Of a stretch of DNA of 64,000 nt, positions 1-64,000 are shown one piece after another. Position 1 is the first letter of the stretch. Every line of letters starts with the position of its first letter. The position numbers and the translations under genes are program-made. The notes beneath the pieces were generated by a model, which was given only the letters and a program-made list of their open reading frames with translations, was not told where the DNA came from and did no database searches. The DNA is from Sialis fuliginosa (lineage: Eukaryota > Arthropoda > Insecta > Megaloptera > Sialidae), in the NCBI GenBank assembly GCA_961205875.1, contig OY540816.1, forward strand, positions 10,488,701-10,552,700. Direction: 5' to 3'.

Positions 1-829
1 ACATTCAAGTAGCTAAAATTAGGTGAAGAGTCATATGCATTTACGTAGATAAATAGCAAAGGATTGTGTGCAATTATTTCTGCGAATTGTTTTAGCGGGA
101 AGTGTGTTTAATATTCTAATCCCAATGCGCTCCTCAGTCCGTCAGGTTAACGGACCAGCTGCCCAAGGCCGGCAACTGATGTCCAAGACACGTTATTACA
201 TTCCAATACTGTCTTATGTGTGTTATGGTTATCGGTATGAAATGTATATTCCCATGAGTTGATCAAAAACGACAAAATTTAATCGGTGGAGACCAATTAA
301 ATATTCATGTTAATGTTGTTTACTTCCTTTTTATGTTAATTTTTTTCTGAAAATCAATAAACCTAATAATTATTTTAATTTGTTTATTCTATATACTTAT
401 TATTAACTTGTTTCAAATATCGATGAACTTTTCATTTTCTTGTAAAGGAAATTTTTTACCATTTCTATTAAATTTATATTTTGTTTTGGTATTCGAGAAA
501 AACTTAGGTATCAATGATACCGTCAACATACAATTTGCATATTTGGTATAACTTCTTCATGTTAATTTATTTAATAGAATGAGATTGTATTGTTTTCATA
601 GCAATTCTTGTTTTCCATAAAAAAACATCTGCTAAGTAAATGCACAGTGCTTCCTCGTGCTAAAGTCATTTTAATATGAAATTGAGATAAAAAATCTTTG
701 TAAGGGAATATTTTACAACTAATAATAACATATTATAGAAAATTGAATGCTCTACAAAAAAGATTCTATAAAATTTTCACGTAACACGTGTCGTTTTTGA
801 GATGTCTTGAAAAAATTAATATTTTAGGA
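1..829. other. AT-rich flank, nothing recognised
   Basis: No coding exon, RNA gene or delimitable repeat could be supported. An open frame at 68-262 has no recognisable motif and no splice context that would make it an exon. Confidence 0.5.
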
Positions 830-1135
830 TGTCACCTCTCCCTCTTACACACGATTTTGATGATTTTGAAATGAAACCGTTCTCAAGCCAGACCCAACTA
901 ACCAAATTTCATTAATATCGGTTCAGTGGTTCATGAGTTGCATGTATGACAAGGATACAAGGACACGTTTACAGACAGACACGGAACAAAAAATGTTTGG
1001 CTAGACCTGACACAGAAAGATCAAGTAAAAATTTTGAAATCGGAGAACACTTTTTTTTCTCATTTTAAAATGATCACAAAGCTTCTCATACCTTCGATAT
1101 GGCGAGGAAGCAAAATAAAGTTTTTCTAGTATCAT
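830..1135 (-). mobile_element. Non-LTR-like retroelement fragment, copy 1
   Basis: This stretch matches, in reverse orientation, the block at 31863-32300: the CACACGATTTTGATGATTTT segment, the 'cggttcagtggttcatgag' segment and the 'aaatcggagaacac' tail recur in the same order. Shorter tail pieces recur near 51800-51890 and 60790-60890. No open frame survives. Assignment to a LINE 3' region is inference from style; the shared sequence is seen directly. Confidence 0.55.
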
Positions 1136-1163
1136 TTTAACTTAACATTTAAATGTGTGTATA

Positions 1164-1532
1164 CAGTCGACTCTCGATAATTTGAAACTCAAAGGGCCAG
1201 AGAAAAAGTTCAAATTACCGAGAGTTCAAAAAACCAAGAGGAAGTTAGGAAAAAATTCAAATAAACAAGAGTTTGACTAAAAGTACGTACATATGTATCA
1301 ATTATGTACATACATGATTAAACGAATTATAGAAGTGATTCAAAAGACTTATAGAGAGTTAGGGAGCACTGACATCAAATTATAGAGTGTTGGCGAGCAA
1401 AATGCCATTACTACAACTTCAAGTTACCGAGGGGACAATGGATTTTTTTTCTTCAATTTATCGAGTGTTTTTCAAGGGGCCGGAAAAAAAACTTCAAATT
1501 ATTGAGAGATTCTAACTATCGAGAGTCGACTG
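1164..1532. mobile_element. pogo/Tigger-like MITE, 369 bp, TA target site
   Basis: Terminal inverted repeats start CAGTCGACTCTCGATAATTT and end with the complement (ATCGAGAGTCGACTG). TA flanks both sides (1162-1163 and 1533-1534). The CAGT...CTCGATAATT end style is that of the pogo/Tigger branch of Tc1/mariner. The interior has no transposase, so this is a non-autonomous copy. Confidence 0.8.
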
Positions 1533-1639
1533 TATTTTATTAAAAGTGGTGATTCTAGTAAATGCGATTACTAAGCTGCGAAATTATTGATTGAAACCAA
1601 ACAGAATACAGTAAACACAATCTCTGCATTGACATCATT

Positions 1640-1915
1640 TCATCTGTTCAATGGTCTGTATCTTACACACGCATCTGCTATTACCACCGCCCGATGATGA
1701 TTGCTTCTGCGGCGATGACCTTCCCGTCGTCGTGTCTGACGGCGATGACTCAATCGCGCGGTACCAACACAGCCCACGACCGACCTCCGCGCGTTCTCTA
1801 TCCTCCACCCGCGTCACTGAACGCCCGTTCGTGCATCTCTTTCTGCACACTGTGTATCGCATGTTGGTGATCCTGATTACCACGCATTGTAACAGTCTCT
1901 CTTCGTGACCACAGG
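1640..1915. other. GC-rich block, possible first exon or CpG-rich promoter
   Basis: This block is much richer in G+C and CpG than anything around it and is open on both strands (85 codons on + at 1651-1908, 82 on - at 1635-1883). No protein family was recognised in either frame. A CAG|GTTTTA donor-like site lies at its right end on the + strand. It could be the 5' exon or promoter of an unrecognised gene, or an old GC-rich repeat. Confidence 0.3.
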
Positions 1916-2220
1916 TTTTACAAAAACTCTTTCGGCAGACGATTGTTGTTTTTATTTGATCTTATTTTAATAGCTCCTACCGTCGACGCTTTTATAGAAG
2001 ATGACATAATGTGGTATTATCGAGTATCATTACAGTTTGTTTTTATCCCACGTTCATGTTTACTTGTGTAGGTATTTAACCCATCAAAGTCCACAATTAT
2101 ATGTTTTGTTGAACACTCAGTGGAATATTACATCGATTACAAATGCCGCATAATATTTACATGTAGGATTTCTATTTATTATACTGTATTGGTGGAAAAA
2201 CAGAGAAACTGTGGTTTCTT

Positions 2221-2407
2221 ATTCACTTAAACTAAAAATATACACCTTAACCACAATAAAACAATGGCACCCGCCACTTGTTCCGATTTCACAAGAAGTA
2301 CTCATCAGGAGTCTATCAGTTCCAACCCCGTCTCTCTGGAACTGTTAGGCTCTTGATGAGGACTTCTTGTGAAGTGGTTAAGGTGTATATTTTTAGTTTA
2401 AGTGAAT
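2221..2407. repeat. 187-bp near-perfect hairpin
   Basis: ATTCACTTAAACTAAAAATA followed by TACACCTTAACCAC at the left is matched exactly by its complement at 2374-2407. Inside, a second pair of arms (TTCACAAGAAGT...CAGTTCCA against TGGAACTG...ACTTCTTGTGAA) continues the stem, so nearly the whole segment folds on itself. It may be a young MITE or a hairpin-RNA source. Confidence 0.75.
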
Positions 2408-2718
2408 ATTTAATATATTTTTATTTTAACACCAATTGTTTATAAATGGTTAATGGAACATTTATAACATATTTTATAATTATCTTTTAACTATCTACGT
2501 TTGTACAATGAAACTTCTCAAACCAACTCCTTCCTTAAACGACCAGTTTGTGATGAGAACCATTTGTTTCTTTATATATATAATTTTTCTGCAAAAAGAC
2601 AACTTTCATAAGCGACAATTTTTTTAGTAACCACAGTAGATCGGTTTGAAGAAGAAATAACAAATGAAAAGCAAATATCAACCGTGTTACTATAAATTGT
2701 TTTTAACTATAATTCTAT
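2408..2718. other. Intergenic, nothing recognised
   Basis: AT-rich sequence between two repeats; no exon, RNA or repeat structure was identified. Confidence 0.4.
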
Positions 2719-3060
2719 TACCCAGTATTATAAAGAATTTGTTTGAGTGCAAATGCAAATTAGCTTCCAACTAACACTATCTGCTAGGTGTCAAATTTTT
2801 ATGAAATTGCTCGATATTTTGAAGCAGTGGTAATAAATGTATAATAATGTAAATGCTTTGCATTTTATGAGGTACACTTGGCAACACTTATTTTAAGTTG
2901 TTGATTGTACTTATCGTACATGCATCAACGTTATCATATGTACGATTTCATTCGCTACATCTGTGAGTGTGTTGTCATTTATATTTAATACCTAGCAGAT
3001 AACGTTAGCTGGAAGCTAATTTGGATTTGCACTCAAGCAAATTCTTTATAATACCGGACA
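2719..3060. mobile_element. MITE family 1 (TGYCCGGTATTATAAAG ends), copy 1
   Basis: Left end CCCAGTATTATAAAG; right end CTTTATAATACCGGACA. Subterminal inverted repeats GCAAATTAGCTTCCA and GGAAGCTAATTTG enclose a centre shared with copies at 7531, 9307, 35913 and 50487. The terminal TG of the left end is decayed. An open frame overlapping its right part at 3005-3223 is not a gene. Confidence 0.8.
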
Positions 3061-3114
3061 TACATATTTTTTTCTGCATATTTTTGCTCCACCGAGTATG
3101 ATACACAAAACCAA

Positions 3115-3310
3115 TTTTTAAGACCTCTGCATCACACGTACATACCACCCCATTGAATTGTTTCCATCTTGCTCCGATACAAGCGTAGACTTGTGGTGAC
3201 ATCTCTGTCTGTCTCGTGTGCACCGACGTTGATGATCCGAGCTCCTCACAGTGCCACTCTCTCCATAACGCTCGCCCACAACATCGCGGGCCAGTTTGTC
3301 AATGCTACGC
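3115..3310. other. Second GC-rich block, unidentified
   Basis: A stretch of about 190 bp rich in G+C and open on the - strand (3118-3312, 64 codons). The translation shows no known motif. It sits 1.2 kb from the GC-rich block at 1640-1915 and could belong to the same unrecognised gene or be a repeat fragment. Confidence 0.25.
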
Positions 3311-3734
3311 ACAGAATTTTTATGTTTTTATCCGTGTTTTATGTATTCACTGCCTAAGTGATTTTATCTCAGGTGTTCATTACTGATTTATTCGGATACG
3401 TTTCTCTCTGTGTGTGCACAGGGTGACAGTAAAATCCTTGGGGAAGGCATGTTTATGTATTTTTAGTTAACAGAAAAATTATAATTTATGTGAGAGTGCA
3501 TTGTCATGCAACCTTTAAAGTTTCAAATATCTTAAACCACCCAGTAGTAACGCTCTATCTTATGATATTAGTGGTAGTCTTCTTTCTTTTTAAGGGGTAA
3601 TTAAAAATTTTAGGGGCTGATAAAATAGAGTAGTAGTTGATAAAGATGCAAAGGAATTGATGCTGTATGGTTAAATGATTCTTACAATTAGCTTATTAAT
3701 GTAATCTTTTAATGTTCATTCATTTATTGTAACT

Positions 3735-3997
3735 TCCCATGTAGGAAATGCCAGCCTTGTTGGGGCCAATATTGGGTTGCCAGTATTGCTTTTTTGATGT
3801 TGGTCCCAGTCTAGCTTCGGTCACCTACTCTTTACCCAAGATTGGACCAACTCTGGGCCAGTCTTGATACGACAAACCTTGGTCGACAAACCTTAACCGA
3901 GTCTTGAACGAAGTTATCATTTGTATCTTGGCCCAGTGTTGGCTAGCTTGGCGTAAGCCTGAGCCAACCGTGGCCCCTTTGTATTTTCCTACATGGG
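3735..3997. mobile_element. hAT-like MITE, 263 bp, exact 8-bp target duplication
   Basis: Ends TCCCATGTAGGAAA and TTTTCCTACATGGG. The 8-bp duplication TTGTAACT is present at 3727-3734 and 3998-4005. The interior is built of repeated TTGGCCCAG/CTTGGTC-type words in both orientations, probably subterminal transposase-binding repeats. There is no coding capacity. Confidence 0.8.
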
Positions 3998-4113
3998 TTG
4001 TAACTCCTCAACTGGTAGTGCTTTATATTAAAAAAAATATTTTTTTTACAAAAAATTTTTTATATATTTCATAACCATGTAGGGGGATAACTAACATTCC
4101 ACCACGTGACTGA

Positions 4114-4405
4114 TGTTCGGTATTATAAACAAGGTAACAAAATGTGCAAGCTCATAAACACTTTCAAATGAGGTTTCAAACCTATCTGACAGTTCCCTTG
4201 AAATTTCATGAAGTGTTTGACAAGTTTCGCGCACGCGTGGTAAATAAACACCGACGGTATTAAAACAGTGCTGATATTATGTTATAATAAGTTGAAGTAC
4301 ATATCACTGCTCTGAATTCAATAATTAATCCATAGATATTATCACAGAATTAATACCCCATTTTGCAAGCATGCAAATTTGTTAACTCCTTTATAATACC
4401 GAACT
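4114..4405. mobile_element. MITE family 2 (same ends as family 1), copy 1
   Basis: Starts TGTTCGGTATTATAAAC and ends with the near complement TTTATAATACCGAACT. A TGA duplication lies at 4111-4113 and 4406-4408. The interior (TTTCAAATGAGGTTTCAAAC, then CGGTATTAAAACAGTG) matches copies at 36982 and 63028 and differs from family 1. Confidence 0.75.
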
Positions 4406-5795
4406 TGAGAGCTTTTTTTAAATTTGATAATTTTGAACTAGAATATTATCTGACAAAGAGAAGGACTTTCCAAAAAACTATAAAACGTTATTCAATAAGT
4501 TTATATTATATCGATTTATTCAGTAAGGATAAAAATGCGAATTATATAATATTTACAGAAAATTTGGCTATCAAAAAGGTCAAAAGGAGAACATAAACAC
4601 GTATACATGCAATAAAACGTCAAATGCCTTGATCAAAAATGTAACGTTTATGTTTATGACCAGTTTCTAGAGACGGTGGAAGTTTCTTAGAAATAAAGAA
4701 TTCTTCTCTAATTTAATTTTTGCAAACGCTCGTGCATTTATTATGAGTGTAAGTTGAAATTTCTGGAAGCTGTAGTAATGAGTTTTACATTGATTTTAAA
4801 CGTCAGTTGTAGTTAACTGTCTGTCTGTCTGTCCGTTATAGTGCGCTTATAACTCGAGAACCACTTATCCGACTTACGTGTTTTTTTTTAATTCATAGAT
4901 AAGTTCTGACCAGGTTATAGGATATATTTTGTTACGTTACGATAATAATAAATCAAATCGAAAAAAAGTTTGCCGCTTCGACCTTGCAAATCTGTTATAT
5001 GCAATTCAATACAAGTGGCATGTTAGCTGCGTCGAAACGGCGCTGCGTTTTGACGCAACTAACATGTAATAGATTTGCAAGGTCGAAGCAGTGACGAAGA
5101 CCGTTTCTGTAAAGTGCCAAAGCTTTATTCTATACATGAAATCTTTTTATTGTAAGAGATTGTGTTTAGTTCCAACTCATAATGTATTTTAATCAAAATA
5201 AGAAACTATTTTTCGGTAATATTTTTAGGAAATTGAAATAAGTTAATTAGAATATTTGAGTTAGTACAATTACATCTATGTCATACTTACACAAGAAATA
5301 AATACGAGTAATATGTTAATTCTTATAAATATTTCGAGTGTTTTTTTTTTATCACGTTGAAGATATAATTACTATTCGATGACTAATATTTAGTTATCAT
5401 TATTAGATAAATTCGTGGAAAGTTAGTTTACTCATATGCAGATGTGCATCATATTATTGTTCTTTATATTTACATTAACTGAAACCGGTAGATAATTATA
5501 AAATATTTAAGAAAGTGATTTTAGTATATCCATATAGATAGTGCAGAAATGTTACAAAATAATTAATACGGAAAGTTTTGGAACTTGTGAATAAAATAAA
5601 CATTATGGTGATATTTGCTTTTAAGCTAGACCATTTTTTGTTTATGTATCAAATATCAAAGTAGATTCTGTTAAAAGGACTCTTAACTTTTCTTAAATTA
5701 CATAAAATATGTCGTTTTATTAAACAAACTTTTATATAAATTAAAATTAGTTTTATTTCGCTTGTGATATCTAAAAGGTGAGTTTATATAAATAA
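4406..5795. repeat. Intergenic; GC-rich hairpin repeat copy at 4971-5125
   Basis: A CTGTCTGTCTGTCTGTCCGT tract with a 'cgagaaccacttatccgac' neighbour at 4819-4885 recurs in reverse at 33465-33560 and is probably retroelement debris. At 4971-5125 lies a truncated copy of a hairpin repeat (CGCTTCGACCTTGCAAATCT arms around an inner palindrome on AGCTGCGTC/GACGCA) also found at 35246-35432 and 62058-62208. The rest holds nothing recognisable. Confidence 0.55.
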
Positions 5796-6180
5796 GGTAC
5801 TGACACCAATTATGGTCGCTTTAATAAGAGCAAGATTTACTGTTTTTGTGATTGACTGGCTTTTTGGTAACTCATTATTTAATCAATTTAATTACCAAAG
5901 TCCGTAAATATAGTTTGTTTTTTTAATCCAGTAATGGATAAAGTAAAACCAGTAATGAACACGCAGTGATGGACACTTGCTAATGATTACAAAATGATAA
6001 GTACTACGACAAAAAAATATAAAAGAAAGAATCGTCAAATTTGAAACAATGTAAAGCAGTTACTATGATAATATAATAATTAATAAATAAATTATACTTA
6101 TAATTAGTTTAAATGTCCACCATTTTGATACCTATTGACCGATTGTCATCAAATCATGCTGTAAGACAGTTAAATGTAAC
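5796..6180. mobile_element. Harbinger-like MITE (GGTACTGGCACC family), copy A, right-truncated
   Basis: Starts GGTACTGACACC after a TAA (5793-5795). The interior words AAAGTCCGTAAATATAGTTTG, ACAAAATGATAAGTACTACG and GACCGATTGTCATCAAATCA recur in copies B (38518), C (45600) and D (53180). The far end is missing. Confidence 0.65.
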
Positions 6181-6952
6181 GAATTAAAAAAAATGTATCG
6201 TTTCTAAAAAAAAAATTCTGTGGGTACCTTCTAAAAAAATTGATACACACATTTGCCTAAGCAATGTAAATATATGAACAGTCTATTTGATCTGAATAAA
6301 CAATTCTTTATGGTGATGATAAGAATATAATAAAACGTAACTTAGTTACTATGTCTATGTAGAATTTCTACAGAAATTTGTAAACTCCCACATCCTTTTA
6401 TTATCGATTGTAATACATAATAATAATATTACCGATTTATTTTCTCTCTAGAAAGGCATTGATCGAATGCCCAATACTTCTTGTTAGCTAAATTTTAATT
6501 GACATGTCAACATATGTTGAGCTATGAAAGTGAATCTCAAACTGTGGAAACTGTAATTAGTATAATTAAGTGTCGCATATTGATGTTGTAAATAGTACCG
6601 GTTGGTCGGTTACGTATTAGGAGCGACTGGTCCGTTTAATAAAACGTCATTGGTCAAGTATAACTGTGATAGGTGTTGAGTCACTTTGTAAAGGATTTTC
6701 ATAATGTGTCACAACTCTATATTCGTGGGTGTTGTTTGCATTTAATAATATTCTTGAACAAGTTTGATCATGTGTTTTTTTGATTTCCCATGCGAGGTAG
6801 TTTGAATTCAAACCGGAAGATTTGAATTCCAAAGTTTGTCACAAGACAAAAAATAAATTGAGTTTGTGTTTTTATGAACACACGTACCAGAGTTGTCAAA
6901 AGTACTCAGTGATAATACTTTAAGTACAAGTATTAAGTGAAAGTACTTGAAA
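6181..6952. other. Intergenic, nothing recognised
   Basis: AT-rich sequence. An open frame at 6647-6832 (-) has no recognisable motif. Confidence 0.4.
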
Positions 6953-7349
6953 CAGGGAACTGAACCTCAACCCGAACCGAACTCAAAGTCAACGAACCTG
7001 AATCTTAATCTATTTGAATTTTATAGTATGATGTGACTTATCAAGTAAACTACTAAAATTTTTATACTTTTTACTTTCTTTTTTTAATTCTATAACTGAA
7101 TTACATTTCAATTTGCAAAAAATCTGGAAATTAGAGATTTCAATCTTTAAAATGTAATTTTTTTCTAGCAATATTTTAATGGCTATTATGTTTTATTTGT
7201 TAATTATATATATTTTTTTCGAACAAATAAAAACAAAAAAAAAACAGTGTAGGTACACCATGCTGAACCCAAATCCGAATCTAAACAAAAATTTATATTT
7301 GGACCCGAACCGAACCTGAACCATAAATAAATTCCGGTTCAAGTCCCTG
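6953..7349. mobile_element. hAT-like MITE with GAACCC arrays, copy 1
   Basis: Ends CAGGGAACTGAACC and GGTTCAAGTCCCTG. Imperfect 8-bp flanks are ACTTGAAA and ACTTAAAG. Both subterminal regions are runs of degenerate GAACCN hexamers. The centre, with AAATTAGAGATTTCAATCTT and a Phe/Leu-rich AT tract, matches copies at 40599 and 47198. Confidence 0.8.
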
Positions 7350-7530
7350 ACTTAAAGTATCAAATACGTTTTTCTATTTTTATGTACTTACTTGTTAAAA
7401 TCAACTATTATAAAAAGTACTTGAAGTATTAAGTACTTCAAACTATTTTTAAATGTGAAGTACTTGTTAAGTTCAAATATTAGGTACGTTCAACGTACAT
7501 ACATAATTTTAATTTATTTTATCATTTTAA

Positions 7531-7870
7531 TGCCCAGTATTAAATTATAAATAATTTACTTGAGTTCAAATACAAATTAGCTTCCAGCTAACGCTATCTG
7601 CTAGGTGTCAAATTGTTATGAAATTGCTCGATATTTTAAAGCAGTAATAATAAATGTATAATAATGTAAATTTTATGAGGTACACTTGGCAGCACTTATT
7701 TTAAGTTGCTGATTGTACTTATTATGCATGCGTCAACGTTATCATATGTACGATTTCATCCGCTACATCTGTGAGTGTGCGTTGTCATTTATATTTAATA
7801 CCTAGCAGATAGCATTATCTGGAAGCTAATTTGCATTTGCACTCAAGAAAATTCTTTATAATACCGGGCA
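7531..7870. mobile_element. MITE family 1, copy 2
   Basis: TGCCCAGTATTA start and TTTATAATACCGGGCA end, with an exact TAA duplication (7528-7530 and 7871-7873). Subterminal ATTAGCTTCCAGCTAACGCT and its complement are present. Confidence 0.85.
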
Positions 7871-8539
7871 TAAATGATATGAACTAGTAGATTTGACTTC
7901 TGAAAGTGGAAACTTGTTGACATAATAACATAATAGCACAAAATTGCCATATTGTCTGATATATGTACCTACCATGTGATTCATACGTGGGGTTCAAGTA
8001 CCCATGTTTAAAAAAAGAAAAGTGTAAGCGGTTTATCTAAATAAAAACCGTTGTGACAAATCTGCTGTCTTCCATACATCCGCTTCCTTTGATTAGTATG
8101 TTCATTAATCTAATCAGCCTGACAGGGTCAGTGACGATTTTATATAATATGCACATGCAAATTGATGAACCTGGGCCCTATTCTTAAAATTTTTATTGGT
8201 AAAATAGTTATTGGATAAAAATTATTTATTCTGGGAAGTGTAGAGCCTCTAAAATGGGGCCCAAGATAGGGTCAGTGCGTTAATGTTAATCATAAGTTAC
8301 CCCTTCCTATTTTCTCCAATTTTTTCTTAAATTATAATAGACTATAGTGCAGATTGTAGGAGATGGTGAGGGTGTTGATATTATTGTTATTATAACACCT
8401 TTCTTGGACTTATTATGTTCCGAATTTTGCATTGATATGTTATTGCAATTCTACTTTCGAAGTATTTTGCAGTGCTTACAGTACTAACAGCTTGCATAAT
8501 GACGTTATTTTTAAATGGACAAAGATACACTATAGATAC
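7871..8539. other. Intergenic, nothing recognised
   Basis: No exon or repeat boundary was identified. Confidence 0.4.
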
Positions 8540-8893
8540 TCAATGGGAGCGTTCACGTCTGACCAAAAAACGGAACAACGAGATTTGATTGGTTGATTCA
8601 TGGAATTTTTGGTGGAATGTACCAGAAATTAAAAGAATGTCATTTTTTAAGCGTGTATGGAAGTGAGAAAGAAGTAACCAGAGATAGAAACTAGTGACCA
8701 GGCTAACCTTCATGTTGAGCGTTTCTGCCAGAACACTAGTTTCTGTCTCTTTCTGGTTACTTCTTTCTCACTTCCTTACACGCTTAAAAAATGACATTTT
8801 TTTAATTTCTGGTACATTCCACCAGAAATTCCATGAATCAAACAATCAAAGCTCGTTGTTCTGTTTTTTGGTCAGACGTGAACGCTCCCAATG
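8540..8893. mobile_element. Hairpin MITE, about 350 bp
   Basis: Long inverted repeats start TGGGAGCGTTCACGTCTGAC and run with few mismatches to a small centre near 8700; the complement ends at TGAACGCTCCCA. Target duplication not resolved. The open frame at 8694-8924 lies inside the right arm and is not a gene. Confidence 0.8.
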
Positions 8894-9306
8894 TTTAATC
8901 GAATTAAATGATATCAAAAATTGAGACGTGCTTCTACATTGTGTTGTAATCGTTTCAATTATTTTCCTTAAGTTAACATTGAACAATAAAAAATGTATTA
9001 TTACTAATATCGTGTTTAAATAATTATCTAGTTTTCGTAAAACGTTTACTTCTTTGTAGTCGGTGCGCTAATAGGTTAATTGATTTTTGTATAAACATCA
9101 GTTCAAAATGTAGTTTATTTATTTCTCAGAATAGTTGGTCTAATAAAGATCTGAAACACACTGTCCTAATTATTTATCTATAAACACAGATAACTAGGTT
9201 GTGATTGTTTAAATATTTACCAATACATATACCAACTTGTGTGAAAAATATTACGTTACGTGCATATTAAATAAATATTCGTGTTTTATGTTATCTAACC
9301 GATGTA
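8894..9306. other. Intergenic, nothing recognised
   Basis: AT-rich sequence without identifiable features. Confidence 0.4.
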
Positions 9307-9770
9307 TGCCCGGTATTATAAAGAATTTGCTTGAGTGCAAATGCAAATTAGCTTCCAGCTAATGCTATCTGCTAGGCACTGAATATAAATGACACACAGA
9401 TGTAGCGAATAAATCGTACATATCATAACGTTGACGCATGCACGATAAGTACAATCAGCGACTTAAAATAAGTTCTGCCATGTGTACCTCATAAATACAT
9501 TATTATACATTTATTACATAGAATGGGCTGAGCAATAGCCTCAATGGACCACTCTCTTGAAAGAGACAAAGCGACTGTTCGGCACAATTTTTCGCCAGTA
9601 TTTACTTCACAGCTGAATAGCGAATGCTCAGTCATTTCTATAAGTCTATGATTTATTACCACTGCTTTAAAATATCGAACAATTTCATAACAATTTGACA
9701 CCTAGCAGATAGCGTTAGCTGGAAGCTAATTTGCATTTGAACTCAAGCAAATTCTTTATAATACCGGGCA
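9307..9770. mobile_element. MITE family 1, copy 3 (enlarged)
   Basis: TGCCCGGTATTATAAAG start and complement end; exact GTA duplication at 9304-9306 and 9771-9773. It is 464 bp against about 310-340 bp for its relatives, because about 130 bp of unrelated sequence sits near 9520-9655. The open frame at 9489-9701 (-) falls in this insert and is not supported as a gene. Confidence 0.85.
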
Positions 9771-10256
9771 GTAGACGTTTTGTTACAATCATTGATTAGA
9801 AAATGTTACATGTTACAATATTAGCGAATTATTAATTCGAACATAGCTTTAGTCGTATTTATTTTTTATTTGTGATTAAAATCATATTTTTTTGTTAAAT
9901 TTCGAGAATACAAAACAAACTTTTAACGCCGTAGGTCCAAAGTCCATAAAACATTTTATATTTAATTGGTTTTTCGATTTCGCCTACTTGGCTTTTATGC
10001 TATTTTGACGAGCTGCTTCATTTGTCATCTGTCAATCATTTCCAACAACATTTTATTGTATATTTAATTCTGTACACCTGTGTATAAAATTGCTTTGTCC
10101 TTCAAAATTGGTTTACGCCCATAATACATTATACGTTGACCTAAAAATAATTGTCCAGGTATGTTTTTCATCTCTATTTATAACAGATTATTTATTATAT
10201 AATGTTAAAGAGTATTTCTTGTTAATATAAAATTACGGTTAGTTAATATTAATGGG

Positions 10257-10395
10257 TCTTGGCTTCTAGATGTAAACCATGTCGATTTGGTCGTGTTATC
10301 GGGTAACGTTTCGTCACACATTGCAGTGAACATATTCAGGGCTGTTCTAAAAAAAACAAATCGACACGACTTACACCCAGAAGCCAAGATCCAAG
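10257..10395. repeat. Short inverted-repeat element in the mrj 5' intron
   Basis: TCTTGGCTTCTAGATGTAA near the left end pairs with TTACACCCAGAAGCCAAGA near the right. The interior, with TCGATTTGGTCGTGTTATC and TTCGTCACA, recurs in diverged form at 58815-58915. It lies between the inferred non-coding exon and the ATG exon of the J-protein gene. Confidence 0.6.
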
Positions 10396-10677
10396 ACATG
10401 TGTAGTTAATATTAATAATAATTATTTAATAGCGGTAAAATACGATAACGAAAATGTTGAATGTTTTGTTTTTTTTTAATTCTTAAACAACTATTTTATA
10501 TTATTTTATTTCTAATGAAAGTGCCATTTTTATTTTTGTTTCTTGATGGGATTGTATTATAATTTATAAAATGGATAATATATTCAAATTATTGGTCATT
10601 TAAAGATCCTTTTAATCAGCATTTATTTTAAGTTATTATGATTTTATATTAAAGTGGATGTTTTTATTTATTTTCAG

Positions 10678-13600
10678 ATAGAATCAAGTTGAGACAGTGG
10701 TACTAATCAAGTGGCTCATACTAGACAAGCACCATGGTTGACTACTACAAGGTGCTAGACGTTTCAAAAAATGCAAACACGGCAGAAATTAAAAAAGCGT
10801 GAGTAGTAAAAAAATATTGTAAAAGTTTACTTACCGTTCATTAATATGATAACAAATAAAGCCTATTTACCTTATTTTTTGGTTATTTTAAGATTCCAGG
10901 GAGTAAAATGTGTAAAAAAAAATTGTTGTCAATGAAAGTCTATAAAGGGTGTGATAACCATCCAATTTCTTTAAAAAAAATTGGATATTTTTTCTGTCGT
11001 TAAAAAATTACAGGGGTGACGCCCGTCTAATGTGTAAAAAATAATTTATTTTTTTGCAGGGGGGTGGGGTGACACTCGATTTCCGCCCCAGGTGTCACCC
11101 CCTCACCCCTAGAAGAATAAATAAAAACTTTTAAATCGTTTTTTGTTAATAAGCCCATGTCCACAAACGAGCAGTAGAGCAAAAGCAATAAATTTTGTCT
11201 TTTGGTTAATTTTTTTATAACTTATGGTAAATCAAAGTATGCTGATCTATAGTTGTATTGGGCGCAATCTACGAAAATCCATAATTTCCGCTCCAGGGAA
11301 CACCCAAACATTTTATGTTTATTTTTAGTTTTAAAAAAAATTGCAAAGAATGAAGAGTTCTAGAGAACTAGCCAAATAATACAAATAAGTTGTTTTTTTT
11401 TTTTCATAACAGAATTGCCGAACCGAAAAACCAAAAATTTCAGCAAGTTCTAAAAATATTTTTTTTTGTATTCTTTCCCTAGTTCTTAGCACTTTTTATT
11501 CTATACAAATTTTTGTAAAAGTGAATCATTTAGGAGATAAAAATAAAAATAAATATAAAATCATTTTTGATTAGTAGCATCCTTTGAACTATCATTACAA
11601 GTTACAAAAATTTTCAACTAAAAGGCAAAATTCGTTGTTTTTGTGTGGAGTCTTTTCTTTTGCTCTACTACTGTAGCGGCTTGTTTTTGGGTATGGATTT
11701 ATTAAGAACTCCTGAAAATTTTGTCGGTATGTTTTTGGGACACCCTGTATAATAAATATTTTATAATAATGTTTTAATGTTATTATTGTTATTTGCAGAT
11801 ATCGTAAATTAGCATTAAAATGGCATCCTGACAAAAATCCAGATAATTCAGATGAAGCTAACAAAAAGTTTAAAGAAATATCAGAGGCATATGAAGTACT
11901 TTCAGATGGTAAGTTTTATTTTTATATTTTAATATTGTAAATTTTTAATTTGTTTTTACTATTTTTTTTTACTCAAACGTTCATTAAAATATTTTTAAAA
12001 TTTAATATGGCTATCTACTTTATTTAAAAGTTTCTGTCAAATTACAAAAAGAGTATCAACAAAACAAAATTTCTGTTACTACTTTCATTGATTTTAATTA
12101 CCTAACAATTAATTGTCATTGTAAGCTATACAGCTATTTAATTGTTTGATGCATTTTTTTATTCTCTAATTTTACTGACCATAAAATAATTAATTGCCTA
12201 TAAATAATATCGCTTTTGAAAGTTTGATAATATCATGCTATCACACTAATTTCACGATTAAAATATATGAATTTGGTACTTTTTTATTAATATCAGTTTC
12301 TGAAATCATATAATTTTTAGATTATTTTTTATAATATGATAGCCACTGTTAATAATATGAAATTAAAGAAATATTTTAATAGTTTTTTGAGTAATTGTAG
12401 AAAAATATAATGTTTATTTAGTGAATATTGTTGAAATTACCATGTTTAGAGTCAAAACGGAAGGTATATGAAGCCAGTCGAGTTCGTAGAAGCCAAGGAA
12501 GTCACCATCATTCGACAGGACACCAGCGCACATTCCGGGGATTTTTCGATAATCCTTTCCACCGATTCGCATTTGGTAGTTACTAAATTGAGACCGAATT
12601 TTACGATTTTTATAAATCCGAATAACTGTAATTCCATCTGGCTTGAGCAACAATCCCTGTCAACATAATTTACTAATTCAATTTTTTCCGCATTTTATCG
12701 TTGGTGTTATTGTTTGAGTTTTATAAGAATATTTTTTATCTAGCCATCGCTTCATCAGCTAAAGGAAAAGCTTTTTTTTTTCTAATATCTAATACTTTTT
12801 TCATAAATTATAATTCATTAATAATAAATTATATTGTTTTTATTTCAATCATATTGCATGAATATTTTTACTTATACAACAGATTTATAACAAAAGTTTT
12901 ATGCTTTCTTTAATACACTAATTTTTCCCCTCCGTTTATTTTTCTACCAATAATTATTTCTATTTTTTTCATGATCTTTAATTAAATTTTTTTATTTATT
13001 CATTAAAAGCAATATGATTATAAATCTAATCACCATTTTATTAACTGTGTTTGGGTAGATTAAAGAAAATCGATAAGTTTACTAATGAAAAATAAAGAAT
13101 AACATTCATAATATTAATTATAAAATTTATAATTAAATTATCTTATAAAACTATTAATCATAAAATCGTGTTATTTAAAAAAAATAATTTTGTAATAATA
13201 TTTGGTACTAATCGTACCCGCGTGCAGCTATCAAAGAAAAAAATGACATAAATAATATTGTGTACGTAGAACATTTAATTCTGATTTTCATCCACTCTTT
13301 ATTTATTGATACAATTTGGTTTTTCTCATGCATACACATTTTAATTTTACATGTCTTCCAAAAATATTATTTATTTTTATTTTAATAAATATTTCAAAAA
13401 ATATTTATTTTCTTGATTAAAAATTTTCTATAATTGTTTTTTTTTTAGTAATTATATTAATACTGGGTATTGAAAAATTGATAACGAATAGAAACATTTG
13501 CGTCAAAAATGATATAAACGAATAACACATTATTAAATCGGCTACGCAATTGGTTGATATTTATAAATTCTAGCTTCTAGTGTACCATCTGGAGCTAAGC

Positions 13601-14895
13601 TGCGTCGCGGCGTTGGTGACAGACGGATATGACACGTACATATCGTAAGACTCCTTGTAATTGTTTGCATATTATGTTACAGAAAAGAAACGCCGCATGT
13701 ACGATCAGTATGGCAAGGAAGGTTTGATGGGTAACGCAGGTACCCAGAGATCAAGAAGCAGGTATGACGATGACTTTGGCATGGGCTTCGGATATCCGTT
13801 TGTCTTCAGAGATCCTGACGATGTTTTTAGAGAATTCTTCGGAGATTCTCCATTAGCAGATTTATTCCCAGGTTTTTATTTTTATTATGATTATTTAGAT
13901 TATTAAAATATAATTTTCTATAAAAAATAACATTTTGAAAAATGATTTTTATTTGTTACACATTTTATTTTACATAAAATTTGTATTTTTCCATCTGTTA
14001 ATATTTTATTTATAAAAGTACTGAAAATCAATTCTCAGACATGTATTTTTTTATTAAATAATGTTTGCAATTGTATCTATGTAGTAATTAGTTAACTAAA
14101 TAGTTAATTAAAGTAAAGTATCCAATATCATTTAATTAATTAAATCAATTAAACAATAAGTTAATACAAATATAACATTATTTGATATGCGTATGGTAAA
14201 GATACTTCACCTTAAATTATTTTGATTAGTAATTAAAATAATAGCCTCAAGTAAAATTGCACCTCTTTCATTTTATACATTATGTGGTTTTTTCTTACTT
14301 ACTATCTAATCTCTATTAACAATTTACCTACTTAATTATTACACATACTAACATAAACTAACCTACAATTCTTCCTGTTCACGCTGGACGAACCAGAATT
14401 CACTGACTCTTCTTCAGGCATGAACGGACACCGATCTCACGGCCGACGTGGAGCCAATGCTGCTAACAGACACTCGCACCCGCAGAACACAATTGCATCT
14501 CAGTTTTTCAACCCATTTGGATTAAGTCTGAACATGGATGACCTGTTTAACACAGCAGCGACTAATGGCGGTTTCACATCTTTCTCTAGTTTTAAAAGTA
14601 GTTTTGGAGGTCCCAGCGGAGGAAATGTGAAGAGAACATCAACATCAACAAGATTTATCAACGGGAAGAAAATCACTACAAAAAAGTATGTACATTATAC
14701 ACTAAATAAAATTTTTTATTTGTTTTTGTATGAATTAACAATAAAAAATGTTTTTTGCATTTTTAAATATTAGGTAATATTTATATTTGTTTTAGGGTTG
14801 TGGAAAATGGCAAGGAGACGATTATGTCATATGAAAATGACGTATTAACTTCAAAGACTGTTAACGGCGTTCCTCAATCTATAACCTATAGTTAA
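10678..14895 (+). CDS. mrj: DnaJ homologue subfamily B member 6-like (Mrj)
   Basis: Type-II J-domain co-chaperone that stimulates Hsp70 ATPase and helps keep aggregation-prone proteins soluble in cytosol and nucleus. Coding exons: 10734-10798, 11799-11908, 13683-13871, 14418-14685 and 14796-14895, giving 243 residues; the ATG exon starts at an acceptor at 10678, so 10678-10733 is 5' UTR. All introns are GT-AG and hold frame. The J domain (about residues 2-68) opens VDYYKVLDV, has the catalytic HPD at 31-33 and ends [20 protein letters not shown] Gly/Phe region follows ([22 protein letters not shown]), then a Ser/Thr-rich stretch and the DNAJB6-type C terminus with [16 protein letters not shown] and a second short strand repeat ending QSITYS. 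Length fits human DNAJB6b (241). An upstream non-coding exon probably ends at 10158 (CCAG|GTATGT). AATAAA signals lie at 15455 and 15820. Symbol by family resemblance. Confidence 0.93.
10799..11798 (+). other. mrj intron 1, with repeat debris
   Basis: Donor GTGAGT, acceptor TTTGCAG. The interior has C- and G-rich tracts (GGGGGGTGGGGTGACACTCG near 11060) and ends of a possible TA-flanked element (GGGACACCCTGTATA near 11737). No coding exon was found in it. Confidence 0.6.
12450..12575 (+). CDS. mrj: Alternative third coding exon of the mrj-like gene
   Basis: After TTTAG at 12449 a 126-bp open segment begins in the phase left by exon 2 and stops in the phase needed by exon 4, before a GTAGTT donor. 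Spliced in place of 13683-13871 it gives [17 protein letters not shown]..., parallel to [14 protein letters not shown]... of the standard exon. It then runs through a His/Ser stretch into a Gly/Phe-type [14 protein letters not shown]. The isoform would be 222 residues. That the two exons are mutually exclusive is inferred from shared phase, similar opening residues and duplicated role (end of J domain plus G/F region). Including both would also keep frame, so transcript data decide. Confidence 0.72.
12576..13682 (+). other. mrj intron between alternative and standard exon 3
   Basis: Very AT-rich apart from a GC-rich island at about 13570-13650, which has an AG before it and a GTAAGA after it and might be a rarely used exon or a conserved element. 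No further coding exon could be established. Confidence 0.45.
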
Positions 14896-17231
14896 ATTAG
14901 ATTTTATGAAGACGATATATAAAATATTATACTTAATTTCTCAATAATCGATAATTGAGCTTGCATTGTGAAATTCTTTGTCGACTGCTGTACGATGACG
15001 TAATGGCATATTGTTAAATGTATTAGCTGTTTTAGCTATATCTAAAACATTATGAACTAGAAGTATATTGATTTTGTAACGGAAATTTGAAAATATAATT
15101 TTTCAACCAAGAATATTTGTTTTGTTGCTTGTCGAGTCATCGAGTTTAAGCATTTGTCGATATGCTCAGACAATTCAAATTGAATTAAGTAGTTATATTT
15201 GTTTATTTTATAAATAATTTAATTATAGGTGATAATTTTACTACTCTGTGAATTTTAATTGTAGTAGATGTAAGGAAACGACCTTTAGTTGTAAGCTTTG
15301 TTAACAATTAAGAAGTTGCCAGTTATTTTTATTTTTATTTGATAATATTATTAAGAAATTGACATTCTTTTATTTTGTTTTGTTTCATTTCTTTCTTTTT
15401 TATTTATATGAATGCGAGGAGATGTGATGCGAGTGAATTGAATACATTTTTATGAATAAATAGTTGAGTATGACGGATACGTAAACAGGGATTTGGAATG
15501 AGATTTTATTTTTGTCAATTATATTATTTAAAAAAATCTGTTCTACCATTAATTCAAACAAAAAAGGCGTTTTGATTTTTTTAAAGTAATAATTGTTAAC
15601 AATGATAATAGGTATAGTTTATAAATGGACATATATATTGTTATTTATTATCCAGTACAAGCAAACCCTACATTAAAGCCAGTTCTCCAATTCTTATTCT
15701 TATAAGACAAAGTAGTATAATCAATAATATTAAAAAATTAAATTATACTTGTGTCAAGAATATATAGACAAAAAACAAGCAACATAATTGGTTGATATAA
15801 TCAATTATTCAAAACGTGAATAAAGAATATACTATGTTGTATTTGTGAAATGAACATTTTAAAGTGGTTTTAATTTAAAGTATGCATGTACTATGTACTA
15901 TGAAAATACTTTTTCAGTGGTACGTTTATACTAATGAAAGACACTTGGTATACCAAATTTTATATTGGTGTAACAAAAAATATATATTGTGTTTCTGTCT
16001 TGCACCATGGTAATTTTTGAAATGTTTCAATAAATGTACATATTCACAAATGTACCACTGCAAACTTGACGTTACATTCCTAATCTCTGTTAGTAAAAAC
16101 TAAATTATAGCAGGATTTGCTGAATCAATTGCTTCATATTGATATACTCTCTACTTTTTCATCAAGTAATAATGCACATGATATTTTTGTGATAATTTCT
16201 ATTAATAAACTATTTTAAATCTAAAATTGTTTTATGTTTCTACTGTTGCCAAATTGCAGCATGAGATGCTTGAAAGTACTTTTTTTTTAAAGTGCTATTT
16301 TTGATATATTTGTGTGTATTAATGTAAACATCGATTATGTAAACTATTGATTCAGTAATCCAAGTATTAGTTATTATCGACCACCATAATAAGATATTAT
16401 TTATTTGAAAGCGATCTCTGAGCGTTGATAAAGTTGAAAGTATATCCATGTTTCGAATAGAATATACATAATTATTTACTATGTACATTTGCACATGCTT
16501 TCATGCATTTCATCTTAATAGATAACTTAAACAAAACTATTGTTGTAATAGTTACTTATGATAACTTCATTAATTATTTTTAATTGTAATTTAAAAGCTC
16601 AAGTGAGTAACTTTGACGAGTTTTTGGTTAAATGAACTGTATATATTATATTTTAGTAGTATCATTATGTAATGTGTATTTAAGTGTGTGATTTGTTCAC
16701 AGCTGAGTAAGTGTAGTTAGCAATATAGAAATTCAAATTATTGTATTATATCATGTGCAAAATAACTTGATTAATAAAACAATATATCATTTATCGTATT
16801 ATTTCAATTTATTCTACCAATGCATACACCACAATTTTTTTATTAATAGGTTAAACAATACAGTGTACTTTCCTTACTGTGGAGCATGTTGGCCAATTCT
16901 ATTATAAGTGATAACTGTAAATATATAGGAATTTTTAACAAGTGGCATAGGGTCACCATACACCCGGCAAACACTAAAAATAGCGCGCCCCCCCCCCCCC
17001 ATTGTAATTGTAATTTTTTTTGTGACCCCCTAATGTCATATAAGTGCAACGAGTCAGTAGATAAAAATTCATGAAGAAGAAGAATAATACCACAACTTAA
17101 ATATTTACTATTATATAATATTTCTATAGTAACACATTTGTAGAATATACATAACAACTGTAATAGTGATGTGAATATTGACCAAACTGATTAGTTTTTT
17201 TATATATTTAATTGGAACATTATTAATAAAA
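14896..17231. other. mrj 3' UTR and intergenic region
   Basis: The first several hundred bases are presumably mrj 3' UTR; AATAAA occurs at 15455, 15820 and near 16030. A run of 13 C lies at 16988-17000. Open frames at 16240-16494, 16843-17157 and 16886-17074 show no family resemblance. The tektin gene begins at 17232. Confidence 0.5.
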
Positions 17232-19861
<2,630 letters not shown>

Positions 19862-20250
19862 ATGTATTTTGTGTGCATAAAAAGTTAGTTTTGCTATCTA
19901 AAGCTTCATACTGAAATTTTTAGAGATCAAAACCAATTTGGCGTGTTCGAACCAGTTCAAGTTAATAAAAATGTATGAAGTAGATATTCAAAAATCTAAC
20001 CTTTTTACAATGATAATAATAATATATATATTAATTGGATTTTAAAATATTTTTCATGATTTCTGGTTTGAACACAACATATTAATTTTGGATCAATTTT
20101 CATCCGTAAAAATGAAATTTTTTTGTGTTTATGCTTTAAATTTAAACACATTAATGCAATTGTTAGTGTCTTTTAAAAATAAAATTTATACATTTTTATT
20201 TTAAAATAGTATTTGTTATTATATAATTAACAAACAATTAGTAGCAGTAT

Positions 20251-20408
20251 AAGGGTCGATTCACACTATCATGCCGGTCTCGGATCGGTCTCGCTCCAGT
20301 CAAACATTCAGTATATTAATACCGTATCAAAGCGTAATTGGACCGAGACCAGCACGATATGTATAGCAAGACCGGATCGGGACCGGCACGTTAGTCTTGA
20401 TTGACCCT
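20251..20408. mobile_element. Short GC-rich MITE, about 158 bp
   Basis: Ends AAGGGTCGATTCACACTA and TAGTCTTGATTGACCCT are inverted. The interior repeats CCGGTCTCGGATCGGTCTCG-type words on both strands. It stands out from its AT-rich surroundings just past the tektin 3' UTR. Confidence 0.6.
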
Positions 20409-21371
20409 AAGGCTTATTACAATTTTCTGCTGTGTCACAAAAATAGAAATTACAGTTTTAAATTTGAATGCGTTGTTGCATACAAATAAAATGATTGTAG
20501 CAATTTACTCTGTTTTCATAGCAGCTATTTTTGCAACAAAAATTGTATGTCTAATTGCCTGGCTGTAGCATAAAAATGATAAGTAAAATTGTATACTATA
20601 GTACCAATACTATTTAATAGAATAATCAATATTATTATATCTTTATTATTTCAGTAGTTTGTATAAACAATGATATCTTCAGCTTTGCTATTAACACATT
20701 GTATTATGTAGTAATAATAAATTTTCCAAATTAATTCACACCCTGCAATATTCTTGTATAAACTTCAATTACGCATCGCAACCGTATTTGCCACCCTGAA
20801 CGTGGAAGTTCAAATGAATGAATTTGTGCACAATGCTATACATGATACAATTTATTTATACATAACAAAGTAATTTTAATTGTACATTACTGTTGATGCA
20901 GTTGTCCACCAACTCTGTATTGTAACCAATGAGGGACCAAATGGTTATAGTACAAAATATATATATGTAAAATATCAATGATAACTGTCAAAGGCCTCCC
21001 ATAAAATATGTTGATTCCCCTGATAAAAATCCTGGTTATGTCACTGCCGCATGTGTTTGACAAAAGGATTATACCTTTCGTTGTGTGTAGTAGAACGTGA
21101 ACCTCACTCACCGTTATTTACATGCAGTTTACTTCTGCTTGGCCTGCTAGACCCATATGTGTTATCAGTGTGAGAATTTTTCATTTTCCCCCCATTAAAT
21201 TATGTTAATTTTTCATCAAAAATACATTATAATTATAGTTTAAGTATTTAAATTAAGAATTATTTTTTATTTTCAGTGATCTGTTATATATATATTTTTT
21301 ATTATACATATATAATAATACAATAAAAAGTATTTTATCTATAAATAATCAATAGGTAATTCAATAATAAT
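20409..21371. other. Intergenic; includes a direct repeat of palindrome sequence
   Basis: No gene seen. The segment at about 21276-21371 (GTGATCTGTT ... ACAATAAAAAGTATTTTATC ... AATCAATAGGTAATTCAAT) is repeated directly inside the left palindrome arm at 21678-21760, so the palindrome is flanked on this side by a partial copy of its own arm. Confidence 0.6.
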
Positions 21372-24300
21372 AATAGTGTGGAAAAGCTTGATAATTTTAA
21401 TTAAAATTCAGATAATAAACTTTTTAATGTAACGTAATTGAGGATTAATAAAAATTGTTAATTTGATTGTCAAAAACAGGATTTCTTAGCAATTAATACT
21501 AAGTACAAGTACCTATTTTATTTTATTAAATGTTTTTTGGAAACCTTTGAATATGGCTAAAATATTATGCGCTTGTGATTTTTCGATATAAAGTGTCGTT
21601 TGGTTGGAATTTAAAAAATTTACAAAAAATTAGAATACATCTCGCAACCCAAGGGTTCAGTGTTTGAATCCCAAGGTGATCTGTTTTATTTTATTATATA
21701 CCTATAATAATACAATAAAAAGTATTTTATCAATAAATAATCAATAGGTGATTCAATAATACATAGTATGTATGTCTCAACAGTGATGCCATGTAATAAG
21801 TACATATATAATAAATATTTATAAATAAAGGTAAGTAATTTCAATTGTACAATATTTTATTCCTGTGTAGATAAACAGCGGTAACAAAGAACTAATTAAG
21901 AGCATCTATGTAGATAAATAGATGTTTTAAATTCACTCGGTTTTCAGTTTTAAAAGTCATCGTATATACTGATAACATACATTACACCAGATTTTAAATT
22001 CATTCATTAATAAATACGATAACGTCTCTTTTTTGACAAATTAATTGATTTAGTCAGAACGGCATCTGAAAATATTATTGAAATTTGAAAGGTACATGTG
22101 GCGCCATCTAGCAAAAACAGCTTGAACTAAAGTTTTTGATAGTTCAAGTTTGTCCCGCTAGATGGTACTACATGTACTTTTTAAATTTCAATGTATTTTT
22201 CAGATGCCATTCCGACTAAAATATTTTTTTTGCAAGTTAGAGACGCTATCGTATGTATTAGAGCATCCTAATTCCAAATATGCCCTTAAAAAGTTGCACT
22301 CGGAACAATAAAACCGTTTTTTATCAACTTTTGTCTAAGCGAGTCTTCTTACATACGATGGGGTGTTTTTTACTTTGAAATTCAAAATAGATGTATAAAT
22401 TATCGTACCAAAAAACACACTCTTTTTGAATTTGAAAGTAACAGACACGCTATGGTATGTAAGAAGACTCGATTATAACATATATGATATCAGATTTTAA
22501 ATACATTCACTGGTTCAAATTTTCACTAAAATTTCTAAGACAAAAGTTGATAAAAAACCGTGTTATCGATCCGAGCGCAACTTTTTATGGGCATATTTGG
22601 AATCAGGGTGCCCTAATACATACGATAGCTTCTCTAACTCGCCAAAAAAAATTTTTTTCCAAAACGAAACAAGGTAATAGTATGGCTTAAAAAACAGTCG
22701 AAAAATGCTTTTTTCGATTTTCAAATAATTAGATACGTTATCGCATGTATAGGGATACGCTAATTCGACAATTTTCATCAATTGCGAAATTCATCAAAGG
22801 GTTCAAAAGTTATAGCCATTTTACGACGAAAAATTGATAAAAAACAGTGATAGCGATTCGAGCGGAATTTTTTATCAACATTTTTGGAATCACCATGCTG
22901 TTATACATACGATAGCGTGCCTAACTCGACAAAAAATTTTTTTATCTGGTGACGTAACATGACAGCATCTCCACCATATATAAAAAGGTACAAAAATACT
23001 ATATATATCTTATTTTTGAATAAGGAATACAAAAATATCAAAAAATATTTTATTCAATATATATGGTAGAGGTGCCGTCATGTTACGTCACCAGATAAAA
23101 TTTTTTTTTGTCGAGTTAGGCACGCTATCGTATGAATAACAGCATGGTGATTCCAAAAATGTTGATAAAAAATTCCGCTCGAACCGCTATCACTGTCTTT
23201 TATCAATTTTTCGTCGTAAAATGGCTATAACTTTTGAACCCTTTGATGAATTTCGCAATTGATAAAAATTGTCGAATTAGCGTATCCCTTTACATGCGAT
23301 AACGTATCTAATTATTTGAAAATCGAAAAAAGTATTTTTCGACTGTTTTTTAAGCCATACTATCACCTTGTTTCGTTTTGGAAAAAAATTTTTTTTGGCG
23401 AGTTAGAGACGCTATCGTATGTATTAGGGCACCCTGATTCCAAATATGCCCATAAAAAGTTGCGCTCGGATCGATAACACGGTTTTTTATCAACTTTACT
23501 CTTAAAAAATTTCATCAAATTTTGAACCAGTGAATTGATTTAAAATCTATTATCATTTATGTTATCAACGTGTCATAACACATACGATGGCGTGTTAATT
23601 ATTTTCAAATTCATTAAGGATGTGTTTTTCAGTACTTTAATTGATACACCCATTTTGAATTTGAAAATATTATGCACGCCATCATATGTTAAAGGACACG
23701 CTGGTATCATATAACACCAGATTAAAAATCCTTTGTTTGTTAAAAAATTCAAACAAATTTTATAAACAAATGTTAATAAAAAACAGTTACATTGGTCCGA
23801 GTGAAACTTTTTATTTGCATTTTTGGACTCAGGATTCCCTAATACATTCGATAATATCTCTAACACGTTTAAAAAAAAATTAAGTTAGTCGGAATGGCTT
23901 CTGAAAAAATTATTGAACTATCAAAAACTGACTAAAAAATATTATTAATTCAAGCTGTTTTTGCTAGATGGCACCATTTAAACCTTTAAAATTTCAATAA
24001 TATTTTCAGAAGCCATTCCGATTAAGTCAATTTTTTTACGTGTTAGAGACGTCATGGTATGTATTAGGGCATCCTAATTACAAATATATAATAAAAAGTT
24101 GCACTCAGATCGTAAAAACCGTTTTTCATCAACTTTTGTCTAAAAAAAATGTTAAAATTATGAACCAGTGAAAGCATTTAAAATCTGATATCATATATGT
24201 TATCAGCAAGTCTTCTTACATACGATGGCGTGCATAATATTTTCAAATTCAAAATGGGTGTATCAATTAAAGTACTGAAAAACACATCCTTATTGAATTT

Positions 24301-26608
24301 GAAAATAATGAACACGCCATCGTATGTATTATGACACGCTGATAACATATATGATATCAGATTTTAAATACATTCACTGGTTCAAATTTTCACTAAAATT
24401 TCTAAGACAAAAGTTAATAAAAAACCGTGTTATCGATCCGAGCGCAACTTTTTATGGGCATATTTGGAATCAGGGTGCCCTAATACATACGATAGCTTCT
24501 CTAACTCGCCAAAAAAAATTTTTTTCCAAAACGAAACAAGGTAATAGTATGGCTTAAAAAACAGTCGAAAAATACTTTTTTCGATTTTCAAATAATTAGA
24601 TACGTTATCGCATGTAAAGGGATACGCTAATTCGACAATTTTTATCAATTGCGAAATTCATCAAAGGGTTCAAAAGTTATAGCTATTTTACGACGAAAAA
24701 TTGATAAAAGACAGTGATAGCGGTTCGAGCGGAATTTTTTATCAACATTTTTGGAATCACCATGCTGTTATTCATACGATAGCGTGCCTAACTCGACAAA
24801 AAAATTTTTTATCTGGTGACGTAACATGACGGCACCTCTACCATATATATTGAATAAAATATTTTTTGATATTTTTGTATTCCTTATTCAAAAATAAGAT
24901 ATATATAGTATTTTTGTACCTTTTTATATATGGTGGAGGTGCTGTCATGTTACGTCACCAGATAAAAATTTTTTTTGTCGAGTTAGGCACGCTATCGTAT
25001 GTATAACAGCATGGTGATTCCAAAAATGTTGATAAAAAATTCCGCTCGAATCGCTATCACTGTTTTTTATCAATTTTTCGTCGTAAAATGGCTATAACTT
25101 TTGAACCCTTTGATGAATTTCGCAATTGATGAAAATTGTCGAATTAGCGTATCCCTATACATGCGATAACGTATCTAATTATTTGAAAATCGAAAAAAGC
25201 ATTTTTCGACTGTTTTTTAAGCCATACTATTACCTTGTTTCGTTTTGGAAAAAAATTTTTTTTGGCGAGTTAGAGAAGCTATCGTATGTATTAGGGCACC
25301 CTGATTCCAAATATGCCCATAAAAAGTTGCGCTCGGATCAATAACACGGTTTTTTATCAACTTTACTCTTAAAAAATTTCATAAAATTTTGAACCAGTGA
25401 ATTGATTTAAAATCTGATATCATATATGTTATAATCGAGTCTTCTTACATACCATAGCGTGTCTGTTACTTTCAAATTCAAAAAGAGTGTGTTTTTTGGT
25501 ACGATAATTTATACATCTATTTTGAATTTCAAAGTAAAAAACACCCCATCGTATGTAAGAAGAATCGCTGATAACATATATGATATCAGATTTTAAATAC
25601 ATTCACTGGTTCATAATTTTAACATTTTTTTTAGACAAAAGTTGATAAAAAACGGTTTTATCGTTCCGAGTGCAACTTTTTAAGGGCATATTTGGAATTA
25701 GGATGCTCTAATACATACGATAGCGTCTCTAACTTGCAAAAAAAATATTTTAGTCGGAATGGCATCTGAAAAATACATTGAAATTTAAAAAGTACATGTA
25801 GTACCACCTAGCGGGACAAACTTGAACTATCAAAAACTTTAGTTTAAGCTGTTGTTGCTAGATGGCGCCACACGTACCTTTCAAATTTCAATAATATTTT
25901 CAGATGCCGTTCTGACTAAATCAATTTTTTTTGTCAAGAGACATCGTATTTATGGTATTTATTAATGAATTTAAAATCTGGTGTAATGTATGTTATCAGT
26001 GTGTCCTCTTACATACGATGACGTGTACTTTTAAAACTGAAAACCGAGTGAATTTAAAACATCTATTTATCTACATAGATGCTCTTAATTAGTTCTTTGT
26101 TACCGCTGTTTATCTACACAGGAATAAAATATTGTACAATTGAAATTACTTACCTTTTATTTATAAATATTTATTATATACGTACTTATTACATGGCATC
26201 ACTGTTGAGACATACATACTATGTATTATTGAATCACCTATTGATTATTTATTAATAAAATACTTTTTATTGTATTATTATATATAATAAAATAAAACAG
26301 ATCACCTTGGGATTCAAACACTGAACCCTTGGGTTGCGAGATGTATTCTAATTTTTTGTAAATTTTTTTAATTCCAACCAAACGACACTTTATATCGAAA
26401 AATCACAAGCGCATAATATTTTAGCCACATTCAAAGGTTTCCAAAAAACATTCAATAAAATAAAATAGGTACTTGTACTTAGTATTAATTGCTAAGAATC
26501 CTGTTTTTGACAATCAAATTAACAATTTTTAGTAATCCTCAATTACGTTACATTAAAAAGTTTATTATCTGAATTTTAATTAAAATTATCAAGCTTTTCC
26601 ACACTATT
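21372..26608. repeat. 5.2-kb nested palindrome (foldback structure)
   Basis: The outer arms begin AATAGTGTGGAAAAGCTTGA at 21372 and end with the complement at 26608; nearly the entire 5,237 bp is self-complementary about a centre near 23955-23990. Each arm contains smaller palindromes: units of about 1.06 kb centred near 23020 and 24870, shorter hairpins near 22040-22225 and 22330-22475 with mirror copies at about 25740-25925 and 25430-25575, and a core unit at about 23560-24340. The word CATACGATAGCG (or complement) with variants recurs about every 100-220 bp in alternating orientation. The arms differ by scattered substitutions and small indels, and the core is clearly more diverged than the 1.06-kb units. 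Four near-identical 72-codon open frames are a by-product of the repeats. The family is unknown to me: a foldback transposon, an inverted satellite or a hairpin-RNA locus are possible. Confidence 0.9.
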
Positions 26609-26704
26609 CAGAAAATAAATTCAATCACGATTATACTACCTCAAAATAGCTTCTTCCCTAGTAAAAAAATCACAAAATTTTTCCTTAATCAAGTGCAGAA
26701 TTCT

Positions 26705-27541
26705 CTATTTCCTGCCTCCTTTTGCAGGACACCGGAGAAGTAAAAAATCTGTTAATTGACGTGCTTCATCTTCTACAAGAACATATCTTAAAGGTATTCC
26801 ATCAACAGTCAATGGTTCTGGTTTTGGTAAATTAATTTTTCTATTGTTAAACTTCTGCTACATTTCTAAAAAAATTCCGCCATTGCTGCATTAGCCATAG
26901 GCATCTATATCATATCAACAAATGAGAACAAATAATTGGCATTGCAGATTCCCAGCAATACGATGCTGTGATTATTTTTGCAACTGAAGTATGCAGAACC
27001 AGCATTATCGGGGTACTGTAATAAATTTTATTATTCAATGATAACTCATCTGAACTTTCAATATTTCTACATACCTGAATTACTACATGTTTCCCATCAA
27101 GAGCGCCTATGCAATGACTGAAATATCACTAGTTTTCAAACTCGCTAGCAATATATAGCAACATGTTCTTATTGAAACAACTCCAAATTGTGACACCAAC
27201 AAGATATTGATAGGAAGTAGAAGTCATGCAGTCTCCGGTAGCTGAATATCTGCAGAGAGGTAATTTATTTTTTACGATTCAGGCATTTAAGTGATTAATT
27301 AAAATTGCTATGAAAAACTAACCTCACATCATAGTCGTGCTGCAGCAGGTATAGGATTTCTTACTGTATTCAGTTTGGAAATAAGAAAGCCTACTAAATA
27401 CAGCAGTTCTTCAAAATCAATTGCCATATGCAAATAATTTTTGAATTTGGCTCCATGCACGGAAAGGGTAGGAAATATGGCTTCATAAAATCCATGATTA
27501 TGTCGATTATGTCGTAACTGGTATAATGGATGAACACACAA
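26705..27541 (-). pseudogene. Decayed PIF/Harbinger transposase (HARBI1-like)
   Basis: Reading the minus strand in pieces gives the order expected of a HARBI1/ALP1-type DDE nuclease. The N-terminal part is VHPLYQLRHNRHNHGFYEAI (27535 downwards) with FKNYLHMAIDFEELLYLVG. Next comes YSATGDCMTSTSYQYLVG (near 27240), then the first-Asp motif CIGALDGKHVVIQ (near 27095), NNHSIVLLGICNANYLFSFV (near 26950), and a C-terminal LTVDGIPLRYVLVEDEA (near 26790) before a stop at 26705-26707. Stops and frame changes separate the pieces, and the usual Asp in the VDANY-type motif reads Asn. It lies directly beside the palindrome and upstream of SAAL1. No terminal repeats could be assigned. It is a dead relic, not the domesticated HARBI1 gene. 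Confidence 0.82.
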
Positions 27542-27981
27542 AAACTCATTTTAATAAAGTTTCTTATTCTGATTCAATATTTTACTGGTTTCAAGAACCG
27601 CCAGAATTATTTTCGCTATGTTCTCTTTCTTTTGAGTGTATCACACAGAATAGTTTGTTGACATTGAGTAATCTATGCTTGATACTTGTACACACTAGAC
27701 ATCATGTCTATATATCTTACTGTGCTCAAAATTACTCAAATGAAATCAATTTTTAATAAATGAATGAATAGTGTTTGCTTTACACTTAACCGTCAAACAG
27801 GATTTTGACAGCTAGCATCAAAATAGGTCACGTGACAAGATTTGACGCTAGCGTCAAGCGTCACATGAAAATGCACCCTAATTGAATTACAAATGTTTGT
27901 AAAATTTTGACGTTTGGAAATAATAAATGTACTGAAAAAATATAAGTTGTTTTTTTTATGTGTTAAGTTTTAAATATAATA
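27542..27981. promoter_or_regulatory. SAAL1 upstream region
   Basis: Contains clustered TTGACGCTAGCGTCAAGCGTC and related words at 27800-27865 that are partly palindromic (a GCTAGCGTC core). No TATA box or other named promoter element was assigned. The open frame at 27526-27756 shows no family resemblance. Confidence 0.3.
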
Positions 27982-29211
27982 ATGGATAACTCAAATGGTA
28001 CGAATTGTGAAGCGAAATATGTAGAAGAAGATATCGATATGGAAAAAATCCGAGGAGATGCAATTGGCAACTCAATGTACAGTGAACGTTTTGTATTAAA
28101 AACTTTATTGCAATTACAAGATAAAGAATGGAATACAGAAATTGAAAATGATTTGTGTACACTCTGGGATATGACAGTCGATGAAGATGTAGTTGATTTT
28201 TTAATGAAACATAATTTTGTGAGTTTAGCTGTGTCGTTAATTATAGCAAATATACAAAACTATCGACTGGTTGAAATATTAGTCGGTATGATATCAAATT
28301 TATGTGTTAAGAAAGAAATATTAACAAGAGTAGCAAGTGATAATTATATTATGACTATTATTCTTCAGTTAATTGAATTTCCAGATAATGAAACATTAAT
28401 ACAGTTAATGAGATTTATTAACTTAGCTTGCCGTCTCGATAATAATCTAGTTTTGTATGAAGTAATAAACAGAAGTAATCATTTTATTGAGGTACTTAGT
28501 TTTCTTCTTAATCAAAATAAGCAAAAAGATCTATTGAAGAGTCTACTTACAACATTACAAACTTTACTTTCTGTAGAAGTTGAACGTGAAAACAAAGAAC
28601 ATTTAAAAATGTTTCTAAATCCACAAATATTAAATGGAATTATTATTTGTTATCGAGAATTAAAGGAACCAAAAGATGACTTTATGAAAGTCAGTACAGA
28701 TGTAGAAAATGATATGCTCTTTTTAGATTTAGTTAGCTATGTAATTCAAGCACTATCTTTAAACTACAATGTAGATACGTACAATTTGTTGAAACCATTA
28801 TTTATTAAGTCATTAGATTATATTTATGATATTATTTCATGTCTTTCTGATAAAGACAAATTATTTCCTATAGATAGTATAGTTATAACATTTATTTATG
28901 AAACAAAAAGTATTTGTGAAGCTTTAAAAGTGTTTCATTCTAATATATTTTTTGTAATGTTGCGCATATACTTGATAATATATGATATAGAAGATCAGGA
29001 TGAATTAAAAGTCAACTTAAGTGAATTTATTTACGGCAATTTTCAACTTTTAAATGAAGAAACTGCTAGAGAATTACTGTTGTCAATGAAAGATAACAAA
29101 GAAGAATTAAATGCTTTGAAATCATTGATAGCATCATCTGATACAAAAGATTGTAGTATAGATATCAGAAATATTTTACATATATTTGACAGTATTTGTA
29201 AAATTAAATAA
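27982..29211 (+). CDS. SAAL1: SAAL1-like protein (serum amyloid A-like 1 family)
   Basis: A single open exon of 409 residues. The N-terminal third carries the family signature: an acidic lead, then GDAIGNSMYSERFVLKTLL (human SAAL1, as I recall it: GDCIGSTVYSKHWLFGVLS), followed by IENDLCTLWDMTVDEDVVDF (human: MENEICRVWDMSMDEDVALF). It continues as amphipathic helices of armadillo-like character (YRLVEILVGMISNLCVKKEI, LIQLMRFINLACRLDNN). No signal peptide or membrane segment is evident. Met at 27982 is the first in frame after an AT-rich leader and is followed by a family-like acidic stretch. Vertebrate SAAL1 has many introns; this gene has none, which may be lineage-wide intron loss or old retroposition. 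SAAL1 is linked to cell proliferation in mammals; its insect role is unknown. It is shorter than the human protein (about 474), mostly toward the C terminus. Confidence 0.9.
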   Translation: MDNSNGTNCEAKYVEEDIDMEKIRGDAIGNSMYSERFVLKTLLQLQDKEWNTEIENDLCTLWDMTVDEDVVDFLMKHNFVSLAVSLIIANIQNYRLVEILVGMISNLCVKKEILTRVASDNYIMTIILQLIEFPDNETLIQLMRFINLACRLDNNLVLYEVINRSNHFIEVLSFLLNQNKQKDLLKSLLTTLQTLLSVEVERENKEHLKMFLNPQILNGIIICYRELKEPKDDFMKVSTDVENDMLFLDLVSYVIQALSLNYNVDTYNLLKPLFIKSLDYIYDIISCLSDKDKLFPIDSIVITFIYETKSICEALKVFHSNIFFVMLRIYLIIYDIEDQDELKVNLSEFIYGNFQLLNEETARELLLSMKDNKEELNALKSLIASSDTKDCSIDIRNILHIFDSICKIK

Positions 29212-29690
29212 CATTATTTATTATTTTAGTTAACATACCTTTTTTGTTATAATTATGAATATAAGTTGTTATACTGTTTAAAACAAAATATTTATGCTTA
29301 AAGAGTTAGAAAAAATAAGAGTGATACTTAGGGGGCTATTATAAAATGTACTAAGATATGTATACTTTCAAAAAATATTTCCAAAGAAAAAATCAATATA
29401 TTTCAAAATTTATCCAACATTGTCTACACTAATAGGATAAGAATATAATAAATACAGTCATAACCCAAACTTACATCCCCTTTAACATATGTTATTACTT
29501 AAAATTGTCTCCTAGTCAAAACAACATTAATTTATATTTTGAAGCCAATCAGGCGCAGGTTCATACCATTAAAGAAATGTAACACTGAAGTAAGTGCCGT
29601 ACCTTTGGATATTGGTGATAATTGGAAGTATACGTAAATGTGAAACAACATAAGTTGAAGAGTCGTAACTCAGGGTTTGACTTTATAAGG

Positions 29691-29858
29691 CAGAGGTTCC
29701 CAAAACATTTTCCCATGGCCGCCTTTGACTAACTTGTAATGAGAAAGTCAAAAAAACTGCATAATTAATGGGGTGGATGAATCTGCGTATCTGCGGCGCC
29801 CCTGTAAAGATGCCGCAGTTACCCAGGGTGCTGTGACGCACCTCTTTGAGAACCTCTG
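29691..29858. mobile_element. hAT-like MITE, 168 bp
   Basis: Ends CAGAGGTTCCCAAAAC and TTTGAGAACCTCTG. The interior is GC-rich compared with its surroundings. Flanks TTATAAGG and TTGAAGGA are at best a decayed 8-bp duplication. Confidence 0.65.
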
Positions 29859-30313
29859 TTGAAGGAAATGGCACCAATAATTTTGTTTTTTCATACATTA
29901 CATTTTTTGGTACTTCTTAATTAAGCCCTACAAATTAATAAATTATAAGTGTATATACGCACTATTTTTTATAATAACTACAACTTTCTTTGGTAAGGGT
30001 AATCTCTGTAGACTACAATCTCCTGTCGCAAAACAAAACAGATTTTAAATTTCTGCCGCAACAAACTGTTTTTAAGTAATATACACTTGACACAAGATTA
30101 ATGTGTATATACACTTATAGTTTATGTTCATTTGCCTAGGTATAATTAACAAGTACCCATTTAAAAAAATCAGTATAAAATTAATTGAAATTTAAAATTT
30201 AATATAAATTTTAAATCAGTAGGTACTGTATTGAAAATATCAGTAAGTCTGGTCTTCTTATTGTCTGTGCTAATAATATGTAGCTCTCCATTAGTACCGA
30301 GATATGTAATTGA

Positions 30314-30541
30314 GGAGCTGCGGAACAAAACCGGATAAATTCATTTTTGCAAATTAAAACTTTTTCTGTCTTTTTATAGTGGATTTGTTGCTTTTGTTCC
30401 ATGACACGTTTTTGAAGAGGTTTTAGCAATATTGAATCCGTGATTTTTAGTCAGTCAATCCGGTGATGGTTAAAAATGACAAATCGAAAAAAAAATCATT
30501 TCGGTTCAAAGTGGATCTATTCGGTTTTGTTCCGCTGCTCA
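30314..30541. mobile_element. MITE with GAGCTGCGGAACAAAACCG ends
   Basis: GAGCTGCGGAACAAAACCG at the left is matched by CGGTTTTGTTCCGCTGCTC at the right, about 190 bp apart. Target duplication not clear. The open frame at 30211-30429 overlaps it and is not a gene. Confidence 0.6.
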
Positions 30542-31862
30542 TCAAATATCAGAGTGAAAATGTTTACTTTCATTTTTAAGATATGTAGTTGAATTTTTAT
30601 TGTATTTAAACAGGTTTTTAAATTTATGATAAAATGTTGATAAAGAATTCAATATTTTAAATGTAAAATATTGGCTTTGTACACGTAATCGTAAAGAATC
30701 ATGAAAAATTATAATTAATTTATTATGTGTATTATAATTGTTAATAATTACTTTTATTTTGTAAGATCATGTAAATTATACTTGTAGATTAAAATTTGAA
30801 AACTGAATTTTTCTATAATATAATAATATTTATAAATAAAATATGTTTTTATAAACTATTTTAAATTTATTTCATATATTCTTTCCTTGGAAGCATTCAT
30901 TAATTATGTAAGACTTTGGGGTGGGGGGGGGAGTATATACAACCATACGAATCATTACATGAGGGGTTCCAAAGCGTTATTTACTTGTTTGCTCTTTGTA
31001 AATAATGGTATAAATTGCTAGGAATTCTGATTTTTCCACTATTATTAGAATAAATAACAAATAACATATATTAATACTTAATTAATATAAAATATGACAA
31101 AAGATAATATATTTCACAAATAATATCATTTCATAGTTTAAAATTTTTGTTAGTCATATGATATATGTTAAAACATTTCTAAAAAAACTTACGTAAAGAA
31201 AATATGGGATAGTCAAAAATTATCCTTGCGTAACTAATATACGCACCTATTAAATTGCATAAGACCTTTACCGAGCATGCATTAATAACGTAAGGCTTGG
31301 GTGAGGGTAGTCCGTTAAACATAACGAAACTATATGTGAGGGGAATTAAAAGCGTTACTAATTAACTTTATATTACAATAAAAAAATAAATACCAACAAT
31401 AACATGTAAAAACTCGACGCTCGTTTCGAAATGTGTAATAAAATATAAAAAAACTTTTTTCCTTACCTAAAATTACCTATCCATATCAGAGAGACAGGTG
31501 TCGAAAAAAATTATCACATGAACTATTATTGCTTTTTTGAAAAGCACAAATAAGCTCAACGGCAAATTACAGCCATCACGGAACAATTTTAATTCACGAT
31601 AAAATAAAATATTTTTTTGTTTAAAAGTTAGGCCGAAGTCCTACTAATGCAGAACCCCAACCTTTTCACGAGAAAGTTAAAAGAGTTAGTACTATAACAC
31701 GGTTTATTATAGTGTCAGCTACAGTGACTTAAAAAGGATCGCTAATACACTTTGTTGGTGAGAGTAAAAGTACTACCTCAGTTCACCATCGCAACACATC
31801 GCTCGTTCCGTGAAAAACTCTCGAAGGTTAGTTTATAGCTCCTCAAATAACAGCAAAAGCTT

Positions 31863-32300
31863 AGGGCCCTAGTCAGGATTTTAGTTCCTCGCAACATCGA
31901 AAGATACGAGAAGCTTTGTGATCGTTTTAGAATGAGACAAAAAAATTGTTCTTCGATTTCAAAATTTTAAATTGATCTTTCCGTTTTAGGTCAAGACAAA
32001 CACTTTTCGTTCCGTGTCTGTCTGTATGTCCATCCGTCTGTGTGTGAGTGTGTATCTGTTCCCTGAATCCTTGTCACACGCATAACTGATGAACCACTGA
32101 ACCGATATTAATGAAACTTGGTTAAATGGTTGCGTCTGGCTTGAGGACGGCCCCATTTCAAAATCATCAAAATCGTGTGTAAGGGGAAGGGGTGACATCC
32201 CAAAATATTTATTTTTTCAAGATATCTCAAGAACGACACATATATTACGTGAAAATTTTATAGAATTTTATTGTAGAGCATTCAAATTAAAAAGATTGAT
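31863..32300 (+). mobile_element. Non-LTR-like retroelement fragment, copy 2
   Basis: Longer, inverse copy of the block at 830-1135. It contains TTCCGTGTCTGTCTGTATGT, GAACCACTGAACCGATATTA and CATCAAAATCGTGTGTAAGG. Such 'cactgaaccgatattaatgaaa' segments are common near 3' ends of insect LINEs. No intact open frame. Confidence 0.55.
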
Positions 32301-32679
32301 CTCAATTTGTTTTAAAAAAAACGTGTTTTTTTTAAATTGATATTTAATATTTACTTTGACATATTAAATGTCATTTTGACGTTTGCATAAATTTAGATTT
32401 GGATTGAAACTATCAAAAAATTAAAAATATACGAAAAAATAATCAGGTGCGTCTTAAGAAAAATTTCGAACTAATATTTTTTAATAAAAGTGTATAAAAA
32501 TTAAATGGTTAACCAATGCCAGGCAATTTATCTGAAAACTTTATTGGTTTTTATTTAAATTGTTCAATAATTAACTACCTTTGACGAATTCAGCACGAGA
32601 AAGCACTGTGTATTTACTTGGCAATGTTTTTTTAAAATAGGCATGCTACTTTTTTCACTAATAAACTGTTTTACATTTA

Positions 32680-33515
32680 TTATATACTAGCTGGGCCCAC
32701 GCGGCTTCGCTCGCGTAGACTACGGAATTATTGTTTAGGATTTTTGAAAAATATAGTTTAAATAATTAAGTACAAACACGATTAGTTATTATTGTAATAA
32801 TAATTTATCAATACCTAAATTACCTAACAAAAACGAATCAGAAGAAAAAAGTACAAATAATTTGTGTTCTGTTTAAATTTAAATGTTAATTATTGAAAAC
32901 AAAATAAACACAAACGATCAGCCGAGGGACTCCGAATAACAACCGAGCGTACGCGAATCCAGTCTGATGTACTTGCTTCGATGCGGCACGACACCATACA
33001 TTTAAGATATTATCTTTATAAATATATTTTAAGATATTTTCTAAACTATACGACCAAATTGGATGCTGTAAATGGCAAACTATATCTACATTAAGTACTT
33101 ATGACGATGAAATCATTTATTTCGATATGGATTAATGTTTTGCAGGTCATAAGTCCATGTAAACAAAACCCAAATATTTTATGTTTTCTTTGTAACATAA
33201 AAGCAGTCATTGTGGCTAAAATATAAAAGTTAGACATATGGTGTCGCGGACTTAATTGAAGAACTTTTGATTCTACACAATTCTTTATTACATTATTTTG
33301 TTCTATATTGAACGGTTTAGGCAGCGTATTACAAAACAGCGCGCCGACGGCAAAATTTTTTCCGACTTGATTTACTATTATCGTCACTGCTTTGTTGTTA
33401 TGTTACCTAACGTAAAAAAATATAGCCTATAACCTGGCCAGAGAACGTACCTATGAATTAAAAAAAAAAACTCGTAAATCGGATAAGTGGTTCTCGAGTG
33501 ATAAGGTAACTAACG

Positions 33516-33549
<34 letters not shown>

Positions 33550-33575
33550 GAGACGTTGAGCTTTATATATATTAA
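32680..33575 (+). mobile_element. Retroelement-like block with (CAGA)n tail
   Basis: Starts near TATACTAGCTGGGCCCACGC with GGCTTCGCTCGCGTAGA, a very common lepidopteran repeat start. It ends with GATAAGTGGTTCTCGAG, a CAGA microsatellite (33513-33548) and TTTATATATATTAAGG. The inner segment 33050-33420 recurs in reverse at about 45310-45600. It directly abuts a Toll TIR relic. Confidence 0.65.
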
Positions 33576-33937
33576 GGATGTATTACACTAATAATATTGA
33601 CTCCGGACTTCTTAAAAAGTGTATGGGGTAGAATAGAGTTACAAACAGCACATATAGTGTCATTAAAAGAGAAACGCCCTAAAGTTATTGCTATACTGCT
33701 CAAGGAAATTGGACCCACTGAAGATCTAGGACCCGAGTTACGTGCGTATTTAACGATGAACACTTAAGGCCATTATACACGACCCAATCTGCAGTGCCCA
33801 CACTCCACCTTCCGACAAATCGGTATGCAGATTGGGTGGTGTATAGAAGCCTTTACATAGAAAGAAACGATCGACTATTTTGGCAGAAATTACGTTATGC
33901 ACTTCCTCATTCACCACGACCTACCAGAAGTGAATGA
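33576..33937 (+). pseudogene. Toll-receptor TIR-domain relic split by a MITE
   Basis: From 33576 the + strand reads CITLIILTPDFLKSVWGRIE, then KRPKVIAILLKEIGPTEDLG and PELRAYLTMNT, the second half of an insect Toll TIR domain. An 85-bp MITE interrupts it after MNT. Past the MITE, with one copy of its TTA duplication removed, the frame resumes as YIERNDRLFWQKLRYALPH and stops at 33935-33937. FW is TIR box 3. The receptor ectodomain, membrane segment and TIR boxes 1-2 are absent, because the upstream sequence is the retroelement block, so this is a 5'-truncated, insertion-inactivated copy. The coding part otherwise has no stops, so the loss looks fairly recent. A real last exon of a gene lying further upstream is the alternative, but the MITE would still break it. 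Confidence 0.85.
33769..33850. mobile_element. Tiny Harbinger-like MITE inside the Toll relic
   Basis: Inverted ends AGGCCATTATACACGACCCA and TGGGTGGTGTATAGAAGCCT frame a centre of about 35 bp. The host trinucleotide TTA is duplicated on both sides (...CAC[TTA]AGGCC and AAGCCT[TTA]CATAG). A TTA duplication points to the PIF/Harbinger superfamily. Exact ends may be off by one or two bases. Confidence 0.85.
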
Positions 33938-34108
33938 AATGCTACACTAAGAATAGAAATAGAGCTTTTAAAGCTAAATTCGTTGTTGAATTGGTTGAGT
34001 AATTTACCTAAAAAGTCATTCAGAAATATAATATAGAATAATTATTTTTAATAAAAAATATACAAAAAATATAAAATACAAATTCATATTATCACATAAA
34101 AATACTAG

Positions 34109-34347
34109 TGCCCGATGTTATAAAGAAATTAATTAAAATTTGTTAGCTGACAAGCACTATTATGAAAGAGGTATTAACTCTGTGAGATTTATCTTGAAAT
34201 TTATTGGTGCTTCAATTTACTAAAACACAATTGTTTTAATACCGTTGTTATTTACCTAACTTCCATTTTACAGAACTGTTTGATACCCTGTTCAAAGTAC
34301 TTGTTATAGTTAACAAATTTTATCCAGTTTCTTTATATTCCTGGACA
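34109..34347. mobile_element. MITE family 2, degenerate copy
   Basis: Starts TGCCCGATGTTATAAAG and ends CTTTATATTCCTGGACA. Inner words GTTAGCTGACAAGCACT and ACCGTTGTTATTTACCTA are decayed versions of those in copies 36982 and 63028. Confidence 0.55.
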
Positions 34348-35058
34348 ATATAAATACAGAAATATTTATTAAATTAATCGACACCCTTTTGTTACTATTA
34401 ATAACTACAGTTTCATCTAGTGGATATCTACACCAAGCCTTCATAATGATACCTTTCTTCACTGAGATTTTTGTTTTCTGAAAATATTTATATTTACAAC
34501 AAGAATTTCAGAGGTATTTTTTAAATTTTTTATACAATTATGTGGCTAACTTTAATTAATCTTATTATACTATAATTAACTGATACCCGCTCGCCTGAAT
34601 TTCGAAGCCCCTACCCCCGTGGTAATTTTCCCGCCAGAACGAATGAAAACTACATAAAAACAACCCTTCATACGTGAATTTTTGTTTGTTTTGCTTTTTA
34701 TTCATTATACAAAATCGTAAATATCTGGCTCCTATGCAAGATGTGGGATTGTATTCCCCTCTGAAACCCCCACCCCCGTAGTATTTTTTCCCGCCGGATC
34801 GAATGAAATTAATTAGGTATAAATAATAATAAATAATGGTGTAAGATATATTTAAAAAAAAGTTGTAGTCTGTAGGATCGCGCCTAGCTGAGATATTAAC
34901 TATTCAACTTATTTGTTAACTTATCGATTTTAATTGACATTTTTGGTGATTTTTTAAACAATTTTTAGGGGGAGAGAGGGCGGAAAAATAAATCTCGCCC
35001 AGGGCGCTAGACTTGCTAAGGCCGGGTCTGTATAGGTACTATGTATACGTACCTACAG
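34348..35058. other. Region downstream of the FAR gene, with repeat debris
   Basis: Two diverged copies of a CCCCTACCCCCGTGGTAATT/TTTTCCCGCC segment (34605-34640 and 34765-34800) mark old repeats. A CAGACCCGGCCTTAGCAAGT end, read on the minus strand and typical of a hAT-like terminus, lies at about 35035, only some 25 bp beyond the FAR stop codon. The FAR 3' UTR may therefore be transposon-derived. Confidence 0.45.
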
Positions 35059-38000
35059 TTATAGCTCATATATACTATTTTTCCAATAATTCCAACTGGC
35101 CATGTGACCAATACCAAAACAGGATAAAATAATGTAGATTAAATAATACAAAAATGTAACTTTTGCCGCAAGATTTAGAAAATATAAACTGAAACAAACA
35201 AAAATTAATTTTAGATTTCATATTCAATAGATTATAAATATATTAAAGCCTTAGCACTTTACAGAAACGATCTCCGTCACCGCTTCGACCTTGCAAATCT
35301 ATCACATGTTAGCTGCATCAAAACGCAGCACCGTTTCGATGCAGCTAAAATGCCACTTGTATTGAATCACATATAATAGATTTTCAAGGTCAAAGCGGTG
35401 ACGGAAACCGTTTCTGTAAAGTGCCAAGGCTTAAAAGCTTGTATTTAAATTAACTTTTTTTAAATATGTTACTCAAAATTACCTATTGAGTGGACAATTA
35501 TTGTAAATAGTTTTCTTTGTATTAACAATTATTTTATTAAAATATTTTTATACTGTATTCTGTACTTACAATGTCACGAATTTTCTTGCTCTTGGTAAAG
35601 TCGATAGGTCCTCTTTGAGACAATATTTCCTTGTCCCTAATATTATAGATATTACGTATGTATCAATATCATATTTGATATTAGTCATGTAGAATATTTC
35701 TTTATCTTCATCGTTAAGTTTATCAGTGAGACCCAAAAATTCTTTATTAACAAAATTCCATTTTCTTGTTGTGAAATATTTCAGTGATTCTAATCCCATA
35801 CTGATTTTGTTTTGTATTCTTACCATACTAAAAATGTAATAAATAATTTATAAAGGTCAATTCGAAATATATCTAATTGTAAGTATTATGTAATAATGTA
35901 CCTATACACTGATGCCCGGTATTATAAAGAATTTGCTTGAGTGCAAATATAAATTAGCTTCCAGCTAACACTATCTGCTAGGTATTAAATATAAATAACT
36001 ACACACACACAGAAGTAGCAAATGAAATCGTACATGTGATAACCTTGATGCATGCGCGATAAGTAGAAATCAGCGAAAATAAGTGCTATCAAGTGTACCA
36101 TATAAAATGCATTATTATACATTTATTACTACTGCTTTAAAATATCGAGCAATTTCATACAAATTTGACACCTAGCAGATAGCGTTAAATTTGCATTTAC
36201 ACTTAAGCAAATTCTTTATAATACCGGGCATGAGAAAAGAGTTTAGTTGTAGGAAATAAATGTATTTAGTGTGTATAACAGTGTGAAAAGTAAAAAAAAA
36301 AATCTAACAAAAACATAACATATCAAAGCCGCCAATCAATCCATGACAGTTAATTGTTGATAAATTGCTGCTGCAAACTATAAATTAAAAACGCTGTATG
36401 CTTACCTTTGTACTAACTACACCCTTAGTACGAATCACGCAAAATTACATCAAAAATCACTTATTTACATTTGCGGAAACAAAACACTAACATTTAACTT
36501 GTTAAGGAAAACAATATGGCCGATATGCAATAAATTTAGGCGCCTATCGCACGGTGTTACCGTTTAAGTAATCAGAAAACTACTCCAATTTAGCGAGTGG
36601 TCCAATGTACCATACTTTCCACTAAAACTGTAATTCTGACTATATTTTTTCCGTGTAATATCTTTTCTCAGTGTACTAATTAAGTATTACTTATTCTTAG
36701 TTCTTACTTACAATCTTTTCTGCATCAACAAGAGCATAATGAAGTCTATGAAATACGCTGGTATTTTATGAAATAAAAATATAATAAGATAATGGACGAA
36801 CTCATTTGTACGTAGACGACCTTTTGGATACCAAATAGGCCAGTCGAACGGGTAATCCACAATTGCTTTTAGTCCTTTATTCATTATATCACCCCATGTT
36901 AAAGGCTCTACTTGTCCTTGAGTGACGTTATATACAGGTACATCATTGTAACTGCAAATAAATAAAATACTTACTTAGGTATGTCCGGTATTATAAAGGA
37001 ACTAGCAAATTTGCTATCTTTAGCAAGCACGTTCAAATGGGGTATTGATTATGTGATAGTATTTATGGATTGATTAGCTATGGAATTTAAAGCAGTGATA
37101 CTTCAACTTATTGTATCACAGTTGGTGACTCTGACTGTACAAAATATTTTTTATAATATCGCCACCATAGACATAGAGCATGGACCGCGCAACATTTCTT
37201 CAAAACGGCGAGAGAGACGCGGTGGCGTTTGGGATATATCTATCTCTTTTTCTAAGAAGAACCAAATAGTTACTCCTGTTTAAATAAGGACAATTATATT
37301 CCAAACCATTTTCTATCTCTTTCTTTTTACACGGCTCTGTTTTCGAGTCATGCTCTATGTTTTAATACCATTGGTGGTTACATCACTCTTGCGCGAAAAT
37401 TGTCAAACACTTCATGAAACTTCAAGATAACTATCAGATAGGTTTGAAACCTCATTTTAAAGTGTTTGCTAGGTAGAAAATTTTGCTAGCTATACCGGGC
37501 ATTAAACTAATAATTCCTATATTTTATACTAAATAATGTTTTAACAATTGGATAATATCATTCTAATAGTAAAATAAAAATATTGTTTTTGAGGCAGATT
37601 TGTTCATGAGGTGATATAAGAAACATTGCGCAAATTAGAAAATAATCAGTAATTAAAGTTTCGAGGATAGCATTTTTATCTTTCACCGTTTAACGATAAA
37701 ATATCTCGAAACTTTTTTTAGAGCAGTTTAGAGCACATAATTATTTACATACAAGTCAGCAGAAATGTTCTTTAATTAATACAAGTGATTGCATAGGAGT
37801 CTTCATAACGTTACGTTAGGTAAATAAAATGTAGTACGTCGTAATATATCTTTTTACTATAAAAATCGAACAGCTAAAAAACGGAATGTCTCTTTTTAGT
37901 ACATGTATAAATAGGTACTTGAAATTATTATTATATAATACATTTGTCTCATAATGACAATCGAAAACTTTTTCGTATTAAATATCCGTAAGGAAATCAC

Positions 38001-41000
38001 ATTTTGTCGTTGATTTGTAAATTGTCTTTTATTTCTTATTATGCTATGTGCTAAAAACTTTTTCGGACATTCATTTTAGTTTCTGCTGAGCAATGCATAT
38101 ATATAAAATTATTATCCAGTTACACATTCTAATTTTCTGTGGTGTCAATACTTATATTTTTTTTAAATGTGTTTTTTTTAATCTTATTACCTTTCAGTTG
38201 CACGGAATTTAGCAATAGCAATAATACCGTCGATGGCGATGTCCACTGGAATCATTTCTGCCGGATAGTCAGGATTTCCTAACATACTCCTTAATACTCC
38301 TTTACCACCAGCTGCCAGTATACCAACTGGACCATTCAAAGAGTCGACCCAACCAGCACAGGGTTCTCTCATGGCAGGGATAACTATAGGATCATAGAAA
38401 ATGTTATGTATTATTCTATGTATAAAAGCAGAGTATTATTTTCTAATCGCTTTATAAAGTATATGTGCCAGAGTAAATACAAAATGGCGGTTTATTATCA
38501 AAGTTTACTAAAGAATAGGTACTGGCACCAGTTTTGGATATAACCCCAGTAAAATTTAAATTAAATGTACTGAATTAGAAATATTTGTTGATATTTGATT
38601 ACTACCATTTCTGAATATTAATCTATATACATTTAACTGTCTTACAGCGTGCTTTGATGACAATCGGCCAATAGGTGTCAAAATGGTGGATATTTAAACT
38701 AATTATTAGTATAATTTATTTATTAATTATTATGTTATCATAGAAACTGTTTTACATTGTATCAAATATGACGATTTTTTCTTTTATATCTTTTGTGTCG
38801 TAGTACTTATCATTTTGTTATCATTAGCAAATGTCCATCACTGCGTGCTCATTACTGGTTTTACTTTATTGCTGGAGAAAAAACATAAACAAAATAAAAA
38901 GCTATAATTAAAAAAAACTATATTTGTGAACTTTGGTAATTAAATTGTTTAAATAAAGAGTTACTTGTTTTATTAGTAACATGAGTTCATGATAATTACA
39001 AAAAAGACGCCCGTCAATCACAAAAACAGTAAACCTTGCTCTTATAGTGGCCATAACTGGTGCCAGTACTTTATATGTGTTTGTAATAAAATCGAATATG
39101 TACTTTCTTATAATTACTTACCCATTGAAGGTCTCACAATCGCCACTGGTAACTTTGACCTGTACTCGTACACAACAGATTCCGCCAATCGTTTGGAATA
39201 TGTGTAGCAATTGACATGTGGAGCAATGATTCTAATTAGAAAAAAATATATATTAATCAAGTATACCATTTTTAAAGCTACACATTTTAAACATATGAGT
39301 TTTATGATTAACCATAATAAAATAAACAAAAAAAGAGTTCGTCATTTTGCTTAAATTCAAACTTCCTCCTAAGAGTATTTATTATTGATAATATTTATAA
39401 CTAAAATTTTACGATGCATATTTAAAAAAATGGTTTCGTGTTTATAATTTGAAATATGGGTGACATTTGTGTTGATGACTTACCCCCTCTCCCTCTTAAA
39501 AATACTTTTGACTGTGGCACTGACTCTACATATGTACGAACCTTGGAGTTATCTTTTCTAGAGTATCATTGTCGAACATATCAACTATTTTGAGAATATC
39601 CTGGTATTTGAATGAAACTGGGTAAACTTTCTCTTCGAGAACTTCAACGTCGCAATGGCAGAAGGCTGTCGACAAGTACAGCAGTGACTGAAATTAAAAG
39701 AAATTTATTTGGATATATATTTTCAATCGAGACTTTTCAGTATTCATCGAAATTAGAACTAAGAAACAATTATTTAATTTGTTTTTTTAAATTACAAACT
39801 ACATGTACTAAAACCAGAGGTGTAGTTAAGAATTGGCCAAACCGGTTACTGATGAGGGTGCAGGAGCCAAATGGAGAGGGGCATACAAAAAAGGGCGCCA
39901 ACATTGACAAATGATGAGAAGAAAAGTTCTCAAGCAGTATTAGAAAATCACATATTATGGAAACTTATACAACGAACCTAACAATTAGCTACGACTCTGA
40001 CAAAAAATGTTTTAATGTTTATCTCTAGCATTGTTAACCTAATGTAAAGTCGAGTTATAAGATAATTTTTTGTGATTTTATGTTAGATTTTATTTTTAGT
40101 TAGATACCATATTTTTTGTTTAAACAAATCAACTATTTATAAAAAATTAAGAAACATGTATAGTTTTGTAAAAAGTGTCCTCTAATAATGAACAAAAAAC
40201 TCTAAAACTAAGTTGAACACAATGCACTAAAAATAAAACCATGAAAACAATTTTATTCAAGTGATTGAAATAATTACTAAATTTGAACAAAAAAATAATC
40301 AAACCGTATACAAAAGTTTAACAATGGTGTTAACATACAGTACAATAATAATTAGTATATTACACACTCGGTAACACTTGCGTCGACCTTTTACTTTTAC
40401 CGCGAGGGCAGTGTAACATTAGTAAATAAATCTTATACAAGAAAATTCTCCATATGCTTTTTCCAGAGTAATTCGTTAAAGATTGTAGTAGTTTGAAAAT
40501 TACAAACATTAGGAAGACCTTGTTTCGTTTGAAAATAACAGTATTGTAGTGGCGAATTAAAAAACTATGGCACCCGGGACGGAATGTTATGTTTTACCCA
40601 GGGACCTGAACCTGAACCGGAACCCGAAACCCGAATCGAACCGCTATATTTCAAAGTCAGCGAATCTGAATCTGAATCCGAACCTTTTCATAGATAACCG
40701 TTAACTTTATACATATTTTTAAAAGGTTCAATAAATTATTTTTAATATTTGTTTCCAATGATTTTTAAAATAGATTATAAAATGTTCTGGAAATATATTT
40801 TTTACTTTTTTTTATTCTATAACTGAATTGCATTTCAATTTGCAAAATAAAAACTGAAAAGTAGAGATTTCAATCTTTAAAATGTAATTTTATTTTTTTC
40901 CCTTTCTTATAGCAATATTTTAATGGTTATTAATGTTTTTTTCTTCTTCAGAATATGATTTATTTGTTAATTATAATTTTTTTTCGAACAAATTTTTTTT

Positions 41001-44000
41001 TTCAATTTAAACTTGAACCCGAACCCGAACCTGAACTCTAAAAAACGGTTTTTTGATCCCAAACCCAAACCCGAACCAAAATTTATATTTGAACCCCGAA
41101 CCATAAATAAATTCCGGTTCAAGTCCCTGGTTTTATCCCCTCCCTCGATTAAAAATAATTAATTTTTTTCTTAATTATATTTTTACAATTGTATTTGTAT
41201 GTACTAACCACCGTTAGTTATAACGGAAATATTTAATAAACAAAAAACAAAAAATAAATTACTATATTAATATCATAATTTATCTATTAAAATCTACCTG
41301 CTTTGGCACCCGTGTAAACAATTAGCTATTACCTTTAATATCAGCGCCTAAGTTTAGGACACGGCGCTTCATGTACCTTGTAATTCAAGGATATCGGTAA
41401 AAGTAATTTACATTACATTGTTATAAGATTATAATGATATTTTGCTCTTGTCATTGATTAATTATTTTTTACGAGTTCCTTAGTAAAAAAATCATACGTG
41501 GTAACGAATAATTTTATTAACTGTACCATCACTTATTTTTTAGTGTTCCTTCTCAAAATCAGTAAAATGAACACATATGGAATCAACACTGTATATGTAT
41601 ATCTGTCTGTCACAGCTTTATAATTACTGAACCGTTTTAAAGTCATTCATATGAGTTTAGATTGCGCTAATCGATTTCTGGTTGATTATATAGTAAGTCT
41701 CACTCAAAGTCGTATTTTCTGATTTTATTAATCAATAATATCATTAAATATAGTTCATAATATACATTGTGTTCAATTTTAATGGTAATTTTTTATACTT
41801 GCTAAAAATAATACAAAAAGGAATTTTTAATAAATCTCGTAACCGTCACACGCTGCTGGTTTAGCTAAAAATGGCGATGTTGTCGAAACTTTTACTGGAG
41901 TGACTCTAAACTGTTTGGGCTATGGAAGACAGCTGAGATTTTGCATAATTATGGAAAACAAAATTTGAAGTTTTTATTTATTTACATAACATCAATTAAA
42001 AAAAAAAAAGTTTTTTAAATTGGATTTAAAAAAGAACAGTTGTTCCCAAACGTATGTTAAATAAATAAATTGCAATAGTTGTAAGAGGTATTAATTACGT
42101 AATTATCTTATAGTATATATATGTTGTATTTACATATACAGGGTGGCGCAACGAAAACGAAACGGTCGCGTTTTTAATCAGTTAAAATAAGATTTTGTAA
42201 AAATGCTCGAACACGTCGGTTTTGCTTTCAAGGGGGACATCTTTTGCAATAAAATTTTTGCAAGAATCTTTTCAACCCTCTACGCTATGAGCACAACCCT
42301 TAAAATTTTAAATAGCATGATAGGGCAAGTGATACCTCATTTGAAAGGTTTTTTCATTCTAAACAAGGTGCTTTTTGTTTTTTTCAAATCTGTTGAATTT
42401 TAGTCAATTTATTTACATTTTTAATTCCATGAATGCATTTCTTTTCTGATCAACAAAACAAACATTCAGAACTAAAATTCAAAACAAAGTAAGCTTATTT
42501 TCTTATCAGATAATTCACAAAAATTTACTAGCATCCAAAATTTTAATTAATTCAATAAATGTTCAAATTGAGCTCCACTAGCTTTCATACAAAAATACAA
42601 GTTATGTTCAAAATTATTTTTCACTTGTTGAAACGTTTGGCAGTAAGTTGGCGACATTCCTCGATAATAAGCCTACTTTGTTTTGAATTTTAGTTGTAAA
42701 TTGTTGTTTTGTTGATCAGAAAATAAATGCATTCATTGAACTACAAATGTAAATAAATTGACTAAAATTCAACAGATTTGAAAAAAACAAAAAGCACCTT
42801 GTTTAGAATAAAAAAACCTTTCAAATGAGGTATCACTTGCACTATCATGCTATTTAAAATTTTAAGGGTTGTGCTCATAACGCAAAGAGTTGAAAAGATT
42901 CTTGCAAAAATTTTATTGCAAAAGATGTCCCCCTTGAAAGCAAAATCGACGTGTTCGAGCGTTTTTTCAAAATCTTATTTTAACTGACCAAAAACGCGAC
43001 CGTTTCGTTTTCGTTGCGCCACCCTGTATATATATATGCTATTATATAATTTTTCTGCATCAATCAACCTAAAGAAATAATAATAACTGCTTATGTTAGT
43101 GAATGCTGATAATCTTCGATTGTTGTTATGAATAAAGAATTAAAAACTCAATACACTTTGATTTGATCATTATCGAGTAATTAGAAACTGCAATCAATAG
43201 ATGTAGGTACTATCGTCATAATGTTATATAATCTATAATATTATAACTATAACGGTTTCATTAGAATGTGTTGTGTGTCAAATAGTTTTATTTATTGTAA
43301 ATAAACAATAATTATAAATATTAAACTAATAGACACAGTGAATGTAAAATAAAACAAAAAATAATATCATATATTCCATTCCAATTCTGAATATATCTGG
43401 AATCTAAGCGTACTTTATTAGTTTTTTATGATTGGGACTTATTAATAAAAAGGCCTTTGAAAGGTCCGCTTATATGTAATAATCAAAAGCAGTATATGGC
43501 AACATCTTCTATTTATACATATAACAATATTATGAATATTGTTTATTTAACCCTCTTTTAGACGCCTATTATACTGTCGCGAGTTTAGGCACGCGGCATA
43601 CATGCGTAGACCATTTTCAATAGGTCCTATTAAGAGGCGTGTTAAAACAAAAGTCGCCTAATCCATCTAAATTTATTTTCTACAAATCGTTTTTTTCTTT
43701 TAATATTTTGTGTAGTTCCAATATCAGTTTTTATGGTCAATAATATCATTATGCACTGATAACAGATTCAAATTATGAAGAAAACAAATTAAAACAATTA
43801 CAAAATTTTGAGTAATTTTGAAAACAAATTTGGATTAGAAGACTTTTGTTTAGTATGCATGGATTTAGACAAGTTTTGTTTAAGTTTTGTAAATTATTTA
43901 ATTGTTTATTTGTTGTATTGATCTTTTCTGAAACAGATGTTACAAATGCTAACAATAAGATATTAAATATCTTTCAAATTTTGAAATATTATATTTTATT

Positions 44001-47000
44001 TAATGGATAAGACTGTGTTTTGTTTTAACACACAGTTTTATTGTTGATTTTGAACGTGATAAGACAAGATTTGTCATGTATAATACTGGGTAATTGTACC
44101 TTTATACATAAGGAACAGAACCTGATAGCTAACTCAGTTTGGGTCAGGGGGTGGATAAGGCGACTTTTGTTTTAACACGACTCCTATAATAGCTTAATGT
44201 GATTTTTATTTCAAATGAGTTTGAACTATTATGTTTATTGATGTATACTTTTCTATACAAAACATAATTTTCGTTGAAATTTTTGTATTTTTTGCTGTGG
44301 AAAAATAAACAAAGTTAAATATCATTTTTAGACGTTTTATTGTCATAAATTCTATATTAATTTAAAAAATAAACAATATGATAAACATAATATGTTATTT
44401 ATGACTAATATATAGAGATACAAAAAAATTCAATTGAAATGTTGCAAAGAAAAGTCGATTAAAATTGGATATTTTTATTTAGGTAAAAATGCTGTGCGAA
44501 TATATACTTATCATTTACTCATTTAATGCATTGATTGAATTTTCATTGAATGATTATTGCGGTTTCTAGAATAAATACATACGTGATTTAGGGACCATCA
44601 AAACGTGTAATTCCGTTAAAATCTCGAGTTCGATTTTTTTCATGATCACTATACTTTATTATACAATGCATTTCAAGTATGTATAAAAAAGTAAAAAGAA
44701 AAGTTGTCTTTTCCTCTGTAAAAAAATATTAATGAACATTTACGAACATCATAAGTGCATAAATTCATTTGTATATTATTTAGTTTTTATTTAATTAAAT
44801 TTTGTAATCTGAATAAAATCAATTTGTATCTGTGACAAATTAATTCTTATTTTCGACACGAATTTAGGTAGGAATAATCTTTAATCACTCATCCATTCAA
44901 GCGTTAAGATAGATAACAAGTGATTTACTTAACTTTTTTGAACTGAAATTAAAAATGCAACAAACTGATTACATATTTTTATTTTTATTATTTAAATAGT
45001 GTGTAATAATATTCTTTTTTTTACTTTTTAACTGTTACTTTATTATTAATAAGACAGAGCGGATTTTATTCTGTATATTATTCAGTATAGAATAGAATCG
45101 AAAAATACCATATTTAACGTAATTAAAACTTTATAAATAAATAAAAATCGAAGATCTTGTACTTAAAAGTTTGTGGAAACTTTTTCATATTTAAATTACC
45201 CACTATGATGTAGATATTTACTATCACAGTCAATTTTAATAATATTCTATATAAATATTAAAGCTATGCCGAAAAAGTATAAAAATATACATACATACAT
45301 TTTTTAGTCTAAATTCGTTATTTACAATACGTTACCTAAACCGTTAAATATTGAACAAAATAATGAAGTAAAGAATTGCGTAGAATCAAAAGATCTAATA
45401 AAAGTCCCCGATACCATATATATTTTATATTTAATCCACAATGACTGCTTTTAAGTTACAAAGAAAATTAAAAATGTTTGGGGTCTGTTTACGTAAATTT
45501 ATGACCTGCAAAACATTAATCCTTATCGAAATAAATGATTTCATCGTCATAAGTAGTTAATGTAGATACAATTTGCCCTTTACAGCATCCAATTTGGTAT
45601 TTTAGTCCGCAAATATAGTTTGTTTTTTAAATTATAACCTTTTATGTTGTTTATGTTTTTTCTCCAGTAATGGATAAAGTAAAACCAGTAATGATGGACA
45701 CTTGCGAATGATGACAAAATGATAAGTACTATGACACAAAAGATATAAAAGAAAGAATCATCAAATTTTAAACAATGTAAAGCAGTTGCTATGATAATAT
45801 AATAATTAGTTTAAATGTCCTCCATTTTGACACCTATTGGCCGATTATCATCAAATCACGCTATAAGACAGTTAAATGTATATAGATTAATATTAAGAAA
45901 TGGTAGTAATCAAATATCAACAATTATTTCTAATTCAGTAAAATTAATTAAAAAATAGCCATTACTGAGGTCATCTCCAAGACTGGTGCCAGTACCTTAT
46001 ACATGCGTATATAATATATGGCTAATGACAATTGAATAAATGGGTGCATTGCGGATTACGTACATAAAGAATTGCGACATCTAGTACAATAGAATGCTTA
46101 AACTACTATAATATAATGACAATTTAATGTAGTTTTAAGTATACCTCTTACGTAACAAACAAAAAGAGATTTTATTTCAGTTAGATCTTAAAAAAACGTA
46201 TGAAAACTTCCTTTTCGAAAATACGTAAAAGTGTAAGTCAAATTAGCGCATTTGTAATAATTTAATTGATTACGAAAGTGAAATTGTTTTTTATAATTTT
46301 ATTTCATGAAAGGAAGGATGACATTTATCATTGATAAAAATTAGATCAAGAGTATCCGATTTATGATCTTTATGTACACAGAACATTATCAGGAAGTGAC
46401 TATTTGGTTCATAAAAAATAATTAATTGAGCAATATTCAGTTGATTTCAATTTATTTAATTTTAATGATATTGTCAACATGCAAAAACAAGTTTTATTTG
46501 AAAATCCAATTTAATGGCAATTAAATAAAAAAATGTAGTCATAAATATAACTCGTACTTAGTTTTTAAAGCTATATTGTATTATTCCTTTAACTTGTATC
46601 ACACTTAAGTCACTTAAAATTGATTAATTTTTGTTCAATTTCATTTGATGACCGTGAAACGTTTTCACTTGTCAATTTTTTCAACAATTTATTTGACGTT
46701 ATTAGCAATACCGTCTTACAATTTGAAAAATACATATATAAAATAATAAAATCTTAAATAAAATATATTAATAATTAACACAAAATTAGCACAAATTATC
46801 AAAGCAGTAATAATCTTGTGCTGTAAAAATCTCAGTTAACGAAGGCAAAATCTGTATAAAAAAATTAGCAGAAAAATAAAACACGTTTTATTTTTGTCAA
46901 TAAATTCAAAGGACGTAAAATTGGCACTTGCAAATTCGATGTTCAGTCGTAAATGTTAAGTACCTTCTTAAGATATGTAGACATATACAAGTGTAATACA

Positions 47001-50000
47001 GGCATACTTTAAAACAACCATCGAACATTCGACCTTCTGTATACATCTTTAAAAAATATACTCCCCTTCACTGTAAATTGGTCACAAAATAAAAACATAA
47101 TTAAAAATGTTTTCAATGTCATTTACAATGCTTTATTAAATTATGTGTACCAGAATGTGATTCTCAATAAAGTGGCAGGTTAAAAATATATTAAAATCAG
47201 GAACTTGAACCGGAATTTATTTATGGTTCGGGTTGGAATTCGAGTTCAAATATATTTTTTGATTCGGTTTCGGGTGTGGGTTCAGCAAAGTGCATTATTT
47301 GGGTTAAAAAACTGTTATTGCCTTAGGGTTTAACAATAAGTTCGGGTTCTAGTTAAAGTTTGTAATTGAAAAAAAAAAAATATTTGAAAGAAAAACACAT
47401 TAATAGCCATTAAAATATGGTAAGAAAAAAGGAAAAAAATAAAATTATATTTTAAAGATTAAAATCTCTACTTTTCTGATTTTTTTTTCAAATTGAAATG
47501 TAATTCAATTATAGAATTAAAAAAGAATGTAAAAATATGTCAAGTTTAGTAGTGGACTTAACTCACATCATATAATAATATTTAAACAGATTTTTAGTTA
47601 GTTCATTTTATAATTTATTGAAACTTATAAAAATAAATTGTTATCGGTTATCCATAAAAAGGTTCGGATTCAGAGTCTGGTTCAGGTTCGTTGACTTTGA
47701 AATATAACGGTTGGGTTCAGGTTCAGGTTAGTTAAAAATACGGGGTTTTTCGGGTTTCGGATTCGGGTTCAGGTTCAAGTCCCTGATTAAAATGAAAATG
47801 ATTTTATGAAAAACTACAAATGTGAATATAAACGTTCACAGTACCGACTTTATGACGGTGTAGGAGTAAGGGGTTAGGTGACAACCCGGGGCTCCAGGTT
47901 AGGTTAAGTTAGGTAATGTAATCTGAAACCGAAAGAGCATTCTAATAGTTTTTCTTACAAAAAGATCGAAAATTGTATTGCCATTGAGTTATTTAAATAG
48001 AACGGATTAAAATTAGCAAATAATTAATTATTTTATTTATTTGATCAATATTTTTGGTTCAAAAATTGTGTCATTTAAATAAATGAAAATTTAATTTTTT
48101 AATTGGATAAATTACTAAAGAGTAATTAATTTTTTTTTAAATCTAACCCCAAGCGCTGGACCTGTTAAAACCGGCCATGCACGTACATACTTATATGTAC
48201 AAAGTAGAGTCGCCTGCAGAAGTGGTCGACCAGTTTTCATTCATATTTGCTTATCACAAAAGTAGACTCCTCCCATTCGATTATTATAATATTTAAATCA
48301 TTTTAAAGAAGTACTCTTCGTTTATAATACTCATATATATTTGTGCGATTGAATTATTATGTAATCTACTGACTATTGAAAATTGTATGGCAATACATAT
48401 TTGATATTCCAAATTTTAGTATTTAAATATGTTAAATTTGATATAAAATTAATTAATGAAATTGACGTATATTTGTGTTTTTATTTAAAATGATATAACT
48501 ATATAATATATGCTTTGCCCTAGAAAAAGATAACCAACAATGTTTGTCTAAATATTTTTGCATCTGTTGTGCGATTCTGATCGTTACCCTGGCAGACGAC
48601 TTCTGAAGCCCATAATACAAAATATACAATGTTTATATGTATATATGTTATTTTTCGAGAACGTAATAGCATATAGCTATGAACATACAGAAAGCGAATA
48701 AAAACAAAATAGCATTAAGTATAAATAAGTTAAAATATAAAAGAAGAGCATGCTTCACTGATATCGCATTCAGTACTAATGATTTACAACTAGATAATAT
48801 CATATAAATAATTAGATACTATTAATCAAAAGTTTTTGTCAGAATGTTAATTAATATATCATGAATTGCATTACATTACTTATATTTAAATAAACGCATG
48901 CTTTATACGTACGTATATAAGCTTCAGTAATTTTCTTAAGAATTATTGTACATTGCAGTAGGTACAGTGTTATCCATGTGTACAAATACAATGTATCAAG
49001 TAATTAAAAAAGAAAATTTATGAATACGAGTTGAAAATTAATATAAATCAAATTTAAATTTCTTGAATTATCTGCTTTCATTTGATACCCCACTTGCCGG
49101 AATTTTTTTTTTGGTAACCCTCTTAAGAGAACTAAATACTGAAAATTTTATTTTTATAATTTGGATTTATTATTGGTCCACCATTTACTATAATTAAGCC
49201 AAATCTCAGATTTCCAGGGTAAATGGTTAGAAGTTAGAAGGCTGTGATTAGGGTTTGCAATCCCGCAGACTTTTTTTTCCCGCGGGAATTTTGCGGGAAA
49301 TCCTCAAATCCCGCGGGATCCCGCAGTTTTTCCAAAAATTTTGTTATCGTACTTAAAGGTACTATTATTTAGTTAACAAAAAAAAAGTTAATTGTCCCAA
49401 AATTTCAAACTCATAGGTCAAACCTGTGAATGGCGCAAACCGAGTCTTTTTCCCATTTGATTAACACGGGAAAAATTACTTTTTTACTTACGCGTGAATA
49501 TCTCGTTGAAAACATTTTTTTTTGAAAATTTCTCAAGGGAATATTTTGTAGAGAATTAAGTGCTCAATTCATAAATCCAATAAATTTTAAGAAATGTTTG
49601 TTTAAAAATTATCTTAAAAATTGGATTTTATTTTTTATGATATTGTTTAAACGAACATATCTTTAAAAATATTCGATCTATGATTTGAGCACTTGGGATC
49701 TTTTTTGTAAGAAATTTAATTCTCTATGATATGCTGCTGTAAGGAATTAAAATAAATAAATTTTTCAACGAGATATTCACGCATAAGTAAAAAAGTATTT
49801 TTTCCCATGATAATCAAATGGGAAAATGACTCGGTTTTTCGCCGTCCACAGGTTTGATCTATGAGTCTGAAATTTTGGGACAATTAACTTTTGATCCAAA
49901 GCTAAAACATAGGCTAGTGGGACCGAAAAAATAAAAATAAAAATAAATTTAAAAAAACACAAATATAAATATCATTATTTACGGTTGTATTTTAGGGATA

Positions 50001-52869
50001 ATACTGTTAAAAAAAAGATCGTGTAGATCGAATTTTGTGTATTAAATTTTTGTGGTTAACTTTTATTTAATCTGCTATTCTTCTTCTAAATTTTTGTATT
50101 TTGTATTTTTTATGTTTTTTTTTTGTAATCTGGGGGCTGTTCGAGCTTCTTTCGTTGCCTGAGTCGTACTCAGCGTAATCATTTAACTAATCGTGAACAA
50201 GAGGTATAATTTACTTCACTAGTTTCATATTCAGTCATCTCAACCTTAATTTTTTTCAAAATTGTTACCTTTTTTATTCATATTTACGCTTTAAAAGTAT
50301 TTAAAACGCACGCGACCTACAAATTCAATGTTCAAAAAATTCCGCGCGGATCCCGCACTAAAAGTGCGGGATCCGCAGATCTCCAAAACGTGCGGGATCC
50401 CGCGGGAATGCGGGATCCCGCATTGCGGGATTGCAAACCCTAGCTGTGATAGCCAGACACTGTGTTGATTCCATAAGGAACACTAATGACCGGTATTATA
50501 AAAAAATTGCTTTCCCAGCTAACGCTATCTGATAGATGTCAAATTGTTATGAAATTGCTCGATATTTTAAAACAGTGGTAATAAATGTATATAATGCATT
50601 TTATGAGGTACACTTGGCAGCACTTATTTCAAGTCGCTGATTTCTACTTAATTCGCATGCGTCCAAGTCATTGTATGGTTGATTTCATTCGCTACATTTG
50701 TGAGTGGTTGTCATTTATATTTAATACCTAGCAGATAGCGTTAGCTGGGAGCTAATTTGCATTTGCAGCCAAGCAAATTCTTTATAATACCGGGCATACG
50801 AATGATTTATCTTTACGAGCTTGAATGAATTAAATGTTCGATTTTTTTTACTTGTCGAGGAATTGGTCTTAATATGAAAATTGCAGAAATGTAATCAAAA
50901 AAATCCAAACCGTTGTATGGAAAATTACAAAGACGAGCACCTTTATAGCCAACGGCGGATTTAGGCATGGACAACATGGGCTACTGCCCAGGGCGGCAAA
51001 ATTTTAGAGAGGGCGGCAGATTCTGGGAGAACACAACTTTTTTTAGTTAAACACTCCGATTATCAAAACGATTTTTCTACATCTTGTAAAAATTCTCTTA
51101 CGATTTCGATAGCCCTCATTTTTCAAATATTCAATATTAGCCTCTATCAATTAAACTACTGATTTCGAGTCAGCGCGCGATTTTTGTTCTGAACGAGCTG
51201 CCATCTGTGTACCAACTCATTAACTACATCCGCACATATTTGTTTACTACAACAATCGCATATTTGAAATATGCTATTGTTGAAGAAAATAGGTTATATT
51301 TTCCCTTGGTAGAGAGGTGGCAATTTGTTTTTGCCCAGAGCGGCACTTAACGTAAATCCGTCACTGTTTATAGCTACCTATAAAATACTCTAGTCTTGGA
51401 ACTGATTACAGATTCCAAATAATCATATTCGGGTGTCTTGTCATAAGATAGATATTCAATAATTCATAAATCATAATCACTTACCTCAAGCTTTGGGAAC
51501 TTTTCGCAAATGTCCAAAACTCTTACAGTTGATACTGTGTTCGTGTTGAGCGCATCCCGCAGATTCGCTTCGAGTCTTAGCGTGGCCGCTGCGTGTATCA
51601 CAACGCTAACATCACGAACCAGCATCTCCAAGGAGGCGGGAGACAGTCCTAGATTATCGGAGTGTATGTCGCCCTCGACAGCTATCATTTTCTTCAGGCG
51701 CTCGGGGTTCTCCGAACTGAGTTTTTGAAATACCTGAAAGTTGGTATAGTAATAATAATAACGTGTAAAATATTTTTAAAGTTTTATCCTTAATCAACAT
51801 TTCAGTACGGTGGAGAAGGAATATAGCTTCCTCGCAATATCAAAGATACGAAAAAAATTGTTCTCCGATTTCAAAATTATTATCCAAATAAAGTAAAGCC
51901 ATTGTTTTTACGTTGTGGTCAGTTAATATAAAGTACCTTAATAGGTATAAAAAGTAATTGTCATTGCAGATTTTTATGAGAATTTGTGAGATATAATCAT
52001 TATGTATTTATTGTTATTTTACGCGTGGTACTTTAAAAATTAATAATTTTTCAGTTGATTTTTTCTTGCGCTCAACTGAATATTTTATATTACTTTTAAA
52101 AACAAAATAATATAAGTAATGTTTATGAGTTAAATATTTACTCTTATGTAAGTTTGTAGAAATGTATGTAGTACATTAAATAATAAACATTGTTATTAGT
52201 AGTTATGTACATGTATGTATATTGTAAAATAATCATGTTTTAAATACTTATTTAGAAATGTTATGATAGTAACGCACGTTTCTGCGTATGAAAAGAATCT
52301 CTTAATTCGCTATGGTCAGTGACCACTCTACCACCTATCGGATAAAACTTGAATCCTTCAGAAGTTCCCAAACAGTCATTTGAAATTTTTAAATATAATG
52401 TAAAAATTATGTAAATAAGCAATTAAAATTATTAAATGCAATCAAGAATAAAAGAATAACCATAACGTTGTGCTGTACCAAATTGTGTCAATAATTCATC
52501 CAATTCATCTTAAAATGCAGCTGTCAAAAAAATATGGGTAAAAAATTTAAACCTAACCTCCATTAATTATAAAAATATTTATGACGGTTTTAATAGTACA
52601 TTTACATTGAACGGTAAATAGAAACATTTTCCGGATTTTTAAAAATTTTCGCTTTCAGTATGTTCAATAAGATTACTTACCGGTAGAGTGATGAAATGTT
52701 GCATGCGTGCTGAAGGACTCATTCCACGTTTACTGCGAATGAGTACGTAGATCTTGTTTAAATCCGGGAGACATCTCAGTAACTTCTCCAGTAGAACTTT
52801 GCCCATGAAACCGCTTCCACCAGTTACAAATACGCTCCGACCCGCGTACCATTCATTCAGACTGCCCAT
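35059..52869 (-). CDS. Fatty acyl-CoA reductase, complete (FAR gene 1)
   Basis: NADPH-dependent reduction of fatty acyl-CoA to fatty alcohol, normally at the ER or peroxisome membrane, for waxes, cuticle lipids or pheromone. Exons on the minus strand: 52869-52681, 51733-51485, 39687-39542, 39231-39122, 38383-38191, 36951-36712, 35827-35570 and 35188-35059; 504 residues, usual for the family, with every intron GT-AG and in phase. The N-terminal Rossmann part has YAGRSVFVTGGSGFMGKVLL (TGxxGxxG at 16-23), GDIHSDNLGLS (84 onward), VIHAAATLRLE, LYLSTAFCHCD and the active-site YTYSK (Y204, K208), then IVRPSMVIPAMREPCAGWVD. The C-terminal FAR/sterile domain has YNVTQGQVEPLTW, GRLRTNEFVHYL, MVRIQNKISMGLE and YCLKEDLSTLPRAR. 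It ends in a hydrophobic stretch (about 466-486) likely to anchor it. The ATG sits directly after a TTATAG acceptor, so a non-coding 5' exon is expected further right. Intron 2 is 11.8 kb. Confidence 0.95.
35246..35432. repeat. GC-rich hairpin repeat in FAR intron 7, full copy
   Basis: AAGCCTTAGCACTTTACAGA at the left and CTGTAAAGTGCCAAGGCTT at the right, then GCTTCGACCTTGCAAATCTA arms and an inner palindrome on AGCTGCATCAAAACGCAGC. Almost the whole 187 bp pairs with itself. Other copies: 4971-5125 and 62058-62208. Confidence 0.8.
35913..36230. mobile_element. MITE family 1, copy 4 (FAR intron 6)
   Basis: TGCCCGGTATTATAAAG start, complement end, exact TGA duplication (35910-35912 and 36231-36233). 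Confidence 0.85.
36982..37501. mobile_element. MITE family 2, copy with nested insertion (FAR intron 5)
   Basis: TGTCCGGTATTATAAAGG start and ATACCGGGCA end, flanked by GTA and TTA. It is 520 bp against about 290-340 bp for its relatives because a second element (37172-37359) is inserted. The open frame at 37080-37283 runs from the host MITE into the insert and is not a gene. Confidence 0.8.
37172..37359. mobile_element. MITE nested inside a family 2 MITE
   Basis: CATAGAGCATGG at the left is matched by CATGCTCTATG at the right. Removing it restores the GCCAC...TTTTAATACC reading seen in the uninterrupted family 2 copy at 63028 (its complementary strand). The interior is GC-rich (ACGGCGAGAGAGACGCGGTG). 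Confidence 0.65.
38518..39070. mobile_element. Harbinger-like MITE, copy B (full length, FAR intron 4)
   Basis: GGTACTGGCACCAGTTTTGG at the left and CATAACTGGTGCCAGTACT at the right. Internal words are shared with copies A, C and D. The open frame at 38989-39207 overlaps its end and FAR exon 4 and is a shadow. Confidence 0.8.
40599..41129. mobile_element. hAT-like MITE with GAACCC arrays, copy 2
   Basis: Ends CAGGGACCTGAACCTGAACC and CCGGTTCAAGTCCCTG. 8-bp flanks GTTTTACC (40591-40598) and GTTTTATC (41130-41137) differ at one base. Both ends carry many GAACCC/GAACCT/GAACCG hexamers. Confidence 0.88.
42139..43026. mobile_element. Long-TIR Tc1/mariner-type element, 888 bp
   Basis: TA-flanked, starting CAGGGTGGCGCAACGAAAAC with the complement at the other end. 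Inverted arms of about 370 bp have scattered mismatches. Between the arms, at about 42540-42690 on the minus strand, a decayed frame reads EECRQLTAKRFNK and then, past a stop, a GAQFEHLLN-like end, resembling the C terminus of mariner/IS630-type transposases (NGxHFEHL). The open frame at 42203-42403 lies within the left arm. Confidence 0.78.
43624..44188. mobile_element. TIR element with AGGCGTGTTAAAACAAAAGT ends
   Basis: AGGCGTGTTAAAACAAAAGT followed by CGCCTAATCCA at the left is matched at the right by TGGATAAGGCG and ACTTTTGTTTTAACACGACT. Target duplication and exact ends not resolved. The interior is AT-rich without coding capacity. Confidence 0.65.
45310..45600 (-). mobile_element. Fragment of the 32.7-kb retroelement-like block
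   Basis: Reverse-complement match to 33050-33420: shared TGACCTGCAAAACATTAATC, GATTTCATCGTCATAAGTA and AAACCGTTAAATATTGAACA. The conserved frame in both copies (33091-33387 on the minus strand) resembles no protein I know. Confidence 0.6.
45601..45996. mobile_element. Harbinger-like MITE, copy C (left-truncated)
   Basis: Shares AAATATAGTTTGTTTTTT, ACAAAATGATAAGTACTATG and CACCTATTGGCCGATTATCA with copies A, B and D, and ends ACTGGTGCCAGTACC before TTA. Confidence 0.65.
47198..47785. mobile_element. hAT-like MITE with GAACCC arrays, copy 3
   Basis: Ends CAGGAACTTGAACCGG and GGTTCAAGTCCCTG; exact 8-bp duplication ATTAAAAT (47190-47197 and 47786-47793). It is inverted relative to copy 2, so its hexamers read GGGTTC. 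Confidence 0.9.
49249..50442. mobile_element. hAT-like element, 1,194 bp, with GCGGGATCCCGC ends
   Basis: Ends TAGGGTTTGCAATCCCGC and GCGGGATTGCAAACCCTA; exact 8-bp duplication GCTGTGAT at 49241-49248 and 50443-50450. Clusters of CCCGCGGGAAT/GCGGGATCCCGC lie near both ends. An inner inverted repeat pairs about 49395-49530 with 49755-49890 (CCCATTTGATTA, CTCGGTTT, TATGAGT). The open frame at 49777-49962 is in the inner repeat. No transposase. Confidence 0.88.
50487..50796. mobile_element. MITE family 1, copy 5
   Basis: TGACCGGTATTATAAAA start, complement end ATACCGGGCA, flanks TAA and TAC. A few bases of the left subterminal repeat are lost compared with other copies. Confidence 0.8.
50950..51366. 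mobile_element. hAT-like MITE, 417 bp, exact target duplication
   Basis: Ends CAACGGCGGATTTAGGCATG and TTAACGTAAATCCGTCACTG; exact 8-bp duplication TTTATAGC (50942-50949 and 51367-51374). Shares CATGGGCTACTGCCCAGGGCGGCAAAATTTT with 57070-57334. Confidence 0.9.
51734..52680 (-). other. FAR gene 1 intron 1
   Basis: 947 bp, donor GTAAGT, acceptor TTTCAG. At about 51800-51890 it holds a fragment matching the retroelement tails at 1030-1130 and 31880-31980. Otherwise nothing recognised. Confidence 0.6.
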
Positions 52870-53179
52870 CTATAAAAAAAATATACGAATAAGAAAATAT
52901 ATATACAGTGTATTCCAAGTTGATTAATGCATAGGAAATTTAACATGGGGGTAAGTATTGTAGTAACCTTTGGTCAAATTTAACGATGTGTGATTGGTGC
53001 ATTTTGAAATGCCGTCAAAAAATTTAATAAAATAGTAATTAGTATTTTGTTTTCAAATTTATATCTGCCAAAAAATATTATTATTAAACTTAACCTATCC
53101 ATTAGTGAAAACCGGAATAAAATCCATTCAGTAATTATTGAAAAAAACGTGTAAAATTATATTTTCTCCCAGGAAACAA

Positions 53180-53575
53180 TTTTACAGCGTGATTTGATGA
53201 AAATCGGTCAATAGGTGTCAAATATATTATCATAGCAACTGCTTTACATTGTTTCAAAATTAACGATTCTTTCTTTTATATCTTTTGTGTCTTCTGTCAG
53301 TACTTATCATTTTGTAATCATTAACAAGTGTCCATCACTGCGTCCTCATTACTGGTTTTACTTTATCCATTACTGGAGAAAAAAACATAGACAAAATAAA
53401 AGGTAATAATTTAAAAGACAAACTATATTTGCAAACATTGGTAATTAAATTAATTAAATAAAGACTTACTTGTTTTATTAGTAACATGAGTTCATGATAA
53501 TTACAAAAAAGAAACCCGTTAATCACAAAAACAGTACACCTTACTCTTATAGCGCCCATAACTGGTGCCAGTACC
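53180..53575. mobile_element. Harbinger-like MITE, copy D (left-truncated)
   Basis: Shares the family interior with copies A-C and ends ATAACTGGTGCCAGTACC before TTA (53576-53578). The open frame at 53335-53628 crosses it. Confidence 0.65.
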
Positions 53576-54264
53576 TTATATAAGCATGTAAATAACGTAC
53601 ACATTTTAGTCACACCTTTGTAATTCATGTAAATGAATCAATCAGTTATTAAAAACAACAAAGTATATATAGATAACAGGCTACCGATTGCATAACGTAC
53701 ATAAATGCATTTTTGCGCTCGCTGAACCGTTAAATGTAATATTTGTGCGACGCGTGGTTTATTGTTGCAATATTTATGGTGAATCTTGCTCTAGGTGCAC
53801 GGAAACCTATACTTTCTTGTTGCACCTTGCGCACCTACAATGCATTTCCTGTTCTTTGCTTAGGTAACTCGATTAATATCTGTATATGCATATTACATGT
53901 ACTTACATATACAGATCTAGTTGTTGTTTAATGCAATTACTGTTTTCACATGTGAACATGACAAATTGTGTGACAAGTTATCAAATTGTTCGTTTGTATA
54001 ATGGTAATATTTTTGTAGTAGAATTAACTCACAGAAACACTCCAAAAATCCCAAGTGATGTCTATACTAATTAGGTAGTTAGCAAATAGAATAGAAATAA
54101 ACAAACAAAAATAGGAAAAAAATAAATAAATAAAACATAAAATATAGAATAACAAAAAAAAACCAACAGAAATAAAAAATAAAATAAACACAAGAAAAAA
54201 ATATATATATGTATATACACTACAGTTCAAGTCAAGGCTGAGGGGCTACGCCCGATGGCGAATA

Positions 54265-54274
<10 letters not shown>

Positions 54275-54330
<56 letters not shown>
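54275..54330. repeat. Poly(A) run of 56 bases
   Basis: Uninterrupted A tract after an A-rich stretch (54080-54220) and a GC-richer segment GTCAAGGCTGAGGGGCTACG. It may be the tail of a retroposed transcript on the + strand. Run length in an assembly is unreliable. Confidence 0.75.
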
Positions 54331-54331
<1 letters not shown>

Positions 54332-54409
54332 ACAGATAAAATAATGTTATATTATATGTATAAATAAAAATACATATAAATAGTGTGCAGTTGTTTTGAT
54401 CTTCAATTT

Positions 54410-55506
54410 TTTTTGTAAAAATCGTTATAGTTTCGCTCCGTCCGTCCGTCTATATAAATTTTATACCGATTAAGATGAAATTTTGGTATACGGACGTAGA
54501 TTGATACCCAAAAACAGAAATGATGAGATTTCACTTATCCCTTTAGATATGTCTCCTAAAATGCAACAAAAAGAGTGATATGACCTTTTCATTTTAACCT
54601 TCAGTCACGATATATTTACTTTTCAATGTCGTTATCAGAGCGTGCCCCCCCCCCCTATCATTACTAAACTATCAATTGAAAAAATCTGAAAAAATCCAGA
54701 ATGTAGTTTTTAAGGTTCCGAAGAAACCCTATTAATCTCACTTTGTCGTCCGTCCGTCCTTTTCACTCAAAGCTAAATAGCTCGTAAACTATATAAGTTA
54801 GAAACTTGAAATTTTTACTGAACATGTAAAATGACGCCCTCTAGTAAAAGATGTACAAATATATTGAAAAAATAATTTAGCCTGTAGGGGGCTAAAAGAA
54901 GTATTTTATTTTGTCCACCCTCCCTTTAGCTCGGTAACTACTGGCTCAAAAAATCTGAAAAAAATTGGTAACGAGGCTTTGGTGGGACTACCAACGATAA
55001 ATACTAAAGTCGACAATATAATTTTAAATTTTGGAATAATATGGACGGGCGTCATAGATTTTTTTATTTTGATATCTAGGCAAGTGGGGTGTCAAAATGT
55101 TGATCTCAATTAGTAGAACTTAACACTTTTTTATATTTTTTTCTAACTCAAAAATGCATGGCTCCAAACATTCCCTTATGGCACACACTCGTGTATGTAT
55201 TGCCCGAATTATTAATTAGTACTTTTACTGAAAATATTTTGGAACCCCTCCCATAGACTGAAAAGTATGCTGATATTTTTTTTAACCCTTCATTTACTAT
55301 ATATTTGCTTTTCAATGTGGTTATCAGAAAAAAAAATTCTGAGAAAATTCCAGAATATATTTTTTAATTATTACTTTCAATGAAATTATAACGAACACTA
55401 CAGCAAAAATTGTTTCTGAAACTTTTGGTATAACTCTTTTTATAAATCGTAGTGAGAACGACTACGGAACCCTATCATGTGCGAGCCCAACACGCACTTG
55501 TCCGTT
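54410..55506 (+). mobile_element. Non-LTR retroelement 3' fragment, copy 1
   Basis: Contains GGTTCCGAAGAAACCCTATT, CTTTGTCGTCCGTCCGTCC and an end ACGGAACCCTATCATGTGCG with AGCCCAACACGCACTTGTCC, a widespread lepidopteran LINE-associated 3' end. No intact frame. A related segment is at 57498-58165. Confidence 0.65.
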
Positions 55507-57069
55507 TCATTTATTATAAATAAAAATATTAAATTTAATGTTATGTAGATACATTCATTTTACCAAATAAAACGATATTAATAACTAAAATTTTTTTATA
55601 AAATACAGTAATTAAAAAATGAAAATCTTCTACCAGGCTTGATACAAATCGAAAGTGGTAGAATTTTTTTGAAAATAAACTGGTAATCATTGAAAGAGAA
55701 ATGTATGTAGGTAGATACTGCAAGTTGCATGGATGCATTTAAATATAACCTACCGGTTTTCAGTTGACTTACTTTGTTCAATTAAATCCTTTTGTATCTA
55801 CGATAATTCTGTACAATTGTGAGTACATTTAAAATTAAGTAATTTAATAATTAGTTTAATAATGTTTTATAATTATAATCATTGTTATCGAAGTGTATTA
55901 TATAAAAAAATAAATTACAACACGAACATTACATGTGTCGGTTAGACACATATAAAGACATTATTTTTTTTCAGTTTTATGTGATTAGACAAAATACTTT
56001 ATTTTCAAAATATAAAGATCGCTTATTCTTTAACAATTTATTTATTTTATTCACCAATACAATACTGAACATTTTTTGTAATTTTTGATGATTAATTGAA
56101 ATTTAGATATTAGATAGTAGTATAGTCAAATTAGATTTTGAGCGGAATTCTCTGGGAACAGCAAAATTTTTATGCCATAATATAGAGGAGACATTGTATT
56201 ATAGTTGCACCACCCGAAAGTCCTACGAGCTAAACTTTTGCTAACTCAGGGAATCGCATTCAAAGTTGGATTTTGTGCAAATATTTGTTCATTTTCCTAG
56301 CTCATAAAAATATAGATATCTCGAGAACAAAAGTAGATATCGAAAAAATGTCGCTGAATTGTTATAAAATACCCAATAATATTATTAAATAATATTAGAA
56401 CCTATACTCAAACGTTTAAGTGTCACGTTTATTTGTTTATCAAAAATCGCTGTAATTTTATTGTTTTTTCAATTCCATACTTTTTCGTTACATTATTAAG
56501 TATGAAAAAAAAAAGTTTTCTATTTAATGTAGTTTTAATCTTATCCTACGTTTAATTTCCTTTAAAAATCCATCATGGATTTTAATCTAAAAAAGTTGTG
56601 TGAACACGTATGTAAAATTAAAAAAAAAATTATTTTCAAAAACATTAAATATTTCACTAACCCGTCAAAATTTTAGGCATTTTGAAATCGCTTCTTAAAT
56701 TTTCTCTATAAGTATACGTACGTAATATCCTACTTTTTATATTTTTCATCAATAAAAATATTTAAATACAATATATTAAATAAGCGAATATTCATGTACT
56801 TACATTGAATAGTTTAAATCCAAATATATTCACGTAACAAAAAAACACACGAGATAATTAACTGCTATAATTTACAGTGGTCATTCGACGAGATATTTGT
56901 TTATATAAAACCGCAAAAATGTGCAGAGCATTGTTTAAATCACTGCCCCCACTTGTAGAAGTTCAGAGGAGGTGACAGAAATAGTCCTCACCTGTGTGCA
57001 AACATCTGTACTTACATTCAAACAATATATAGTGTACTTGAGCGTCTACTGTTTCCATTACCACGTCGG
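55507..57069. other. Intergenic, mostly nothing; TATA-like site near 56901
   Basis: No gene recognised. TTTATATAAAACCGC at 56899-56913 followed by GTGCAGAGCATTG looks like a core promoter on the + strand, but no recognisable coding exon follows; 56972-57226 is open yet overlaps a MITE. Confidence 0.35.
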
Positions 57070-57334
57070 CAGCGGCGGATTTACGTTAAGTGCCACCTTG
57101 GGCAAAAAAAAAATTGCCGCCCCTCTACCAAGGGAAAATATAACCTATTTGTTACGAATTTTTACAAGATGTAGTAACATCGTTTTGATAATCGGAGTAA
57201 TTTTTTGTATTCCTTTTTTTAGATAGTGTTATGTATTAAACTAAAAAAAATATATTATCCCAGAATCTGCCACCCCCCAAAATTTTGCCGCCCTGGGCAG
57301 TAGCCCATGTTGCCCATGCTTAAATCCGCCGCTG
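57070..57334. mobile_element. hAT-like MITE, 265 bp, relative of 50950-51366
   Basis: Ends CAGCGGCGGATTTACG and TTAAATCCGCCGCTG. 8-bp flanks CACGTCGG and CACGTTGT match at six positions. It lies in the opposite orientation to the 50950 copy. A fragment of similar style is at 60484-60550 (CAGTGGCGTATTTACCCTAG). Confidence 0.82.
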
Positions 57335-57497
57335 CACGTTGTTGATCGCGGAGGTACAAAATTGGAATTAGTTATTTTATCTAATGCCGCTAATGCTATA
57401 TTTTAAATTGTACACCAATAGGTACTCTGGTATTGGAACAACTACTTATGGAAAACGTGTTATTGTCAGATTTTTTGAAATAATATACTTAATTTTT

Positions 57498-58165
57498 AGG
57501 GTTCCGAAGAAACCCTATTAATCTCACTTTGTCGTCCGTCTGTCCGTCCTTTTCAGTCAAATCTGAAGAAGTAAAATGATGCCCTTTAGTAAAAGATGAA
57601 AACATAATTTTTCAGGGGGAGAGCTATAAGGAGCTAAAGCTATGTAAAAAATATTTTTTTCATACCACGTCAAAATGTATAACCAAACTAGAGGAATTTG
57701 ATCCTTTTTTTTCTTATTTTTTTCTAAATAAAAAATGGCGCCTGCAGAGGGCTTTAAAACAAACCCAAAAAAATGTATACCAAGACATGTGGGGTACCAA
57801 AATGTAGATCTCAATCAGTAGAATTTGATCTTTTTTTTTCTATGTCAAAAATAGCGCCTGTAGGAAGCTAAAAGCACTATTTTATTTTGTACCTTCCCCC
57901 TCTAACTCAGTAACTGTTGGCTCAAAAAATCTGAAAATTTTTTGATAACGTGGCTTGGGTGGAAATACCAATAACAAATACTAAAGTAAACAATATAATT
58001 TTAAATTTTAGAATAATAGAGAGGGGCGTCATAAAAAAAATTATTTTTATTTTCATATCTAAGCATAGTGGTGTCAAAATGTAGATTTCAATTAGTAGAA
58101 TATGACCCTATTTATATATTATTTTCTAATTCAAAAATACACATGTGGCTCCAGCTATTAGCTAA
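57498..58165 (+). mobile_element. Non-LTR retroelement 3' fragment, copy 2
   Basis: Starts AGGGTTCCGAAGAAACCCTA with CTTTGTCGTCCGTCTGTCC and parallels 54713-55150 (GGCTCAAAAAATCTGAAAA, AATACTAAAGT, GGGGCGTCATA). The 85-codon open frame at 57557-57814 (-) is a shadow. Confidence 0.65.
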
Positions 58166-59149
58166 ATGTTCAATTGTCTATGAAATTGTTTGACTCATTT
58201 TGACAGCATTTTAACGTTTAAGTAAATTTTTAAAGAATTCAAATTAAGCTATTATCAATTTTATGAAATGTTTTCAATTATTATTACAAAAAAATATAAT
58301 AATGTTCAGTAGTGTCGTTTTTTTACGCGGTAGATACGTTTAACATTCACCCAAGACCAATAAAACGCCAGGTGTTGATTGATTTACGATAGCTTTGCAT
58401 CTTTTATTATTTATCAGTGTGTCAACATTATGGCATAAACCACGTTTGAAGCTTTCGTATGTAAACATAATTATGGATGAACAATAAACAAGACTGGTGT
58501 AATAACAACTGTGTCGCAAATCGCTTCCTGTACCTTATCTCACAATTATATTTATATGCGAAAGTGGAAATAAAGAAATAAGAACACACGCAGAAATAAA
58601 TCTAATCTCCAGCATCAAGTATGGCATTACAACTTACAACAACGAAGTTTAACATTTTTAGAATATGGGCTAGGCTTACTTTTCTTTCTAAAATAAACAA
58701 AATGTGTATTAATCGATTAGATTCATTTTTTCATGATTTTTTTAATTTTAATAATGAAATATTTAACTAGAAGTACTTTTCAGGCCACTATTACACTATC
58801 AAAGAAATATGTCAAATCTTGGTTTCTGGGTGTAAGTCGCGTCGGTTTGGTCGTGTTATCAGCCAACGGTTCGTCACAGTGGACATCTTCAGGTTCTTCT
58901 AAAAGTGCACTAAAATACCCCTAAATTTGAAAAGATGATAAAATTTCTTTCAATTTTCATATCATATAAGTAAAAAAAGGATCATATTTAACCTATCGGC
59001 ACTACTTTGAAAATGAACAATTTTTTCGAAAAATTTAAGTGGTCCTTTAATTATTTCCGTGAGGGTATTTAAAGTTGACTAATTACACTGTCATATTTCT
59101 TTGATCTAAGTTATTGTTGGATATTTCACTAACAATAAGTTACCAATAA
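58166..59149. other. Intergenic; diverged copy of the 10.3-kb inverted element
   Basis: At about 58815-58915, TTTCTGGGTGTAAGTCGCGT and TCGTGTTATC...TTCGTCACAGTG match the element in the mrj 5' intron (10257-10395). Nothing else recognised. Confidence 0.45.
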
Positions 59150-59879
59150 AATAATAACTCTATGTATATAAAAAAGTAGATGTCAATTTTTGGCGATTGA
59201 AGTCTAAAAATGTATTTAGTATTAAACATTTTTCAATTCCTGCTTTTACTAAATCTCTTTTGGTTTTCTATTAGCCTACAAGCTTTAATTTTCCTCTCCT
59301 CGAATATTACGAAAGTGAAAATGTTTTTGCCATTATCACATTTTTGGTTAATATGAATTTTATACATTTTATCATTTTGGCTTCTGAACGTCTTATATTA
59401 ATATATAAAAACGTTGGTGCGTGTGTATGTGTTCTCATCACACTTAAATAAAAAACCATTAGACGTATCGAAGCCACATTCACACTATATGTTTGTTTGG
59501 TTCTCCGATAAGATAAGTTAATAGATTTTTTGGACCCGGTTTTGTCGAGATATTTAAAAAAAATTAAAATTTTTCCATCTAAAAAATACATTAAAACGTT
59601 GGGTTTTTGTATGTGATCTCATATCAGGCCTAAACCACTAGACGTATCGAAACCATATTCACACCATATGTTCATTTGGTGCTCTGTTATGTTTATCTTA
59701 TTTTTGGACCCAATAGATGGCGCTGGAGTCGAGATATTTATGGTCTGATTTTTAAACAAATTATTTTTTGGCAAAACAACGTTTGCCGTGTCTGTTGAAA
59801 CAACAATTACAACCCTCCATACGTGACAGGGAGTGAAATATTAACTCCCGTGTGAAGCCGGGACGGGTCCGCTAGTATA
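59150..59879 (+). mobile_element. Retroelement-like block with internal tandem duplication
   Basis: Ends GAAGCCGGGACGGGTCCGCT before AGTATA, a very common lepidopteran repeat terminus. Two tandem segments of about 180-190 bp (from about 59400 and 59590) share AAACGTTGG, ACTAGACGTATCGAA, CATTCACAC and GTCGAGATATTT. The open frame at 59307-59591 (-) is not supported as a gene. Confidence 0.6.
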
Positions 59880-62057
59880 ATGTAAAACTGATAAAAGAAA
59901 GAAAACCATATTCAAATAATTGTACTAAAAATATTTGATATCATACAATATGTTAAACATTAATATTATATACATACAAGATTTGCAAATGCAGCTTACG
60001 AGTAAGTCATTATTTAGATGATTTAAGTTATATTATTACTCTATAATAAATCAGTGATTCACAATAAAAAGACCGTAGAGCAAAAAATACTGGCAATCAG
60101 ATACAAAAGGTTTGTTAAATCTTAACTTGAATTGCAAGTGAACTAACAATAAGCTGTATTTTTTGCATAAAATAATAAAGTGAACAAAATTGAAAGACTT
60201 GTATTTAAATATGAAAAATGAAATATTTAATCATATTTTCTCTCTTTTAATTTTTAATTTAATTTAATGTGCATTATATGATATCATATCACCTTTACTA
60301 TTAATTAATACGTATAGGTATATTTATTTATTACCGTAATATTACTTCACTTTATAAGTATTACCTACAGGAAATATGGTTTTGAATGCCAAGTGAGATA
60401 AATTAATGAAAATATAAGTATTGGCGGTTTATTTTTCAACGTAACCTACATTTTTTGTAACTGCCCTGGTGACCCGTTTACCAGTGGCGTATTTACCCTA
60501 GGGTCATGGGGGCCATGACCCAGGGTGGCAGGCTGTGAGAGGCGGCTCAAGAATCATTAATTAATGCAAAAGAATCACACATTCTTTTGCATTAATAAAT
60601 AAATATAAAAATTTTAAACATCAAGTATTCTTTTTTCCAAAGCTTACTTGACTTTTTAATATTGCACTCGAGTGATTGTTGTAGTTTTGACTTATGACGC
60701 CTCGACTAACAAAAATATTTTAGTTTTCCATGGCAATTGTGATTTTTATTTAATAATGAATAAAATGCGTTGTACTCGTATCTTTGTTATGAGTTGTTTT
60801 ATTATCAAAAATACGAAAAACTTTGTGATCATTTTTAAAGAAAAATTGTTCTACGATTTCAAAATTTTCACTCGATCTTTCTTTTTATAATCGCGCGGTT
60901 TAGTACTAATGTTTAATACTAAACCGATTATAAAATTTCATAATTATTTCACAATGGATTCTCAAAATATTAAATAAAAATTAATTTTAGACAAAATATT
61001 TGAGAGTCTGTAGCTCTCTCGCGAAAAATTTACGGACACATGTTTATGAACTTTTTTTTTTGAAATATTTTTCTCGATCAACTTCAAAAAATTTGTTCCA
61101 CCTGATATAACCCTGTATAATTAAACAGTTCAATGTCCGTAATATACATAATGACATTTTTGTTAAAATATCATTATAAAAAAATTACTTATTTTTTTAA
61201 GGTCAATTAATGTTATAATTACGATCATACTTTTGTTACACAAAATGTTTAAAAAACGACATTTGTTTGTTTAAAATGTTTGCTAATAAAATGTTGTTGT
61301 ATCATAATTATTATATTTATGTTTATTTTATACACCCCTATATATTTCTACAGAAAATTCGACCTTATCGTATAAAGGACGGTTGTATAGTCTGTTTCAT
61401 TTAAGATTACAGCGGTAGCTAACATAGGATAGCTATGAGATATTTCTGTAATACTGTAAACTTTATTTTGAATGAAACTTCATTTATAATTCAAAAATGA
61501 TATTTGTGAGAGTTGATACATTAATACGTCACAAAATTCAGATCAATACAGATATTGATAGCATGCATAACTCAATTTTCGCCATAACTTCGGATTATAT
61601 ACCACATATAATAAATTTTAATATACCGAGTATTTTTATTGGATGCTTTGAATTAACTAATTAGAGTGGAAAACAAAGCACATAATATTTCTTTGTTCAA
61701 ACTTCGCAACATCGTAATGATACTCAGTAATCAGCAGGAAGGTGTATTAATCACAATTAAATTAATTAATATTTATATACATAAGTCTGTAAATTAAGTT
61801 CAAAAGGAAAAAGGATTAGGGTTAACTTTAAAAAAATCAATTCTCATTTTAATACACGTTGGTAAAAATTAAAAAATAATATAGCTTTTACTTTTAAATT
61901 GTTTACTTTAAATGTTAAACTATAAATATTTGAATAATACAAAATAATAACCTATAAAAATAAAATATCAATGTAGAGCACACAGGATACACACAAATAT
62001 GCAAGATTTTTATATAAACGAAGGAATTACAATTTTTGTGTATAAAATACTGATGTT
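59880..62057. other. Intergenic, no gene recognised
   Basis: Contains a GC-rich hAT-like fragment at 60484-60550, a retroelement tail fragment at about 60790-60890, and a CACCTGATATAACCCTGTATA end near 61100. The remainder is AT-rich. The open frame at 60672-60890 runs into the retroelement tail. Confidence 0.45.
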
Positions 62058-62208
62058 AAGCCTTGGCACTTTACAGAAACGGTATCCGTCACCGCTTCGA
62101 CCTTGCAAATCTATTATATGTGATTCAATACAAGTGGCATGTTAGCTGCGTCGAAACGACACTGCGTTTTGACGCAGATGAGATGTAATAGATTTGCAAG
62201 GTCGAAGT
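62058..62208. repeat. GC-rich hairpin repeat, right-truncated copy
   Basis: AAGCCTTGGCACTTTACAGA start, CGACCTTGCAAATCTATTA arms and the AGCTGCGTCGAAACG inner palindrome. The outer right arm is missing. Confidence 0.7.
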
Positions 62209-62758
62209 ATCTATCGTTATTATTTTAAAATTATAAAAATTAAATAAAAACAAAAAAAATAATCTTTAAAACATCAATATAATTAATTGTGAAACAAATA
62301 ACATGGAAAATACAAATCTTTTATCTACGAACTATGACTGCATATAACATCATAATATAATTACATATAAATAAATAGTTTTCGTCAATTTAAAAACAAT
62401 TTTTGTATTTTTTTTTACATATTATAATGTCATATAAAACTAGTATGACATTAGCAGCGATGGAGTCAAGTTTAACAGACTTTCTCAACAATATTTTCAT
62501 AAATACTTAAAGAAATATCACAACAGCTACTGAGAAGAACATGTATCTGACACCCTCCACCATTTAATTATTTTAATTAAAAATTCTGTTGAGTCTGTGA
62601 AACTTGACGTCACCGTAAAAATTCACAATTGACTATTATTATGAATAAATCATAATTTTTTATGTCATAAATATTCTATAACATGCTAGAAACGGCAAGA
62701 CTTTTAACAGTATTGTCCGTTAATTAAAAATCACTTACAAATTACGTATTTAACTACG

Positions 62759-63947
62759 TTACACTTTTGTTTCTGCATACAGAACATTACTCCAGTAATT
62801 TTTAGTGAGTAGATGACTAGATCCAAAACACGATAGTAAATAATATGCCAGATAATAGTAGAAGACGAATTTTACTACACAATCCAGCACATATAAACTG
62901 AAAAAAAAAATAATAAATATGTTTTAGACATTAAATTATCATATTGCCGCGTAATTTATTATTTATTTTTTAAAACACTTGTTTAACAAGTAAGTTGATA
63001 ATAAGCAAATCCTTTCAGTTATACTAATGTCCGGTATCATAAAGGACCTAGCAAATTTGCTAGCTAGCAAGCACTCTCAAATGAGGTATCTAACATACAT
63101 ATATGACAGTTCTTTTGGAGTTTGTTGATGACTTTGACAAGTTTCACGCACACGTTGTAGGTAAATACCAACGGTATTAAAACAGTGGTGATTTTATGAA
63201 CATTATTTTGTACGGTGAAAGATGCCAACTGTGTTACAATTAGTTGAAGTGTCACTGCTCTAAATTCCATAGCTAATCCATAGATACTAGTACAGAATTA
63301 ATACCCCATTTTAAAGTAATTGCTAGCTAGCAAATTTTGTTAGGTCCTTTATGATACCGGACATAAAATGTACAGGTTTTTTGTAATCCAGTGGCGCGTT
63401 ATCTTAACAGTAAAAAAGGCAAATGTTGGAGTTTAACACAGTACAAGAGGCCCCCAAATTCAAATTTGCATGGAGTCCTATGAAGCGATAACGCGCCACT
63501 GTTGAAATCTAATAATATAATATAAATTATATTATTATAATATAAATTATATTATTATAGATATTATGATAAATTATATTATATTCTTTGACGTTAAATT
63601 ATTTGAAGTTCTATGAAAATTAATAATTCTCTTATTTGACAGATAAAAACTGTAAAAAGTATTTACAAAAATGTAATGTCAGTACTTACAATTTGACATA
63701 AATTCGTTGTATGGGTAAATTTGCCAGATTTTCTTTAAGGCAATATTTCTTTGCGCCCAAAATTGTTGTCAATATGTACGTATCCTTATCAAATTTAATA
63801 TTATGTGTATAGAAGGTTTCTTTGTCGTTATCATTTAGGCCATCTAAAGTGGCCAAGAATTTCTTATTTTCAAATTTCCAATTCCTTGTCGTAAAGAACT
63901 GTAGTGACTCTAAACCAACACTGATTTTGTTCTGAAGTCTCACCATA
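62759..63947 (-). CDS. Fatty acyl-CoA reductase, 3' end only (FAR gene 2)
   Basis: Two last coding exons on the minus strand, 63947-63690 and 62897-62759 (stop at 62761-62759); the rest lies beyond the window. The first reads MVRLQNKISVGLESLQFFTT and YCLKENLANLPIQR, aligned residue for residue in length with exon 7 of FAR gene 1 (both 258 bp, same phases). The last gives FLYVLDCVVKFVFYYYLAYY, a C-terminal hydrophobic anchor, and ends ETKV. Intron 62898-63689 is GT-AG and contains MITE family 2 and a small hAT-like MITE. It lies about 10 kb upstream of FAR gene 1 in the same orientation, so the two form a tandem cluster. About half of the paired exon 7 residues are identical by eye, so the duplication is not recent. 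Confidence 0.93.
63028..63363. mobile_element. MITE family 2, complete copy (FAR gene 2 intron)
   Basis: TGTCCGGTATCATAAAGG start, complement end, exact TAA duplication (63025-63027 and 63364-63366). Subterminal CTAGCAAATTTGCTAGCTAG is itself near-palindromic. The open frame at 63064-63270 is a shadow. Confidence 0.88.
63389..63501. mobile_element. Very short hAT-like MITE, 113 bp
   Basis: Ends CAGTGGCGCGTTATC and GATAACGCGCCACTG; 8-bp flanks TTGTAATC (63381-63388) and TTGAAATC (63502-63509) match at seven positions. Confidence 0.85.
63512..63592. repeat. AT-only tandem/palindromic repeat
   Basis: Repeated ATATAAATTATATTATTATA units in tandem, each self-complementary. Confidence 0.7.
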
Positions 63948-63989
63948 CTAAAATAGAATTAATAATTGAACTATCTACTTTTTTAATAA

Positions 63990-64000
63990 GGTACTGGCAC
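63990..64000. mobile_element. Start of Harbinger-like MITE, copy E (cut by window edge)
   Basis: TAA (63987-63989) followed by GGTACTGGCAC, the exact family terminus, ends the window. Only 11 bp are visible. Confidence 0.45.

Follow-up and report, generated by a model that had tools for sequence, protein, structure and literature searches.

We propose that the 5.2-kb palindrome found in the window, the 64,000-nucleotide stretch of DNA analysed here (C8:10488701-10552700 of a 392-Mb host genome in 20 contigs), forms the central part of one copy of a non-autonomous DNA transposon that belongs to the PIF/Harbinger superfamily and has taken on a foldback shape, a reading to which sequence comparison leads us to assign a probability of roughly 0.87. 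The family carries DDE_Tnp_4 sequence, has common short termini at both ends and is flanked by a 3-bp TWA duplication in four of six copies that have both termini, while long inverted arms with internal repeats make up most of the element. The original prediction of a foldback transposon resembling Galileo/FB is upheld as to the foldback transposon by 41 loci, common termini and these duplications, but the likeness to Galileo/FB is one of shape and does not extend to the superfamily, since the 3-bp TWA duplications and the DDE_Tnp_4 remnant point to PIF/Harbinger. The duplications are 3 bp long, and neither the 7-8-bp duplication of Galileo and other P-type elements nor the 8-10-bp duplication of Mutator-type foldback elements was found.

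Architecture of the window palindrome

The interval 21372-26608 is a single inverted repeat, with 96% identity between its left half and the reverse complement of its right half (2,527 alignment columns, 102 mismatches and 183 gap columns). Arm identity is at least 95% in 21 of 27 bins of 100 bp, and the weaker bins start at 22472 (89%), at 23472 (85%) and, for four central ones, from 23672 (66.7-90.9%). Nested within it are further inverted arms, of 1,392 nt at 96% identity and of 758 nt and 645 nt around 75-nt spacers, and these units, together with the arms and the alternating word described below, confirm that the structure is a real palindrome built of palindromes. The near-identical inner units and the diverged core that had also been predicted are present, at ~1.37-1.39 kb rather than 1.06 kb for the units and ~480 bp rather than 0.8 kb for the core (Table 1). 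The inner repeats at 22338-23702 and at 24205-25569 mirror each other, differing in 44 of 1,365 alignment columns. Among sites in these two repeats (P1 and P2), 117 fit the mirror and 20 fit the direct orientation, 18 of the latter lying in two matching 40-bp patches, a pattern from which we infer exchange between the arms after duplication.

The interval delimits the palindrome but cuts the element short, as the right arm runs on to 27878. The flanking arm seen to the right of the window palindrome stands on both sides in other copies. A terminal TA duplication at 21372/26608 was considered as marking the element ends and was discarded, because the palindrome edge proved internal in other copies. 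Within arm A, a tRNA-derived SINE is a candidate raised by eye only.

Table 1 Features of the window copy, in window coordinates.
Feature	Position	Strand	Remark
Surviving element copy: palindrome and right outer arm, left outer arm B missing	21372..27878	.	
Extra module A fragment, direct orientation, at the expected place of left arm B	21297..21369	+	93% to 21689-21761
Left arm, module A	21372..22037	+	
Module Q left, imperfect ~190-bp palindrome	22038..22230	-	
Unit U1, 62-bp gap relative to mirror partner	22243..22364	+	
First palindromic repeat unit P1 (u N u O z Z z O u N u)	22338..23702	.	
Central junction between repeat units (diverged core)	23714..24193	.	module Q' at 23861-24048
Second palindromic repeat unit P2, mirroring P1	24194..25585	.	
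Unit U12, complete mirror of U1	25543..25726	-	
Module Q right	25745..25925	+	
Right arm, module A	25932..26608	-	
Right outer arm B: PIF/Harbinger nuclease with an internal deletion, reading inward, and terminal region	26609..27878	-	beyond the originally predicted interval
Right terminus, with 2 mismatches to the probe taken from the family end	27844..27878	-	
TAA, 3-bp target site at right end; left partner lost	27879..27881	.	

With at most 3 mismatches allowed, the window contains the word ACGCTATCGTATGTA 29 times, with 25 occurrences inside 21372-26608 and four elsewhere, against a mean of 1.54 (sd 1.34, largest 5) in 100 shuffles of the whole window. Its orientation alternates between 22243 and 25712, as had been described for the entire interval, save across one degenerate place near 23850 that went unscored by the scan. 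Pairs of the word bracket a ~185-bp unit U, which is present 12 times in the order + - - + + - + - - + + - and in one case carries a 62-bp gap. Four kinds of spacer lie between these units (N, 82 bp; O, 103 bp; Z, 203 bp; and Q, 188 bp, at the centre), of which N, Z and Q are imperfect palindromes and O is non-palindromic. When the two most different unit classes are compared, the first word is 87% alike against an average of 64% (top 1% of windows) and the second 76% alike (top 20% of windows). Across all loci, two of three unit classes place the first word among the top 4-5% of windows and the third places it at 60%, and the second ranks at 81%, 44% and 5% in the three classes. The word's likeness to the element terminus was equalled by 35 of 1,000 shuffles. 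Given these mixed conservation results, the word is a candidate transposase-binding site on evidence that is suggestive only.

A dispersed family with common termini

The family is dispersed in the host genome, and the 41 loci examined, window included, were picked by hand from ranked matches and lie on 11 contigs. Genome matches numbered at least 609 for 21372-22500, at least 41 for 21372-21660 and at least 43 for 21372-22026. The full module order, B+ A+ Q- U+ N- u- O+ z- Z z+ O- u+ N+ U- Q+ A- B-, is common to the loci, and several are rearranged (for example L013, L018 and L021). Central repeats number three in 3 loci, two in 9 (including the window) and one in 22, are partial in 2 and are absent from the fetched stretch of 5, some of these counts being lower bounds because the stretches were cut by place. 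Contig C13 holds 10 of the 41 loci against 1.9 expected, which serves as a guide only, since the loci were hand-picked. Pieces of the modules had no matches among viral contigs and prokaryote genome contigs.

A single locus alone could not discriminate between a mobile element and a one-off inverted duplication or assembly artefact, the outcome that the original prediction had set against itself. The presence of the same modules at 41 examined loci on 11 contigs leads us to reject a one-off rearrangement, and between the arms of the window copy there are 102 mismatched sites and a 62-bp gap, unlike in an artefactual mirror, so that an origin of this kind is barely credible.

Many copies share sequence just outside A, several of them on both sides. 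With the right flank of the window palindrome as query, 55 matches were obtained, reaching ~1,270 bp outward, and the resulting arm B (~1.27 kb) flanks at least seven of the fetched loci on both sides, in inverted orientation. The element ends are GGGTGCC...GGCACCC and read GGGTGCCTTTTCATGTGACGC inward; 23 ends were read besides that of the window. A search with the terminal 21-mer (at most 3 mismatches) gave 56 matches against 1 in a reversed control, 16 of the 56 being one variant that may be another family. Both sides were fetched for eight copies, of which six have both termini (one is missing in C13:7595109 and in C11:6628418). Matching 3-bp TTA/TAA target duplications flank four of these six, namely C6:19921577 (TTA/TTA), C6:16869512 (TAA/TAA), C12:11058336 (TAA/TAA) and C7:9668176 (TAA/TAA; by eye at the left end, where a short insertion had to be passed over). 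The flanks of the other two do not match: C13:6868841 has TTA/TAA (both ends by eye) and C7:19166707 has TTA against AAA or TAA. In the window, the right end at 27878 is followed by TAA, and the next open reading frame starts 103 bp further on, with its ATG at 27982; the left B arm and left terminus are gone, and the direct A fragment stands in their place. A 276-bp pair at C3:13246991-13247266 has the same ends as the family.

A dispersed, satellite-like inverted array, spread by recombination and merely sitting inside Harbinger elements, would also account for a repeat number that varies from one to three and for loci with broken arms or truncated ends, and excerpts of the Tetris description in Drosophila virilis offer a precedent, the repeats of that foldback element having seeded satellites (PMC4079207). 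Such an array is nevertheless highly unlikely here, because the order B-A-Q outside it is constant where the arms are present, and because target duplications lie at the outer ends of B in four of six copies. Both observations favour the foldback-shaped PIF/Harbinger transposon.

A nuclease remnant in the outer arms

Arm B holds pieces of a PIF/Harbinger nuclease (DDE_Tnp_4), read from the end inward and present in both arms of several copies. The corresponding profile, PF13359, scored above its cut-off (24.8) in the left B arms of C6:16870388 (34.8 bits) and C6:19922435 (34.3 bits), and only these 2 of the 146 PF13359 matches listed fall in the palindrome family. Among five short peptides from arm B of the window, one matched DDE_Tnp_4 below the cut-off, at 16.6 bits, and the same peptide also matched CBM_14 at 15.7.

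A relative with the same end, C14:3852985 (one end read), carries a longer nuclease with a longer C-terminal half, and arm B is 71-79% identical to it in the main blocks. None of the 41 loci contains its stretch 840-1070, although the immediately preceding sequence is found in 25 of them and the immediately following sequence in 24 (distinct loci in each case). Since this stretch is missing from all 41 and its flanks are present in many of them, the B arms share one internal deletion, and the copies therefore probably descend from a broken source that was moved in trans. The relative itself is without ~365 bp that arm B has and is therefore no intact source either; limited first looks at the genome found no intact nuclease with matching ends. 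A frame change after GKHVVIQ in arm B was considered as shared decay and set aside, because it coincides with a possible 59-bp GT-AG intron, which inspection by eye showed in several B arms, that of the window included; it is thus the common internal deletion that marks B as broken.

Evolution of the copies

In a tree of 59 A arms, arm pairing could be judged in 21 copies with two comparable arms. A copy's own left and right arms were tree neighbours (cherries) in 12 of the 21, compared with a mean of 0.73 and a maximum of 5 in 2,000 runs with shuffled arm pairing, and own-arm identity reached 100% (L011 and L013). By plain identity, own arms exceeded every between-copy comparison in 10 of the 21 copies but not in the other 11, where an arm resembled one of another copy as much as, or more than, its own partner. 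The simplest reading of these alignments is that arms have been homogenised within copies. In five loci (L017, L019, L020, L023 and L024) the left arms are of one type and the right arms of another, consistently from copy to copy, so this subfamily spread as whole units. In the seven multi-repeat loci where at least two Z spacers were called, their orientation alternates in four and is constant in three; in L031 and L027 a flipped Z lies beside left-type arms of the distinct-arm subfamily.

Compared with 25 other junctions, the core of the window copy shows 84-90% identity to 21 and 56-80% to the remaining four. Its low mirror identity is thus mostly inherited asymmetry, because the junction module is common to other multi-repeat copies. 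The suggestion that parts of the palindrome were homogenised at different times is consistent with the 12 of 21 copies whose own arms are tree neighbours, but its appeal to the core fails, this being mostly a different module and not a decayed arm.

We hypothesise that a full-length Harbinger nuclease encoded elsewhere cut and pasted the copies in trans by their ends. Inside a copy, the patterns of arms and repeats suggest that the inverted arms may pair and exchange sequence, which would keep the arms alike, flip inner segments and change the number of central repeats. The window copy, which has two central repeats, would have inserted upstream of the neighbouring gene to its right and have lost the outer arm on its left side.

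Hairpin potential and gene neighbourhood

RNA of the 5,237-nt interval is predicted to fold as one stem with an MFE of -3,783.5, and 2,416 of the 2,445 predicted pairs are in mirror register, in agreement with the very long hairpin that had been foreseen. The predicted fold contains the long intramolecular duplex expected of an hpRNA locus and would suit a domesticated hairpin-RNA locus, the stem of whose transcript is cut by Dicer-2 into siRNAs. However, the single stem follows from the foldback shape, any foldback element gives such a fold, and no Rfam match was obtained at gathering scores, which makes domestication very improbable compared with an ordinary copy of the transposon.

The neighbouring genes had been named as tektin-1, a testis-type gene, and SAAL1. 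Three exons match Pfam as tektin, which confirms the family and leaves tektin-1 as a putative name; a last exon, read by eye, ends at 19861, ~1.5 kb before the element. For the gene labelled SAAL1, neither Pfam (at 0.01) nor PDB (at 1) gave a match, and that label is putative. A testis-gene neighbourhood as a hint of a germline role carries no weight, because copies lie on 11 contigs.

Relation to known elements and implications

PIF/Harbinger elements are characterised by a DDE_Tnp_4 nuclease, short termini and a 3-bp TWA target, and have a second gene of the Myb/SANT or MADF type. The nuclease, termini and target are shared by PIF/Harbinger transposons and MITEs and the family described here, whereas multi-kb inverted arms are a feature of this family, and we know of no PIF/Harbinger element that has them. 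The passages seen in a literature search on 'Harbinger' and 'foldback', outside which lay most subscription papers and Repbase, describe no foldback element of this superfamily.

Excerpts of the published descriptions point to Galileo, a member of the P superfamily in Drosophila, as a close structural parallel. Its arms are long, have internal repeats and absorb other elements, and in some copies have recruited transposase sequence; the longest D. willistoni copy measures 9,021 bp, with arms of 4,246 and 4,680 bp (PMC4168063). Long arms, internal repeats and, in some copies, transposase sequence within the arms are thus common to both. Galileo differs in its 7-8-bp duplications (consensus GTATTAC) and P-type transposase, against 3-bp TWA and DDE_Tnp_4 here, and its arm repeats are described in these excerpts as direct, whereas those of the present family alternate in orientation. 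Multiple transposase-binding sites within the long Galileo arms have been shown experimentally and are a precedent for the repeated word (excerpt of PMC3688188). Tetris likewise has long arms, with ~220-bp internal repeats of variable number, and no autonomous copy is reported in the excerpted description (PMC4079207); it resembles the present family in these long arms and variable repeats, and differs in its 8-10-bp duplications, suggested Mutator affiliation and tandem repeats, where the present family has 3-bp duplications and alternating repeats. At the breakpoints of the Anopheles gambiae 2Rj inversion, long inverted repeats hold a Harbinger1_AG fragment, and according to an excerpt further copies were looked for in vain and a foldback element was rejected as the explanation (PMC1952172). 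Those repeats are similar in being long, inverted and associated with a Harbinger fragment, but the copies described here are dispersed.

Mu killer of maize, a partial inverted duplication of a transposase gene together with two terminal regions, offers a precedent for silencing by an inverted transposase fragment (excerpt of PMC3440606). It shares with the present family an inverted transposase fragment and terminal regions; Mu killer, however, is one locus with reported silencing, whereas the present family is dispersed and any silencing by it would be hypothetical. One speculative reading, which we consider unlikely, is that the family represents a dispersed, mobile Mu killer in which the word array would serve as binding sites for the transposase or a partner. 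A transcript running from near a terminus across the centre would form a kilobases-long hairpin with transposase sequence, because both arms carry the transposase fragment read inward, and siRNAs from it could act against the Harbinger that moves the element. The binding-array part leans on the word's resemblance to the terminal palindrome.

As a foldback-shaped PIF/Harbinger transposon, the family appears to add this superfamily to those that have produced foldback elements. Two modes of evolution are seen in one genome: some copies transposed as whole units and kept their arms distinct, and in others the arms were homogenised within the individual copy. A palindromic repeat present in one to three units per copy, with inner segments in both orientations, provides a natural record of inverted-repeat recombination. 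If transcribed, the family would make it possible to test directly whether a transposase fragment that is inverted and mobile can silence the source it came from.

Repeats and gene content of the window

Besides the PIF/Harbinger foldback element, the window contains a MITE-like repeat family and two further palindromic elements, together with an exon matching a male sterility protein domain (Table). The larger of the two palindromic elements carries ACAGGGTGGCGCA at its ends. Words resembling the one that alternates in orientation through the foldback palindrome occur within MITE-like copies, as ACGTTATCATATGTA at 2928 and 7736, and with a single base difference from it at 9417.

Features of the window outside the foldback element
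Feature	Position	Strand	Details
Exon, 'Sterile' (PF03015)	35566-35844	minus	Pfam match
MITE-like repeat copy	2687-3065		
MITE-like repeat copy	7535-7875		
MITE-like repeat copy	9306-9802		
MITE-like repeat copy	35912-36068		
MITE-like repeat copy	50475-50801		
Palindromic element	42128-43037		arms 375 nt, 94% complementary; spacer 160 nt
Palindromic element	8541-8893		arms 148 nt, 94% complementary; spacer 57 nt

Genomic distribution and relatives of the foldback family

Among 41 examined foldback loci, hand-picked from ranked matches, ten fell on the 17.9-Mb contig C13 against an expected 1.9, and few on the largest contigs of the host genome. Contig C14 carries seven of the 12 best DDE_Tnp_4 nuclease matches among those listed for this genome.

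Locus L078 (C8:11013700-11017300), which contains pieces of the outer arm (B), inner arm (A) and central array, the larger ones 74-90% identical, is a diverged relative. On contig C3, two of the family's termini stand as a 276-bp pair (C3:13246991-13247266), which is likely to be a MITE of the same family. The terminus variant AGGTGCCTTTTCATGTGACGT, found unchanged 16 times in the genome (on C1, C3, C4, C8, C13 and C14), possibly represents a younger, related family.
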